Shown one piece after another: positions 1-64,000 of a DNA stretch of 64,000 nt (its first letter is position 1; the number at the start of each line of letters is the position of its first letter). This DNA is from Rhodanobacter sp. C01 (GTDB taxonomy: Bacteria; Pseudomonadota; Gammaproteobacteria; Xanthomonadales; Rhodanobacteraceae): positions 496,001-560,000 of the forward strand of contig NZ_MUNR01000014.1 of the NCBI RefSeq assembly GCF_002001045.1. Direction: 5' to 3'. Both the position numbers and the translations under genes were made by a program. The notes under the pieces were generated by a model that was given only the letters and a program-made list of their open reading frames with translations, made no database searches and was not told the origin of the DNA.

Positions 1-93
1 GCGTGGCCGGACGCCTGATGACGCAGCCATAAGCGCGAGGCGGAATCAGAGGCCCATGCAGGCCGACAGGCGTTTGCGGAGTTCCAGCTGACC

Positions 94-2742
94 ATGTTGC
101 CGACACCAGGCCCCATTGTGTTGCCGCCGCTGCCGCGCCTGCCCGTGGCGGTGCCGCGCTCCGGTGTTTCTGCCGAAGCGCGTCGCGCGTTGCGCCAGTT
201 GCTGGGCGACGTCGACCGTGCACTGGCTACTGCGTTCAGGGATGGCGCCGATGCCAGTGTCCTGGCGCGACGCCGTGGCGAGTCGGTCGAGCGGGTGGTG
301 GCACATGTGTGGATGGCATGTCTCGGCGAGGTCAGTGGGACGGCGCTGTTCGCGGTCGGTGGTTTCGGTCGTGGCCTGCTGTTTCCGTATTCGGATGTGG
401 ATTTGCTGGCGCTGGTGGAAATGCCCGAGCCGGCGCTTCTGCGCGCACTCGAGCAGTTCTTTGCCACGCTTTGGGATGTCGGCCTGAAGGTTGGGCATGC
501 CGTGCGCGATCCGGCGCAATGCCGCGCGCTGGCGGCACAGGACGCCAGTGTTTTCACCAGTCTGCTGGATGCGCGCCGGCTGGCTGGTGATCCGGCACTT
601 GATGCCCGTTTGCGTGCCATCGTCGACGACTCAGCCTTGTGGCCGCCACGCATGTATCTGGCTGCAAGGCTGGCCGAGCGCGACGCACGGCATGCCCGCT
701 ATGACGATACTGCCTACAACCTCGAACCAAACCTCAAGGATGGTCCCGGCGGACTGCGTACGCTCGATTCGCTGCGCTGGATAGGCCAGCGGCTGGCGCA
801 TGCGGACGATCTGTCTGCCATGGTGACCGAAGGTTTGCTCGATCCCGCCGAGCAGGCTGCGCTGGAGCAGTCCGAAGCCACCTTGCGCCGTTATCGCTAT
901 GCACTGCATCTGGAGGCCGGTCGTCCCGAAGAAAGACTGCTGTTCGACTACCAGCGCGCGCTGGCCGCACGGCTGGGGTTCGAGGACGAGCACGCGAAGA
1001 ATCTCGGGGTCGAACAGTTCATGCAGGGTTATTACCGCGCAGCCAGCCAGGTCGAGCGGCTGGGCGTGCAGGTGGCGGAGCGTTTCGAGGAAATGCTGGA
1101 GTCGCCGGGCGAGGCGGAACCGGTCGGCACCGATTTCGTGCGTTACGGCAAGCGCCTGGCGGCCCGGGATCCGCAATTGTTCATGCAGCGACCCGCCGCG
1201 CTGGTGGAGATCTTCATCGCGCGACTGGATCAGCCGGGCGTGGTCGGCTTCAGCGCCGACACCATGCGCCGCATTCACCAGGCGACCGCCGAACTCGGCG
1301 ACGTGCTGGCGAATGACGGGGATGTGCTGGCAGCCTTCCTTCGACTGTTGCGGCGCGGGGCGCCTGCAGTGGAGGCGCTGTGGCGGATGAACCGGCACGG
1401 TCTGCTGGCAGCAATCCTGCCGGCTTTCGGCAAAGTGTTCGGGCGCATGCAATACGACCTGTTCCATGTCTACACGGTCGACGAGCACACCTTGCGCGTG
1501 CTGCGCAACATGGCGCGGTTTGCCGATCCCGCAGCGCGGCGCGAGTTTCCTTTGGGCTGCGAGATTTGGGCTGGTTTGCCCGCGCCGGAGGTGCTGCTGC
1601 TGGCCGCGTTGTTCCATGACATCGCGAAAGGGCGCGGCGGCGATCACTCTGTGCTGGGCGAGGAGGATGCGCGCGCATTCTGCACGCGACTTGACCTGCC
1701 GCACAGCGATGTCGAGCGGGTTGCGTGGCTGGTGCGCTGGCACCTGCTGATGAGCACCACCGCGCAGCGCCAGGACATCACTGATCCGGACGTGGTTCAT
1801 CGGTTTGCCGAGCAGGTCGACAATCGCGAGCGGCTTGGCCAGCTGTACCTGCTGACCATTGCCGACATCATCGGCACCAGCCCGCGGCTGTGGAACGGCT
1901 GGAAGGATCGCCTGCTGTCCGACCTGTGCATCGCCACCCGCTACGCCATGCGCAGTGACGTCGAATTGCCGCGCGACATCGGCGAACGCGTGCGCGAGTG
2001 TTCCGACCATGCGCTGGCCCTGTTGATGAACGAGGGCTACGCCGAAGCTGATGTGGTGCGTGTGTGGGCTGATTTTCCGCAGCTCAGCTTCCTGCGCCAT
2101 CGGCCCGAGCAGATCGCCTGGCAGACCGACGCGATCCTGCGTGCAGGTGGTGCGGTGCCGTTGGTTGCGGTGCATCCGCTGTCAGTGCGCGGCAGCACGG
2201 AATTGTTCGTCTATACGCCCGATCGCGATGGTCTGTTCGCCACCGTTACGGCGGTGCTGGACCGGTTGCGCCTGTCGGTGGTGGAGTCGCGCGTGCTCAG
2301 CTCGCCGACCGGAATGGCATTGGACACTTTCCTGCTGCTCGATGCGGATACCCAGCAATCGATCGGTGCCGCGCGTGCCGAGGAACTGCAGCAGCGTCTG
2401 CAGCGCGCTCTGGTGCAGTCCAGCGGTGTACAGCCGAGCAAGCGCGGCATGTCGCGCCATCAGAAACACTTCCAGATGACCCCGCAGATCAGCTTCCATG
2501 CCGCTGGCGATCGCACCCAGCTGGCACTGGTCGGCGCCGACCGTCCGGGTCTGCTCGCCGCGGTGGCGTTGGTCATGCTGCAAACCGAGGTTCGCGTACA
2601 CGATGCGCGCATTGCGACATTCGGCGAGCGCGTGGAGGATTTCTTCCAGCTGACTGATCGCCACAATGCACCGCTCGGTATCGCGCAGCAGGAGCGCCTG
2701 CTGCAGGCCTTGCTGGAACGGATCGGGCCGGGCAGGGACTGA
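94..2742 (+). CDS. glnD: Bifunctional [PII] uridylyltransferase / uridylyl-removing enzyme GlnD
   Basis: GlnD is the cytoplasmic nitrogen sensor: it adds UMP to a tyrosine of PII proteins (GlnB/GlnK) when glutamine is low and removes it when glutamine is high. The 882-residue length is normal for the family. Visible parts in order are the nucleotidyltransferase motif GGFGRG (89-94) followed by DVD (101-103), an HD hydrolase domain with HDIAKG near residue 508, and two C-terminal ACT domains (from about 705 and about 810) that bind glutamine. The ATG start lies about 12 bases after a GGAG. A likely substrate, GlnK, is encoded near 32.7-33.0 kb of this window. The 93 bases upstream hold no gene I can support. 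Confidence 0.96.
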   Translation: MLPTPGPIVLPPLPRLPVAVPRSGVSAEARRALRQLLGDVDRALATAFRDGADASVLARRRGESVERVVAHVWMACLGEVSGTALFAVGGFGRGLLFPYSDVDLLALVEMPEPALLRALEQFFATLWDVGLKVGHAVRDPAQCRALAAQDASVFTSLLDARRLAGDPALDARLRAIVDDSALWPPRMYLAARLAERDARHARYDDTAYNLEPNLKDGPGGLRTLDSLRWIGQRLAHADDLSAMVTEGLLDPAEQAALEQSEATLRRYRYALHLEAGRPEERLLFDYQRALAARLGFEDEHAKNLGVEQFMQGYYRAASQVERLGVQVAERFEEMLESPGEAEPVGTDFVRYGKRLAARDPQLFMQRPAALVEIFIARLDQPGVVGFSADTMRRIHQATAELGDVLANDGDVLAAFLRLLRRGAPAVEALWRMNRHGLLAAILPAFGKVFGRMQYDLFHVYTVDEHTLRVLRNMARFADPAARREFPLGCEIWAGLPAPEVLLLAALFHDIAKGRGGDHSVLGEEDARAFCTRLDLPHSDVERVAWLVRWHLLMSTTAQRQDITDPDVVHRFAEQVDNRERLGQLYLLTIADIIGTSPRLWNGWKDRLLSDLCIATRYAMRSDVELPRDIGERVRECSDHALALLMNEGYAEADVVRVWADFPQLSFLRHRPEQIAWQTDAILRAGGAVPLVAVHPLSVRGSTELFVYTPDRDGLFATVTAVLDRLRLSVVESRVLSSPTGMALDTFLLLDADTQQSIGAARAEELQQRLQRALVQSSGVQPSKRGMSRHQKHFQMTPQISFHAAGDRTQLALVGADRPGLLAAVALVMLQTEVRVHDARIATFGERVEDFFQLTDRHNAPLGIAQQERLLQALLERIGPGRD

Positions 2743-2826
2743 GTGCCGCAGTACCGGTGTGAGCGGGATGACTCACGTTATCATCGCCGATGCTGCGCTT
2801 GGGCAGCTCCCGCTGGCGATCCCGTT

Positions 2827-3276
2827 GTGACCTATCTGCTGATCAAATCGTTGCACCTGTTGTTCGTCATTGCCTGGATGGCGACGGTGTTCTACCTGCC
2901 CCGCATCCTGGTGAACCTGGCCGAGTCGGCCGGTGAGCCGGCCGTGCAGGCGCGGCTGCAGCTGATGGGGCGGCGGCTGTACAAGTTCGGCCACAACATG
3001 TTCGGCCTCGCGTTCCTGTTCGGCTTGACGCTGTGGCAGGGCTGGCGGGTTTTTCCGCAGGCATTGCCGAACGTCACCACCTCGATGCACTGGATCGAGG
3101 CCAAGTTGACCCTGGTGGTGGTGCTGCTGGCGTACTTCATATGGGCCGGACGCATGCTCAAGCGCAGCGAGAAGGGCGGTGCACTGCCCTCGTCACGTAC
3201 CTTGCGCTGGTTCAACGAGTTGCCTGTGCTGCTCTTGCTCGGCGTGATCTACCTGGTGATCGCCAAGCCGTTCTGA
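2827..3276 (+). CDS. HemJ/CopD-family integral membrane protein
   Basis: This is a 149-residue membrane protein with about four transmembrane helices. It resembles the HemJ (oxygen-independent protoporphyrinogen IX oxidase) and CopD superfamily: an N-terminal helix with a conserved-looking His (KSLHLL), then FYLPRILV, a WIEAKL segment in the middle, and a C-terminal RWFNELPVLLLLG...KPF. HemJ proteins use such His and Lys residues to bind heme and act late in heme synthesis. I chose the GTG at 2827 because homology-like sequence begins there (VTYLLIKSLHLL); the open frame continues upstream to 2743, directly after the glnD stop, without recognisable protein. It could instead be a CopD-like protein of unknown function, so no symbol is given. 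Confidence 0.75.
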   Translation: MTYLLIKSLHLLFVIAWMATVFYLPRILVNLAESAGEPAVQARLQLMGRRLYKFGHNMFGLAFLFGLTLWQGWRVFPQALPNVTTSMHWIEAKLTLVVVLLAYFIWAGRMLKRSEKGGALPSSRTLRWFNELPVLLLLGVIYLVIAKPF

Positions 3277-3296
3277 GGCTTGCCTCGACGGCGCCA

Positions 3297-4307
3297 TCAA
3301 GCCTTGGCGTGATACTCGCGGTACCACGCGACGAAGTTCGCGACGCCTTGCTCGATACTGGTATTCGGCGCATAGCCGACATCCCGGCGCAACGCAGACA
3401 CATCGGCCCAGGTATCGGGTACATCACCTGGCTGCATCGGCAGCAGACGCTTTTCGACGGTACGGCCGAGGTTCTGTTCCAGCAGCTCGATGAAGCGCAG
3501 CAGCTGCACGGGCTGGTCGTTGCCGATGTTGTAGACGCGGTACGGCGCACTCGATGTGCCCGGGTTCGGCAGCTCCGCGTTGTACGCAGGATCGGGTTCG
3601 GCTGGATGATCGAGCGCGCGGATCACGCCCTCGACGATGTCGTCGATATAGGTGAAGTCACGGCTGTGGTTGCCGTGGTTGAACACGTCGATCGGCTCAC
3701 CCCGACTGATCCGGTCGGCGAACAGGATCGGCGACATATCGGGTCGGCCCCATGGTCCGTAGACGGTGAAGAAGCGCAAACCGGTGGTGGGCAGGCCGTA
3801 CAGATGGCTATAGGTATGGGCCATCAGCTCATTCGCCTTCTTGCTGGCGGCGTAGAGGCTGACCGGGTGATCGACTGCGTCCTCCACTGCGAATGGCAGT
3901 TTGCGATTGGCGCCGTAGACGGAACTGGAGGAGGCATAGACCAGATGCTCGACCTTGCCATGCCGGCAGCCTTCGAGGATGTTGACGAAGCCGGCCAGAT
4001 TGCTCTGCACGTAGGCGCGCGGATTCTGCAGCGAATAGCGCACGCCAGCCTGCGCGGCGAGATTCACCACCCGCTGCGGCTTGAATGTGGCGAACGCGTG
4101 GTCCACCGCGGCAGCATCGGCCAGATCGGCGCGCTGATGGGTGTAGTTCGGATGATCGGCAAAGCGCGCCAGTCGTGCTTCCTTCAACGCCGGATCGTAG
4201 TAGTTGTTGTGATTGTCGAAGCCGTGGACCACATCGCCGCGACCCAGCAGGCGCTGCGCCAGGGCGGCGCCAATGAAGCCGGCGGTGCCGGTGACCAGGA
4301 TGCGCAT
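3297..4307 (-). CDS. NAD-dependent epimerase, probably UDP-glucuronate 4-epimerase
   Basis: This is a 336-residue extended short-chain dehydrogenase/reductase. The N-terminus is the NAD-binding glycine motif GTAGFIG; the catalytic YxxxK appears as YAASK, followed by LRFFTVYGPWGRPDM, which is typical of UDP-glucuronate 4-epimerases (CapI/LspL group) that make UDP-galacturonate for surface polysaccharide. The start is set at the ATG that opens MRILVTG; an in-frame ATG 39 bases upstream would add residues without family character. The gene stands alone, converging with the membrane protein gene before it and divergent from the thrS operon. The substrate is inferred from family resemblance only. 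Confidence 0.85.
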   Translation of the reverse strand: MRILVTGTAGFIGAALAQRLLGRGDVVHGFDNHNNYYDPALKEARLARFADHPNYTHQRADLADAAAVDHAFATFKPQRVVNLAAQAGVRYSLQNPRAYVQSNLAGFVNILEGCRHGKVEHLVYASSSSVYGANRKLPFAVEDAVDHPVSLYAASKKANELMAHTYSHLYGLPTTGLRFFTVYGPWGRPDMSPILFADRISRGEPIDVFNHGNHSRDFTYIDDIVEGVIRALDHPAEPDPAYNAELPNPGTSSAPYRVYNIGNDQPVQLLRFIELLEQNLGRTVEKRLLPMQPGDVPDTWADVSALRRDVGYAPNTSIEQGVANFVAWYREYHAKA

Positions 4308-4376
4308 GGACTGTCCTTGAGATGTCGGATCCATTCTATCGCCCAAGCACAGCCCGAGCGGCTGCCGGCGTGAGGA

Positions 4377-4405
4377 TTGACAGGCAATTTGAGCTAAACT
4401 AGCGT
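4377..4405 (+). promoter_or_regulatory. Candidate sigma-70 promoter of the thrS operon
   Basis: A perfect -35 box TTGACA (4377-4382) is followed after 17 bases by TAGCGT (4400-4405), a poor -10. A TAAACT at 4395-4400 looks more like a -10 but would be only 12 bases away. A start near 4412 would give a leader of about 150 bases that contains the small ORF and terminator described below. Confidence 0.4.
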
Positions 4406-4464
4406 TTCAACGATATCCATCCATGACGAGGTGGTCCGCGTCTTGCGCCGGCCGAGTGTGTGAC

Positions 4465-4491
4465 ATGGCAACTACTCACGCTTATTGCTGA
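4465..4491 (+). CDS. Possible threonine leader peptide (8 codons)
   Basis: An ATG opens the short frame M-A-T-T-H-A-Y-C-stop, with two adjacent threonine codons (ACT ACT). It lies 28 bases before a terminator-like hairpin and 71 bases before thrS, the arrangement expected of an attenuator leader peptide in which ribosome stalling on Thr codons reports the charging of tRNA-Thr. The ribosome-binding site is weak (only a GAG about 9 bases upstream) and two Thr codons are few, so translation is an inference. Confidence 0.35.
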
Positions 4492-4519
4492 ATCCACCAC
4501 GCCTTCGTGTTTTTCCGAG

Positions 4520-4541
4520 AAAGGGCGTCAGGCCCTTTTTT
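4520..4541 (+). terminator. Intrinsic terminator/attenuator upstream of thrS
   Basis: The stem AAAGGGC, loop GTCAG and stem GCCCTTT run into six T residues, a textbook Rho-independent terminator. It ends 21 bases before the thrS start codon, inside the untranslated leader. It can therefore only act on thrS operon transcription, which suggests attenuation. Confidence 0.75.
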
Positions 4542-4562
4542 GCTTTTCAGAGAATGGTTCCC

Positions 4563-6464
4563 ATGATTGAAATCACGCTACCCGACGGCAGCAAGCGGCC
4601 GTTCGAGCACCCCGTTACCGTGCAGGACGTGGCCGCCTCGATTGGCGCCGGTCTGGCCAAGGCAACCCTGGCTGGCAAGGTCGATGGCCAGCTGGTAGAT
4701 GCCAGCTTCCCGATCGAGCATGACGCCAGCCTGCAGATCATCACCGACAAGAGCCCCGAGGCGCTGGAGATCTTGCGCCATTCCACCGCGCACCTGATGG
4801 GCCAGGCGGTACAGCGCCTGTTCCCCGGCGCGCAGGTGACGATCGGTCCGGTGATCGACAACGGCTTCTACTACGACTTTGCCTACGAACGTCCGTTCAC
4901 GCCAGAGGACCTGCCGAAGATCGAGGCAGAGATGGAGAAGATCGTCGCCGAGCAGTTGCCGGTTACGCGCAGCGTGAAATCACGCGACGAGGCGGTGGCG
5001 TTCTTCCACGGGATGGGCGAGAACTACAAGGCCGAGATCATCGAGTCGATTCCGTCCGGCGAACCGTTGTCGCTGTATTCGCAGGGCGAGTTCACCGACC
5101 TGTGCCGCGGTCCGCACGTGCCGAACACCGGCAAGCTGCGCGCGTTCAAGCTGATGAAGGTGGCCGGCGCCTATTGGCGCGGCGATTCCAACAACGCGAT
5201 GTTGTCGCGCATCTACGGCACGGCGTGGCTGAACGAGAAAGATCTGAAGGCCTACCTGTACCAACTGGAGGAGGCCGAGAAGCGCGACCACCGCAAGATC
5301 GGCAAGCAGCTCGACCTGTTCCACCAGCAGGAGGAAAGCCCGGGCATGGTGTTCTGGCACCCGAACGGCTGGGCGATCTGGCAGCAGGTCGAGCAGTACA
5401 TGCGCGGCGTGTACCGTAAGAGCGGCTACCAGGAAGTGCGTTGCCCGATGGTGCTGGACGTGTCGTTGTGGAAGAAGTCCGGGCACTGGGACAACTATGC
5501 CGAAAACATGTTCTTCACCGAGTCGGAGAAGCACACGTTCGCACTGAAGCCGATGAACTGCCCGGGCCACGTGCAGGTGTTCAACACCGGCCTGCACAGT
5601 TACCGCGAGTTGCCGATCCGTTATGGCGAGTTCGGCGGCTGCCACCGCAACGAGCCGTCCGGCGCGCTGCACGGCATCATGCGCGTGCGCGCATTCACCC
5701 AGGACGATGGCCACATCTTCTGCACGCCGGATCAGGTCGAGGCGGAAGTTACCGCGTTCCATCTGCAGGCGATGAAGGTCTATGCCGACTTCGGCTTCAC
5801 CGATCTGGCGATCAAGCTTGCATTGCGGCCGGAGAAGCGCATCGGTTCCGACGAGTTCTGGGATCGCACCGAGGAAATGCTGCGTCGCGCCCTGCGCGCG
5901 GCTGGCGTCGAATGGGAAGAGTTGCCGGGTGAGGGCGCGTTCTACGCCCCCAAGATCGAGTACCACCTGAAGGACTCGATCGGCCGCGCCTGGCAGGTCG
6001 GCACCATGCAGGTCGATTTCATGATGCCCGAGCGCCTGGACGCCGAATATGTGGACGAGCACTCGCAGAAACAGCATCCGGTGATGCTGCACCGGGCCAT
6101 CGTGGGCTCGATGGAGCGCTTCATCGGCATCCTGATCGAGCATCACGCCGGCCTGCTGCCGCCTTGGCTGGCCCCGGTACAGGCAGTGGTGCTGAATATT
6201 ACCGATGCACAGGGCGATTACGTCAGTCAGGTGACGCAAACCCTTGTCGACAAAGGTTTCCGGGTACAATCGGATTTGCGCAACGAGAAAGTCGGCTATA
6301 AAATCCGCGAGCATACGATGCAGAAAGTGCCTTATCTCCTCGTGGTCGGTGACCGCGAGAAAGAGACAGGTGCGGTTTCCGTGCGTACCCGCTCGGGTGA
6401 GGATCTGGGCAGCATGCCGCTGGCCGATTTCGTTGAGCGACTGGTGACCGAAACCCGGCGCTGA
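4563..6464 (+). CDS. thrS: Threonyl-tRNA synthetase
   Basis: Class II aminoacyl-tRNA synthetase that charges tRNA-Thr. At 633 residues it has the full bacterial layout: an N-terminal TGS domain (MIEITLPDG onward), the editing domain with HxxxH-type motif ([10 protein letters not shown], about residue 73), the catalytic core with motif 2 ([19 protein letters not shown]) and motif 3 ([11 protein letters not shown]), and a C-terminal anticodon-binding domain. The start at ATG 4563 matches the usual N-terminus; an in-frame ATG nine bases earlier is possible. It heads the operon thrS-infC-rpmI-rplT-pheS-pheT-ihfA-merR and is preceded by a terminator-bearing leader. Confidence 0.97.
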
Positions 6465-6508
6465 GCGCCGAGCGGTCAGTTTCATTACTTCTTCTGGAGG
6501 ATCGTGGT

Positions 6509-7036
6509 ATCGCTACCACCGACAACAAGGGCAATCGTCGTAACCTGGAAATCCGCGTTCCGCGGGTGCGTGTAATCGGCGCCGATGCCGAGCAGCTAGG
6601 TATCCTGACCCGTGACGAAGCGCTGGCACTGGCGCAGGAAGCGGGCATGGATCTGGTCGAGATCCAGCCGAACGGCGACCCGCCGGTCTGCCGCATCATG
6701 GATTACGGCAAGTTCAAGTTCGAAGCCCAGAAGAAGGCGCAGGCCGCCAAGAAGAAGCAGAAGCAGGTCGAAATCAAGGAAGTGAAGTTCCGCCCGGTCA
6801 CGGACGTGGGCGACTACCAGATCAAGCTGCGCAACATGCTTCGCTTCCTCGAGGAAGGCGACAAGGTCAAGGTCACCATCCGCTTCCGCGGTCGCGAGAT
6901 GTCACATCAGGATCTGGGCCAGAACCTGGCCAAGAAGATCCAGGAAGACGTTGGCGAGAACGGCCAGATCGAGTCGTTTCCACGGCTCGAAGGGCGCCAG
7001 ATGGTCATGATGATCGGCCCCAAGAAGAAGCAGTAA
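6509..7036 (+). CDS. infC: Translation initiation factor IF-3, starting at ATC
   Basis: IF-3 binds the 30S subunit, checks start-codon and initiator tRNA pairing and keeps subunits apart. The frame holds the N-domain (RVPRVRVIG, then [38 protein letters not shown]) and the C-domain (EIKEVKFRP...[13 protein letters not shown]), ending in KKKQ. No ATG, GTG or TTG precedes the N-domain with a ribosome-binding site. The codon ATC at 6509 does: it sits eight bases after GGAGG (6496-6500) and gives [16 protein letters not shown], 175 residues in all. AUU-class starts are a known device by which IF-3 represses its own translation. Starting at the first standard codon (GTG 6566) would cut off the conserved N-terminus. 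Confidence 0.93.
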
Positions 7037-7040
7037 GGCG

Positions 7041-7066
7041 AACGGCGACCTCCAGGTCGCCGTTTT
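7041..7066 (+). terminator. Hairpin after infC (partial terminator)
   Basis: A perfect 10-bp stem AACGGCGACC/GGTCGCCGTT with the loop TCCA is followed by only two further T residues. It lies five bases after the infC stop. It may attenuate read-through into rpmI or protect the upstream mRNA 3' end. Confidence 0.6.
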
Positions 7067-7101
7067 GCATCTCCTCTCTGGTATCCGGCAGGTTTAATCC
7101 G

Positions 7102-7187
7102 TATAATCACCGGTTCGACCCGCATGGAAGGGTCGTGAACCGATCGTGGCAGGACGGAAAGTGTGGCTCGATTCCTTCGGGAATGGT
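7102..7187 (+). promoter_or_regulatory. Candidate -10 box and structured leader of rpmI-rplT
   Basis: A perfect TATAAT lies at 7102-7107, but I see no good -35. Two hairpins follow: GGTTCGACCC (7112-7121) pairs with GGGTC-GAACC (7130-7141) with a two-base bulge, and ATTCC/GGAAT (7171-7184) is closed by a TTCG tetraloop. Ribosomal protein L20 is known to repress the rpmI-rplT message by binding structured leader RNA in other bacteria, so this 190-base leader is a candidate for the same control. Confidence 0.45.
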
Positions 7188-7227
7188 CACCGCCTGATCA
7201 GTCAGAAACCAGATACGGAGCATTCTG

Positions 7228-7425
7228 ATGCCCAAGATCAAGACCAACCGGGCGGCGGCGAAGCGTTTTCGCAAGACCGCGTCGGGCAAGTTCAAGGCAG
7301 GCCACGCGTTCAAGTCGCACATCCTGACCAAAAAGTCGACCAAGCGTAAGCGCGGTCTCCGTGCCACCAACCACGTCAAGGCTTGCGACACCAAGGGTGT
7401 AGCACGCATGTTGCCGTACTTGTAA
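7228..7425 (+). CDS. rpmI: 50S ribosomal protein L35
   Basis: Small, very basic large-subunit protein of 65 residues, the standard size. The sequence [20 protein letters not shown] and the later [15 protein letters not shown] are diagnostic of L35. A GGAG lies about eight bases before the ATG. It is followed after 16 bases by rplT, the invariant partner gene, and belongs to the thrS-to-ihfA operon. Confidence 0.98.
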
Positions 7426-7441
7426 GGCGAGGAGATAAACC

Positions 7442-7801
7442 ATGGCTCGTGTAAAGCGTGGCGTTACCGCCCGTCGTCGTCACAAGAAAATCATCGGTCG
7501 TGCCAAGGGCTATTACAACGCCCGCCGCAAGGTCTTCCGCGTTGCCAACCAGGCCGTCATCAAGGCTGGTCAGTACGCCTATATCGGCCGCAAGCAGCGC
7601 AAGCGTCAGTTCCGTGCCCTGTGGATCGTCCGTATCAACGCCGCTGCGCGCATGTTCGGCCTGTCCTACAGCCGCCTGATCAATGGCCTGAGCAAGGCCG
7701 GGATCACGGTTGACCGCAAGGTGCTGGCCGACATCGCCGTGCACGACATCAAGGCATTTGGCGTGATTGCCGAGAAAGCGAAGGCCAGTCTGGCCGCTTG
7801 A
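7442..7801 (+). CDS. rplT: 50S ribosomal protein L20
   Basis: L20 (119 residues) binds 23S rRNA early in large-subunit assembly and is the usual autogenous repressor of its own operon. Diagnostic segments are [30 protein letters not shown] and the C-terminal [15 protein letters not shown] lies upstream of the ATG. The next gene pheS is separated by a strong hairpin. Confidence 0.98.
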
Positions 7802-7838
7802 TCGTCGGACGCTCCTGCGTCAGCGCGATATGATGTAA

Positions 7839-8921
<1,083 letters not shown>

Positions 8922-8942
8922 GCGTCAGCAGGAAACGACACG

Positions 8943-11318
8943 ATGAAATTTTCCGAGAATTGGCTGCGCGAGCTGGTCGAGATCAAGGCCGATCGCGCCG
9001 CACTGGCCCATGCGTTGACCATGGCGGGACTGGAAGTGGAAGAACTGACCGTGCTGGGCGAAGGCCTGGCCGGCGTGGTGGTGGCCGAGATCGTCGCCGC
9101 CGAGAAGCATCCCGAAGCCGATCGCCTGCAGGTGTGCAAGGTGGACGCGGGGCAGGGCGAGTTCCTGCAGATCGTCTGCGGCGCGCCGAATGCGCGCGTC
9201 GGCATCAAGGTGCCGCTGGCGATGGTGGGCGCAAGCCTGCCCGGCGGCATGTCGATCAAGGCGGCCAAGCTGCGTGGTGTGGAATCGTTCGGCATGCTGT
9301 GCTCGTCGAAGGAGCTGGGCATCGACGCCGATGCCTCAGGCCTGCTTGAGCTGCCGCTCGATGCGCCAGTAGGTCAGTCGCTCGCTGAATATCTGGGCCT
9401 GCCCGATGCCAGCATCGAGCTGAAGCTGACGCCGAATCGTCCCGACTGCCTGGGCTTAGTGGGGCTGGCGCACGATGTTGCAGCGCTGTTTGGCAGCGCA
9501 GTGAAAGTGCCCGCACAGGCTGCCGCAGCAGTTACCAGCGAAGCACATCGTGGCATCCGGCTCGAAGCCGGCAAGGATGCACCACGCTATCTGGGCCGCA
9601 TCGTCGAAGGCATCGACCCGGCTGCGCGGACCCCGCTGTGGCTGGCCGAGCGCCTGCGCCGTTCCGGTCTGCGCCCGATCAGCGCGGTGGTCGACATCAC
9701 CAACTACGTGATGCTGGAACTGGGTCAGCCGCTGCATGCGTTCGACAACGACACGCTCGAAGGCGACATCGTGGTGCGTCATGCGCACGCTGGCGAAACG
9801 CTGAAGCTGCTCGATGGATCGGCTGCGAAGCTCGATGCCGGCTTCGTGTTGATCGCCGACGAGCACAAGGCGCTCGCGGTGGCTGGCGTGATGGGCGGGT
9901 ACGACTCGCGTGTCACCGATGGCACCCGCAACATTTTCTTGGAATCCGCACACTTCGCACCGGCCGCGATCATGGGGCGTGCACGCAAGCTCGGCATGCA
10001 TACCGATGCCTCGCACCGTTTCGAGCGTGGCGTCGATCCGGAGTTGCCGCGCCGTGCGCTGGAGCGTGCCACCGAGCTGTTGCTGTCGATCGCCGGTGGC
10101 CATGCCGGCCCGGTGCTGGTCGCCGAGAATCTGGCTGACCTGCCGAAGCCGGCGACCGTGGTGCTGCGCCGTACGCGCCTCAAGCGCGTGCTGGGCGTGG
10201 ACGTGGCCGATGCCGAAGTGGCGCGCATTTTCACTGCGCTGGGCATGCAGGTCGAGGTGCATGCCGAGGGATGGCAGATCACCGCGCCCAGCAGCCGCTT
10301 CGACATCGAGCGCGAGGAAGACCTCATCGAGGAAGTGGCGCGCATCTTCGGCTACGACAATATCCCCACGCATTCGCCGGCCGGTGCGCTGGCGCTGGCG
10401 ATCGAGCCGGAAGCACGCATCAACGAGTTGGCGTTGCGCGAACAGCTGGCCGCACGGGGGTACTACGAGGCGGTGAACCTGTCCTTCGTTCCCGCCGAGC
10501 TGCTGGCGCGCTGGGGCTTCACCGAACGATTGGTGCCGCTGGCCAACCCGCTGTCCGCGGATCTGGCGATCATGCGTCCGTCGCTGTTGCCGGGCCTGAT
10601 CGAGGCGTTGCGGCATAACCGGGCTCGCCAGCAGGAGCGCGTGCGACTGTTCGAGGTGGCCCGGGTATTTGCGGCGGGTGATCCGCCGGTGGAGACCCCG
10701 AGCCTGGCGATCGTTGCCTGTGGCAACGCGCGTGGCGAACAATGGGGCGAGCCGTCCCGTCAGCTCGATTTCCACGATCTCAAGGGTGACTTGGATGCCC
10801 TGATTGCCTGGGGCGGCGAGCCGCAGCGCTGGTCGGTGCATGCCGATGTGCCGGGCTGGCTGCATCCTGGCCGCGGCGCGCGGGTGACGCGCGATGGCGC
10901 CACGGTGGGCTATCTCGGTGCGCTGCATCCCCAGCTGGCCAAGGCGCTCGATCTGGGCGCCGACGTGCATGTGCTGGAGCTGGCGCTGGAGCCGCTGCTG
11001 GCTCGGCGCCTGCCGCTGGCGCAACCGGTTCCGCGATTTCCTGCGGTGCGCCGGGACATCGCGATGGATCTGCCGGAAGAAATCAGCTGGTCACAGATCG
11101 AGCAAACCGTTCGCGGCAGTGTGGGTGCGCGCCTGCAGGAACTGCGGCTGTTCGATCGCTACAGCGGCAAAGGGGTCGAAGCAGGCCGAAAAAGTCTCGC
11201 TATGGGCTTGATTTTACAGGACGCTTCACGCACCCTTACTGACGACGACGCGGATCGTTGCGTACGAGAAGCGATAGCTGCGTTGGAGCGGACATGCAAG
11301 GCAAAGCTGCGAGGATGA
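8943..11318 (+). CDS. pheT: Phenylalanyl-tRNA synthetase beta subunit
   Basis: The 791-residue beta subunit contains the N-terminal tRNA-binding OB domain (residues about 40-150, [17 protein letters not shown]), the B3/B4 editing domain that removes Tyr from tRNA-Phe, the B5 domain, a degenerate catalytic core and the C-terminal anticodon-binding ferredoxin-like fold ([15 protein letters not shown] near residue 700). It follows pheS in the operon and ends one base before ihfA. Confidence 0.97.
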
Positions 11319-11319
11319 A

Positions 11320-11619
11320 ATGGCGCTGACCAAGGCGGAAATGGCCGAGCGGCTGTTCCTCGATGTAGGCCTCAACAAGCGTGAGGCGAAGGAATTCGTG
11401 GACGCCTACTTCGAGGTAGTCCGCGAGGCGTTGGAAAATGGGGAGCAGGTGAAGTTGTCCGGTTTCGGCAACTTCGATCTGCGGCTGAAGAACCAGCGAC
11501 CGGGGCGCAACCCGAAAACCGGCGAGGAGATTCCGATCTCCGCGCGGCGCGTGGTGACGTTCCGGCCGGGACAGAAACTCAAGGTAAGAGTCGAGGGCTA
11601 TGCTGGATCAAGGGAATAA
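11320..11619 (+). CDS. ihfA: Integration host factor alpha subunit
   Basis: IHF-alpha (99 residues) pairs with IHF-beta to bend DNA by about 160 degrees and helps sigma-54 promoters, recombination and replication. [13 protein letters not shown], the core [26 protein letters not shown] with the DNA-intercalating Pro, and [16 protein letters not shown] are typical. It begins one base after pheT and overlaps the following MerR-type gene by 20 bases, so the three are translated from one message. Confidence 0.97.
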
Positions 11620-11956
11620 CACAGAACTGCCCGCCATTCCGGCCAAGCGCTACTTCACCATCGGTGAGGTTGGCGAGCTTTGCGGTGTGAAGCCCCATGT
11701 GCTGCGTTACTGGGAGCAGGAATTTCCTGCGCTCAATCCGGTCAAGCGCCGCGGCAACCGACGTTATTACCAGCGCCATGACGTGCTGATGATCCGCCAG
11801 ATCCGCTCACTGCTCTACGACGAGGGCTTCACCATCACCGGCGCGCGCGCGCGGCTGGAAGGCCCGCAGGCGCGGCTGGAGGCGAGCATGTCGCATCAGA
11901 TCGTGCACCAGGTGCGACTGGAGCTGGAGGAAGTGCTGACGCTGCTGCGTCGCTGA
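11600..11956 (+). CDS. MerR-family transcriptional regulator
   Basis: A 118-residue protein with an N-terminal MerR winged helix ([24 protein letters not shown], residues about 15-38, then [13 protein letters not shown]) and a short C-terminal helix for dimerisation. It lacks the C-terminal cysteines of metal-sensing MerR proteins. A gene of this type follows ihfA in many gamma- and betaproteobacteria; its target is not known to me. It overlaps ihfA by 20 bases and ends 69 bases before tRNA-Pro. Confidence 0.9.
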
Positions 11957-12025
11957 AAGCAGTTGCTCGTCGTGGCTTCCGGCATGGCCCGGTGAGCTGC
12001 TAGACTTGCGGACTTGCTGATCAGT

Positions 12026-12102
12026 CGGGGCGTAGCGCAGCCTGGTAGCGCATCTGCCTGGGGGGCAGAGGGTCGTCGGTTCAAATCCGGCCGCCCCGAC
12101 CA
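12026..12102 (+). tRNA. tRNA-Pro(GGG)
   Basis: A 77-base cloverleaf: the acceptor stem CGGGGCG pairs with CGCCCCG, then come the D arm with TAGCGCAGCCTGGTAGCGC, the anticodon stem TCTGC/GCAGA with the loop CTGGGGG (anticodon GGG), and the T arm with GGTTCAAATCC. CCA is encoded. The first pair C1-G72 is characteristic of proline tRNAs. It follows the thrS-to-merR operon. Confidence 0.97.
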
Positions 12103-12119
12103 ATTCGCAAGCATCACGT

Positions 12120-12148
12120 GACGGCGCCCTTGGGCGCCGTTGTCGTTT
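12120..12148 (+). terminator. Hairpin downstream of tRNA-Pro
   Basis: The stem ACGGCGCC/GGCGCCGT with the loop CTTG is followed by TGTCGTTTGT, a poor T tract. It begins 18 bases after the tRNA and plausibly ends the tRNA transcript. Confidence 0.6.
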
Positions 12149-12216
12149 GTACGCAGGCGACAACACAGGCAATCGCGCTAGGCTGTGCCGGAATCCGTCC
12201 AGCCAGGAGGTTGCGT

Positions 12217-12963
12217 ATGCCGTTGAACAGCTGTCATCCGGATGCCCCGCACATCAAGTTGAAGGCGCCTGACTGGTATGTCTCGGCGCTGATGCTTGAT
12301 CGTGCGCTGGACGCGATCCTGCGCCGGCTCAAGAAGCTGGACCGCGAGCATGACATTCCCTACCTCGCTGGTTACAGCCAGGACGGCAAGACGATCTACA
12401 TCGACCGTCATTTGCCGAAGAGCTTCACCTTCCGTGGCCGTACGGTCGAAGTGGATCGCTTCCTGATCCTGCATGAGGAAGTGGAGAAGACCCTGATCGA
12501 CCAGCTCGGCCTGCACTATCTGCATGCCCACCAGATCGCCACCCGCGCCGAGGAAGCGGCGGTGAATGCCGAGCGCATCACCTGGAAGGCGTATGACCGC
12601 TTCATGCAGAAATACGTGAAATCGATCGGCGACGAACACCTGGTCAAGGTCCCTGCGGATCTCGATCTGAAGCCATACCGCGACTATCACGATTACGACC
12701 TGATGCAGCGGATGGCGCAGCATATTGATCGCACGCCTGGTACCAGTGCGAAGTTGCGCAATGAGCTGAAGGAATATGCCGCGGCGTTCCGCGAGCAGCA
12801 CCGGCTGGAGCAGCGTCATGCGGCGGCTGGAAAGCCCTCAGCCAAGGCAGCTGCAGCGAGCGGGAATGGCGGCAAGCGTGCAGCCACGAAAACCCCGGCG
12901 AAGAAGGTGGTAGCCGCAAGAACGCCTGCCTCGCCCGGCAAGCCTCGTCCGTCCACCACTTGA
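12217..12963 (+). CDS. Uncharacterised conserved-looking protein with Ala/Lys-rich tail
   Basis: I do not recognise this 248-residue protein. The start ATG 12217 follows a perfect AGGAGG by six bases, overriding the longer open frame that runs into the tRNA terminator. Residues 1-200 look globular and charged; the segment HEEVEK (about residue 90) followed some 15 residues later by LHYLHAHQIATRAEEAA contains His/Glu spacing reminiscent of a zincin-like metal site, but this is weak. The last 45 residues are Ala/Lys/Pro-rich and probably disordered. It stands alone between tRNA-Pro and serA. No signal peptide or membrane segment is seen. Confidence 0.7.
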   Translation: MPLNSCHPDAPHIKLKAPDWYVSALMLDRALDAILRRLKKLDREHDIPYLAGYSQDGKTIYIDRHLPKSFTFRGRTVEVDRFLILHEEVEKTLIDQLGLHYLHAHQIATRAEEAAVNAERITWKAYDRFMQKYVKSIGDEHLVKVPADLDLKPYRDYHDYDLMQRMAQHIDRTPGTSAKLRNELKEYAAAFREQHRLEQRHAAAGKPSAKAAAASGNGGKRAATKTPAKKVVAARTPASPGKPRPSTT

Positions 12964-12974
12964 TGCGGATGGTC

Positions 12975-13009
12975 GTGCGGCAGCCGTGCGAGCGCACGGA
13001 CTGCCGCAC
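12975..13009 (+). terminator. Hairpin between convergent genes
   Basis: GTGCGGCAG (12975-12983) pairs with CTGCCGCAC (13001-13009), continued inward by CCGTGC/GCACGG around a GAGC loop: 15 bp with one bulged A. It lacks a T tract but sits between the convergent stops of the unknown gene and serA, so it may block both transcripts. Confidence 0.5.
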
Positions 13010-13013
13010 GCGA

Positions 13014-14246
13014 TCAATACAGAACGCGGCTGCGCAGGGTGCCGGGGATCGCCGCCAGTTGGCCCTTGAGTTCGCTGGCCTGCTGCGCGTCGGCACTGAC
13101 ATCGATCACCACGTAGCCGACCTCGCTGTCGGTCTGCAGGAACTGTGCATCGATGTTGATGTTGCCGGCCGAGAACAGCTCGTTGATGCGTGAAAGCGTG
13201 CCTGGCACGTTGCGGTGGATGTGCAGCAGGCGGCGACTGTGCGGGTGTTCGGGCAGGGTGACTTCGGGGAAATTCACCGCCGACAGGGTGGAGCCGTTGT
13301 CGCTGTAACGGATCAGCTTGCTGGCAACCTCGATGCCGATGTTGTCCTGCGCCTCCAGCGTGCTGCCGCCGATGTGCGGGGTGAGGATGACGTTGTCCAT
13401 GCCGACCAGCGGCGAGACGAAGGCATCGTCGTTGCCTTTCGGTTCGAGCGGGAAGACATCCACCGCGGCGCCTGCCAGGTGACCATCACGCAGCGCCGCG
13501 GCCAATGCGTCGATGTCCACCACGCTGCCGCGCGAGGCGTTGATCAGCATCGCGCCGGCGCGCATCTTCGCCAGTTGTTCGCGCCTGATCATCAGCTGCG
13601 TGGCGGGAGTTTCCGGCACGTGCAGGGTGACCACGTCGGCGCGTTCGAGCAGTTCGTCGAGACTGGAGACCGCGCGGGCATTGCCCAGCGAAAGCTTGGT
13701 TTCGATGTCGTGGAAGATCACCCGCATGCCAAGGCTCTCGGCCAGTACGCCGATCTGGGTGCCGATGTGGCCGTAGCCGACGATGCCGAGCACCTTGTCA
13801 CGCGTTTCGAAGCTGCCGGCGGCGGACTTGGTCCAGCCGCCGCGATGGCACAGTGCATTTTTCTGCGGGATGCCGCGCAACAGCATGATCGCTTCGGCGA
13901 TCACCAGCTCGGCCACGCTGCGCGTATTGGAGTAGGGCGCATTGAACACCGGCACGCCGAGCTTTCTGGCAGCGGCCAGATCCACCTGATTGGTTCCGAT
14001 GCAGAAGCAGCCCACCGCAAGCAGCCGCTTGGCCTGCGCCAGCACATCTTCGCTGAGCTGGGTGCGCGAACGGATGCCGACGATATGTGCGTCGGCGATG
14101 CGCTGCCGCAACTCGGCCTCCGGCAACGATTTCGCATGCAGTTCGACCTGACTGTAACCGGCGCGGTGAAAGCTCTCGACCGCGCTGGCGCTGACGCCCT
14201 CCAGCAGCAACACCTTGATGTCTTGGCGGGGGTAGGAGGTTTGCAT
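13014..14246 (-). CDS. serA: D-3-phosphoglycerate dehydrogenase
   Basis: SerA carries out the first step of serine synthesis, NAD-linked oxidation of 3-phosphoglycerate, and in several bacteria also reduces 2-oxoglutarate to D-2-hydroxyglutarate. The 410 residues equal the E. coli length. Visible are the Rossmann motif GIVGYGHIGTQIG with a downstream Asp (FHDIE), catalytic-site segments SRGSVVDIDAL and LTPHIGGSTLEAQ, and a C-terminal ACT domain for serine feedback (HRNVPGTLSRINELFS). The start is the ATG at 14246 (MQTSYPRQDIKVLLLEG) with a GGAGG just upstream; the open frame upstream of it is an antisense shadow. It is divergent from a D2HGDH-like oxidase. Confidence 0.96.
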   Translation of the reverse strand: MQTSYPRQDIKVLLLEGVSASAVESFHRAGYSQVELHAKSLPEAELRQRIADAHIVGIRSRTQLSEDVLAQAKRLLAVGCFCIGTNQVDLAAARKLGVPVFNAPYSNTRSVAELVIAEAIMLLRGIPQKNALCHRGGWTKSAAGSFETRDKVLGIVGYGHIGTQIGVLAESLGMRVIFHDIETKLSLGNARAVSSLDELLERADVVTLHVPETPATQLMIRREQLAKMRAGAMLINASRGSVVDIDALAAALRDGHLAGAAVDVFPLEPKGNDDAFVSPLVGMDNVILTPHIGGSTLEAQDNIGIEVASKLIRYSDNGSTLSAVNFPEVTLPEHPHSRRLLHIHRNVPGTLSRINELFSAGNINIDAQFLQTDSEVGYVVIDVSADAQQASELKGQLAAIPGTLRSRVLY

Positions 14247-14366
14247 GCGTCGGCCCGGGCAGGAAGGAGTTCCTACTATGCCAGAGCCGGAGACGATTTG
14301 CGGCGCTGCAACACTGGACGTGGCGCGAGGTGGCTGGCAGGCTGTACGAACACTCTGGAGTCCTGC

Positions 14367-15752
14367 ATGTCTGACGCCCGCCTTGCCGTCCTGTCCCGCC
14401 GGCTGCCCGATCTGCGCCTGCTCACGGCAGCGGGGGATCTGGAGCATTACGGCCGTGACTGGACCAGGCGCTGGACGCCAGCACCACTGGCCATCGCGTT
14501 GCCGACGAGCATCGACGAGGTGCAGGCGATCGTGCGCTGGGCCAACGAGCAAGACGTGGCCATCGTACCCTCGGGCGGCCGTACGGGTTTGTCCGGCGGG
14601 GCGGTTGCCGCGAATGGCGAGCTGGTGCTCAGCCTGGAGCGCATGAACCGCGTACTCGATTTCGATGCGGTCGATCGCACGCTTGTCGTGCAGCCGGGCA
14701 TCATCCTGCAGACTGTGCACGAAGCCGCGCACACACATGGCCTGATCTATCCGGTCGATTTCGCCGCCCGCGGTTCGTGCTCGATCGGCGGCAATATCGC
14801 CACCAATGCGGGTGGCATCCGGGTGATCCGCTACGGCAACACGCGCGAATGGATCGTCGGGTTGAAGGTTGTGGCCGGCAACGGCGAGCTGCTGGAACTC
14901 AACCGCGGCCTGATCAAGAACTCCAGCGGCTACGATTTCCGCCAGCTGATGATCGGTTCGGAAGGCACGCTGGGGATCGTGGTGGAAGCCACGTTGAAGC
15001 TCACCGACCCACCGCCGTCGTCACAGGTGATGCTGCTGGCGTTGCCGGATATGGATGCCTTGATGCGGGTGTTTGCACTGTTCCGCGAACGGCTGCAGCT
15101 GCAGGCGTTCGAGTTCTTCACCGAAGTGGCGCTTAAGCACGTGCTGGCGCACGGGGCACAGCGGGCCATCGACGGCGACTATCCGTATTACGTGGTGACC
15201 GAGTTCGATGCCGATGACGAACCAGCGCAGGACGCCGCACTGGCGGCATTCGAACATGCCCTGGAGCAGGGCTGGGTCAGCGATGGCGTGATCGCGCAAA
15301 GTGAAGCGCAGGCGGCTGCGCTCTGGCGGTTGCGCGAAGGCGTCACGGAGAGCCTGGCATCGCGACGCCCGTACAAGAACGACGTGTCGGTGCGGATCAG
15401 CGCAGTGCCGGCGTTCCTGCACGAGATGCAGGCGTTGCTGGCACACGAGTATCCGCAGATCGAGGTGGTCTGGTTCGGCCATATCGGTGACGGCAACCTG
15501 CACATCAACGTGCTGCGGCCGGAAGACTTGCCCGAAGTGGCGTTCATTGCGCAATGCGAGCATGTCACCAAGTTGCTGGCGGAGACCCTGCAGCGACATG
15601 GTGGCAGCATCTCGGCCGAGCATGGCATCGGGCTGGTCAAGCGGGCCTACCTGGAGAGCACCCGCAGTGCGGCGGAAATCGCGCTGATGCAGGGCGTGCG
15701 CAAGGTGTTCGACCCGAACGGCATCTTCAATCCGGGTAAGCTTTTTTGCTGA
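14367..15752 (+). CDS. FAD-linked oxidase, probable D-2-hydroxyglutarate dehydrogenase
   Basis: A 461-residue flavoprotein of the vanillyl-alcohol-oxidase fold. The FAD-binding domain has PSGGRTGLSGGAV (about residue 71), SCSIGGNIATNAGG and SSGYDFRQLMIGSEGTLGIV; the C-terminal domain has WFGHIGDGNLHINV and SAEHGIGLVKRAYL ending in NPGKLFC. Close relatives include D-lactate, glycolate and D-2-hydroxyglutarate dehydrogenases. Its position 120 bases from the divergent serA favours D-2-hydroxyglutarate: SerA is known to make that compound as a by-product that drives its reaction, and D2HGDH returns it to 2-oxoglutarate. The GGAG before ATG 14367 fixes the start. Substrate is inferred from context. 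Confidence 0.85.
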   Translation: MSDARLAVLSRRLPDLRLLTAAGDLEHYGRDWTRRWTPAPLAIALPTSIDEVQAIVRWANEQDVAIVPSGGRTGLSGGAVAANGELVLSLERMNRVLDFDAVDRTLVVQPGIILQTVHEAAHTHGLIYPVDFAARGSCSIGGNIATNAGGIRVIRYGNTREWIVGLKVVAGNGELLELNRGLIKNSSGYDFRQLMIGSEGTLGIVVEATLKLTDPPPSSQVMLLALPDMDALMRVFALFRERLQLQAFEFFTEVALKHVLAHGAQRAIDGDYPYYVVTEFDADDEPAQDAALAAFEHALEQGWVSDGVIAQSEAQAAALWRLREGVTESLASRRPYKNDVSVRISAVPAFLHEMQALLAHEYPQIEVVWFGHIGDGNLHINVLRPEDLPEVAFIAQCEHVTKLLAETLQRHGGSISAEHGIGLVKRAYLESTRSAAEIALMQGVRKVFDPNGIFNPGKLFC

Positions 15753-15812
15753 CGCCTGAGGGCCTCCAAACGAGGCCCATGTTAATCTGCACGGCTTGTC
15801 CGTTCGTTTTGA

Positions 15813-16778
<966 letters not shown>

Positions 16779-16786
16779 GTTCTTCA

Positions 16787-16808
16787 AGCCGCTCGTGCAA
16801 GAGCGGCT
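16787..16808 (+). terminator. Hairpin between convergent pip and upp
   Basis: The eight-base stem AGCCGCTC/GAGCGGCT with the loop GTGCAA lies between the pip and upp stops. No T tract follows on either strand, so terminator function is only suggested by position. Confidence 0.45.
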
Positions 16809-16814
16809 CTCCCA

Positions 16815-17459
16815 TCATTCATTGGCCGACAGTTGCTTGGTGCCGAAGATCTTGTCGCCGGCATCGCCGAGGCCGGGCAGGATGTAGCCGTGCTCGTTCA
16901 GGCGTTCGTCGATCGAGGCGGTATAGATCTCGATGTCCGGATGCGCGGCCTCGATACGCTGGAGGCCTTCCGGTGCGGCGACCAGAAACAGTCCCTTGAT
17001 GCGTTTGCAGCCGGCCGCTTTCAGCATGTCGACAGCGGCGATCAGGGTGCCGGCGGTGGCCAGCATCGGGTCGACGATCAGCGCGATGCGCTCGTCCATG
17101 CGGCCGCTGAGCTTTTCGTAATAGGCGACCGGTTGCAAGGTGTGTTCGTCACGCTGCACGCCGACCACGCTGACCTTGGCCGACGGGATCATGTCGAGCA
17201 CGCCAGGCAACATGCCCAAGCCGGCACGCAGGATCGGCACGATGGTGATCTTCTTGCCCTTGATCCGGTGCACCTGCAGCGGGCCGGCCCAGCCGGCGAT
17301 CTGTTCCTCGACGGTGTCCAGATCCTTGGTGGCTTCGTAGGTGAGCAGCGCGGCGACCTCGGAGGCCAGCTCGCGGAATTCCTTGGTGCTGATGCCGGCG
17401 CGACGCATCAGGCCGAGCTTGTGCCGGATCAGTGGATGACGAACTTCGACGATCTTCAT
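16815..17459 (-). CDS. upp: Uracil phosphoribosyltransferase
   Basis: This salvage enzyme converts uracil and PRPP to UMP. The 214 residues start at [19 protein letters not shown], the typical N-terminus. The PRPP-binding loop [19 protein letters not shown] and the uracil-binding C-terminus [12 protein letters not shown] are intact. The start codon has only a weak ribosome-binding site, and the leader contains a GACTGTC/GACAGTC stem (17463-17499) that ends just before the start codon and could modulate translation. Confidence 0.96.
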
Positions 17460-17519
17460 GGTGACTGTCTTCAAAGGCAGCGCATGGTGCGCGACAGTCG
17501 AGGAGCTTAGCGAAGCAGC

Positions 17520-17557
17520 CCTGTACACGCACGCATGATCATGTGTGCGTGTACAGG
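17520..17557. repeat. 38-bp near-perfect palindrome between upp and psiF-like gene
   Basis: Positions 17520-17532 (CCTGTACACGCAC) are the exact reverse complement of 17545-17557, and the centre CATGATCATG (17534-17543) is itself palindromic; only one symmetric pair fails to match, and it would form G-T. As RNA this is an 18-19 bp hairpin without T tract, 17 bases beyond the psiF-like stop and 60 bases upstream of upp. It may be a terminator, an mRNA 3' stabiliser or a protein-binding operator. Confidence 0.7.
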
Positions 17558-17574
17558 ACGTGGTGACGCGAGGG

Positions 17575-17976
17575 TTACGGCGTGGCGGCGGCTGCCGCGC
17601 TGCCCTTCAGACAGCTGCTCATGAAGGTCTTGTGGGCCGCACCAGTCGGTGCCTGGGTCTTGGCCTGGGCATTGCAGCTCTTCATCTTTTCCTGCTGGGT
17701 CTGCTTGGCGGTCATCGGTGCGGCTGCGGCAGGCGCTGCTGCAGCGGGCGTTGCCGCGGCCGTGCTACCACCCTTCATGCAGGTGCTTACCGCGCTCTTG
17801 TAGTCGGCCCCCTTTTTGCCCTTCGCGGCACTGCTGCAGTCAGACATGCGCTGCTGCGACGAGCTGAGCGTCTTGGCGGCAGGAGCGGCTGCGCTGGTCT
17901 GCGGCGTAGCTGCGAACGCGGTGCCCGCAAAGGCGAAAGCGGCACTGATGACCAGCATGCGTACTGACATCGACAT
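17575..17976 (-). CDS. PsiF-repeat secreted protein
   Basis: A 133-residue exported protein. An N-terminal signal peptide ([22 protein letters not shown]) is followed by two PsiF repeats of about 35 residues, each with a Cys pair: [25 protein letters not shown] and [11 protein letters not shown]...[10 protein letters not shown], separated by an Ala/Pro-rich linker. PsiF in E. coli is induced by phosphate starvation, but its function is unknown. GGAGG precedes the ATG by seven bases. The 190 bases upstream (17977-18166) hold no gene. Confidence 0.85.
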
Positions 17977-18166
17977 CGTGGAGTCCTCCCTAGGTGACCG
18001 GCAGCTGCCGGCGTGGCAAGTCTATGCCGGCTGGCGACTGTCGTGGAAGGTCGGCGGATATCGGATGTACACGGTATTCATCTATGGCAACGCAGCCTGA
18101 CTGCAATTGCCATGGACAAGGTCCGGGTAAAGCCTCTGCTAAGTTTGCCGGAGCAGAGCCAACCGG

Positions 18167-19663
18167 TCAGGCCGCCTCGGCCTTGGCCTTACGCGGTCCT
18201 TCCAGGAGTGCCTTGCGCACATGCGCCACGACCAGGTCGATTTCGGCACTGGTGACGTTGAAGTGCGGGGTGAATCGCAGCGAGTTGACGCCGCCGTGGA
18301 TAACGCCGACGCCGTGTTCGCGCATGTATTCCTCGGTGGAATCGGCGCCGTAGCACTTGTACTCCGGGGCCAACTCGCAGGAGAACAGCAGGCCGGTGCC
18401 CTGCACCTTGGTGATCAGGCCGCCGAGCTCGTTCTTCAGCGCGTTGAGCTTGTCGACGAATTCCTTGCCGCGCTCGCGGATGTTGGCGCGCACGTCGTCG
18501 GTCAACTCGCCCAGCGTGGCCAGCGCCACGTCCAGCGCGCGTGGGTTCGCGGTCATGGTGTTGCCGTAGATACCCTTGCGGTACAGCCCGGCGGTACGCG
18601 CGCTGACCGCCAGCACCGACAGCGGATACTGGCCGGCGTTGAGCGCCTTGGAGAAGGTTTCCATGTCCGGTGCCGGCAGCTTCTCGAAGCCGGGGTAATC
18701 GGTGATCGACAGCACGCCATGTGCGCGCAGGCCAGCCTGGATCGAGTCGATCAGCAGCAGGGTGCCGTGGGCTTCGGTCAGCGCGCGCGCCGCCTTGTAG
18801 AACTCCGGAGTCACCGCGCGGCCCGGATCGCCTTCGCCCATCACCGGCTCAAGGAACATCGCCTCGATGAACCAGCCGTGCTTGTCGGCGTCGGCGAACG
18901 CTGCTTCCAGCTGTGCGATGTCATACGGTGCCACGGTGAGCACGCTGTCTTCGTGACGGTAGCTGGCCAGGTGTTGCTGATAGGTCTTGCGGCTGGAGTC
19001 GGAATACAACGCCGGCTTGTCGGTGCGACCGTGGAAGGCACCTTTTACCGCGAGGCGCTTGATCGTGCGGCCAGCGTAGCGACCACCGATATCGGTCATC
19101 AGTTTGGCATTGACGTCGGCAATGCGGCAGGCCAGCGAGACCGATTCGGAGCCGGAATTCAGGCACAGGTAATTCGTGTACGGACTGCCACCGCGGGTGC
19201 GTCCCAGCTCCTTGTCGAGCGCCATGGTAAAGCGCAGCTGCGACACGCTGGGCGCCATCACGTTGGCCATCACCTGCGGACGGCTCAGCGCTTCGAGGAT
19301 CGCCGGGTCGTTGTGGCCGAAGCCGAGCATGCCGTAGCCGCCGTTGTCGTGCACCACGGCGCCCTTCAGGGTGACGATCCACGGACCGCGCGCCGCCGCA
19401 GCGAGATATGGGTTGATCGCATCGTCCGGGTAGAAGTTGACGAAGCCGGACTGGACCTGGCTCAACTGCTCGGCTTCATCCAGCTTGAGGAAATCGCCGA
19501 GATCGGCGCGCAACTCGTGATGGCGCGCCACGGCTTCGGCAATCGCCCGGACCAGCAGGGGATCGTTCGCCGCCATGCGCTCGATGCTGGCATCGTCCAG
19601 ACCGGTGGTCCGCGGCTTGCCGCCGAATTCGCGCAGTTCGCGCAGCTGGTTGATCACGCCCAT
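18167..19663 (-). CDS. Class III PLP-dependent aminotransferase
   Basis: A 498-residue fold-type I aminotransferase of class III. It contains the PLP phosphate-binding segment LNSGSESVSLACR, VKGAFHGRTDKP, an Asp-containing LLLIDSIQAGLRAHG (the usual D-x-x-Q pattern) and the presumptive Schiff-base lysine in ETFSKALNAGQYPLSVLA. The N-terminal 80 residues are longer than in ornithine or acetylornithine aminotransferases. Substrate cannot be told from the sequence; lysine or another omega-amino acid is possible. The start is ATG 19663 (MGVINQLRELREFGG). It is a single gene divergent from the ABC exporter operon. Confidence 0.85.
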   Translation of the reverse strand: MGVINQLRELREFGGKPRTTGLDDASIERMAANDPLLVRAIAEAVARHHELRADLGDFLKLDEAEQLSQVQSGFVNFYPDDAINPYLAAAARGPWIVTLKGAVVHDNGGYGMLGFGHNDPAILEALSRPQVMANVMAPSVSQLRFTMALDKELGRTRGGSPYTNYLCLNSGSESVSLACRIADVNAKLMTDIGGRYAGRTIKRLAVKGAFHGRTDKPALYSDSSRKTYQQHLASYRHEDSVLTVAPYDIAQLEAAFADADKHGWFIEAMFLEPVMGEGDPGRAVTPEFYKAARALTEAHGTLLLIDSIQAGLRAHGVLSITDYPGFEKLPAPDMETFSKALNAGQYPLSVLAVSARTAGLYRKGIYGNTMTANPRALDVALATLGELTDDVRANIRERGKEFVDKLNALKNELGGLITKVQGTGLLFSCELAPEYKCYGADSTEEYMREHGVGVIHGGVNSLRFTPHFNVTSAEIDLVVAHVRKALLEGPRKAKAEAA

Positions 19664-19864
19664 GATGAATCCTCCGTAGCTTCGCCGGGCGGCATGCAGC
19701 GCCGGGCTGGCAGACATTAGTGAATGCATGCCGGAACGCACGAAGAGGGTGCTTCCTGAATGCTTTCAGAGATTTAGGGCCGCCCAATCAGTGCCTTCCA
19801 GGTAGCCTTATCCCTCACAGGATACCTTGTGGCGCTTGCGGCCGTAACCCCGTGCCAATGCCAT

Positions 19865-19907
19865 GGGTGACGGCTGTCACCCCCGATGACTGACGCCGGC
19901 GACTGAC
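19865..19907. promoter_or_regulatory. Candidate operator upstream of the ABC/two-component operon
   Basis: GGGTGAC (19865-19871) and GTCACCC (19876-19882) form an inverted repeat, followed by a direct repeat of GACTGAC at 19888 and 19901 (13-bp period). These lie 48-90 bases before the ATPase start in a 291-bp divergent intergenic region, a plausible binding place for the LuxR-type regulator encoded downstream. No protein-specific consensus is known to me. Confidence 0.35.
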
Positions 19908-19954
19908 TGCCATGCCTTGTCCAGAGCAGGATGGATGGCACTGGAGGAGCCCGC

Positions 19955-20873
19955 ATGCCGCATTCCCATGATTCGATTGCACGTCTCGACGGAGCCGTCA
20001 AACGCTATGGCCCACTCATCGCGCTGGATGGCGCCGACCTGCGCCTGCAGCACGGCGAATTGCTCGCATTGCTCGGTCCCAACGGTGCCGGCAAGACCAC
20101 CGCGATCGGCCTGCTGCTGGGGCTGATCCGTGCCGATGCCGGTACGGTCGAGTTGTTCGGCCAGGATCCGCAGCGGATCGAGGCGCGTCGGCGCATCGGC
20201 GTGATGCTGCAGAGCGCCGAGCTGCCGCCAACCCTGCGGGTAGGTGAGCTGCTGCGGCTGACCGCCGGCGCCACGCACCCAGGCGGAGACCGCCGAACTG
20301 GCCGGCATTGCCGACCTGCTCAAGCGACCCTACGCGAAACTTTCCGGCGGCCAGCAGCGGCGCGTGCAATTTGCACTGGCGCTGTGCGGTCGACCCGAAC
20401 TGCTGTTCCTGGACGAGCCCACCGTGGGCATGGACATCGAGGCGCGACAGAAGCTGTGGGCTGCGATCCGCCAGCTGATTGCCGAGGGTTGCTCGGTGCT
20501 GCTGACCACGCATTACCTGGAAGAGGCCGAGGCGCTCGCCGACCGCGTCTGCGTGATGGCGCATGGGCGGATGATCCATGAGGGCACGGTCGATGAGCTG
20601 CGTGCACGGGTAGCAATGAAGCGTATCCGTTGCCTGAGCGCGTTGCCACTCGAGGTAGTGAGGGGTTGGCCTGAAGTCAGTGAAGTACGTAGGGACGAGG
20701 AACGCCTGTACATCGCCACCGCCGATGCCGAACTCGTGGTGCGCCGGTTGCTTGATGCCGACCATCATCTGCGCGAACTGGAGGTACACCGTGCTGGCCT
20801 GGCCGAAGCGTTCACCGAACTCACCCGCGATGCCGACGAGGCATCGGATAACGACCAGCGCGAGGCCGCCTGA
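19955..20873 (+). pseudogene. ABC transporter ATP-binding protein, frameshifted
   Basis: The gene encodes an ABC-2-type exporter ATPase. The first part (MPHSHDSIARLDGAVKRYG..., Walker A GPNGAGKTT, Q-loop VMLQSAE) runs in one frame to about 20278. The second part (QAETAELAGIADLL, signature LSGGQQRR, Walker B LLFLDEPTVGMD, H-loop TTHYLEEAE) continues in the next frame from about 20280. The total of 919 bases is one more than a multiple of three. A two-base deletion in the GC-rich run around 20276-20284 would explain it and would restore HPQAETAELAG. The next three genes are intact, so either the transporter is recently inactivated or the base call is wrong. GGAGG precedes the ATG. Confidence 0.85.
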
Positions 20874-20874
20874 G

Positions 20875-21666
20875 ATGGAAACCTTTTTCCCTGTCACCGA
20901 ACTGGCAACAACGAATGCGATGCCGCGCAGTCGCGTCATCGGCGCCTATCTGGAAGAGGCGCGCAGCGAGTGTCTGCGTTATATGCGCGCGCCAGCCTTC
21001 ATGCTGCCGATCATGCTGTTCCCCGGGATGTTCTACCTGTTCTTCGGGGTGCTGATGGGGAAGTCTGAAGGCGCCGATGCGGCGCGCTATTTGTTGGCCA
21101 GTTACGGCGTGTTCGGCGTGATGAGTCCGGGCCTGTTCGGTTTCGGCGTGTCGCTGGCACTGGAGCGCGATGGTGGCCTGCTGACGTTCAAGCGCGCATT
21201 GCCGATGCCGCCGGGTGCCTATCTGCTGGGCAAGATGCTGATGGCGATGGCCGCCGCCGCGGTGGTCATCCTGTTGCTGCTGACCATGGCGGTGTTGCTA
21301 GGGCATGTAGCGCTGAGTCCGTTGCATGCCGGTGCGTTGTTGCTCACTGGCATGCTCGGCGTGCTGCCGTTCTGCGCGCTGGGCATGTTCGTCGGCACCC
21401 TGATCAAGGGTCAGGGTGCACCCGGTGTGCTGCAGCTGATCTATCTGCCGATGTCGATCCTGTCCGGCCTGTGGTTTCCGCTGCCGATGCTGCCGAAGTT
21501 CCTGCAGCAGATCGCGCCGATCTGGCCGAGCTATCACCTCGACATGGTGGCGATGGCGGCAGTCGGCCTCAACAAGGAGGCAATCCTGATGCATGTGCTG
21601 GTGCTGCTCGGCATTGCCGTCGGCTTTCTGCTGCTGGCGGCGCGACGCCTGCGGCGGAACGGTTGA
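20875..21666 (+). CDS. ABC-2 type transporter permease
   Basis: A 263-residue membrane protein with about six transmembrane helices: MLPIMLFPGMFYLFFGVLMG, the YGVFGVMSPGLFGFGVSLALERDGG region, and FCALGMFVGTLIKGQGAPGVLQLIYLPMSILSGLWFP, which is typical of ABC-2 permeases. It partners the adjacent ATPase, whose stop codon is one base upstream. The start ATG 20875 is chosen because the frame further upstream lies within the ATPase gene; ATG 20923 is an alternative. Substrate unknown; drug, lipid or peptide export is common in this family. Confidence 0.88.
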   Translation: METFFPVTELATTNAMPRSRVIGAYLEEARSECLRYMRAPAFMLPIMLFPGMFYLFFGVLMGKSEGADAARYLLASYGVFGVMSPGLFGFGVSLALERDGGLLTFKRALPMPPGAYLLGKMLMAMAAAAVVILLLLTMAVLLGHVALSPLHAGALLLTGMLGVLPFCALGMFVGTLIKGQGAPGVLQLIYLPMSILSGLWFPLPMLPKFLQQIAPIWPSYHLDMVAMAAVGLNKEAILMHVLVLLGIAVGFLLLAARRLRRNG

Positions 21667-21710
21667 AGTAGCATGTCGTCCAGTCCGAGCCACCCGCGGA
21701 AAGCCCTGCC

Positions 21711-22940
21711 ATGATCCCAGCCTTCATTGCCCGATGGTTCGCGCCGGCGCCGGATTCCGACGTGGCCGATGACCTTCGCCGCGGCAAATCGCCATGGGCC
21801 GACAGCGTGCACTTGCTGTGGTCGCTGTGGATCTTCATCACGCCGCTGTTCGATCGCGGCTTGCATGGCTACACCCTGACGTGGCTGCTGTGCACGCTGG
21901 GTTCGTATCCGGTGTTTCTGCTGCTGTTCGCCATGACTCAGCTGGCTCCGCGGCGGACTGCGTATCTCTACGCGTGGGGTATGGCGATACTGTGTTTCAG
22001 CTTGCTGCCCTGGTATTACAGCGGTCTGAGCTATTACGTGTACGCCTGCGTGATGTTGAGCCATTGCGACAGGCGGCACTTCCGCAGCTATGTGGTCCAG
22101 GTGTTGCTGATCAACGCCATATTCGTGGGACTGGCCTGGCGGATCGGCTACCCGGCGTCGTTGCTGGTGATCATGCCGGTTACGATCTTCGTCATCTGCA
22201 CCATTGTCATGGTTGAACAGATCCACAAGGAAAAGGATGTCGCCCTCAGTCTTTCGCACGACGAGGTGCGCCGGCTCGCCGCCACGGCAGAGCGTGAACG
22301 GATCGGCCGCGATCTGCACGACTTGCTTGGCCATACCCTGTCGCTGATCACGCTCAAGCTCGAACTGTCGCGCAAGTTGTTCGACCGCGATGTCGACGCC
22401 GCCCGGCGCGAGGTTGAGGAAGCGGAAAAGGTGGCACGTCATGCGTTGGCCGAAGTACGCAGCGCAGTCACCGGCATCCGCGCCACCGATCTCGCTGCCG
22501 AATTGGCCTCGGCGCGGCTGCTGCTGGAATCCTCGCGGGTGCATCTGGATTACGGCGCGCTGCCCGCCGACCTGCCGGGCCACGTCGAGCGCGGCCTGTC
22601 GCTGATATTGCGCGAAGCGGTGACCAATATTGCGCGCCATGCCGATGCCAGTCAGGCCCGCATCGAGATGACGCGCGAGCGGGCCAGCGTCTGCATGCAG
22701 ATCAGCGACAATGGTCGCGGTGGCATCGAGATTGACGGCAATGGCCTGTGCGGCATGCGCGAGCGGGTGCATGCGCTCGGCGGTACGCTGACTTTCGAGT
22801 CGCCGCGTGGTCAGGGATCGCGCCTGCGGGTGGCGATACCGCTGCCGATCATGCGTCTTGTTGAAACATCCCGATCATCGCTGGATCCGGCGCCTGCCGA
22901 TTCGTTGACGCACACGATTCCGGGCCAACCTGTCGCGTGA
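21711..22940 (+). CDS. DesK-type sensor histidine kinase
   Basis: A 409-residue kinase: five or six transmembrane helices (residues about 35-170), then a coiled-coil DHp domain of the HisKA_3 family with the phosphorylated His at 203 (RERIGRDLHDLLGHTLSL), and a HATPase domain with LREAVTNIARHADAS, SDNGRGG and NGLCGMRERV. DesK of Bacillus senses membrane thickness and temperature through such helices; many homologues sit next to ABC exporters, as here. It is followed after 73 bases by its response regulator. Confidence 0.9.
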   Translation: MIPAFIARWFAPAPDSDVADDLRRGKSPWADSVHLLWSLWIFITPLFDRGLHGYTLTWLLCTLGSYPVFLLLFAMTQLAPRRTAYLYAWGMAILCFSLLPWYYSGLSYYVYACVMLSHCDRRHFRSYVVQVLLINAIFVGLAWRIGYPASLLVIMPVTIFVICTIVMVEQIHKEKDVALSLSHDEVRRLAATAERERIGRDLHDLLGHTLSLITLKLELSRKLFDRDVDAARREVEEAEKVARHALAEVRSAVTGIRATDLAAELASARLLLESSRVHLDYGALPADLPGHVERGLSLILREAVTNIARHADASQARIEMTRERASVCMQISDNGRGGIEIDGNGLCGMRERVHALGGTLTFESPRGQGSRLRVAIPLPIMRLVETSRSSLDPAPADSLTHTIPGQPVA

Positions 22941-23013
22941 GTCGATCCGCGCTCATGTCGGCACTAGCCACGACACCATTCTTTCGCCGCTGTGGACACC
23001 AGGAAGCCATCAC

Positions 23014-23616
23014 ATGATCCGAGTTCTTTTGGCCGAAGATCAGGCGATGGTGCGCGGCGCACTGTCGGCACTGCTGAATCTGGAGTCGGACATCGAGGTA
23101 CTCGGGTCGGCCGCCGATGGCGAGGCCGCGTGGCGCGAGCTGCAACGCCTGAAGCCCGACGTGTTAGTCACCGATATCGAGATGCCGGGATTGACCGGAC
23201 TGGAACTGGCGCAGCGCATCCAGCGCCAGGAGCTGCCGATGAAGGTAGTCATCGTCACGACCTTCGCGCGGCCTGGTTTCCTGCGTCGCGCGCTGGATGC
23301 TGGCGTGTCCGGTTATCTGTTGAAGGACGCGCCCGCCGAGAATCTCGCCGAGGCGTTGCGCACTGTGCATCGCGGCGGTCGCGCGATCGATCCGCAGTTG
23401 GCACTGGAAGCGTGGTCGGAAGCCGACCCGTTGAACGACCGCGAGCGCCAGGTACTGCGCTTGGCCGGTGAAGGCCAGTCGGCCGGCGACATCGCCACGC
23501 AGTTGAACCTGTCGCATGGCACCGTGCGCAATTATCTGTCCGAGGCGATCGGCAAGCTCGGTGTCGCCAACCGCATTGAGGCGTACCGGCTGGCGCGGCA
23601 GAAGGGCTGGCTGTAG
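23014..23616 (+). CDS. DesR-type response regulator (LuxR family)
   Basis: A 200-residue regulator: receiver domain with phospho-acceptor Asp54 ([10 protein letters not shown]), conserved Thr ([10 protein letters not shown]) and Lys (YLLKDAP), then a LuxR/NarL helix-turn-helix ([44 protein letters not shown]). It pairs with the kinase upstream and probably controls the ABC exporter operon in which both lie; the repeats at 19865-19907 are candidate sites. Confidence 0.93.
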
Positions 23617-23681
23617 TCCTGCGCGCATCGCCCGGCGCGCTGCGGGATAATGACCCATTTCCGCGTGCTGGCCGAACCCCC

Positions 23682-24713
23682 TTGAAGAAGTCCGATTTCG
23701 ATTTTGAGTTGCCCCCCGAACTGATCGCGCAGGCGCCGTTGCCCGAGCGTTCGGCCAGTCGCCTGCTGCTGCTCGACGTGCATGGGCAGTCACGGCAGGA
23801 CCGCATGTTCCGCGAGCTGCCCGACTTTCTGCGGCCGGGCGATCTGCTGGTGTTCAATGACACGCGCGTGCTGCCGGCGCGACTGTACGGGCGCAAGGAT
23901 ACCGGCGGTGCCGTGGAGATCCTGATCGAGCGGGTTACCGGTGCGCATGAGGCGACCGTGCAGCTCGGGGTGAGCAAGAAGCCGAAGGAGGGTGGCCGGA
24001 TCGAGTTGGCTGATGGCAGCCATGCGGTGGTGCTGGGGCGCGACGAGGGTTTCTTTCGATTGCGTTTCGAGGCGCCGGAACCGCTGGAGAAGCTGCTGCT
24101 CAAGCTTGGCGAAATGCCGCTGCCACCGTATATCGAGCGACACGCCGACGCCAGCGACATGGAGCGTTACCAGACCGTATTCGCGCGCGAGCCAGGCGCC
24201 GTGGCTGCCCCGACCGCTGGCCTGCATTTCGACGAGGCCATGCTGGCCACTCTGCGCGAACGCGGCGTCGAGTTCGGCTACATCACCCTGCACGTGGGTG
24301 CGGGTACGTTCCAACCGGTGCGTGCGGATGATCTGAAGGATCATCACATGCACCGCGAATGGCTCAACGTGGGTGCCCACCTGATCGGGCAGATTCGGCG
24401 CGTGCGCGCGAATGGCGGCCGGGTGATTGCTGTCGGCACCACGGTGGTGCGTGCGCTGGAAAGCGCCAGCAAGGATGGCGAGCTGCACCCGTTCTCGGGC
24501 GAGACGCAGATTTTCATCTTTCCCGGTTACCGCTTCAGCAGCATTGACGGGTTGCTCACCAACTTCCATCTGCCGCAATCGACGTTGCTGATGCTGGTAT
24601 CGGCCCTGGCCGGACGCGAGTACATGCTCGACGCGTATCGCCATGCGGTCGAACAGGGTTACCGGTTTTTCTCCTATGGCGACGCGATGCTGATCCTGCC
24701 GGAGGGCAGCTGA
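23682..24713 (+). CDS. queA: tRNA preQ1(34) S-adenosylmethionine ribosyltransferase-isomerase
   Basis: QueA transfers and isomerises the ribose of S-adenosylmethionine onto 7-aminomethyl-7-deazaguanine in tRNA, giving epoxyqueuosine. The 343 residues start at a TTG ([18 protein letters not shown], the family N-terminus); no in-frame ATG exists nearby. Diagnostic segments include [37 protein letters not shown] and [16 protein letters not shown]. It begins the conserved block queA-tgt-yajC-secD-secF; tgt acts one step earlier in the pathway. Confidence 0.96.
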
Positions 24714-24730
24714 GCGGTGGCCGCGGTTAA

Positions 24731-25882
<1,152 letters not shown>

Positions 25883-26056
25883 GAGTTCGGCACGGGCTCG
25901 ATACGCAAGAGAGGACGGTGCAGGATGGCCATTGCGCGACCCGCGACCAGCGCATCATCCCGCCGGCCGGGCTTGCAATGGCTCGTTCTGCCCTCAGTAG
26001 GGCAGGGGTACATGGTTCGGGGTGCCATGAGTTGCCGTGCATGCACTGAGGGTGCA

Positions 26057-26065
26057 TGGCATAAT
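26057..26065 (+). promoter_or_regulatory. Candidate extended -10 promoter of yajC-secDF
   Basis: TGGCATAAT combines an extended -10 TG with CATAAT, 66 bases before yajC in a 248-bp gap after tgt. No good -35 is seen at the right spacing, as is common for extended -10 promoters. The rest of the gap (25883-26056) shows nothing I can name. Confidence 0.4.
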
Positions 26066-26130
26066 CAAAGATCTTTTATCGGGCGTTCAGCTGAAATCCC
26101 TGCTGGCGCCATAACTTGCGAGACAGACCG

Positions 26131-26460
26131 ATGAGTTTTCCGATCTCCCCCGTGATCGCCCAGGCTGCTGCGCAGCCCGCCGGTGGCGGCATATCCATGA
26201 TCATCATGATGGTGGTGCTGTTCGGCCTGATGTATTTCATGATGATCCGCCCGCAGATGAAGCGGCAGAAGGAACATCGCGAGTTGGTTGCCGGTCTGGC
26301 CAAGGGTGACGAGGTGGTCACCAACGGTGGCATCGCCGGGCGCGTGGACGAAGTGGGCGAGACGTTCATCACGGTCGAAATTGCTGCCAACGTGAAGGTC
26401 AAGGTGCAGAAGGGCGCGGTCCAGCAGGTGTTGCCCAAGGGCTCGCTGAAATCCGTCTGA
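26131..26460 (+). CDS. yajC: Sec translocon accessory protein YajC
   Basis: A 109-residue inner-membrane protein with one transmembrane helix (GGISMIIMMVVLFGLMYFMMI) followed by the family signature RPQMKRQKEHRELVAGLAKGDEVVTNGGIAGRV. It forms a complex with SecD and SecF, which are encoded directly downstream. ATG 26131 is preferred over a TTG five codons earlier. Confidence 0.95.
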   Translation: MSFPISPVIAQAAAQPAGGGISMIIMMVVLFGLMYFMMIRPQMKRQKEHRELVAGLAKGDEVVTNGGIAGRVDEVGETFITVEIAANVKVKVQKGAVQQVLPKGSLKSV

Positions 26461-26560
26461 TCGACTGATGCCAGGCGTCGCCCGGCGGCTCTTGGCATGC
26501 GACCACTACCAATTTTGCTACCGCCGCGGGCTGCTGCCGCGGCCTTGATGGATTCAGGGC

Positions 26561-28450
26561 ATGAGTGATTTTCCCCGCTGGAAGTACGCGCTGGTCGCGC
26601 TGGTGATGCTGTTCGGCATCATCTACGCCTTGCCGAATGCATTTATCCCTCTGCCGGCCGTGCAGGTCACCGCCAATCGCGATGCGCCGCCGATTGACCA
26701 GTCCATACAGCAGAAGGTCACGACGGCACTGGCTGCGCAGCACATCGCTGCCGGCGAAGTGAGCGTGCAGGGCGACCATCTGCTGGCGACCTTCGCCAAT
26801 AGCGACGTGCAGAAGAGCGGCGCGGATGCCATGAAGGCGGCGCTGGGGGACGGTTACACGGTGGCGTTCAAGCTGCAGTCGACCGTGCCGGGCTGGCTGC
26901 GCGCGATCGGTGCGCGTTCGATGCCGTTGGGCCTCGACTTGCAGGGCGGCGTGCACTTCCTGATGCAGGTCGACGAGAACGACGTCATCGACAAGCAGGA
27001 AAACAGCTACGCGGACGATATCCGCAGCCTGCTGCGCGACAAGAACATCCGTTACGAATCGGTGGCGCGCAATGCCGTGCGCGGACAGGGCATCGCGGTG
27101 ATCCTGCGTTCTGCCGATGACCGCGCCAAGGCGTCCGACGCGATCGCCAACGAATACACCGACCTGCTGGTGGCGAATGGTGCCAGCACCGGCGACCGCT
27201 TCGTGCTCAATGCCACGGTGAAACCGGAGAAGTTGCGCGACCTGTCGCGCAGCACGATCACCCAGAACCTGGGCACGCTGCGCAACCGCATCAATGCACT
27301 GGGCGTGTCGGAGCCGTTGATCCAGCAGCAGGGTGACAGCCGCATCGTGGTCGAGCTGGCCGGTGTGCAGGATCCGGCCGAGGCCAAGCGCCTGATCGGT
27401 GCCACCGCCACGCTGCAGTACCGTGCCGGCATTGGCCAGGCCGGTGACCCGGCAGCGCAGGAAGCCGCGAGCACGGGCAATATTCCGCCGGATGCCAACT
27501 TGTTCTACATGCGTGGCAGCAACCCGCCGGTGCCGGTGCTGGTGAGCAAGCGCATCATCGTCACCGGCAACGAGCTGGTGGATGCCGCCTCGGGCATCGA
27601 CCAGCAGAGCGGCACGCCGAAGGTTGACGTCACCCTGAATGCGGCGGGCGCCAAGAAGATGGGCGACTTCACCAATGCCAACGTCGGCAAGCCGATGGCG
27701 GTGGTGTACGTCGAGCGCGTCACCGAGACCAAGATGGTCGACGGCAAGGAAGTGCGTACACCGAAGATCACCGAATCGGTGATCAACGACGCCACCATCC
27801 AGAGCGCTTTCAGCAAGCAGTTCCAGACCACCGGCTTGGCCAGCCCGAAGGAGGCGTCCGATCTGGCCCTGCTGCTCAAGGGTGGTGCACTGGCCGCGCC
27901 GGTCGACATCGTGGAGGAGCGCGTGATCGGCGCCAGCCTCGGCCAGGACAATATCGATCAGGGCTTCAAGGCGGTGATGCTCGGCCTGGCCCTGGTGCTG
28001 CTGGCGGCGGCGATCTACTACAAGCTGTTTGGCCTGGTCGCCGACATCGCGCTGTTCTTCAACCTGGTGATCCTGGTGGCGGTGATGTCGCTGATCGGGG
28101 TAACCCTGACCATGCCGGGTGTCGCCGGTATCGTGCTGACGCTGGGCATGGCGATCGACGCGAACGTGCTGATCTGCGAACGCGTGCGCGAGGAACTGCG
28201 CAACGGCTCGACGCCACACGCGGCGATCCGCGCCGGTTACGAGAAAGCGTGGTCGACGATTCTCGACGCCAACGTCACCCACCTGATCGCCGCGCTGGCG
28301 TTGACCACGATGGGCACCGGTGCGATCAAGGGCTTCGGTGTGACGCTGATGATCGGCATCCTGACCTCGCTGTTCACCTCGGTGACGCTGACCCACGCGT
28401 TCACTGCGCTGATCCACGGCAACCGCAAGCTCAAGACGCTGTCGGTCTAA
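26561..28450 (+). CDS. secD: Protein translocase subunit SecD
   Basis: SecD with SecF uses the proton gradient to pull preproteins across the inner membrane. The 629-residue length matches gammaproteobacterial SecD. There is an N-terminal transmembrane helix (YALVALVMLFGIIYALPNAF), a large periplasmic region beginning with GLDLQGGVHFLMQVD, and five C-terminal helices including GIVLTLGMAIDANVLICERVREELRNG. It lies 100 bases after yajC and 9 bases before secF. Confidence 0.97.
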   Translation: MSDFPRWKYALVALVMLFGIIYALPNAFIPLPAVQVTANRDAPPIDQSIQQKVTTALAAQHIAAGEVSVQGDHLLATFANSDVQKSGADAMKAALGDGYTVAFKLQSTVPGWLRAIGARSMPLGLDLQGGVHFLMQVDENDVIDKQENSYADDIRSLLRDKNIRYESVARNAVRGQGIAVILRSADDRAKASDAIANEYTDLLVANGASTGDRFVLNATVKPEKLRDLSRSTITQNLGTLRNRINALGVSEPLIQQQGDSRIVVELAGVQDPAEAKRLIGATATLQYRAGIGQAGDPAAQEAASTGNIPPDANLFYMRGSNPPVPVLVSKRIIVTGNELVDAASGIDQQSGTPKVDVTLNAAGAKKMGDFTNANVGKPMAVVYVERVTETKMVDGKEVRTPKITESVINDATIQSAFSKQFQTTGLASPKEASDLALLLKGGALAAPVDIVEERVIGASLGQDNIDQGFKAVMLGLALVLLAAAIYYKLFGLVADIALFFNLVILVAVMSLIGVTLTMPGVAGIVLTLGMAIDANVLICERVREELRNGSTPHAAIRAGYEKAWSTILDANVTHLIAALALTTMGTGAIKGFGVTLMIGILTSLFTSVTLTHAFTALIHGNRKLKTLSV

Positions 28451-28459
28451 GGAACCATC

Positions 28460-29422
28460 ATGGAAATTTTCAATCACGACAGCAACATCCCGTTCCTGGG
28501 AATGCGCAAATACAGCATCGCCATCGCCATCTTCCTGATGATCGCTTCGGTCGTGCTAATTGCGACCAAGAGCCTCAACTACGGCCTGGATTTTACCGGC
28601 GGCGTCTCGATGGTGGTCGACTACGACCAGTCGGTGCAGATTGCCGACGTGCGTGCGGCGCTGGACAAGGGCGGTCTCGACCACGCCGTGGTGCAGAGCC
28701 TGGGCGGTACCCGCGAGGTGTCGATCCGCATGCAGCCGAAGGACGACAAGACCGCCACGCAGACTGATGGCAAGGTCAACCTGGACACTATTTCTGCCGA
28801 TGTCCTCAAGATGTTGCAGGCGGCGCGTCCCGATGCCAAGTTGAAGAGCCGCGATTACGTCGGTTCGGAAGTCGGCGCGGAGTTGCGCAGCGACGGCACC
28901 GTGGCCGCGGTGTTCGTGATCCTTGGCATCATGGCCTACCTGTGGATTCGCTTCGAGCGCCGCTTCGCGATTGCGGCGGTGGCCACCGAAGTGCACGACG
29001 TGCTGGTGACGCTGGGCATCCTGGCGCTGGTGCAGCGCGAGTTCGACATGACCGTGCTGGCCTCGGTGCTGGCGGTGATCGGTTATTCGATCAACGACAA
29101 GGTGGTGGTGTTCGACCGCATCCGCGAGCTGTTCCGTCTGGCGCGCAAGGCCGAACCGGAGGAAATCCTCAACCGCTCGATCAACAACACGCTGTCGCGA
29201 ACTATCATCACCTCGCTGTTCACCGCGATCACCATGGGCGCGCTGTACATCTTCGGCGGCCCGGTGGTGCACGGTTTCGCCGTGACCATGCTGATCGGCA
29301 TCCTGGTCGGCACGTTGTCGTCGATCTTCGTCGCCAGCCCGATCCTGCTGTGGCTGGGCGTGTCGAAGACGGACCTGATGCCGGTGACCAAGGAGAACCC
29401 TGAACTGGCGCGGCGTCCCTGA
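28460..29422 (+). CDS. secF: Protein translocase subunit SecF
   Basis: The 320-residue partner of SecD, with six helices: an N-terminal helix followed by LNYGLDFTGGVSMVV, and the C-terminal set with VLAVIGYSINDKVVVFDRIRE and NRSINNTLSRTIITSLFT, the SecF hallmark. It ends the queA-tgt-yajC-secDF block and is followed by a strong terminator. Confidence 0.97.
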   Translation: MEIFNHDSNIPFLGMRKYSIAIAIFLMIASVVLIATKSLNYGLDFTGGVSMVVDYDQSVQIADVRAALDKGGLDHAVVQSLGGTREVSIRMQPKDDKTATQTDGKVNLDTISADVLKMLQAARPDAKLKSRDYVGSEVGAELRSDGTVAAVFVILGIMAYLWIRFERRFAIAAVATEVHDVLVTLGILALVQREFDMTVLASVLAVIGYSINDKVVVFDRIRELFRLARKAEPEEILNRSINNTLSRTIITSLFTAITMGALYIFGGPVVHGFAVTMLIGILVGTLSSIFVASPILLWLGVSKTDLMPVTKENPELARRP

Positions 29423-29520
29423 AGACGCGATCGCTCGCGCAGCGAGTGATTCCATCTTTCTTCCCCTGCTGCGGGGGAGGATGCCTGAAGGGCACAAGGG
29501 GAAGCCTGATCAGAAGTAGA

Positions 29521-29549
29521 AACGGCCCGGTTTATACCGGGCCGTTTTC
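29521..29549 (+). terminator. Intrinsic terminator after secF
   Basis: An 11-bp stem AACGGCCCGGT/ACCGGGCCGTT with a TTAT loop and a TTTT tract. The opposite strand reads a stem followed by TTTCT, so it can also stop the convergent murU transcript. Confidence 0.85.
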
Positions 29550-29575
29550 GTTGGTGCGGGCGTGGTGTGCTTGCG

Positions 29576-30280
29576 TTACCCGCGCAGTTCGGATTCCAGC
29601 TGTGCCAGCCGTTCCGGCGTTCCGACATCCGTCCATGCGCCGCGATGATGTGAGCCATCGACCTTTCCACATGCCATCGCCATCTCCAGCAATGGCCGCA
29701 GCTTGAAGCGCGGCGGTTTCGCATCGACACCGGACGCATCGCGGACAGCTTCGCGCCAGCCATCCAGCAGTTCACGGCGGAATACGCCGATGCCGCTGTA
29801 GGTGAGCCGGGGTTCGCCGTCGTCGTGCAGGCATCCCTCGGTGTCCAGCCGGAAATCGCCACGCGGATGATGCGCGGGGTTGTCCGCCATCAGCAGGTGA
29901 GCGAGGCCCTCGGGTTCGGCTGGCAACACGCTGAAGTCGGCATTGCACCACACGTCGCCACTTGCCACGAGGAACGGTTCGGAGCCGAGCAGCGGCAGCG
30001 CGTTCAACATGCCGCCGCCGGTTTCCAGTGGTGTCACGCCTTCGTAGGCATAGCGGATGCGCAGACCCCAGCGCGAACCGTCGCCAAGTGTGCCGGGGAA
30101 CTGTTCGGCCAGGTGCGAGGTGTTGATCACCACGTAGTTCACGTCGATCGCGGCGAGTTTTTCCAGATGCCACACGATCAGCGGCTTGCCGCCAACTTCC
30201 AGCAACGGCTTGGGCGTGTGGTCGGTGAGCGGACGCATCCGCTCGCCAAGACCGGCGGCGAAGATCAGCGCGTGCCTCAT
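29576..30280 (-). CDS. murU: N-acetylmuramate-1-phosphate uridylyltransferase MurU-like nucleotidyltransferase
   Basis: A 234-residue sugar-1-phosphate nucleotidyltransferase: N-terminal signature FAAGLGERMRPLTDHTPKPLLEVGGKPLI, then ETGGGMLNALPLL, the metal-binding VASGDVW and C-terminal WTDVGTPERLAQL. In Pseudomonas, MurU with the kinase AmgK recycles N-acetylmuramic acid directly to UDP-MurNAc, bypassing de novo MurA and giving fosfomycin tolerance. The start ATG overlaps the amgK stop by four bases (ATGA), a translational coupling that supports this role over a generic NDP-sugar function. Confidence 0.88.
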   Translation of the reverse strand: MRHALIFAAGLGERMRPLTDHTPKPLLEVGGKPLIVWHLEKLAAIDVNYVVINTSHLAEQFPGTLGDGSRWGLRIRYAYEGVTPLETGGGMLNALPLLGSEPFLVASGDVWCNADFSVLPAEPEGLAHLLMADNPAHHPRGDFRLDTEGCLHDDGEPRLTYSGIGVFRRELLDGWREAVRDASGVDAKPPRFKLRPLLEMAMACGKVDGSHHRGAWTDVGTPERLAQLESELRG

Positions 30281-31293
30281 GCGGCAGCCGCCTTGGTCAG
30301 GTCGCGGCCTTGGGTGTGCCGTTCGAGCAGGGCGACGAAATCGGCCAGCTCCGGATAACTGCGCGCCACCGAAACCACATAGTGATAAACGCGCGGCACG
30401 TCGGCGAGATAGCCGGGTTTGCCGTCGCGATACCACAGGCGGTAGAACTGCCCCAGCACACGGATGTGGCGATGCAGGCCGGTCAGGTCGAACCAGCGCA
30501 GGAAATGCGCACGGTCGATTTCGCGGTCGATCAGGCCTGCATCGACGAGTAGCCGCCGATAGGACTCCACCCAGATCTCCACGCGTTCACGCGGCCAGAC
30601 GATGTAGGCATCGCGCAGCAGTGACGCGAGGTCGTAGGTGATCGGGCCTGCCAGCGCGCCCTGAAAATCTATAATGCCGGGATTATTGCTTTCCACGATC
30701 AGCAGGTTGCGGCTGTGGAAATCGCGATGCACGAAACAGCGCGGCTGCTGCAGCGCATTCCTGATCACCACATCGAAGGCCGCTTCCAGAACGTCCCATT
30801 CGCCGCAGCTCGGCGTATGGCCCAGGTGCCGGCTGAGGAACCATTCCGGCATGACCTCTAGTCCGCTCACCAGCATGGCATGGTCGAATGGCGGCAACCC
30901 GCTGCAGTCCATCCGGGTCTGCATGCGTAGCAGCGCATCCATCGCATCGCTGTAGAGCGCATCGGCACTCTGCTCGTTCAAGGCCGGCAGGTAGAGGCGC
31001 GAGCCGAGATCCTCGATCAGCAGAAAGCCCTGTTCGAGATCCTGCGCGTGCACGGCCGGCACATGCAGACCAGCGGCAGCCAGCCGCGCACCGATCGCCA
31101 GCCATGGACGCGGATCCTCCTGCGTCGGCGGCGAGTCCATCACGATCCAGCTCTGGCCTTGATGCTGCGCACGCCAGTAGCTGCGGAAGCTGGCATCGGC
31201 GGAGGCGGATGCCAGCGTGAGGGTGGGATCCCCGAGGGCCCGGCGGGTCCAGGCAAGGCGGGCGGTGGCGCGGTCTTGGGTGCTGCTGTCCAT
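30277..31293 (-). CDS. amgK: N-acetylmuramate/N-acetylglucosamine 1-kinase AmgK
   Basis: A 338-residue aminoglycoside-phosphotransferase-fold kinase that makes MurNAc-1-phosphate. The catalytic loop HRDFHSRNLLI and the metal-binding IIDFQGALAGPITYDLASLLRDAY are typical of AmgK. The N-terminal lobe has IVMDSPPTQED. Its partner murU overlaps its 3' end by four bases. It lies downstream of glnK-amtB on the same strand but is separated from it by a terminator, so it probably has its own promoter. Confidence 0.9.
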   Translation of the reverse strand: MDSSTQDRATARLAWTRRALGDPTLTLASASADASFRSYWRAQHQGQSWIVMDSPPTQEDPRPWLAIGARLAAAGLHVPAVHAQDLEQGFLLIEDLGSRLYLPALNEQSADALYSDAMDALLRMQTRMDCSGLPPFDHAMLVSGLEVMPEWFLSRHLGHTPSCGEWDVLEAAFDVVIRNALQQPRCFVHRDFHSRNLLIVESNNPGIIDFQGALAGPITYDLASLLRDAYIVWPRERVEIWVESYRRLLVDAGLIDREIDRAHFLRWFDLTGLHRHIRVLGQFYRLWYRDGKPGYLADVPRVYHYVVSVARSYPELADFVALLERHTQGRDLTKAAAA

Positions 31294-31309
31294 GAGGTCG
31301 ATCGCTGGA

Positions 31310-31343
31310 AAATCACGAACAGCTTAGAGCCTGTTCGTGATTT
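31310..31343 (-). terminator. Intrinsic terminator of glnK-amtB
   Basis: A perfect 13-bp stem (AAATCACGAACAG pairing with CTGTTCGTGATTT) around eight bases. Read on the minus strand it is followed by TTTTCC. It begins 31 bases after the amtB stop. Its loop region contains AGAGCCTGTTC, the same 11 bases that open the terminal repeat of the element at 44495-44762. Confidence 0.8.
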
Positions 31344-31373
31344 CTGCGCGGCACGCACCGCAGGGCGTCGGTC

Positions 31374-33241
<1,868 letters not shown>

Positions 33242-33280
33242 TTTAGTCCCGATTCAAATCGCCTCCATTCCGATCAGCTC

Positions 33281-33736
33281 ATGCTCCGTGTCAGCCGACT
33301 GACCGACTACGCCACCGTGGTGATGACCTGCATCGCCGCGCATCCGGATGACGTGCTCAGCGCGGTGCAGATTGCCGAGGAGGCGCATCTCGAGCTGCCG
33401 ACCGTGAGCAAGTTGCTGAAGGCGTTGGGTCATGCCGATCTGGTCGAGTCGTTCCGTGGCGTCAATGGCGGTTACCGGCTGGCCCGGTCGGCCAGCGAGA
33501 TTTCGCTGGCCGAGATCGTCGAGGCGCTGGAGGGCCCGATCGGCATGACCGAATGCAGCGTGGCGGAAGGCCAGTGCGATCGTGAATCGCAATGTGGCGT
33601 GCGCGGCAGCTGGCAACGGATCAGCAGCGTGCTGGACAACACCCTGCGCGCCGTCAGCCTGGCCGAAATGCTCAAACCGTTGCCGAACCGACGCATCGCG
33701 GTGACCGTGAAGACCGGCGAGGCCACCACCGAATGA
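33281..33736 (+). CDS. Rrf2-family regulator of the suf Fe-S assembly operon
   Basis: A 151-residue winged-helix protein of the Rrf2/IscR group: [74 protein letters not shown]. Three cysteines follow ([18 protein letters not shown]), suited to binding an Fe-S cluster as in IscR. A regulator of this type heads suf operons in Xanthomonadales. It overlaps sufB by four bases (ATGA), so it probably represses its own operon when clusters are plentiful. Confidence 0.9.
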
Positions 33737-35214
33737 ATGACACCATGACCCGCGAAAGCATCACTGCCGCCGCCACGCTGCGCGACAACGCCGGGGTGGC
33801 CGAGGCGCTGGGCCGCAGCTATGCGGCCGGCTTCGTCACCGAGATTGAGATGACCGGCCTGCCGCCGGGCCTGGATGAGGAAACCGTCCGCCAGATTTCC
33901 GCGATCAAGCAGGAACCGGCGTGGATGACCGAGTGGCGGCTTGAGGCCTATCGCCACTGGCTGACCATGCCCAAACCCGATTGGGCCAAGCTCAAGATCG
34001 ATCCGATCGATTACCAGGCGATCAGCTACTACGCCGCGCCCAAGGCCGGCCCGAAGTCGCTGGCCGAGGTCGATCCGACGTTGCTGGAAACCTACGAGAA
34101 GCTGGGCATTCCGCTGCACGAACGTGCGGCGCTGGCGGGCGTGGCGGTGGATGCGGTGTTCGATTCGGTCTCGGTCGGCACCACCTTCCGCAAGCAGCTG
34201 GCCGAGGCCGGCGTGCTGTTCTGCTCGATGAGCGAGGCGATCCGCGAATACCCCGAGCTGGTGCAGAAGTATCTCGGCAGCGTGGTGCCGACTGGCGACA
34301 ACTTCTTTGCTGCATTGAACTCGGCGGTGTTCTCGGACGGCAGCTTCGTGTTCATCCCGAAGGGCGTGCGCTGCCCGATGGAACTGTCGACCTATTTCCG
34401 CATCAACGCGCAGAACACCGGTCAGTTCGAACGCACCCTGATCGTGGCCGAGGAAGGCGCCCACGTCTCCTACCTCGAAGGCTGCACCGCGCCGAAGCGC
34501 GACGAGAACCAGCTGCACGCGGCGGTGGTGGAACTCGTGGCGCTGGAAAAAGCGCAGATCAAGTACTCCACCGTGCAGAACTGGTATCCGGGCGACGAGA
34601 ACGGCGTCGGCGGCATCTACAACTTCGTCACCAAGCGCGGCGACTGCCGTGGCGATGACTCGAAGATCAGCTGGACCCAGGTCGAAACCGGTTCGGCGAT
34701 CACCTGGAAATACCCCAGCGTGCTGCTGCGCGGTGACCGTTCGGTGGGCGAGTTCTACTCGGTCGCGCTGACCCACCACTACCAGCAGGCTGACACCGGC
34801 ACCAAGATGATCCACCTCGGCAAGCACACCAAGTCGAAGATCGTCGCCAAGGGCATCAGCGCAGGGCGCAGCTCAAACAGTTATCGCGGCCTGGTCAAGA
34901 TGGAGAAGGGTGCCGAGGGCGCGCGCAACTACACCCAGTGCGACTCGCTGTTGATCGGCAAGAAGTGCGGCGCGCATACCTTCCCGTACATGGAAGTGAA
35001 GAATCCCACCGCGATCGTCGAGCACGAGGCAACGACCTCGAAGATCTCCGACGACCAGATGTTCTATTGCCGTTCGCGCGGTATCGGCGAAGAGGACGCG
35101 GTGTCGATGATCGTCGACGGCTTCTGCAAGCAGGTTTTCCGCGAACTGCCGATGGAATTCGCGGTGGAAGCGAAGAAACTGCTGGAAGTATCGCTGGAAG
35201 GTGCGGTGGGCTAA
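33733..35214 (+). CDS. sufB: Fe-S cluster assembly scaffold SufB
   Basis: A 493-residue component of the SufBC2D scaffold on which Fe-S clusters are built during iron limitation and oxidative stress. Typical sequence includes [50 protein letters not shown]-like [10 protein letters not shown], and C-terminal [29 protein letters not shown]. The first ATG at 33733 overlaps the regulator stop; ATG 33745 is an alternative start. Normally sufC follows at once; here an unrelated lipoprotein gene intervenes. Confidence 0.96.
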
Positions 35215-35355
35215 TGCATGTCAACGGCCGGCGCAGCCGGCGCGTCATGGCATCGTGGCGAGCACTTTCCGGGCCGGATGACGTCATCACTTGCCCATGT
35301 CCACCCCCTTCATGCCAACGTAAATTCAAATCGGGCAAACTCAAGGAAGCACAGC

Positions 35356-35871
35356 ATGAAATTGTTTTCCAGCGTATTGATGGTTGCCACGGCAGCAGCG
35401 CTTTCGGGCTGCATTCCCGTCAAGCACCACGATCTCACCGCCCCGCAAATCAGCGGTACGGTGACTCGCGCCGGTGTGCCTGTGTCGGGCATGCACGTGC
35501 AGCTGGCTGATGTGCTCGATGACAACGGCGTCCCCACGCCCGATGCGCTCAAAGATGATGCGGTGACGGACGAGCAGGGACATTTCACCGTCGGTCCGCT
35601 CTATCGCGTGACGAAGAAGAAGGCCTCGATACCACTGGTGAACGTTGACCTGCATACCGTGCCGTGGGGTTTGCGCCTGTCCGCCGACGACAAAAAATGG
35701 CATGCGGGATGGCTTTCGGACCCGACCATGCTGGGCGACGTGCCGAAAGCGCCGATTTCCGCCATGTGTGACCTCTCGGTGGACAGCAAGTCCAGCGCGG
35801 TCGATGGTGACCTTGCAGTCATGGGCAACGGCCCGTGCATCCTGCAATTGATCGTGAAAAAGAAGAAGTGA
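35356..35871 (+). CDS. Putative lipoprotein inserted between sufB and sufC
   Basis: A 171-residue lipoprotein: signal peptide MKLFSSVLMVATAAALSGC with lipobox LSGC and Cys19 as lipidated residue, then a beta-rich region SGTVTRAGVPVSGMHVQLAD...VTDEQGHFTVGPL resembling carboxypeptidase-regulatory-like (transthyretin-type) domains. I do not recognise the family. It sits in the suf operon, 141 bases after sufB (a gap with a GCCGGC hairpin and the palindrome GATGACGTCATC at 35277-35288) and two bases before sufC. AGGAAG precedes the ATG. Its position suggests cotranscription, not necessarily a role in Fe-S assembly. Confidence 0.85.
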   Translation: MKLFSSVLMVATAAALSGCIPVKHHDLTAPQISGTVTRAGVPVSGMHVQLADVLDDNGVPTPDALKDDAVTDEQGHFTVGPLYRVTKKKASIPLVNVDLHTVPWGLRLSADDKKWHAGWLSDPTMLGDVPKAPISAMCDLSVDSKSSAVDGDLAVMGNGPCILQLIVKKKK

Positions 35872-35873
35872 AC

Positions 35874-36626
35874 ATGCTGAAAATAGAAAACCTGCACGCC
35901 CGCGTCGAGGGCAAGGAAATCCTCAAGGGGCTCAGCCTCAGCGTGAATGCGGGTGAGGTGCACGCGATCATGGGTCCGAACGGCGCCGGCAAGTCGACGC
36001 TCGGGAACGTGCTTTCCGGCCGTGACGGTTACGAGGTGACTGCCGGCAGCGTGACCTACAACGGCATCGACCTGCTGGCGCTGGAGCCGGAAGTGCGCGC
36101 CGCCGCCGGCGTGTTCCTGGCGTTCCAGTATCCGGTGGAGATTCCCGGCGTCAACAACACCTACTTCCTGCGCGCGGCCTTCAATGCGCAGCGCAAGGCG
36201 CGTGGCGAGAAAGAGTTCGACTCGATGCAGTTCCTCAAGCTGGTGCGCGAGAAGCTCAAGGTGATGCAGATCTCCGACGAACTGCTGCACCGCGCGGTCA
36301 ACGAAGGCTTCTCCGGCGGCGAGAAGAAGCGCAACGAGATTTTCCAGATGGCGGTGCTGGAGCCGCAGCTGGCGATTCTTGATGAAACCGATTCAGGCCT
36401 GGATATCGACGCGCTCAAGCATGTCGCCGATGGCGTCAACGCTTTGCGCTCGCCCGATCGCGCGTTCCTGATGATCACCCACTATCAGCGCTTGCTTGAT
36501 TACGTGGTGCCGGATTTTGTGCACGTCCTGGCCGATGGCCGCATTGTCGAGAGTGGCGACAAGTCGCTGGCGTTGAAGCTGGAAGAACACGGCTACGCCG
36601 GCCTCGGCGAGGGGGCTGCGGCATGA
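35874..36626 (+). CDS. sufC: Fe-S cluster assembly ATPase SufC
   Basis: A 250-residue ABC-type ATPase that powers the SufBCD scaffold. Walker A GPNGAGKST, the Q-loop FLAFQYPVEIPGV, signature FSGGEKKRNEI, Walker B LAILDETDSGLDIDALK and the H-loop ITHYQRLLDYV are complete and SufC-specific. The start overlaps nothing; an upstream open frame within the lipoprotein gene is ignored. Its stop overlaps the sufD start by four bases. Confidence 0.97.
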   Translation: MLKIENLHARVEGKEILKGLSLSVNAGEVHAIMGPNGAGKSTLGNVLSGRDGYEVTAGSVTYNGIDLLALEPEVRAAAGVFLAFQYPVEIPGVNNTYFLRAAFNAQRKARGEKEFDSMQFLKLVREKLKVMQISDELLHRAVNEGFSGGEKKRNEIFQMAVLEPQLAILDETDSGLDIDALKHVADGVNALRSPDRAFLMITHYQRLLDYVVPDFVHVLADGRIVESGDKSLALKLEEHGYAGLGEGAAA

Positions 36627-37927
36627 GCCAGGCGGCGCCGCTGCCGTTGGTCGCGTCCCTGCTCGATATGCCGCTGCCTGCCAGCGGCATCGCGTGGCTG
36701 GATGCGGCACGACAGGAGAATCGCGAGGCATTTGCGGCCGGCGGATTGCCCGATACGCGAGTGGAAGCGTGGAAGTACACCGCGCTGCGTGCGCTTGGCA
36801 AGCGCAGCTTTGCGCGTGGCGATGCCGCTGCAACTTCGCGTGCGGTAGCTGCGTCGACGTTCGCGTTGCCCGGCGTCGATGGGCCGCGACTGGTCTTCGT
36901 CAATGGCGTGTTCCGTGCCGATCTGTCGGCACTCGATGCATTGCCGGAAGGGCTGACCTTGCAGCCGTTGTCGCAAGCGTTGCATGGTGATGCGGAACCG
37001 TTGCGTTTCGTGTTGTCGCGACATTACCGCGAAGTGGACGATGCGTTTGTCAGCATCAATGCTGCCAGCGCCGTCGATGGCGTGGTGCTGCGCGTTGCCG
37101 CCGGCGTGAAGGTCATTGCACCGGTCCAGCTGGTATTCGTCGGTGCGGCTACGCACGTCGAACTCGCCTGGCATCTGCGCAACGTGATCGAGCTGGGCGA
37201 AGGTGCCGAGCTGGGCCTGATCGAGCAGCATGTTTCCGACGCCGAGCCGACGCAGCTGGCCACCGTGGTCAGCGATATCGAACTGCGCGAAGGCGCTCAA
37301 CTTCACCATACCGTGCTGCAGAACGTCGCGGTCATTGCCAGCCTGATTCGTCGCAGCAGCGTCCGCCTGCATGCGCATGCACAGGCAATGCTGCATGTTC
37401 TCGAGCTTGGCGGTGCTCTGGTGCGCCACGACCTGCGCGCGGAGCTGGTCGGCGACGGGGCGCGGTTCGATACCCGCGGCGTGTTCATGCCGCACGGCCG
37501 CCAGCATATCGACACGCAGTTGGCGATTCGTCACCAGGCGTTGAGCACCACGTCTACGTCGACCTGGCGCGGTGTCGCCAATGACCGCGCGCGTGGCGTG
37601 TTCCGCGGCGCGATCGTGGTGGAACCCGGTGCCGACGGCAGCGACGCCAGCCTCGGCAACAAGAATCTGTTGCTGTCGCCCAGCGCCGAGATCGACACCA
37701 AACCTGAGCTGGAGATCTATGCCGACGAGGTCAAGGCCGCGCATGGAGCCACCGTTGGCCAGCTCGATGAGCGCTCGCTGTTCTATCTGCGTTCGCGTGG
37801 CATCCCGCTGGCGGAAGCGCGCGCGCTTCTGACGGCTGCGTTCTGTCGCGCGGTGCTGGACGATCTGCCGAACGAGGTGCTGCGCGAGCATCTGTCTGCG
37901 TTGCTGACAGCGCATCTGCCTGCCTGA
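36623..37927 (+). CDS. sufD: Fe-S cluster assembly protein SufD
   Basis: A 434-residue SufB paralogue completing the SufBC2D complex. Typical segments are DTRVEAWKYTALRAL near the N-terminus and LLLSPSAEIDTKPELEIYADEVKAAHGATVGQLDERSLFYLRSRGI near the C-terminus, followed by AFCRAVLDDLP. It starts at the ATGA overlap with sufC and is followed by sufS after 45 bases. Confidence 0.96.
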   Translation: MSQAAPLPLVASLLDMPLPASGIAWLDAARQENREAFAAGGLPDTRVEAWKYTALRALGKRSFARGDAAATSRAVAASTFALPGVDGPRLVFVNGVFRADLSALDALPEGLTLQPLSQALHGDAEPLRFVLSRHYREVDDAFVSINAASAVDGVVLRVAAGVKVIAPVQLVFVGAATHVELAWHLRNVIELGEGAELGLIEQHVSDAEPTQLATVVSDIELREGAQLHHTVLQNVAVIASLIRRSSVRLHAHAQAMLHVLELGGALVRHDLRAELVGDGARFDTRGVFMPHGRQHIDTQLAIRHQALSTTSTSTWRGVANDRARGVFRGAIVVEPGADGSDASLGNKNLLLSPSAEIDTKPELEIYADEVKAAHGATVGQLDERSLFYLRSRGIPLAEARALLTAAFCRAVLDDLPNEVLREHLSALLTAHLPA

Positions 37928-37972
37928 ATTCCTTTCCCGCAAACAGGGCAGGGAGCCCTTTGGACCCTCTTG

Positions 37973-39217
37973 ATGAACGTCACGGCCAGCACTCCCACAG
38001 TCTTCGACGTCCAGCGTATCCGCGCAGACTTTCCGCTGCTGTCGCGCAGCGTGCATGGCAAGCCGCTGGTGTATCTCGACAATGCCAATACCAGCCAGAA
38101 GCCGGCGTCGGTGATCGAGGCAGTGAACGCGCACTACCGCGAACGCAATGCCAACGTGGCGCGCGCGGTGCATCAGCTTGGCGAGGAAGCCACCGCCGGT
38201 TACGAGGGCGCGCGCGACAAGCTGGCGCGTTTCATCAATGCGCCGTCGCGCAATGAGCTGATCCTCACGTCCGGCACCACCCAGTCGATCAACCTGGTCG
38301 CCTACAGCTACGCACTGCCACGCCTGAAAGCGGGTGATGCGATCCTCACCACGGTGATGGAACATCACGCGAACATCGTGCCGTGGCAGCTGGTTGCCGC
38401 GCGCAGCGGCGCCACGGTCAAGGCAGCACCGATCAACGAGCGCGGCGAGCTGATCGTCGACAAGTACCTCGAGATGCTGACGCCCGAGGTGAAGCTGGCC
38501 TGCGTCACCCATGTCTCGAACGTGCTTGGCACGGTCAATCCGGTGCGCGAGATTGCACGTGAGTGCAGGAAGCGCGGCATCGCGCTGCTGGTCGACGGCT
38601 CGCAAGCCGTGCCGCACCGGCCAGTCGACGTGCAGGCGCTGGGCTGCGATTTCTACGCGATCACCGGCCACAAGATGCTCGGGCCGACCGGCACCGGCGC
38701 GCTGTGGGCGAAGCGCGAGCACCTGGAGGCGATGCCGCCGTTCTTCGGTGGCGGTGAGATGATCCGCGAGGTGCGTTTCAGCGGCACCACGTTCGCCGCG
38801 CCGCCGCACAAGTTCGAGGCCGGCACGCCGAACATCGCCGGCTTCGTCGGCCTGGCCGCGGCGATCGATTATTACGAATCGATCGGTTTCGAGGCGATTC
38901 ACGCGTGGGAGCAGCAACTGCTCGGTTATGCGACCGAGCGTCTGCGCGAGATTCCTGGCCTGCGCATCTTCGGCGAGGCGCCGGAGAAGGAGCCGGTGAT
39001 CTCGTTCCTGCTCGACGGCGCGCAGGCCACCGACATGGCGACTCTGCTCGACCTGCAGGGCATCGCCGTGCGCTCGGGTCACCATTGCGCACATCCGTTG
39101 ATGCAGTTCTACGACGTACCCGCCACGCTGCGTGCCTCGCTCGCGTTCTACAACACGCGCGAGGAAATCGACGCGTTCATCGTCGCGCTGCTCAAGGTGC
39201 GCAAGCTGCTGATGTAA
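37973..39217 (+). CDS. sufS: Cysteine desulfurase SufS
   Basis: A 414-residue PLP enzyme that takes sulfur from cysteine for the Suf scaffold. FPLLSRSVHGKPLVYLDNANTSQKPASV opens the fold; the PLP lysine lies in YAITGHKMLGPTGTGALW and the reactive cysteine in RSGHHCAHPLM. A TTG codon directly precedes ATG 37973. No sufE or sufU sulfur-transfer partner and no sufA/sufT follows; the next gene is on the other strand, so the activator must be elsewhere. Confidence 0.96.
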   Translation: MNVTASTPTVFDVQRIRADFPLLSRSVHGKPLVYLDNANTSQKPASVIEAVNAHYRERNANVARAVHQLGEEATAGYEGARDKLARFINAPSRNELILTSGTTQSINLVAYSYALPRLKAGDAILTTVMEHHANIVPWQLVAARSGATVKAAPINERGELIVDKYLEMLTPEVKLACVTHVSNVLGTVNPVREIARECRKRGIALLVDGSQAVPHRPVDVQALGCDFYAITGHKMLGPTGTGALWAKREHLEAMPPFFGGGEMIREVRFSGTTFAAPPHKFEAGTPNIAGFVGLAAAIDYYESIGFEAIHAWEQQLLGYATERLREIPGLRIFGEAPEKEPVISFLLDGAQATDMATLLDLQGIAVRSGHHCAHPLMQFYDVPATLRASLAFYNTREEIDAFIVALLKVRKLLM

Positions 39218-39270
39218 CCGTGATGTAACCGGATGCTGCGGCCGCGATTCGACCCGGTCCCGCAGCTTGC

Positions 39271-39999
39271 TCAGACGACGGCCAGTCCGCGTAGATCTAC
39301 GTCGTCTGCGGTTACCCGCAACACCGAGCCATGTTCGTACCAGTCGCCGAGCACGATGCGCTGGGCCGGTCGGCCGTCCAGCTCGAACGCGTGCACGGCA
39401 GGTCGGTGCGTATGCCCGTGGATCAGCCGTGTCACGCCGGCCTGACGCATCGCCTCGGTCACTGCATCGGCATTCACGTCCATGATGCTTTCCATCGTGC
39501 TGCCGGTGTGCTGGCGGCTTTCCTCGCGTGCCCTGACGGCGAGTGCGCGGCGCGCCTCCAGCGGCATTGCCAGCACCTGCGCCTGCCATGCGGGCGAGCG
39601 CAGTTGCCGGCGCGCAGCCTGGTAGGCGATGTCGTCGGTGCACAGCACGTCGCCATGCATCAGCAGGGTGTGTTGACCCTGGACGTCGTGCACGGTGCCG
39701 TCATCAAGCAGGGTCATGCCGGCACGCCGGGCGAATGCTTCGCCGAGCAGGAAGTCGCGGTTGCCGACCATGAAGTACACCGGCACGCCGGCATCGCGCA
39801 CGGCACGGGTGGCATCGGCGATGCGCCGCGGCAGATCGGCGTCGTCATCGTCGCCGATCCAGGCTTCGACCAGATCACCGAGGATATACAGCGCATCCGC
39901 GTGGCGGACCTCGTCGCCGGCCAGATAGTTTTCGAACAGGGTGGTGATCTGTGGCCGGGCCGGATCCATGTGCAGGTCGGAGATGAACAATGTCGCCAT
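39271..39999 (-). CDS. lpxH: UDP-2,3-diacylglucosamine diphosphatase
   Basis: LpxH cleaves UDP-2,3-diacylglucosamine to lipid X in lipid A synthesis at the inner membrane. The 242-residue calcineurin-like hydrolase has the metal motifs ISDLHMD, LGDLVEAWIGDDD, MVGNRDFL, LMHGDVLCTDD and LIHGHTHRPAVH. ATG 39999 (MATLFISDLH) is preferred; a TTG four codons earlier overlaps the upstream cyclophilin stop. The gene follows that cyclophilin on the minus strand. Confidence 0.95.
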   Translation of the reverse strand: MATLFISDLHMDPARPQITTLFENYLAGDEVRHADALYILGDLVEAWIGDDDDADLPRRIADATRAVRDAGVPVYFMVGNRDFLLGEAFARRAGMTLLDDGTVHDVQGQHTLLMHGDVLCTDDIAYQAARRQLRSPAWQAQVLAMPLEARRALAVRAREESRQHTGSTMESIMDVNADAVTEAMRQAGVTRLIHGHTHRPAVHAFELDGRPAQRIVLGDWYEHGSVLRVTADDVDLRGLAVV

Positions 40000-40007
40000 C
40001 GTGACGA

Positions 40008-40718
40008 TCAACCGTTGTCGCTGGGCTTGGCGGGTTTCCGGCCGATCTTGGTCGCCGGTTTGACCGTGGCGGGTGCTGTTGCAGCAGGTGTCCCTGCGCT
40101 GGCGGCTGCAGCCGGTGTCTCCTCGCCAACCACATGCGCGCTTTCGATCAGCACCAGCGGATTGGGTACGTCGCCGGCAAACGGGCCAAGTGCGTGGGTG
40201 GGCATGGCGGCGATCTTGTCGACCACGTCCATGCCCTTGATCACCTTGCCGAACACGGCATAGCCCCAGGTCAGGCCGCTCTGGTTGCCGGCAAAATCGA
40301 GGCGGCGATTGTCGACCAGGTTGAAGAAGAACTGTGCAGTGCCGGAATTCGGGTCGGCACCGCGGGCGACTGCTACCGTGCCGCGCACGTTGGACAGGCC
40401 GTTATCGGCCTCGCTGGCAATGGCTGGACGCGTGCGTTTCGGCTGCAGGTCGCGTGTATACAGGCCGCCCTGCAGCAGATAGCCGGGAATCGCCCGGTGC
40501 ATCAAGGTGCCGTCGTAGAAGCCGTCGCGCACGTATTGCAGGAAATTGGCCACGCTTTTCGGCGCCTTGTCCGGATACAGTTCCAGCGTGATGTCGCCTT
40601 GCGAGGTATGCAGCAGCACCTGGGGCGTCGACGCGGTGGCCGGCTTGATGGCTTGTGCCGCGAGGGTCAGCGGCAGGATCAGCAGGAGGGTGGCGAGCAG
40701 GGACTTGAGCATGGGCAT
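40008..40718 (-). CDS. Periplasmic-type peptidyl-prolyl cis-trans isomerase (cyclophilin)
   Basis: A 236-residue exported cyclophilin: signal peptide MPMLKSLLATLLLILPLTLAAQA, then the cyclophilin core with NFLQYVRDGFYDGTLMHRAIPGYLLQGG (catalytic Arg retained), GTAQFFFNLVDN and YAVFGKVIKGMDVVDKIA. The last 45 residues are Ala/Pro/Lys-rich, unlike E. coli PpiA. It assists folding of proline-containing proteins in the periplasm. ATG codons at 40718 and 40712 are both possible starts. It ends eight bases before lpxH. Confidence 0.9.
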   Translation of the reverse strand: MPMLKSLLATLLLILPLTLAAQAIKPATASTPQVLLHTSQGDITLELYPDKAPKSVANFLQYVRDGFYDGTLMHRAIPGYLLQGGLYTRDLQPKRTRPAIASEADNGLSNVRGTVAVARGADPNSGTAQFFFNLVDNRRLDFAGNQSGLTWGYAVFGKVIKGMDVVDKIAAMPTHALGPFAGDVPNPLVLIESAHVVGEETPAAAASAGTPAATAPATVKPATKIGRKPAKPSDNG

Positions 40719-40787
40719 CGGACAGTCTGGATATCCGGCCATGATACGCGGCTGCGGCGTGGTATGGCTCGGAATGCGACGCGTCGA

Positions 40788-42305
40788 TCAGCTGGCAGAT
40801 AGTTCCAGCCGCAGCCCCAACTCGGCCATCGGCGCCTGTTCCTGCTGCAAGTCGGCCTCGCTGAGCGGGTGCTGCTCCAGCCAGGCGATCGGCAGTTTCA
40901 GCCGCAGGGACTTGCTGTTGGCGGCCAGACGCATCGGCGGCAACGACTCGGCCCGGCGGGCGCGACGGAACAGTACCGCCAGGCGCAGCAGCGCGGTGGT
41001 GTAGCGTGCCAGCTGGCGATAGCGCTGTGGCAACGCCATGATCGCTGCCCGATCCGGTTTGCGCCGGTGCATTTCGACCACGGCGGCCAGCAGCTGCTGT
41101 TCCTGCCGCGAGAAGCCGGCCAGGTCGGCGTGGCGCAGGATATAGGCGCCGTGGTGGTGGTGCTGGCTGTGCGCGATGGCCAGGCCGATCTCGTGCACGC
41201 GCGATGCCCACGACAGCCACTCGCGCGCATCGGCGTCCAGTTTCCAGGACTTGGCGACCTGGTCGAAAAGCATCAATGCGGTCGACTCCACCCGGCGTGC
41301 CTGCGCACGATCGACGCCGTAGCGGGTAGCCAGTGCATCGATGCTGGCGGTACGCGGGTCGCTGCCACCGGCACGGCCGAGCAGGTCCCATAGCAGGCCC
41401 TCGCGCATCGAGCTTTCGCAAACGCGCATGCGCTCGATACCGAGCGCGGCGAACGCTGCCTCGAAGATCACCACGCCACCGGCGATCACCGGTGCACGAT
41501 CCTCGGCCAGGCCGGGCAACTTGAGCGTGTCGACCTGGCCGTGCTCGATCAGCACGTCGCGCAGCGACGCAAGCGATGCCGGGGTGATGCCATCATCGGA
41601 GAACTTCATCGCCTGTACCACCGCGCCGATCGACTTGGCGGTGCCGGACGAACCAAAGGCATCCTGCCAGCCTGACTCGCGGTAGTCCTCGGCGAACTGC
41701 TGCAGCAGCACGCCGATCTCGCTGCGCGCGCGTTGCCAGCGCTTGCGGTTGAGCTTGCCGCCGGGGAAGAAGCGCAGGGTCGAGGCGATGCAGCCGGCCT
41801 GCACGCTTTCGGTGTGCAGCGGTGCCAGGCCGCGACCGATGATGAATTCGGTACTGCCACCGCCGACGTCGATCACCAGCCGTGGTTCACGCGAAGCGGG
41901 CAGGTCGTGCGCAGCGCCGAGGAAGATCAGGCGGCCTTCCTCGCGACCCGACACGACCTCGATCGGATGGCCAAGTGCGGTTTCCGCGGCAGTCAGGAAT
42001 ACATGCGGGGATGCCAGCCGGCGCACCGTATTGGTCGCCACGGCGCGCACGCGGATCGACGGCAGGCCGGCGATGCGTTGGCCGAAACGGGCCAGGCAGT
42101 TCAACGCGCGGGCACGCCGCTCGGCATCCAGGGTGCCGTCGGAGCGCAGGCCGGCGGCCATCCGCACGGTATCGCGCAGGCGATCGATCACGCGCGGTTC
42201 GCCGTGTTCCATGCGCGCCACCACCATGTGGAAGCTGTTCGAGCCCATGTCCACCGCGGCGATCAGCTCGCCATCGCGGATCGGTGTCTGTTCGGCTGGA
42301 CTCAC
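40788..42305 (-). CDS. ppx: Exopolyphosphatase / pppGpp pyrophosphatase family protein
   Basis: A 505-residue Ppx/GppA enzyme that hydrolyses polyphosphate ends or pppGpp. The ASKHA ATPase motifs are AAVDMGSNSFHMVVARM, RVRAVATNTVRRL, VSGREEGRLIFLG and VIDVGGGSTEFIIG; an HD-like C-terminal domain follows (HEIGLAIAHSQHHHHGAYILRHADLAGF). No ATG lies before the first motif; GTG 42305 follows GGGAG by seven bases and is the best start. Neighbouring ppk favours the exopolyphosphatase role. Confidence 0.93.
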   Translation of the reverse strand: MSPAEQTPIRDGELIAAVDMGSNSFHMVVARMEHGEPRVIDRLRDTVRMAAGLRSDGTLDAERRARALNCLARFGQRIAGLPSIRVRAVATNTVRRLASPHVFLTAAETALGHPIEVVSGREEGRLIFLGAAHDLPASREPRLVIDVGGGSTEFIIGRGLAPLHTESVQAGCIASTLRFFPGGKLNRKRWQRARSEIGVLLQQFAEDYRESGWQDAFGSSGTAKSIGAVVQAMKFSDDGITPASLASLRDVLIEHGQVDTLKLPGLAEDRAPVIAGGVVIFEAAFAALGIERMRVCESSMREGLLWDLLGRAGGSDPRTASIDALATRYGVDRAQARRVESTALMLFDQVAKSWKLDADAREWLSWASRVHEIGLAIAHSQHHHHGAYILRHADLAGFSRQEQQLLAAVVEMHRRKPDRAAIMALPQRYRQLARYTTALLRLAVLFRRARRAESLPPMRLAANSKSLRLKLPIAWLEQHPLSEADLQQEQAPMAELGLRLELSAS

Positions 42306-42387
42306 GCCCACACTCCCGGGATTGCGAGGTGCGGATTCTTGCACGCACGCGTGAAATGGATGAAAGGCTCTGTCAGTGTGGGCCGGA

Positions 42388-44478
42388 TCATTGGCAGAAC
42401 CGTTCGAGCAGGCCCAGCTGCGCGCTGTACGGCGGATTGTCGCCGGGCTGCGCACGGATATAGCGGCCGTCGCAGTCGAGCAGCCACGCCTGGGTGTTGT
42501 CGGCCAGTCCGTTGGCGAGGGTTTCCTCGAACACGCGCGCCGCCAGTTCGGGATCGAGGATGGGGAAGGCCACCTCGATCCGCCGCATCAGGTTGCGCTC
42601 CATCCAGTCGGCACTGGCACAGTACAACTCGGATTCGCCGTCGTTGGCGAACCAGTACACCCGGCTGTGCTCGAGGAATCGGCCGACGATCGAACGCACG
42701 CGGATGCGCTCGGAGATGCCCGACAGGCCCGGCCGCAGGGTGCAGGCGCCGCGCACGATCAGGTCGATCTCCACGCCGGCCTGCGAGGCGCGGTACAGTG
42801 CCTCGATCACATGCGCTTCGTTCAGTGCATTGAGCTTGGCCACGATGCGCGCGGGACGGCCGGCCAGCGCATGCGCGGTCTCGCGTTCGATCTTCGCCAT
42901 CACGCCGGTGTACAGGGTGAACGGTGAGTGCAGCAGGCGCTTGAGCTCGATCCGTGGACCGAGGCCGGAGAGCTGCTGGAACACCTTGTGCAGATCCTCG
43001 CCGATCTCCTCGTTGGCCGTCATCAGGCCGATATCGGTGTACATCCGGCTGTTGACCTGATGGTAGTTGCCGGTGGACAGGTGGGCGTAGCGACGCAGCA
43101 CCTCGCCCTCGCGGCGCACGATCAGCATCATCTTGGCGTGGGTCTTGTAGCCGACCACGCCGTAGACCACCTGCACACCAGCTTCCTGCAAGCGGGTCGC
43201 CAGGCGGATGTTGGCTTCCTCGTCGAAGCGTGCACGCAGCTCGATCACCACGGTCACGTCCTTGCCGTGGCGCGCGGCTTCCACCAGCAGGTCGACCAGC
43301 GGGGTGTCCTCGCCGGCGCGATACAGCGTCTGCTTGATCGCCAGCACCTGCGGGTCGGCAGTGGCCTGGCGCAGCAGGTCGATCACCGCGGCGAAACTCT
43401 GGTACGGGTGGTGCAGCAGCACGTCGCGCTGGCTGATCAGGTCGAACTTGTTCTTGCCGCTTTCCAGCGCTGCCGGCAGCTGCGGATTGAAGCGCGGAAA
43501 CTTCAATTCGGGCCGGTCCAGCCAGTCGTAGATCAGGCCTGCACGGATGATGTTGACCGGACCGTCGCAGCGATAGACGTCCGATTCTTCAAGCTGGAAA
43601 TTCTGGATCAGCATCGCGGTGATCGCCTGCGGGCAATCGTTGGCGATCTCCAGTCGTACCGGCCGCGCATAGCCGCGGCCGACCAGCTCTTCGCTGAGCG
43701 CGAGCGCCAGGTTTTCGACTTCGGCCTCCTCGACGATCAGCTCGCTGTTGCGGGTGACCCGGAACTGGTACGAGCCGACCACCTTGAAGCCCGGAAACAT
43801 CAGGTCGACGAAGGCCTGCAGCAGCTCGGCCAGAAAGACGAAATGCTCCCCCGGCCCGCTGACCTCCGCGGGCACGCGGATGATCCGTGGCAGCGAACGC
43901 GGTGCGCGTACCAGCGCCATGTGGCCCTCGTGGCCGAACGCGTCGCGCCCCTTCAGTACCACGGCGATGTTCAGCGTCTTGTTGAGGATGCGCGGGAACG
44001 GATGCGCCGGGTCCAGCCCCAGCGGCGACAGCACCGGCAGCACCTCATGCTCGAAATAGCCCTGCAGCCAGCGCCGCTGGCGTGGATTCCAGCGTTTGCG
44101 GTTGAGCACATGGATGCGTTCGGCATCGAGTTGCGGGCCAAGTTCCTGCCAGCAGGCGTATTGCGCGGCGACCAGATCCAGCGCACGGCTGCGAATGCGT
44201 GCGAGCAGCTCGCCGGAAGGCAGGCCATCGGGCCCTGGCGCAGCCGAACCGTAGGCATGGTGGTGCTTGAGCATCGCCACCCGCACCTCGAAGAATTCGT
44301 CGAGGTTGTTCGCCACGATGCTCAGGTAGCGCAGCCGCTCCAGCAATGGCACGGTCGTGTCGCGCGCCATCGCCAGTACGCGGAAATTGAATTCCAGCGC
44401 GGCCAGTTCGCGGCTGAAGTAAAGCCCTGGAGCGGTCAGGTCAGGTTGGCTGGGCGAGGCAGGGGATGGGCGATGCAT
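42388..44478 (-). CDS. ppk1: Polyphosphate kinase 1
   Basis: Ppk1 reversibly makes inorganic polyphosphate from ATP at the membrane. All 696 residues of the usual four-domain protein are present: N domain (LEFNFRVLAMARD, NNLDEFFEVRVAMLK), head domain, and two catalytic C domains with FDLISQRDVLLHHPYQSF, the autophosphorylated His region GYKTHAKMMLIVRR, and HLSTGNYHQVNSRMYTDIGL. The start codon lies only 16 bases from a 268-bp palindromic element that separates it from phoR. ppx follows after 82 bases. Confidence 0.97.
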   Translation of the reverse strand: MHRPSPASPSQPDLTAPGLYFSRELAALEFNFRVLAMARDTTVPLLERLRYLSIVANNLDEFFEVRVAMLKHHHAYGSAAPGPDGLPSGELLARIRSRALDLVAAQYACWQELGPQLDAERIHVLNRKRWNPRQRRWLQGYFEHEVLPVLSPLGLDPAHPFPRILNKTLNIAVVLKGRDAFGHEGHMALVRAPRSLPRIIRVPAEVSGPGEHFVFLAELLQAFVDLMFPGFKVVGSYQFRVTRNSELIVEEAEVENLALALSEELVGRGYARPVRLEIANDCPQAITAMLIQNFQLEESDVYRCDGPVNIIRAGLIYDWLDRPELKFPRFNPQLPAALESGKNKFDLISQRDVLLHHPYQSFAAVIDLLRQATADPQVLAIKQTLYRAGEDTPLVDLLVEAARHGKDVTVVIELRARFDEEANIRLATRLQEAGVQVVYGVVGYKTHAKMMLIVRREGEVLRRYAHLSTGNYHQVNSRMYTDIGLMTANEEIGEDLHKVFQQLSGLGPRIELKRLLHSPFTLYTGVMAKIERETAHALAGRPARIVAKLNALNEAHVIEALYRASQAGVEIDLIVRGACTLRPGLSGISERIRVRSIVGRFLEHSRVYWFANDGESELYCASADWMERNLMRRIEVAFPILDPELAARVFEETLANGLADNTQAWLLDCDGRYIRAQPGDNPPYSAQLGLLERFCQ

Positions 44479-44494
44479 GGTTCATTCTGGCTTA

Positions 44495-44762
44495 AGAGCC
44501 TGTTCAATGTCTCCACGTGGCTCGCGTTGCACTCGCCTGGGCGCCAGGTGGTCGTACGTGGCGCAGCAGCTACCTGGCCGGTAGCTCAAGCTGCGCGCGG
44601 GCGCATGGCGCCCAGGCGAATGCAACCCGATGGGCCGGGTCTGTTTGCACACATGCCAGCGTCATCACTCGGTCGTGGACGGACGTCCACTCCCTCCTTC
44701 TTCCTTGGCCTGCGCACAAACAGCTCCCGGCGCGGGTCACGTGGAGACATTGAGCAGGCTCT
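44495..44762. repeat. 268-bp MITE-like element with nested inverted repeats
   Basis: The ends 44495-44519 and 44738-44762 are 25-bp inverted repeats with one mismatch, each beginning AGAGCCTG. Inside lie a 21-bp inverted repeat with one mismatch (44526-44546 and 44606-44626) that encloses AGCTACC/GGTAGCT, and on the right side CTGTTTG/CAAACAG (44641-44647, 44717-44723) enclosing GTGGACG/CGTCCAC at 44675-44690. There is no transposase or protein-like ORF and no clear target duplication (flanks differ). It fills nearly all of the 314-bp gap between phoR and ppk. It may be a non-autonomous transposable element or a structured RNA. Confidence 0.75.
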
Positions 44763-44792
44763 GAAGCGCAGGCCAAGGAAACGCCACGATGT

Positions 44793-46061
44793 TCAGCTCT
44801 CGTCACCACTGTCCGGCGGCAGCAGCCGCGCGTGACCGAAATGGCAGGTGAACGTCGAGCCAGCACCGGGCGCACTCTCGATACGCAGCTGTGCCTGATG
44901 CAGGTTCAGCACATGCTTCACGATCGACAATCCGAGCCCGGTGCCGCCGCTGTCGCGCGAGCGGCTGGAAGAAATCCGGTAGAAGCGTTCGGTGAGCCGG
45001 GCCAGGTGCGTGGCCGGGATGCCGAAACCGGTGTCGATGACCGAGTACACCGCACCATCGGGCGTGCGCTGCCAGCGGATGGTGATGCTGCCGCCAGTCG
45101 GGGTATAGCGCACGGCATTGCTGACCAGGTTCGACAGCGCGCTGTGCAGATCCTTCGGTGAGCCGAGCAGATCCGCCTCGGCGGTGGATTCGAGCGTGAT
45201 CTTGTGGCGTCCCTGGCTGAGCGCCTCGGCTTCCTTGCGTACGGTGGCCAGCAGCGGTGCCATCGGAACGCGCTCGTCGACGATCTGGTGCTGGGTCTCC
45301 AGCCGGGACAGGGCGAGCAGGTCCTCGACGATCTGGCCCATACGTTTCGACTGCGCGCGCATCTCGCCAAGCACCGGTGCCAGCTCGGGGACATCTTCCG
45401 GGTCGATCAGTTCGAGGTAGCCATGGATCACGGTGAGCGGTGTACGCAGCTCGTGCGACACGTTGGCCACGAAGTCGCGCCGGACCTGTTCGAGCCGGTT
45501 CAGATGGCTGATGTCGCGCGCCAGCAGCAGCTGCTGGCGGCGTCCGAACGGAAGCATGCTGACGTTGAGCTGGCTGTTCGCGTGGCCCGGAGCTGCCACG
45601 TCGTTGAGCGGTTCCCTGGTGCCATCGCGCAGCCAGTCGGACAGATCCGAGGTGGCCAGTCGCTGTTGCAGGACGACACCACGGTCCTTCGGTCGACGCA
45701 GTCCGAGCAGATCCTCGGCCGCGTGATTGAACCAGCGGACATGCTGGTCCTGATCCAGCAGTACCACGGCGTCGGGCAACTGGCTGGCGGCATTGCGCAG
45801 GTCGCGCAGGCTGGAGGCGATTCGGCGGGAACGCGTCATGAAACGGTCATGCTGGAGAGGGCTGGCGGAAGCCGGTGCTGCCATGATGGGCTGCACTTGA
45901 TGACGGATTCGGGTCAGCAGCAAGACGACTTCCGCCATGGCGACCAGGGCAATTCCGCTGGCGATGTGTCCATGCACGAGCCAACCCAGCAGTCCGCCCA
46001 CGACCAGTGCCGCCACGAGGGCGGCAGGCAGTTTCCACGGAGCTGTCTCAGCTTGGGCCAT
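44793..46061 (-). CDS. phoR: Phosphate regulon sensor kinase PhoR
   Basis: A 422-residue membrane kinase of the phosphate-starvation system. Two N-terminal helices (residues about 10-50) are followed by a PAS-like domain (LPDAVVLLDQDQHVRWFNHAAEDLLG), the DHp domain with His203 (FVANVSHELRTPLTVIHGYLELI) and the ATPase domain (NLVSNAVRYTP, DTGFGIP, GGTGLGLSIVKH). It lies 82 bases after phoB. The standard model is inhibition by the Pst transporter and PhoU, which are not in this window. Confidence 0.93.
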   Translation of the reverse strand: MAQAETAPWKLPAALVAALVVGGLLGWLVHGHIASGIALVAMAEVVLLLTRIRHQVQPIMAAPASASPLQHDRFMTRSRRIASSLRDLRNAASQLPDAVVLLDQDQHVRWFNHAAEDLLGLRRPKDRGVVLQQRLATSDLSDWLRDGTREPLNDVAAPGHANSQLNVSMLPFGRRQQLLLARDISHLNRLEQVRRDFVANVSHELRTPLTVIHGYLELIDPEDVPELAPVLGEMRAQSKRMGQIVEDLLALSRLETQHQIVDERVPMAPLLATVRKEAEALSQGRHKITLESTAEADLLGSPKDLHSALSNLVSNAVRYTPTGGSITIRWQRTPDGAVYSVIDTGFGIPATHLARLTERFYRISSSRSRDSGGTGLGLSIVKHVLNLHQAQLRIESAPGAGSTFTCHFGHARLLPPDSGDES

Positions 46062-46143
46062 GCGGACGAGGTGCCGGTGGGCTCACGGTGACGGGAACCC
46101 AGCATCGGCAAAAGCCCGTGCCACCGCAAGCCTGTTGCGCAGA

Positions 46144-46845
46144 TCAGGCACTCAGCGAGAAGCGGTAACCGGTGCCGCGCACGGTCTGCACCATGTCTTC
46201 CAGCTTCCACGGCTCCAGCGTCTTGCGCAGGCGGCGGATATGCACGTCGACGGTGCGCTCTTCCACGTAGACGCTGCCGCCCCACACGTGATCGAGCAAT
46301 TGCGTGCGTGAATAGACGCGCTCGGGGTGGGTCATGAAGAAATACAGCAGGCGATATTCGGTGGGGCCGATCGGCACCGCCTCGTCGCCGGCGAACACCC
46401 GATGCGCCGGGCCGTCGATGCGCAACCTGCCCAGCTCGACCATGCCAGAACCGTCGTCGCCCTGGCTGCGCCGCAGCACGGCCTTGATCCGCGCGATCAG
46501 TTCGCGGGTGGAGAAAGGTTTCACCACGTAATCATCGACGCCGGCCTCCAGGCCGTTGACGCGATCCATCTCCTCGCCGCGCGCGGTGAGCATGATGATC
46601 GGGATCTCGCGGCTGAGTTCCTCCTTGCGCAGGCGCCGTGCCAGCTCCAGTCCGCTGGTGCCGGGCAGCATCCAGTCGAGCAGGATCAGGTCGGGTACCT
46701 GCTCGGCAATGGCCAGCTGGGCGGCGCGGGCGTCGGCGGCCTGCATCGCGTCCATGCCGGCTTTGCGCAGGGCGAAGGCGATCATTTCGCGTATCGATGC
46801 TTCGTCTTCAACGATCAGGATGCGTTTGTGCACGCCGTGGTCCAT
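46144..46845 (-). CDS. phoB: Phosphate regulon response regulator PhoB
   Basis: A 233-residue OmpR-type regulator: receiver with Asp57 ([10 protein letters not shown]), LTARGEE and DYVVKPFS, then a winged helix [33 protein letters not shown]...[16 protein letters not shown]...VRGTGYRFS, the PhoB DNA-binding domain. I start at ATG 46845 ([15 protein letters not shown]). It activates phosphate-scavenging genes when phosphorylated by PhoR. bepA is the upstream gene on the same strand. Confidence 0.95.
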
Positions 46846-46915
46846 CGGTGGCTTGTGACGAAGATATTGCAGCGCACTAATGTTACGCGTCGATGACACC
46901 CATGCAAGCGTGATG

Positions 46916-48613
46916 TCACGGATGCGTCAGGCCGGCCGCGGCTGGTCCGGCGTCCAGGCCGAAGCAGAGCCGTCCGCTGCAGGCTCCCGGTTGCTGCCAC
47001 TGCTGGCCATCCGGGCGGTCGTCGGTCCTGATCCTGCGCTTGTGCAGTTCGAGTACCAGTGGAGTCAGTTCGGCGATGCGTGCCTGGATACGCACCCGGG
47101 CGTAATAGTCCAGATCGTCGCGTTGCAGTAGCCGCTTGAGCTGCTCCATGGCGTCGAACGGGCGGCCGGAGTAGTAGCTGGCGTCGGCAAAGGCTTCGCC
47201 GGCGCGGATCTTGTCGCCGGCCTTGTCGCTGGCGCGGGCGTAGGCGGTGTAGATCTCCGGCTCGCTGGCGTTGTTCAGCAGGGGACGCAACAGATCCGCC
47301 GCCTGACTGGCCTGGGTGGTGTCGCCGCCGTTGGTGAGCGCTTCGGCATAAGCCAGCGCCACGGCACGGTTGCGTGGTGACTGGGCATTGATGCCGCTGT
47401 AGATGGCCATGGCAACGGCACGCTGGCCCGCCTGCAGGTGGGCGTCGGCCAGCGCAAGCCGCAGGATCAGGTTGTCCGGCCGCGACTTCAGCAGCGGCTG
47501 CAGTTGTTCGATCGCCTGGGTGCCGCGGCCGCTGCGGGTGAGCGCCAGGGCATAGCCGTAACGATTTGCGACGGTGTCGAAACCCGGTTCGTTCTGCAGG
47601 CTCGATGCATAGGAGATGGCCAGCTTGGGCGCATCACCCGCCAGCACGCGGACGCGTTCGCGCATGAATGCCCAGGTATCCCTGCGATCCGCCGCGGCCA
47701 GTGCCTGGCCCAGGGCGGCAGGATTCTTGACGAAGGGGATTGGCGCCGTGCTTTTTTCCCACTGGCCGTGATCCGTGATGTCGCCCGAAGGACGCTGCTT
47801 CTGGGCGGCGATCAGGGCACCAGCGCGCGCCTTGGCGTCGCTGATGCGCGCGGTGGTCACCGGATGGTCCTGCAACAGGGCGGGGATGTTCTCACCGCCT
47901 GCACCAGTGCTCATCACGTCCTCCATGCGCTGGAAGAAGCCGGCCATCGCGTTCGGGTCGTAGCCGGCATTGGCCAGCGTCTGGATACCGACGCGATCGG
48001 CCTCGATCTCGTCATGGCGGGTGAAATTGATCGATTTCTGCGCGATCAGGCCCTGGCCGCCGGCCAGTACCGCCATCGGCGCATCGCCGCCGCCAGCCGC
48101 CGAGGCGGCGATCGCCCCCAGCACCACCAGTGCCATCAGCGGCGCATCCTTCTTGGCGTCCTCGAATGCGCGCTGCAGGTGGTTCTGCGTGATATGGCCG
48201 ATCTCGTGGGCGATCACGCCAGCCAGCTCGCTTTCGTTGTCGGTGATCGTGATGAGTCCCGAGTTCACCCCGATATAGCCGCCGGGCGCGGCGAACGCGT
48301 TGATCTCGGGATCCTTCACGATGAAGAACGCGAAGTGGTCCTTCGGCTTGTCGCTGTTGGCGACCAGCCGGAAACCGAGGTCGTTGATATAATCGTCCAG
48401 CAGCGGGTCGTCCACCACCATGTCCAGCGCGCGCATCTGGCGCAGCATGGCATCGCCGTAATCCTGCGCGTCCTGCGGCGAGATCAGCGCGTTCGCGGAA
48501 CTGCCCAGGTCCGGCAGGCGCACGTCCTGCTGGGCGCTCGCGGTACAGCACAGCGCGGCGGCAATCAGGGCCGCAAGCAGGCGCGGTACAGGGCGTCGTG
48601 GTGTCATGGTCAT
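46916..48613 (-). CDS. bepA: BepA-type periplasmic M48 metalloprotease with TPR domain
   Basis: A 565-residue exported zinc protease/chaperone for outer-membrane protein assembly. After a signal peptide ([18 protein letters not shown]) comes the M48 domain with [10 protein letters not shown] and the zinc motif HEIGH in [23 protein letters not shown], plus a downstream Glu in EIEADRVG, then C-terminal tetratricopeptide repeats from about residue 350. BepA degrades stalled LptD and BamA in E. coli. Start at ATG 48613 or 48607. Confidence 0.92.
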
Positions 48614-48759
48614 GGGTAGGCGACAATACCACTGTGACCGCCGGAAGCAGTGTGGGTTCAGTGCGTGCCGCAAGCGGCGGCACGGGTTCAGTGCTTGAGT
48701 TGCCGGCTGGCGCGCCCCATATTCGGGTGGTCTTTTCCTGCTGTTGCGGAGTTGTCGTG

Positions 48760-49023
48760 ATGTCGAAGATCGAGGTCTATTCCACCGCCGTATGCCCGTA
48801 CTGCGTGGCCGCCAAGAACCTGCTCAAGTCCAAGGGACTGGAGTGGAACGAGGTGCGCGTCGATACGGATCCGGCTCAGCGCGACGCCATGCTGGCGCGT
48901 AGCGGTGGACACCGCACAGTGCCGCAGATCTTCATCAACGACCAGTTCGTGGGTGGCTATGACGAGCTGGTGGCGGCCGATCGCAGCGGCAAGCTGGCGC
49001 AATTGCTGGAGCAGGTTGCATGA
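48760..49023 (+). CDS. grxC: Glutaredoxin 3
   Basis: An 87-residue dithiol glutaredoxin with the active site CPYC (TAVCPYCVAAKNLL) and the glutathione-binding TVPQIFINDQFVGGYDEL. It reduces protein disulfides with glutathione. ATG 48760 follows GGAG; the longer open frame upstream runs antisense to bepA. It overlaps the next gene by four bases, so the two redox proteins are cotranslated. Confidence 0.95.
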   Translation: MSKIEVYSTAVCPYCVAAKNLLKSKGLEWNEVRVDTDPAQRDAMLARSGGHRTVPQIFINDQFVGGYDELVAADRSGKLAQLLEQVA

Positions 49024-49400
49024 GCGACAAGCTTGCCGAATTCACCGCGTTCCGCCAGCGCATGAACGAGCGCATCCTGGCCGAGGACAACCAGGTCGTG
49101 CGGCGCTTCTTCGCGCTGGACACGCAAACCTACAAGGCCGGTGCGCTGGACGTGAGGACCAAGGAGATGCTTGGCCTGGTCGCCTCGCTGGTACTGCGCT
49201 GCGATGACTGCATCAGCTACCACGTGGCACAGTGCAAGGAAGCCGGCGTCGAACGCGATGCGTTCTTCGAGGTGTTCAGCGTGGGGCTGGTGGTGGGTGG
49301 CTCGATCGTGATCCCGCATCTGCGTCGTGCGGTGGATCTGCTCGATCAGCTGGAATCAGGCGCCACCACTGATGCGGCGTGCTGCAACGATCACGCCTGA
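49020..49400 (+). CDS. AhpD-like carboxymuconolactone decarboxylase family protein
   Basis: A 126-residue all-helical protein of the AhpD/CMD fold. The motif CDDCISYHV is the CxxCxxxH redox site of alkylhydroperoxidase-like members. VRTKEMLGLVASLVLR precedes it as in the family. Coupling to glutaredoxin (ATGA overlap) suggests that glutaredoxin reduces its disulfide; that is an inference. The 231 bases after it contain a weak promoter-like GATAAT at 49553-49558 for the next gene and nothing else I can name. Confidence 0.88.
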   Translation: MSDKLAEFTAFRQRMNERILAEDNQVVRRFFALDTQTYKAGALDVRTKEMLGLVASLVLRCDDCISYHVAQCKEAGVERDAFFEVFSVGLVVGGSIVIPHLRRAVDLLDQLESGATTDAACCNDHA

Positions 49401-49631
49401 CGAAAGCCGGTCGGGCCAGCGTCGCCCGGACGTGAAAGTCTGCGGCAACCGCTTGGGTATTGCGCGGGTCATGCGCTTTTTTGCCACGCAGCGTACGAGT
49501 ATTTTCAACGCCTTGCGGGGTGCCTGCACTGTTCGCATGGCACGGCATCGGCGATAATTGAACGGCTACGGCCCGTGCCTGCATCCCCACTGCACCGGCC
49601 GCTCGACGTTTTCCGTTCAAGGAGTTTCCCC

Positions 49632-50645
49632 ATGAGCAAGACAATTGCCGTGATCCCGGGCGATGGCATCGGCCCGGAGATCATGACTGCCACGCTGCGC
49701 GTGCTCGACGCGCTTGACTGCGGCCTGACCTATGACTTCGTCGACGCCGGCATGGTCGCGTTCGAGAAGCACGGCGAGCTGTTGCCGCAGTCCACGCTGG
49801 ACGTGATCGGCAAGCACAAGGTGGCGCTGAAAGGTCCGCTGACCACGCCGATCGGCGACGGCTTCACTTCCATCAACGTGACCCTGCGCCGGCATTTCGA
49901 TCTGTACGCGAATGTGCGTCCGGCCATCAGTTTCCCGGGTACCAAGTCGCGCTACGAAAACATCGACATCATCACGGTGCGCGAGAACACCGAGGGCGCC
50001 TATCGCTCCGAGGGACAGACCCTGTCCGCCGACGGCGAGATCGCCGAGTCGGTTGCCCGCAACACCCGCACCGGCAGCACCCGCATCGTGCGCTACGCGT
50101 TCGAGCTGGCGGTGAAGAAAGGCCGCAAGAAGGTCACCGCCGTGCACAAGGCGAACATCCTGAAGACCAGTTCGGGCCTGTTCCTCAACGTGGCGCGCGA
50201 GATCGCCAAGGAATATCCGCAGATCGAGTTCAACGAAATGATCGTGGACAACACCTGCATGCAGCTGGTGATGAAGCCCGAGCAGTTCGACGTGATCGTC
50301 ACCACCAACCTGTTCGGCGACATCCTGTCCGACCTCTGTGCCGGTCTGGTCGGCGGTCTCGGTCTGGCGCCGGGCGACAATATCGGCACCACCGCGGCGA
50401 TCTTCGAAGCCGTGCACGGTTCGGCCCCGGACATTGCCGGCAAGGGCATCGCCAACCCGTGCGCCTTGCTGCTGGCTGCTGCCGACATGCTCGACCATCT
50501 GGACATGGTGGCCAAGGGCGATCAGCTGCGTCAGGCGATTCGCGCCACCATGACCGACGACCGCGCCAGCGTGACCCCCGATATCGGTGGCAAGGGCAGC
50601 ACCGACAGCTTTGCTGACGCCATCGTGAAGCACGTCAAAGGCTGA
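49632..50645 (+). CDS. NAD-type isocitrate dehydrogenase (isocitrate/isopropylmalate dehydrogenase family)
   Basis: A 337-residue beta-decarboxylating dehydrogenase: IAVIPGDGIGPEI, the substrate loop LRRHFDLYANVRP, TVRENTEGAYRSEGQ, KANILKTSSGLF, NLFGDILSDLCAGLVGGLG and HGSAPDIAGKGIANP. The NTEGAY-type substrate signature fits isocitrate rather than isopropylmalate, and Xanthomonas has a homologous NAD-dependent isocitrate dehydrogenase of this size. It oxidises isocitrate to 2-oxoglutarate in the TCA cycle. AGGAG precedes the ATG. It is monocistronic with a strong terminator. Confidence 0.9.
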   Translation: MSKTIAVIPGDGIGPEIMTATLRVLDALDCGLTYDFVDAGMVAFEKHGELLPQSTLDVIGKHKVALKGPLTTPIGDGFTSINVTLRRHFDLYANVRPAISFPGTKSRYENIDIITVRENTEGAYRSEGQTLSADGEIAESVARNTRTGSTRIVRYAFELAVKKGRKKVTAVHKANILKTSSGLFLNVAREIAKEYPQIEFNEMIVDNTCMQLVMKPEQFDVIVTTNLFGDILSDLCAGLVGGLGLAPGDNIGTTAAIFEAVHGSAPDIAGKGIANPCALLLAAADMLDHLDMVAKGDQLRQAIRATMTDDRASVTPDIGGKGSTDSFADAIVKHVKG

Positions 50646-50674
50646 GCCTCAAACAGGCTCGATATAGATAATGC

Positions 50675-50705
50675 AAAAGCCGCGGCGATCAGCCGCGGCT
50701 TTTTC
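50675..50705 (+). terminator. Intrinsic terminator after isocitrate dehydrogenase
   Basis: The 12-bp stem AAAAGCCGCGGC/GCCGCGGCTTTT with the loop GATCA ends in a T tract. A smaller GAGCCT/AGGCTC hairpin precedes it at 50645-50660. The A-rich 5' side makes it work for the convergent gene as well. Confidence 0.9.
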
Positions 50706-50717
50706 ATGGCCGGCGAT

Positions 50718-51173
50718 TCAGTGCGATGCCGGCTTGTAGTTGCCCACGTCGGCCTGCGACGGGATGGCGATGCGGTTCCAGCTGTTGATAAGGATCACCG
50801 CCAGGTCGAGGTCGACCAGCTCCTTTTCGCTGAACTGGGCGCGAGCCTCCCCGTATACCTCGTCGGATATGCCGTGGACCGGATCGAGTCGGGTCACTGC
50901 TTCGCACCAGGCCAGTGCAGCGCGTTCGCGTGCGCTGTAGAACGGCGCCTCGCGCCAGGCCTGCAGCAGGTACAGGCGCTGTTCGGTTTCGCCGGCGGCG
51001 CGGGCGTCCTTGCTGTGCATATCCAGGCAATAGGCGCAGCCGTTGAGTTGCGAGGCACGCATCAGCACCAGTTCGATCAGGCCTTGTTCGAGGCCGCAGT
51101 TTCTGACGTATTCGCCCAGGGCAAAAAGCGGCTTCAGGGCTTCGGTGTGCCTGGTGGCATTGAAACGGGGCAT
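50718..51173 (-). CDS. AhpD-family carboxymuconolactone decarboxylase-like protein, ECF41 target
   Basis: A 151-residue member of the CMD/AhpD family with the CxxCxxxH site (NGCAYCLDMHSKDAR). Typical of the subgroup are LVLMRASQLNGCAYC at the N-terminal half and ALAWCEAVTRL...FSEKELVDLDLAVILINSWNRIAI at the C-terminal half. Genes of this kind are the standard neighbours of ECF41 sigma factors. Its start lies 48 bases downstream of an ECF41-type promoter embedded in the end of the sigma gene. Its substrate is unknown. Confidence 0.9.
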   Translation of the reverse strand: MPRFNATRHTEALKPLFALGEYVRNCGLEQGLIELVLMRASQLNGCAYCLDMHSKDARAAGETEQRLYLLQAWREAPFYSARERAALAWCEAVTRLDPVHGISDEVYGEARAQFSEKELVDLDLAVILINSWNRIAIPSQADVGNYKPASH

Positions 51174-51210
51174 GGGGATTTCCTTGCAGTGTACGGCCGG
51201 GATTGGCCAC

Positions 51211-52113
51211 TCAATGCAAGGACGCCGATGCTGCCGGTTTCGTGACAGCCGCCAGCCGGGCGAGCTTGTCGGGGTGGCGCAGGGAGTGCACGGCGGTGAT
51301 GCGCTCGCCGTCGTCGTCGATCCAGCTGGCCGTGATCAGCGTGTCGCCATGCCAGCCGAACAGGGCCGGCATGCCATTGAGCTGGCGGATCTCGTGGCGC
51401 ACGCCGTAGCGCTGCTGTTGCAGCGCAATCTGCATGTAAAGGCGGGTCAGCCGCTCGGCTCCGTGCAACGGATGCAGGGTGGCTCTTGCCAGGCCGCCGC
51501 CGTCGGCAACGCTCATGGCATCCTCGGCAAACAGGGCTCGAAGGGTGGGTATGTCAGGCTGCTGCAGCGCCTGCATGAAGCGTTCGAGCAGACGCCGCTG
51601 GGTGGCGATGTTCGGCATCGCCTGGCGCGGACGATCCTCGCGCAGCCGTTGCTTCGCGCGGTGCACGCGCTGGCGGCAGGCATCCTCGCCAATGTCGAGC
51701 ATCGCGGCCGTCTCGGCGTGGCTGTAATCGAATACTTCGCGCAGCAGGAAGGCGGCGCGTTCTTCCGCGCTCAACCGTTCCAGCAATAGCAGAAAGCTCA
51801 GGGTCAGACTCTCGGCACGCTCCAGTTGTGCCTCGGGCTGTTCGGACTCCGCGATCAGTGGCTCCGGCAGCCAGGGGCCGGGATAGTGCGCACGTTCGGT
51901 CTTGGCGCGGCGCAGGCGATCCAGTGCGATGCGCGTGGTCACGGTGACCAGCCATGCCTCGGCATCGTCCAACGCCTCGATATCCTGCGCATGCAAGCGC
52001 AGCCACGCGTCATGCAGCACGTCCTCGGCATCGGTCGGTGTACCGAGCATGCGGTAGGCCAGCCCGAACAGGCGGGGGCGGTGTTGCTGGAACAGGTCAG
52101 CAGGCGAATCCAT
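51211..52113 (-). CDS. ECF41-family RNA polymerase sigma factor with SnoaL-like C-terminal domain
   Basis: A 300-residue extracytoplasmic-function sigma factor. Region 2 is seen in DLFQQHRPRLFGLAYRMLGTPTDAEDVLHDAWLRL, then the linker YPGPWLPEP (the WLPEP signature), region 4 in LSAEERAAFLLREVFDYSHAETAAMLDIGEDACRQRVHRAK, and a fused SnoaL/NTF2-like domain with DGGGLA and HPDKL near the end. These three motifs define ECF41, in which the fused domain replaces an anti-sigma factor. I start at ATG 52113 (MDSPADLFQQ), preceded by GGAG; the upstream TTG/ATG at 52140/52137 lie at or before the predicted transcription start. Confidence 0.93.
   Translation of the reverse strand: MDSPADLFQQHRPRLFGLAYRMLGTPTDAEDVLHDAWLRLHAQDIEALDDAEAWLVTVTTRIALDRLRRAKTERAHYPGPWLPEPLIAESEQPEAQLERAESLTLSFLLLLERLSAEERAAFLLREVFDYSHAETAAMLDIGEDACRQRVHRAKQRLREDRPRQAMPNIATQRRLLERFMQALQQPDIPTLRALFAEDAMSVADGGGLARATLHPLHGAERLTRLYMQIALQQQRYGVRHEIRQLNGMPALFGWHGDTLITASWIDDDGERITAVHSLRHPDKLARLAAVTKPAASASLH
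51221..51247 (-). promoter_or_regulatory. ECF41-type promoter of the AhpD-like gene
   Basis: On the minus strand TGTCACG-N16-CGTC matches the ECF41 promoter TGTCACA-N16-CGTC with one substitution. It lies inside the last codons of the sigma gene, 47 bases from the AhpD-like start codon, and lets that gene be transcribed separately. Confidence 0.8.
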
Positions 52114-52141
52114 GGCGTTCTCCGACGAGGTACGCATCAAG

Positions 52142-52168
52142 GACGCACGAGAATCATTCGATGTGACA
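52142..52168 (-). promoter_or_regulatory. ECF41-type autoregulatory promoter of the sigma gene
   Basis: On the minus strand TGTCACA-N16-CGTC is an exact match to the ECF41 promoter as I recall it. It ends 28 bases before the chosen sigma start codon, implying positive autoregulation. Confidence 0.85.
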
Positions 52169-52185
52169 GCTCAGCGGAGCATCGT

Positions 52186-53142
52186 TTATCGAAGCAGCGG
52201 CCAAGGCGCCAGGAAGATCAGCCAGATCAGCAGCAGGATGCCGAGGTATTTGCAGGCCTTGTAAAGCTTCTTGTGGCGGCTCTTGAACGCAACCTTGAAC
52301 GCATGGCTGGCGCCGCGCCTGCGCTGACTCAACGCAAACAGGCGGTTCACGAAACCGGTCTCCTCAACCTCGCCTTCGGTGTTCGGCGACGCGGTGATCT
52401 TGCCCATGAACGCGCCAACGCGGTGGTTGATCGCATTCATCCAGCGCGTACGCAGTGGTCGCTCGACGTCGGCGAACAGGATCACGCGGGTCTGCTCGCT
52501 GGTATTTTCGGCCCAGTGCACATAGGTCTCGTCGAACACGACGTCCTTGCCGTCACCCCATGCGTGCTCCTCGCCGTCGACGAAGATCCGGCAACTCCTC
52601 GAATTGGGTGTGATCAGACCCAGGTGATAGCGCAGCGAACCAGCGAATGGATCGCGGTGCGGATTGAGTTTGCTGCCCGGTGGCAGCAGCGCGAACATCG
52701 CGGCCTTCACGCTGGGGATCGATTTCAGCAAGGCGACCGTCTGCGGGCACAACGCCTCGGCCGAGGCCAGCGGTTCGCCGTACCACTTCAGGTAGAAACG
52801 CTTCCAGCCCTGCTTGAAGAAACTGTTGAAGCTGGCGTCGTTGTTCTTGGCGGCGGCGCGGATGTAACCCTCGTCGAACAGATGCGTCGCCTCGTCACGG
52901 ATCGCCTGCCAGTTCGCCTGCAGCAGGTCCAGCTGGGGGAAGCCACGGCGGTCCAGGATTGGCCGCGCCGGCACTGCCGAGAACGCGTACATCAACAAGT
53001 TGTACGGCGCAAAAATCGCCGAGTGGTCGACCAGCTGGCGATCGAAACGCAGCCGCACACGCCCGCGCAGGTGCACCAGCAGCACGCACAGCGCGAAGAA
53101 GACGAACAGGAGCAGCAGAACAAGGCGGGGAGCAAGGATCAT
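52186..53142 (-). CDS. LpxO-like aspartyl/asparaginyl beta-hydroxylase
   Basis: A 318-residue iron/2-oxoglutarate dioxygenase anchored in the membrane. An N-terminal helix (LVLLLLFVFFALCVLLVHL) is followed by RQLVDHSAIFAPYNLLMYAFS, as in LpxO, and by the catalytic core with the iron ligands HRDPF and, later, VHWAEN, plus the 2-oxoglutarate Arg region RVILFADVERP. A second helix closes the C-terminus (LGILLLIWLIFLAPW). LpxO hydroxylates a secondary acyl chain of lipid A. ATG 53142 is chosen; ATG 53160 is possible. Lipid A as the substrate is inferred. Confidence 0.85.
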   Translation of the reverse strand: MILAPRLVLLLLFVFFALCVLLVHLRGRVRLRFDRQLVDHSAIFAPYNLLMYAFSAVPARPILDRRGFPQLDLLQANWQAIRDEATHLFDEGYIRAAAKNNDASFNSFFKQGWKRFYLKWYGEPLASAEALCPQTVALLKSIPSVKAAMFALLPPGSKLNPHRDPFAGSLRYHLGLITPNSRSCRIFVDGEEHAWGDGKDVVFDETYVHWAENTSEQTRVILFADVERPLRTRWMNAINHRVGAFMGKITASPNTEGEVEETGFVNRLFALSQRRRGASHAFKVAFKSRHKKLYKACKYLGILLLIWLIFLAPWPLLR

Positions 53143-53229
53143 GCAGACAGGAGCAACCATGGCAGGGCAGTCATTGCTTCATTCTACTCGTTTGCCTTGG
53201 GCCACTGCGTCCGGAAGGGATGCCAGCGT

Positions 53230-54015
53230 TCAGTGTCGCATGACATGGGCGCTGCCGCTGCCGGGCCGGTAGCCTCGTTGCAGCGCGCGATGCACGTAGG
53301 CAACTGCGCGCCGCACGGCTGAGCGTGGCGAACTGTCGCGGGCGAGTCCGGCGGCGATCGCCGCGGCCAGGGTACAACCAGTGCCATGACCTTCCAGCGG
53401 CAGGCGCGGATGGCACAGTTCCAGCATGCCGCGCGCATCGTAATAGCGATCGACCACCTCGCTGCCTCGACCGTGGCCACCCTTGAGCAGCACGGCGCCG
53501 GCGCCTAGCGCCAGCAGTGCTTCACCCGCAGCATGGCATTGCGCAGCGGTCTTGATCGGGTGGCCGAGGAGTGCCTCGGCTTCGGGCAGGTTCGGGGTGA
53601 GGATGTCAGCCAGCGGGATCAGTTCTTCGGTCAGCGCGTCGACCGCATGTTCATCCAGCAGGCGTGCGCCACTGGTGGCAATCATCACCGGGTCGACCAC
53701 CAGCCAGGCCGGCTTGCGCGCAGCCATCTCACGCGCCACCAACCGGGTGATCGCTGCGCTGCCAAGCATGCCGGTCTTGACCGCAGCGATCGGAAAATCG
53801 TCGAACAACGCGTCGAGCTGGCTGCGGATATGCGTCAGCGGCACCGTGTGCACGGCGCTGACGCCGCGGGTGTTTTGCGAAGTAATGGCCGTGATCGTGG
53901 ACAGCCCGTGCACGCCTCGTGCATGGAAGGTTTTAAGGTCAGCCTGGATGCCCGCACCACCGCCGGAATCGGAGCCGGCGATGGTGAGAGCAATCGGTGG
54001 TTGCGAGCCTGGCAT
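53230..54015 (-). CDS. thiD: Hydroxymethylpyrimidine (phosphate) kinase
   Basis: ThiD phosphorylates HMP and HMP-P in thiamine synthesis. The 261-residue ribokinase-fold protein has [22 protein letters not shown] at the N-terminus, [26 protein letters not shown] and the ATP/anion-hole motif [17 protein letters not shown]. The ATG at 54015 ([17 protein letters not shown]) lies 11 bases after the PhoH-type gene, so the two are cotranscribed. The antisense-like longer open frame upstream is ignored. Confidence 0.95.
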
Positions 54016-54026
54016 GCGGTCGAACG

Positions 54027-55409
54027 CTAGAGCGCCTCCGCTGCGAAGTCTGCCAGCCGCGAGCGCTCGCCACGACGCAGGGTGATGTGCGCCGAATGCT
54101 CCCACTGCTTGAAGCGATCCACCGCGTAGGTGAGGCCGGAGGTGGTCTCGGTCAGGTAGGGCGTGTCGATCTGCTCGACGTTGCCGAGGCAGACGATCTT
54201 GGTACCGGGGCCGGCACGGGTGATCAGGGTCTTCATCTGCTTCGGCGTGAGGTTCTGCGCCTCGTCGATGATCAGGTAGCGGCTGAGGAAGGTGCGCCCG
54301 CGCATGAAGTTGAGCGAGCGGATCTTGATGCGCGAGGCAAGCAGGTCGTTGGTCGCCTGGCGGCCCCAACTGCCGCCGTCCTCGGGATTGGCGAGCACTT
54401 CGAGGTTGTCGGTCAGCGCGCCCATCCACGGCGTCATCTTCTCTTCCTCGGTGCCGGGCAGGAAGCCGATGTCCTCGCCGACCGAGACGGTGGCGCGGGT
54501 CATGATGATCTCGCGGTAGCGTTGCTGGTCCATCACCTGGGCCAGGCCAGCTGCCAGTGCCAGCAAGGTCTTGCCGGTGCCGGCGTTGCCGAGCAGGGTG
54601 ACGAAATCGACATCCGGGTCCATCAGTGCGTTGAGCGCGAAATTCTGCTCGCGGTTGCGCGCGCCGATGCCCCACACGTGATGGTTGGCGTGCGAATGGT
54701 CATCCAGCAGTACCAGCGTGGCGTGGGTGTCGTCGAGGTGCAGTACGCGCAATTCGACGTTGTTCTCGCCGGGCAGGAACAGGCATTCATTGGGATGCCA
54801 GTCTTCCTCCTCGTGACGATCCACCTTGTAGAAGGTGCGTCCGCGCTCGGTCCACGACTGCACTTCCGGATGCTTGTCCCAGAAGTCCTCGCTCAGCTCG
54901 GTCGATCCGGTGTAGAGCAGGGAGAAATCATCCAGCGCGCGATCGTTCTCGTAGTCCTCGGCGACGATGCCGTTGATACTGGCCTTGATCCGCAGGTTGA
55001 TGTCCTTGGTGACCAGGATCACCGCACGATCGGGATTCTGGTCGCGCAGCTCGATCACTGCCGAGAGGATCTGGTTGTCGGCCTTGGTGTGGCCATTGCT
55101 GCTGGTGCGGTGCTGGAAGTACAGCCGGCCCACCGAGCCGCCACGCTTGAGCTTGATGCCCTGCGGATTGCTCAGTTCCAGTCCCTCGCCGAGGTCGCGC
55201 TGTTTGCCCAGCTCGATCAGTTCGTTGAGGAAGCGGCTGACCTGGCGGCCGTTGCGCGAGACTTCCGAGGCGCCTTTCTTTTTTTCGTCGAGCTCCTCCA
55301 GCACGGTCATCGGGATGAAGACGTCGTGTTCCTCGAAGCGGAACAGCGAGGTCGGGTCATGCAGCAGGACGTTGGTATCGAGAGCGTAGATGCGCTTGCT
55401 TCCGGTCAT
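54027..55409 (-). CDS. PIN-PhoH family ATPase/ribonuclease
   Basis: A 460-residue two-domain protein. The N-terminal PIN domain (residues about 1-150: [49 protein letters not shown]) carries the acidic residues of a metal-dependent RNase; the C-terminal PhoH domain has Walker [37 protein letters not shown] and Walker [13 protein letters not shown]. Such PhoH2 proteins act as RNA helicase-nucleases. The symbol phoH or ylaK is sometimes used. Start at ATG 55409 ([15 protein letters not shown]). thiD follows. Confidence 0.93.
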
Positions 55410-55545
55410 GCGGAAGTGTCCTCGCTGGTGGGGAGATGAAAGAGCCGCGATGCAAGGTGCGCCGCGGGAGCGTGATGATGACGGCACGAGACACCTGCCG
55501 GTTGCCGGTAGCCCGTGTCGGTGGAGGCCATGAACGGGAGTGCGA

Positions 55546-56007
55546 TCACTTGGCAGGAATGGTGTCGAGCACGTCTTGGGCATGACCCGGCACTTTCACT
55601 CCGCGCCATTCGTGGGCCAGCTTCCCTGCGGGATCGATCAGGAAGGTGCTGCGCACGATGCCCAAATGACGCTTTCCGTAAAGCACTTTTTCATGGATCA
55701 CATCGAATGCCTGGCACCATGTCTCGTCGGGATCGGAAACCAGCGGGAACGGCAGCTCCTGTTTCCCGGCAAAATTAGCGTGCGATTTTACGGAATCGCG
55801 TGACACGCCGATGACTTGTGCATGGCGCTGGCGGAATTTCGGATAAAGGTCGCGAAAATCCCTGGCCTCATTGGTGCAGCCTGGCGTACTGTCCTTGGGA
55901 TAGAAATACACCACCACCCACTGGCCTTTAAGGCTGCCCAGCTTCAATTCACTGCCGTCGTTGGTTGCACCGTGGAGCGAAGGTACTTTCTTGCCGATTT
56001 CGGGCAT
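55546..56007 (-). CDS. bcp: Thiol peroxidase of the Bcp/PrxQ family
   Basis: A 153-residue peroxiredoxin that reduces hydrogen and organic peroxides. The peroxidatic Cys44 is in FYPKDSTPGCTNEARDFRD. The resolving Cys found five residues later in E. coli Bcp is absent (Arg49), as is a Cys at the position used by Xylella PrxQ; Cys98 (DETWCQAFDV) is the only other one. It may work as a 1-Cys enzyme or use Cys98. Downstream of gcvR on the same strand, with 218 bases between that show no gene. Confidence 0.92.
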   Translation of the reverse strand: MPEIGKKVPSLHGATNDGSELKLGSLKGQWVVVYFYPKDSTPGCTNEARDFRDLYPKFRQRHAQVIGVSRDSVKSHANFAGKQELPFPLVSDPDETWCQAFDVIHEKVLYGKRHLGIVRSTFLIDPAGKLAHEWRGVKVPGHAQDVLDTIPAK

Positions 56008-56225
56008 GACTATTCCTGCACAGCGGCAAGCCGCTGCGCGCGCAGATGAGAAGGAAGGTTCGGGAGCCGGCTGACGGTGCACACTGCGGGCGGTGCGCAG
56101 AAGGCGATCGGATTGGATCGACACACTGACGGCAATGCAGGGTTCCTCGGTAGTCCGGGACCAAGACTAGCGCGTGCGTACCCGTCGATAACAGTCCTTG
56201 CCAGATGCCGCAGATCGCGCGATCC

Positions 56226-56822
56226 TCAGAACTTCACCGGATCCATGATCGCGTCCAGATTCAGGCCGTCGCACAGCTCGAGGAAATCGTCGCGCAACGC
56301 GGCAATGTGGATCTCCGCCGGGATACCGATGGTGAACTGGGCCTGGAACATCTCCGCGCCGGTCTGCATCGCCTGGTAGCGGGTGGAATTCAGCTGCTCC
56401 ACGCTGATGTCGTGCTGGGTGAAGAACTCCACGATGCGTGACACGATGCCGGGCCGGTCGGCCGCCACCACTTCCACCAGGTACGGCAGCAGATGCGAGC
56501 TGTTCTCGCGCGGGCCGGTGCGGTAGTGCACCAGTCGCAGGCTCTCGTCGCGAGCCAGCTTGGTCAGCGCTGTTTCCAGCTTGGCCAGCGCATCCCACGC
56601 GCCGCTGGCCAGCAGCATCAGCGAGATTTCCGTGCCGATGGTCGACACGCGGGATTCGGACAGGTTGCAGCCGGCATCGGCGATTCGCCTGGCCAGGGCC
56701 AGCAGGGGTGACTTGCTTGCCGGTGTGAGCGCCTGAATCAGCAACTGGTTGTCGTTGCCTGCACGTGCAGTCGGGGCAGAAGGGACGGAAGTAGGTTTCA
56801 AGGGTTCTACCTGTGGCGTCAT
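56226..56822 (-). CDS. gcvR: GcvR-like ACT-domain regulator of glycine cleavage
   Basis: A 198-residue protein of two ACT domains: residues about 25-100 (LLALARRIADAGCNLSESRVSTIGTEISLML) and about 112-190 (VEVVAADRPGIVSRIVEFFTQHDISVEQL). This is the layout of GcvR, which binds glycine and antagonises GcvA. No DNA-binding domain is seen. It is divergent from dapA with 104 bases between, as in many gammaproteobacteria, and followed by bcp. gcv genes are not in the window, so the regulatory target is inferred. Confidence 0.88.
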   Translation of the reverse strand: MTPQVEPLKPTSVPSAPTARAGNDNQLLIQALTPASKSPLLALARRIADAGCNLSESRVSTIGTEISLMLLASGAWDALAKLETALTKLARDESLRLVHYRTGPRENSSHLLPYLVEVVAADRPGIVSRIVEFFTQHDISVEQLNSTRYQAMQTGAEMFQAQFTIGIPAEIHIAALRDDFLELCDGLNLDAIMDPVKF

Positions 56823-56926
56823 GCCGCGTGATGCGGGAACGCCGAGATTACTCCGATCGAGCTTACTTGCCCGTCTCGCGAGGCGGCAAGTAACATGCAC
56901 GGCTTGATCCGGAGCGGAATCGAGTC

Positions 56927-57823
56927 TTGAACATACGCGGTAGCATCTGCGCGCTGGCGACCCCGTTCGCAGCCGATGGCACACTCGACCTGCCGGCGTT
57001 TGCCCGCCTGCTCGACCATCAGCTTGCCGGTGGCACGCAGGCACTCGTGGTGGCTGGTTCCACCGGCGAAGCGCACATGCTGGAGTCCGATGAGTTCGAT
57101 CGGCTGCTGGCTTTTGCGGTGAAGCACGTGGCGGGACGGGTGCCGGTGATCGCAGGTACCGGCGAGGCCGGCACCGCCAAGACCATCGCACTGACCCGTC
57201 GTGCCAAGGCGCTGGGCGCCGACGCGGCGCTGGTGGTGACGCCGTATTACGTGCGCCCGACCCAAGAGGGTCTGCGCCGGCATTTCATCGATGTGGCCGA
57301 GCAGGGCGGCCTCCCGGTCGTGCTGTACAACGTGCCCGGCCGCACCGGCTGCGATCTGCTGCCGGAGACCGTTGCCGGATTGCGTGATCATCCGGCCATC
57401 GTCGGCATCAAGGAAGCTCGTGGCGATCGCGAGCGAATTTTGGCCCTTGCGGAACTTGTGCGCCCGGATTTCGTCTATCTGTCCGGCGACGACGGCAGCG
57501 CCGGCGAGGCCATGCTGGCCGGCGCTGCCGGCACCATTTCGGTGGTGGCCAACCTGGTTCCAGGGGTCTTCCGGGCATTGTGTGATGCGGCTGTGGGCGG
57601 TGATCAGGCCGCCACGGCGCGGTGTCATGCGACACTTGAGCCGCTGGTTCAGGCGCTCAACTGCGCGCCGAACCCGATCGCGGTCAAGGCGGCCCTGCCA
57701 TGGCTGGGGCTGGGATTGGCGTTGCCGAGATTGCCTCTGGTTGAACTGAACGACGGTCCGGATCGCGCCCGATTGCACCAAGCGCTGTCCAGTCTGGCAT
57801 CCTTAGCGACTGCGGCCGGCTGA
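56927..57823 (+). CDS. dapA: 4-Hydroxy-tetrahydrodipicolinate synthase
   Basis: DapA condenses pyruvate and aspartate semialdehyde in lysine/diaminopimelate synthesis. The 298-residue TIM barrel has VAGSTGEAHML, VVTPYYVRPTQEGL, Tyr134 in VLYNVPGRTGCDLLP and the Schiff-base Lys162 in VGIKEARGD. The start is a TTG at 56927 (N-I-R-G-S-I-C-A-L-A-T-P-F follows), preceded by GGAG about 12 bases upstream; no ATG is near. It is followed by a BamC-like lipoprotein, as in E. coli. Confidence 0.95.
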   Translation: MNIRGSICALATPFAADGTLDLPAFARLLDHQLAGGTQALVVAGSTGEAHMLESDEFDRLLAFAVKHVAGRVPVIAGTGEAGTAKTIALTRRAKALGADAALVVTPYYVRPTQEGLRRHFIDVAEQGGLPVVLYNVPGRTGCDLLPETVAGLRDHPAIVGIKEARGDRERILALAELVRPDFVYLSGDDGSAGEAMLAGAAGTISVVANLVPGVFRALCDAAVGGDQAATARCHATLEPLVQALNCAPNPIAVKAALPWLGLGLALPRLPLVELNDGPDRARLHQALSSLASLATAAG

Positions 57824-57858
57824 AACGGTTGCCTGACTTACTCACGGAATCTCATTAC

Positions 57859-58461
57859 ATGAAGAAAACCTCGCTCCTCGTGGCCTTGTCGGCTGTGGCC
57901 TTCAGTGGCCTGCTGCTTTCCGGCTGCGGCATGTTCCGCTCGCACAAGGCCTGGGAGACCGCGCAGCAGCAATCGCCACTTGAGATTCCACCGACACTGG
58001 ATCGTCCCACGACCAGTGATGCGCTGGTGATCCCGCCACCGGGTGCCAATCGGCCGACCTCCAACGGTGCGACTGCCAGCGTCGACGGTACTCCCGGCCA
58101 GATGGGCCAGGTCTCCGACGGTTTTGTGCACGTGGGCAGCGTTGACAGCATTTACAGCCGGGTAGGCCAGGTGCTTGCCGCCGGTACCCTCGGGCAGGTG
58201 GTCAGCCATGATGATGCTGCGCACAGCTATGTAGTCACGGTCAGTGCGGCGGCGATGCGGCAGAAGAAGAAGGGTTTCTTCTCGCGCATGTTCGGCAGTG
58301 ACAAGAGTGACTCCGCCAGTACGGCGGAAACCCCGCATCAGGTGCAGATCAACATCGACAGCAGTGGCACGACGGCCAGCGAAATCCGCGCGCAAAGCGA
58401 CTCGATCGCGGCGGTGGGCAAGGTGATCGACGCGCTGAAGTCGGGCCTGGGCAAGAAGTGA
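57859..58461 (+). CDS. bamC: BamC-like outer-membrane assembly lipoprotein
   Basis: A 200-residue lipoprotein: signal peptide MKKTSLLVALSAVAFSGLLLSGC with lipobox LSGC, then a Pro-rich, probably unstructured segment (SPLEIPPTLDRPTTSDALVIPPPG) like the BamD-binding part of BamC, and one helix-grip-like domain (YSRVGQVLAAGTLGQVVSHDDAAHSYVVTVSA). E. coli BamC has two such domains and is longer. The dapA-bamC order supports the assignment. It would sit in the BAM complex at the outer membrane. Confidence 0.78.
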   Translation: MKKTSLLVALSAVAFSGLLLSGCGMFRSHKAWETAQQQSPLEIPPTLDRPTTSDALVIPPPGANRPTSNGATASVDGTPGQMGQVSDGFVHVGSVDSIYSRVGQVLAAGTLGQVVSHDDAAHSYVVTVSAAAMRQKKKGFFSRMFGSDKSDSASTAETPHQVQINIDSSGTTASEIRAQSDSIAAVGKVIDALKSGLGKK

Positions 58462-58500
58462 GTATGGCAGTCGATTGACCAGTCGGTTGATCGACTAAAC

Positions 58501-58533
58501 AAACACGCCGCCTCAAGGGCGGCGTGTTTGTTT
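58501..58533 (+). terminator. Intrinsic terminator after bamC
   Basis: The 12-bp stem AAACACGCCGCC/GGCGGCGTGTTT around TCAAG is followed by GTTTAT. Its A-rich 5' side lets it serve the convergent ferredoxin gene as well. Confidence 0.85.
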
Positions 58534-58548
58534 ATGGATGGCTGGAAA

Positions 58549-58872
58549 TCAGCGTTGCAGCAGTTTCAGCTTGTCCGGCTTGCCTTCCCAGTCCTTGGCG
58601 TCGGCCGGGCTGTCCTTGCGCTCGGTGATCACCGGCCAGTCCTTCGCCAGTTCGGCGTTCAATGCGACAAAGGCTTCCTGGCCGGCCGGCACGTCGTCTT
58701 CCGGATAGATCGCGTTGATCGGGCATTCGGGTTCGCACAAGGTGCAGTCGATGCACTCGTCCGGATCGATCACGAGGAAGTTGGGGCCTTCATGGAAGGC
58801 ATCGACCGGGCAGACCTCGACGCAATCGGTGTATTTGCACTTGATGCAGTTGTCGATGACGACGAAAGTCAT
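58549..58872 (-). CDS. fdxA: Seven-iron ferredoxin FdxA
   Basis: A 107-residue [3Fe-4S][4Fe-4S] ferredoxin of the Azotobacter FdI type. The pattern [18 protein letters not shown] has the wide spacing of the 3Fe-4S site (Cys8-x7-Cys16), and [16 protein letters not shown] supplies the 4Fe-4S site. A C-terminal extension ([17 protein letters not shown]) is typical of this class. It is a small electron carrier of unknown partner here. The 149 bases upstream contain a GCGGCCA/TGGCCGC hairpin (58924-58941) and no gene. Confidence 0.94.
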
Positions 58873-59021
58873 GGAAGCAATTCAGCTCTAAGGGTGCGGT
58901 CGAAAGGCTCTGGTGAAGAGTGCGGCCATGGATGGCCGCTTTTGGTCTGGCCAACAGCCAAACAGCGCAAGTTGCCGGGACCCTTCCAGGCAACAGCAAT
59001 CACGGATGATTGCAAAAGCAG

Positions 59022-59097
59022 TGGTGCTCCCTACGAGACTCGAACTCGTGTTCCCGCCTTGAGAGGGCAGTGTCCTAGGCCACTAGACGAAGGGAGC
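59022..59097 (-). tRNA. tRNA-Glu(CTC)
   Basis: A 76-base cloverleaf on the minus strand: acceptor GCTCCCT/AGGGAGC, D arm TCGTCTAGTGGCCTAGGACA as in glutamate tRNAs, anticodon stem CTGCC/GGCGG with the loop CTCTCAA (anticodon CTC), and T arm CGAGTTCGAGTCTCG. CCA is encoded. A GCAATCA/TGATTGC hairpin lies 9 bases downstream (58996-59013). Confidence 0.96.
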
Positions 59098-59242
59098 GTT
59101 ATCCTGCGAGGCGCGCTAGTATAACGGAATTGTTTCGCCCGGCAATGCTTGGCGCGCACCGGCATCTACCGTTCGCACCCGTGTTGTCCGTGCATGCTCC
59201 CGCCATGGCGGGCAGTGCGACTCGCTGAACACCAGGGCGGCT

Positions 59243-60619
59243 TTGCCGCACAAGGATTCTGACCGCTTGAACCTCGAACCAGGGATCGACACCACACCGG
59301 CGCTGCGGATCATTCCACGCGATCAGCACTGCATTTCCCGCAAGAACATCAGCAAGGCGGCGCTGCGCGTGCTGTATCGCCTGAACGAGGCTGGTTATGC
59401 CGCGTATCTGGTGGGTGGGGCCGTTCGCGACCTGCTGCTGGGTCTGCAGCCGAAAGACTTCGACGTCGCCACCGACGCGACGCCGGACGAGGTGAAAAAG
59501 CTGTTCCGCAACTGTCGCCTGATCGGTCGGCGCTTCCGGCTGGCCCATGTGGTATTCGGGCCGGAGATCATCGAGGTGGCGACGTTCCGCGGGCTCGGCG
59601 AAGAGGGCGGCGAAGGTGATCGTCACATCGTCGATGGCCGCATCGTGCGCGACAACATCTGGGGCACCATCGAGGAGGACGCGATACGCCGCGACTTCCG
59701 CGTCAACGCGTTGTACTACGACATCAGCGATTTCTCGGTGCGCGACTACGTCGGCGGCATGCAGGATCTCGATGATCGCGTGCTGCGATTGATCGGCGAC
59801 CCGGTCACCCGTTACCGCGAAGATCCGGTGCGCATGCTGCGCGCCGCTCGGCTCGCGGCCAAGCTCGACATGCGCATCGATGCGGCTGCCATGGCGCCGT
59901 TCGAGAGTCTCGGGCCGTTGCTGGCCGAGGCCGCGCCGGCACGGCTGTTCGACGAATCGCTGAAGATGTTCCTCAGCGGCAACGGCTTGAAGAGCTTCCG
60001 CATGCTGGAACAATGCGGACTGCTGAAATTCCTGTTTCCGGTCACCGCACGTGCACTCAAGCGTGGCGACGAGGCCCTGCGTTCGCTGGTCGAGCAGGGG
60101 CTGGCCAATACCGACGCGCGGGTTGCGGAAGGCAAATCGGTCACGCCGGCGTTCCTGTTTGCAGTACTGCTGTGGGGTGAGGTGCGCGATGTGGCGCATC
60201 ACTGGATTGCGCGGGGCCAGGACAGCAACGAGGCCTGGGCACGTGCAGCCGCACAGGTGGTCGGGGAGCAGTGCCAGCGGGTTGCGATCCCGCGCCGGTT
60301 CACCTTCACCATGGAGGAGATCTGGTCGCTGCAGCCGCGTTTCGAGCAGGTGCAGCGCAAGCGGGTGTTCCGCCTGATGACCCATCCACGCTTTCGCGCA
60401 GCCTTCGATTTCCTGCTGCTGCGCGCGGCCGAATCGCCGGCCATGCATGAACTGGGTCAGTGGTGGGCGCATGCGCAGCAGCTGCCGCAGGATGTACTGG
60501 CTGCGGCGCTGCCGGCAGGTGGAGGCAGCGCCAGCGACCACGTCGTGGCGCCCGTGGCAGGCAAACCGCGCCCACGCCGGCGGCGACGCAAGCCGGGTGA
60601 CAAGTCGGGTTCCGTGTGA
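59243..60619 (+). CDS. pcnB: Poly(A) polymerase I
   Basis: PcnB adds poly(A) to RNA 3' ends and so promotes decay. The 458-residue protein shows the class II nucleotidyltransferase head AYLVGGAVRDLLLGLQPKDFDVATDATP with the catalytic DxD, RRFRLAHVVFG, RRDFRVNALYYDI and EDPVRMLRAARLAAKL, and a very basic C-terminus (KPRPRRRRRKPGDKSG) that binds RNA. The start is a TTG at 59243, or another TTG at 59267; no ATG is suitable. Its stop overlaps the folK start by four bases, an arrangement common to gammaproteobacteria. Confidence 0.95.
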   Translation: MPHKDSDRLNLEPGIDTTPALRIIPRDQHCISRKNISKAALRVLYRLNEAGYAAYLVGGAVRDLLLGLQPKDFDVATDATPDEVKKLFRNCRLIGRRFRLAHVVFGPEIIEVATFRGLGEEGGEGDRHIVDGRIVRDNIWGTIEEDAIRRDFRVNALYYDISDFSVRDYVGGMQDLDDRVLRLIGDPVTRYREDPVRMLRAARLAAKLDMRIDAAAMAPFESLGPLLAEAAPARLFDESLKMFLSGNGLKSFRMLEQCGLLKFLFPVTARALKRGDEALRSLVEQGLANTDARVAEGKSVTPAFLFAVLLWGEVRDVAHHWIARGQDSNEAWARAAAQVVGEQCQRVAIPRRFTFTMEEIWSLQPRFEQVQRKRVFRLMTHPRFRAAFDFLLLRAAESPAMHELGQWWAHAQQLPQDVLAAALPAGGGSASDHVVAPVAGKPRPRRRRRKPGDKSGSV

Positions 60620-61095
60620 CGCTCGCTTATATCGCGCTGGGCAGCAATCTGGGTGATTCGCAGTGGCAGGTGATCGATGCCATGCGTGCGCTGGCGAGGT
60701 TGCCGGACACGCGCCTGTTGAAGCGCTCGTCGCTGTACCGCACGCCGCCATGGGGCATCCTGGAGCAGCCGCCGTTCGTCAATGCCGCGGTGCAAATGGA
60801 TACTGCGCTGTCGCCGCATGGGCTGCTGGATGCGCTGCTGGACATCGAACAGCGTGCTGGTCGCGTACGTGCCGAACGCAACGGGCCGCGCATGCTGGAT
60901 CTGGACCTGCTGCATGTCGATGGCGTGCAGCTTGACGATGCGCGACTGACCCTGCCGCACCCGCGCATGGCCGAGCGTGCGTTCGTGCTGCTGCCGCTGC
61001 ATGACATCGCGCCGGCACTGCACTTGCCCGGACAGGGCGTGGTGGCGGAATTGCTGGCGCGGCTTGATCTTGCCGGCTGTGAAAAATTGCCTTGA
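60616..61095 (+). CDS. folK: 2-Amino-4-hydroxy-6-hydroxymethyldihydropteridine pyrophosphokinase
   Basis: FolK transfers pyrophosphate to hydroxymethyl-dihydropterin in folate synthesis. The 159 residues contain AYIALGSNLGDSQWQV, RSSLYRTPPWGILEQPPFVNAAVQMDT, RNGPRMLDLDLLHVDG with the magnesium-binding DLD, and LPHPRMAERAFVLLPLHDIAP. The GTG start overlaps the pcnB stop (GTGA). panB follows after 54 bases. Confidence 0.95.
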   Translation: MTLAYIALGSNLGDSQWQVIDAMRALARLPDTRLLKRSSLYRTPPWGILEQPPFVNAAVQMDTALSPHGLLDALLDIEQRAGRVRAERNGPRMLDLDLLHVDGVQLDDARLTLPHPRMAERAFVLLPLHDIAPALHLPGQGVVAELLARLDLAGCEKLP

Positions 61096-61149
61096 GCCCT
61101 TCTCGCGGCGCGCCGGATAATCGGCGCCTGCAACTACCCAGGAATTGCC

Positions 61150-61980
61150 GTGTACGTGCAAAACGCCAGTACCCCCGAACGCAAGCCGGTGACCGTGCCC
61201 GGTCTGCGCGCGATGAAGGCGCAGGGGCGGCGCATCGTCATGCTGACCGCCTATGACGCCAGCTTTGCCTGGCAGCTGGAGTCGGCCGGAGTCGACGTTG
61301 CACTGGTCGGCGACTCGCTTGGCATGGTGGTGCAGGGCCATGCCAGCACATTGCCAGTCACGCTCGATCACATGGTCTATCACACGGCCGCGGTCGCCCG
61401 CGGGCTTTCCTCCACCTTGCTGATCGCGGACATGCCGTTCATGGCCGATCGCGATGTCGCACATGCGCTGGAGGCTGGTGCGCGACTGGTCGGCGAAGCC
61501 GGCGCCGCGATGGTGAAGATCGAAGGCGCAGCGCCGCACATCCTGGAGGCGATTGCCGCCCTGACCATGCGTGCGATTCCGGTCTGCGCACATCTGGGAC
61601 TGACGCCGCAATCGGTGCACAAATTTGGTGGCTTCCGCATCCAGGGGCGTGAACAGGCCGCCGCCGATCACGTGCTGGCCGAGGCGCTGGCAGTGCAGGA
61701 GGCAGGCGCGGACCTGCTGGTGCTGGAAGGCGTGCCGACCAGCCTGGGCGAACGGGTGACTGCTGCATTGAATATTCCGGTCATCGGCATCGGTGCTGGT
61801 CCGCATTGCGACGGACAGGTGCTGGTGATCCATGACATGCTCGGCATCACGCCGGGCAAGCGCCCGAAATTCAGCAAGGATTTCCTGGCCGGGCGTGATT
61901 CGGTGGCGGCGGCGATCGCTGCGTATGCCGAGGATGTGCGCAGCGGGGCGTTTCCCGCAGCCGAACATTGTTTCAACTGA
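61150..61980 (+). CDS. panB: 3-Methyl-2-oxobutanoate hydroxymethyltransferase
   Basis: PanB makes ketopantoate, the first committed step of pantothenate synthesis. The 276-residue barrel shows IVMLTAYDASFAWQLESAGVDVALVGDSLGMVVQGH, ADMPFMADRDVA, EGAAPHILEAI, AHLGLTPQSVHKFGGFRIQGR and VIGIGAGPHCDGQVLVIHDMLG. The GTG start follows AGGAATT. panC begins 20 bases later. Confidence 0.96.
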   Translation: MYVQNASTPERKPVTVPGLRAMKAQGRRIVMLTAYDASFAWQLESAGVDVALVGDSLGMVVQGHASTLPVTLDHMVYHTAAVARGLSSTLLIADMPFMADRDVAHALEAGARLVGEAGAAMVKIEGAAPHILEAIAALTMRAIPVCAHLGLTPQSVHKFGGFRIQGREQAAADHVLAEALAVQEAGADLLVLEGVPTSLGERVTAALNIPVIGIGAGPHCDGQVLVIHDMLGITPGKRPKFSKDFLAGRDSVAAAIAAYAEDVRSGAFPAAEHCFN

Positions 61981-62000
61981 ACGCAGTGAGTTAACGCACC

Positions 62001-62846
62001 ATGCAGACCGTCCAGGATGCACCCGCCCTGCGCGCCGCGATCCGCGGCTGGCGCTCCAAGGGCCAGACGGTGGGTTTCGTGCCGACCATGGGCAACCTGC
62101 ATGCCGGCCACCAGTCGCTGATCAAGCTGGCGCGGGCACGTACCGACCGGGTGGTGGCCAGCGTGTTCGTCAATCCCACACAGTTCGGGCCGAACGAGGA
62201 CTTCGAGCGCTACCCGCGCACGCTGGCGCAGGATCAGGCCGCGCTTGCCGAGCAGGATTGTGACCTGCTGTTTGCACCCGAAGTGGCCACGATTTATCCG
62301 TTTGGCGCCGAACACAGCGTCAGCCTGCGCGTGCCGCAGATCACCGAGGTGCTGGAAGGCGCGCACCGGCCTGGTCATTTCGATGGCGTCGCGACCGTGG
62401 TCTGCAAGCTGTTCAACCTGGCGCAGCCGGATCTGGCGGTGTTCGGCCAGAAGGATTTCCAGCAACTGAAGGTGATCGAGCGGATGGTGCGCGATCTGTC
62501 GTTGCCGGTGATGGTGATGTCCGCGCCCACACTGCGTGCCGACGACGGCCTGGCGCTGAGTTCGCGCAACCAGTACCTGTCCACCGAGGAGCGCGCGCGC
62601 GCGCCGCTGATCCACGACACCTTGCTGAAGATGCGTGAATTGCTAGGCAAGGGCCATGCCTGGCGTGCGCTGGAGCAGGTGGCCGCGGCACGTTTGACGC
62701 GTGCCGGGTTCGTGCCCGATTACACGGTGATCCGGCGTGCCGAGGATCTGGCCGAACCGACCGAAGGCCAGCGCGATGGCCTGATCGCCCTGATCGCGGC
62801 ACGCCTCGGTTCGACCCGCCTGATCGACAACTTGCTGTTTGACTGA
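62001..62846 (+). CDS. panC: Pantoate-beta-alanine ligase
   Basis: PanC joins pantoate and beta-alanine using ATP. The 281-residue class I-synthetase-like protein has TVGFVPTMGNLHAGHQSLIKLA with the HxGH motif, SVFVNPTQFGPNEDFERYPRT, GHFDGVATVVCKLFNLAQPDLAVFGQKDFQQL and the KMSKS-like SSRNQYLSTEERA. It sits between panB and panD; a 100-base gap with a palindrome separates it from panD. Confidence 0.96.
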   Translation: MQTVQDAPALRAAIRGWRSKGQTVGFVPTMGNLHAGHQSLIKLARARTDRVVASVFVNPTQFGPNEDFERYPRTLAQDQAALAEQDCDLLFAPEVATIYPFGAEHSVSLRVPQITEVLEGAHRPGHFDGVATVVCKLFNLAQPDLAVFGQKDFQQLKVIERMVRDLSLPVMVMSAPTLRADDGLALSSRNQYLSTEERARAPLIHDTLLKMRELLGKGHAWRALEQVAAARLTRAGFVPDYTVIRRAEDLAEPTEGQRDGLIALIAARLGSTRLIDNLLFD

Positions 62847-62870
62847 CCCGGACCCATATTGGCGCCGATA

Positions 62871-62908
62871 CCGATGATGTTGCAGCGCAACGTCATCGGT
62901 TCGATAAT
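62871..62908 (+). promoter_or_regulatory. Palindrome overlapping a candidate panD promoter
   Basis: CCGATGATGTTGC (62871-62883) pairs with GCAACGTCATCGG (62887-62899) except for one G-T, with AGC between. A -35-like TTGCAG (62880-62885) and the -10 GATAAT (62903-62908), spaced by 17 bases, overlap and follow it. It could be an operator for panD or an RNA hairpin within the panBCD message. Confidence 0.45.
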
Positions 62909-62946
62909 TGCGGACTTTGCAGGCTGTCCCTGCGGGAAAGAACGTC

Positions 62947-63333
62947 ATGCAACTGAACATGTTCAAGTCGAAGATCCATCGTGCCACGGTCACCCATGCC
63001 GAGCTGCACTACGAAGGCTCGATCGCGATCGACGGCAACCTGCTGGATGCTGCGGGCATCCGCGAGTACGAGCAGATCCACGCCTGGGACATCGACAATG
63101 GCGAGCGCTTTGTCACCTACGCGCTGCGCGCCGAGGAAGGCTCGGGCATCATCTCGGTGAACGGCAGCGCCGCACGCAGCGTGCAGGTGGGTGATCTGAT
63201 CATCATCGCCGCATTCGCCCAGCTTAGCGAGGCCGAGCTGGAGAAGTTCCAGCCCACCTGCGTCTACGTCGACGGGAACAATCGCATCAGCCACACCAAC
63301 CGCTCGATCCCCACGCAGATGGCGGCTGCCTGA
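62947..63333 (+). CDS. panD: Aspartate 1-decarboxylase proenzyme
   Basis: PanD makes the beta-alanine used by PanC. The 128-residue proenzyme cleaves itself between Gly24 and Ser25 (HYEGSIAID), giving a pyruvoyl group; this site and the core ([48 protein letters not shown]) are intact. ATG 62947 gives the usual N-terminus [13 protein letters not shown]. It ends one base before the convergent queG. Confidence 0.96.
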
Positions 63334-63334
63334 T

Positions 63335-64000
63335 TCAGCCCGCGATGGCGTCAGCCTGACGCCCCAGCGCCCATGTCACATGTTCGCGCACGATCGCCGA
63401 AGGATGCCCGGCGCGGGCGTTGAGTGCATCGCGTACGCTGGACGAGGGTGGCGCATTGCCCAGCGCGACCGCGATATTGCGCAACCAGCCTTCGTAACCG
63501 GTGCGGCGGATAGCCATGCCTTCCGTGCGCCGCAGGAATTCCTCCTCGCTCCACGCGAACAATTCGACCAGCTTCGCGCCGTCGAGACTGTGGCGTGGGG
63601 CGAAATCGGGCTCGCTGGTTTCCTGTGCGAACTTGTTCCACGGGCAGATCAGCTGGCAGTCGTCGCAGCCGAAGATGCGGTTGCCCATCGGCGTACGCAG
63701 CTCCTCGGGAATGCTGCCATTGAGTTCGATCGTGAGGTAGGAGATGCAGCGTTTTGCGTCCAGCCGGTACGGTCCGAGGATCGCCTGGGTCGGGCAGATC
63801 TCGATGCAGCGGGCGCAACTGCCGCAATGTGCGCTGGCCGGTTCGTCGATCGGTAGCGGCAGGTCGGTGTACAGCTCGCCGAGGAAGAAATACGAACCCG
63901 CGCGGCGGTTGATCAGCACGGTGTGCTTGCCGATCCAGCCCAGTCCCGCGTTGCGTGCCAGTGCCTTCTCCAGCACCGGCGCGGAATCCACATAGGCGCG
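63335..64000 (-). CDS. queG: Epoxyqueuosine reductase QueG, partial (N-terminus beyond window)
   Basis: QueG reduces epoxyqueuosine to queuosine in tRNA with a cobalamin and two 4Fe-4S clusters. The visible 221 C-terminal residues start inside VDSAPVLEKALARNAGLGWIGKHTVLINRRAG, include the cluster motifs CGSCARCIEICPTQAI and CDDCQLICPWNKFA, and end in HEAT-like helices (VREHVTWALGRQADAIAG). The frame stays open to the window edge. An ATG at 63991 is not the start, since the conserved sequence continues upstream of it. It completes the pathway of tgt and queA found at 23.7-25.9 kb. Confidence 0.95.
   Translation of the reverse strand, partial: RAYVDSAPVLEKALARNAGLGWIGKHTVLINRRAGSYFFLGELYTDLPLPIDEPASAHCGSCARCIEICPTQAILGPYRLDAKRCISYLTIELNGSIPEELRTPMGNRIFGCDDCQLICPWNKFAQETSEPDFAPRHSLDGAKLVELFAWSEEEFLRRTEGMAIRRTGYEGWLRNIAVALGNAPPSSSVRDALNARAGHPSAIVREHVTWALGRQADAIAG

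Follow-up and report, generated by a model that had tools for sequence, protein, structure and literature searches.

The locus examined here, within a 64,000-nt stretch of Rhodanobacter sp. C01 DNA (the window), carries an ECF41-type sigma factor gene followed by an AhpD-like gene, with a matching promoter motif facing each. It raises the questions of how far the regulon of such a sigma factor extends and how the promoter of the second gene comes to lie within the codons of the first. The ECF41 group was defined by Wecke et al. (2012; PMC3426412) through a WLPEP linker and a C-terminal extension that is both inhibitory and activating; its members neighbour a CMD/oxidoreductase/epimerase (COE) gene and use the promoter TGTCACA-N16-CGTC. 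The available text of that study gives 53 loci of this gene order, of which 14 have a promoter before the sigma gene and 24 one before the partner, and places promoters before both genes of the ECF-COE pair at about 20% of such loci. Paired promoters before sigma factor and partner are already published and are not new. In two organisms the partner COE gene or operon was the sole target, and the same available text records neither an inducer nor a phenotype (PMC3426412).

Organisation of the sigma-ahpD locus

The features of the locus, in window coordinates, are as follows.

50675..50704, no strand assigned: terminator-like inverted repeat, G+C-rich and bordered by runs of A and of T, between the convergent ahpD and icd
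50718..51173, minus strand: AhpD-like protein of the CMD family (151 aa) with a CAYC motif, ATG at 51173
51214..51243, minus strand: sigma codons 291-300 (tail TKPAASASLH), carrying P2 together with V290
51221..51247, minus strand: P2, TGTCACG-N16-CGTC within the 3′ codons of the sigma gene, facing ahpD (extended match 51217-51248)
51214..52113, minus strand: ECF41 sigma factor of 300 aa with sigma2, sigma4 and a putatively SnoaL-like extension, ATG at 52113, stop codon to 51211
52142..52168, minus strand: P1, TGTCACA-N16-CGTC, upstream of the sigma gene (the extended consensus matches at 52138-52169)
52189-53160, minus strand: gene for an LpxO-like lipid A hydroxylase directly 5′ of P1 (LpxO model 410.5 bits; the equivalog cut-off is 500 bits)

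A sequence-only reading of this DNA had described an ECF41-type sigma factor with a fused SnoaL-like tail beside an AhpD/CMD partner, and the ECF41-type sigma factor and its partner were borne out, the tail being putatively SnoaL-like. In the sigma factor the Sigma70_r2 and r4_2 domain models both scored above cut-off, with 140 residues beyond them, and the NCBIfam whole-protein model for SigJ was exceeded (276.9 against a cut-off of 271); the SigX4 model was not reached (299.9 against 323.25), and the SnoaL_2 match (E 0.0035, 18.4 bits) lay under the 27-bit cut-off. The best solved relative was Mycobacterium tuberculosis SigJ (PDB 5xe7, E 9e-35). The linker contains WLPEP, with columns W81-P85 identical across 66 aligned sequences. 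DGGG and NPDKL-type motifs are marks of the ECF41 extension; the translation contains DGGG and HPDKL, and many relatives have HPGKL or NPEKL. The partner matched PF02627 at 67 bits, which makes it a CMD-type neighbour as expected for ECF41, and the AhpD core domain model TIGR00778 (59.5 against 27.8 bits), with CAYC as its CxxC motif. We call it AhpD-like rather than AhpD because it scored only 23.3 against 191.95 bits with the full AhpD subfamily model TIGR00777; its closest solved relatives were PA0269 and Atu0492 (PDB 2ijc, 2o4d and 2gmy, E about 1e-35). Around the sigma gene lie ORFs resembling LpxO, AhpD and icd (the last identified by its translation), and no anti-sigma gene is adjacent to it. 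The terminator-like repeat after ahpD gave a scan match at 50694-50678. We also noted a second CMD-family gene at 49020-49397 on the plus strand (PF02627, 57.7 bits), across icd from ahpD and, by eye, after a glutaredoxin-like ORF.

The two promoter motifs that had been read from the sequence were likewise confirmed: P1 (52168-52142, minus strand) ends 28 nt before the sigma ATG at 52113, and P2 (51247-51221, minus strand), in the last sigma codons, ends 47 nt short of the start codon of ahpD (ATG 51173). An in-frame TTG at 52140, upstream of the sigma ATG, lies at most 2 nt from the CGTC of P1. The loose form TGTCACR-N14..18-CGTC matched twice in the window, both times at the sigma-ahpD locus; shuffled windows averaged 0.61 matches and 11 of 100 reached two, so that by itself the short motif carries little weight. 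In the whole 3.98-Mb genome TGTCACR-N16-CGTC had seven matches, against two for the reversed control. An extended consensus derived in this analysis from relatives, CKGTCACR-N16-CGTCCTKG, matched the genome perfectly at exactly two sites, P1 and P2; at up to two mismatches it gave 59 matches against 45 for the control, near background. Across the window and 78 named relatives, mostly of 65-92% identity with two at 47%, a P1 core of GT[CA]AC, a 16-nt spacer and CGTC precedes the sigma gene in all 79.

Further genomic matches to TGTCACR-N16-CGTC were considered as promoters or targets and set aside, L001 and L007 because they fall within long open frames and L005 because it falls within a coding frame. 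L004 (G000:C7:314755), before an ORF that by eye is EmrA-like, was rejected as an ECF41 target since it is exact also in a genome without the sigma factor (G136); matches turned up in 5 of the 21 genomes of the genus, among which G116 did not cover the site.

A predicted third target ahead of an efflux block

The locus had been read as self-contained, a minimal two-gene circuit, and this part of the reading was not supported by a search of 147 family genomes with CNGTMACR-N16-CGTCCTKG. Extra extended matches in six genomes (G126, G018, G067, G039, G013 and G049) fell at one shared place, before an unannotated ORF of about 80-100 aa, behind which lie marR and a NodT-type gene. The site in our genome, P3 (G000:C9:280646-280672), is one of the seven genomic matches described above. 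Here the small ORF is followed by marR, nodT, emrA-like and emrB-like genes, and its position is given below.

L305 (G000:C9) 2221-2490: conserved, unannotated small ORF behind P3, found in 70 of 147 family genomes

The small ORF had no Pfam or NCBIfam match at curated cut-offs, the best being DUF7709 at E 0.078. Several genera carry two copies about 1.2-1.5 kb apart with, by eye, an XRE- or AraC-like gene between them.

A core-exact P3 was present in 46 of the 51 genomes with both the small ORF and a close ECF41, against 2 of 19 with the small ORF and no close ECF41 (Fisher 5e-10, the genomes being related and the counts therefore not independent events). When the six discovery genomes and our own were removed, the proportion was 39/44. 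By copies, for which 90 upstream regions were scored and one was skipped as too short, P3 was core-exact in 46/69 with a close ECF41, 0/14 with a distant ECF41 only and 2/7 with none; the reverse-strand control gave 0/90. Many of the 23 copies lacking P3 in the first class are second paralogues in genomes with P3 elsewhere, and five genomes lack it despite a close ECF41 (G145, G048, G095, G117 and G146). Separately, G146 was seen to encode a 190-aa ECF41-like sigma factor (L159, G146:C1) missing most of the C-terminal extension, together with a full-length one elsewhere.

It is unlikely, in our assessment, that the circuit has two targets only and that P3 either answers to another sigma factor or serves as a different operator. 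Such a reading would agree with Wecke et al., whose only targets in the available text are COE genes and the sigma gene (PMC3426412), and with the poorer fit of our own P3, which lacks part of the extended consensus (two mismatches). It also gains from G127, in which no ECF41 was found and a core-exact P3 is retained. The G127 site looks like a true relic, and the GTAAC-like match in G133, also without ECF41, looks like another operator. Against it stand the co-occurrence of P3 with close ECF41s, the absence of P3 from all 14 copies in genomes with only distant ECF41s, and two Rhodanobacter genomes in which no ECF41 was found, where the flanks of P3 align and the site has decayed (the -10 is changed in G136 and both elements in G052).

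A shift in the -35 core bears on the same point. GTAAC replaces GTCAC at P1 in 7/79 loci and at P2 in 7/76, at both in six; the eight loci concerned form one group by identity, and at P2 the change is a synonymous GTC to GTA. P3 reads GTAAC in 5/5 core-exact copies of genus g22, against 1/43 of the others (G133). The exceptions are G054 (GTCAC at P1 and P2, GTAAC at P3), G082 (GTCAC at P2 only) and G009, from another genus (GTAAC at P2 only). Thus in one genus the -35 cores of P1, P2 and P3 shift imperfectly, mostly together. Residues that set the sigma factors of the GTAAC clade apart were compiled; none could be linked to -35 contact, and they may be lineage signal only.

These comparisons suggest that an unnamed small gene at the head of a drug-efflux operon is also activated by the sigma factor; the ECF41 regulon is probably not self-contained, and its predicted third target, P3, challenges the view of the COE gene as sole target. 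Two other extended-consensus matches were noted. One in G060 (L156) was rejected as a further target, as it appears not to precede a gene; the other (L153, G021:C1, at 2411) precedes an ORF that by eye is NAD-epimerase-like; epimerases make up the third partner class known for ECF41 in the available literature (PMC3426412).

A predicted promoter within the codons of the sigma factor tail

That a second promoter is hidden in the 3′ coding end of the sigma gene had also been claimed from the window, and in the relatives this proved a better finding than the circuit itself. P2 lies within sigma codons at every one of the 73 intact loci in which only 29-57 nt separate the sigma stop from the start of ahpD, with a 16-nt spacer and a fixed register measured from the end of the stop codon (-36 in 71 loci, -30 in two); L085, whose sigma gene is frameshifted, was dropped from this count, its P2 sequence being intact. 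Where ahpD is not directly next (at a distance of 13 kb, 214 nt or 151 nt, or in divergent orientation) the embedded promoter is absent (0/5), and in all five loci the tail codons lack the -35, the -10 or both: L045 retains GTCAC with CGTA at the -10, L053 retains CGTC without a -35, L117 has lost both elements, and the tails of L102 and L110 are unrelated.

The genome of L045 (G093) has a 13-kb block separating sigma and ahpD; the ahpD side keeps an intact tail and promoter copy, apparently non-functional as protein, and the copy on the sigma side has decayed. The roughly 13 kb between the two genes (L148, G093:C13), bounded at both ends by a copy of the sigma tail with P2, holds metabolic-looking genes. 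Among a more distant set of 76 ECF41 loci the motif was embedded in 9/9 with AhpD close downstream, at -33 or -36 and encoding V-T then S (the nine include duplicates of L115 and L097, and L160 counts as close by the first of its two ahpD matches), and in 0/8 with AhpD at least 88 nt downstream, where it was intergenic in five of the eight (one being a duplicate of L045). The remaining 59 loci had no motif within 40 nt of the sigma stop.

The codons bear the mark of the promoter. P1 and P2 share the extra consensus positions even though P1 is non-coding and their spacer sequences differ: the C before the -35 is common to 94% of P1 and 96% of P2 sites, and the C, T and G after CGTC to 94/95, 90/99 and 89/92% (P1/P2), respectively. 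In all 73 loci Val 290 is GTC or GTA (39% gene-wide), Thr 291 is ACG or ACA (37%), codon 297 ends in CG, and Ser 298 is TCC or TCT (20% of Ser codons gene-wide); Leu at codon 299 is TTG in 66/68 (9%), and T occupies the wobble position preceding GTC in 45/73 (8%). By excess codon identity, codons 298, 297, 299, 290 and 291 rank 2, 3, 4, 7 and 16 of 291 for synonymous constraint. Rank 1 is taken by codon 131 (Ser, window about 51723-51721), which lies outside any recognised promoter; being more constrained than any promoter codon, it counts against promoter-driven constraint.

Because the P2 codons follow the same extended consensus as the non-coding P1, the promoter appears largely to dictate the sigma tail, which is probably dispensable to the protein. 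That the tail (VTKxxxxxSLH) is instead kept because the protein needs it, with promoter-like DNA as a by-product, we judge very improbable. V290, T291 and S298 are nearly invariant, as such a need would predict, and according to the available text of PMC3426412 the activity of ECF41 factors depends on part of their extension; yet the synonymous choices match non-coding P1, rare TTG and GTA codons included, other ECF41s end almost at once after NPDKL, and the tail is decayed or different at 5/5 loci with a non-adjacent ahpD. The tail is also predicted to be disordered, residues 293-300 having pLDDT below 50, as has the linker 82-103 (shallow-alignment AlphaFold model, mean pLDDT 75, pTM 0.46). 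Least credible of all is that P2 is a decoy or pause site and ahpD is expressed from P1 alone: no terminator-like site was found between sigma and ahpD, so P1 could read through, but P2 moves with ahpD, intergenic copies preceding the displaced gene in L053, L117 and G093 and the second copy of tandem ahpD duplicates in L118, L067, L160 and L074 having its own P2-like promoter.

The placement of P2 within the sigma ORF would follow from a sigma-ahpD gap of only about 30-60 nt, which leaves no intergenic room; the embedding is best explained by how closely the two genes are packed, selection having later frozen it. Occlusion of P2 by P1 transcription is possible; no evidence that the overlap itself regulates was seen in the loci compared.

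Proposed regulation and relation to known ECF41 systems

The explanation that we consider likely overall is a self-inhibited ECF41 sigma factor with autoactivation from P1, an embedded P2 and a remote P3. The fused, putatively SnoaL-like domain would hold the sigma factor down until some signal releases it, whereupon it would guide RNA polymerase to CKGT[C/A]ACR-N16-CGTCCTKG promoters. P1 would provide autoactivation, with possible read-through into ahpD, and P2 would add ahpD-only transcripts and lift effector output above that of the sigma factor; its predicted start is at about the sigma stop codon, and the transcript should therefore carry ahpD alone. The autoactivation and separate boost of ahpD foreseen by the sequence-only reading are thus probable, given a matching promoter before each gene. 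As the sigma ORF runs through P2, the promoter would dictate the V-T ... S-L codons of the tail, and the distant P3 would drive the small ORF that heads the marR-nodT-emrA-emrB block. Once released, the sigma factor would raise itself, ahpD (by P1 read-through and P2), the small ORF and perhaps the efflux genes behind it. The sequences themselves show the motifs, their fixed register, the codon constraint, the conservation of P3 alongside the sigma gene and the common -35 shift; transcription, autoactivation and read-through we infer, and ligand release by analogy with published ECF41 work. The AhpD-like partner and the efflux neighbour suggest reactive or toxic small molecules as the sensed signal.

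The family is ordinary, the overlap unusual and well supported, and the new target testable. ECF41 factors are widespread, and the predicted third target, conserved and next to efflux genes, offers a concrete hypothesis for what they sense and do; if true, it would for the first time point ECF41 towards a physiological role, in stress from toxic compounds or peroxides coupled to export. Embedded P2 illustrates cleanly, and in natural replicates, how a promoter can shape the end of a protein; in relatives freed from the constraint the tail has drifted. Part of the sigma factor would then have been written by the very regulatory element that it recognises. That the target promoter dictates the last dozen codons of the sigma gene throughout Rhodanobacteraceae and some relatives, with the sigma factor also commanding the small protein of an EmrAB-type block, we believe slightly more than we doubt. 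In the literature available to us, we found no coding-embedded ECF41 promoter and no ECF41 efflux target; a word search of the available text of PMC3426412 turned up no promoter inside a coding region, and an overlap only in a remark on R. sphaeroides genes.

Among solved structures, M. tuberculosis SigJ (PDB 5xe7) aligns with the sigma factor only as far as residue 237, and the closest relatives of the partner, PA0269 and Atu0492 (2ijc, 2o4d, 2gmy), are hypothetical proteins in those entries. Sinorhizobium meliloti RpoE9, also an ECF41, resembles the present system in having a CMD partner with CxxC and a matching promoter, and differs in its CMD gene lying upstream of sigma and in its single target, according to the available text of PMC6180224. 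Azospirillum RpoE10 (ECF41) is said to control lateral flagella, beyond its neighbour, with targets that differ from those here (cited in PMC12826043 and PMC8999054, as available). Close parallels are Ecf41Bli of Bacillus licheniformis and Ecf41Rsp of Rhodobacter sphaeroides, which in the available text share WLPEP, an extension of about 100 residues and the lack of an adjacent anti-sigma gene, and whose group shares the CMD-type neighbour, TGTCACA-N16-CGTC and, sometimes, a promoter before both genes (PMC3426412). In contrast to these systems, the locus described here has P2 within sigma codons at a fixed register, a longer promoter consensus and a predicted remote target.
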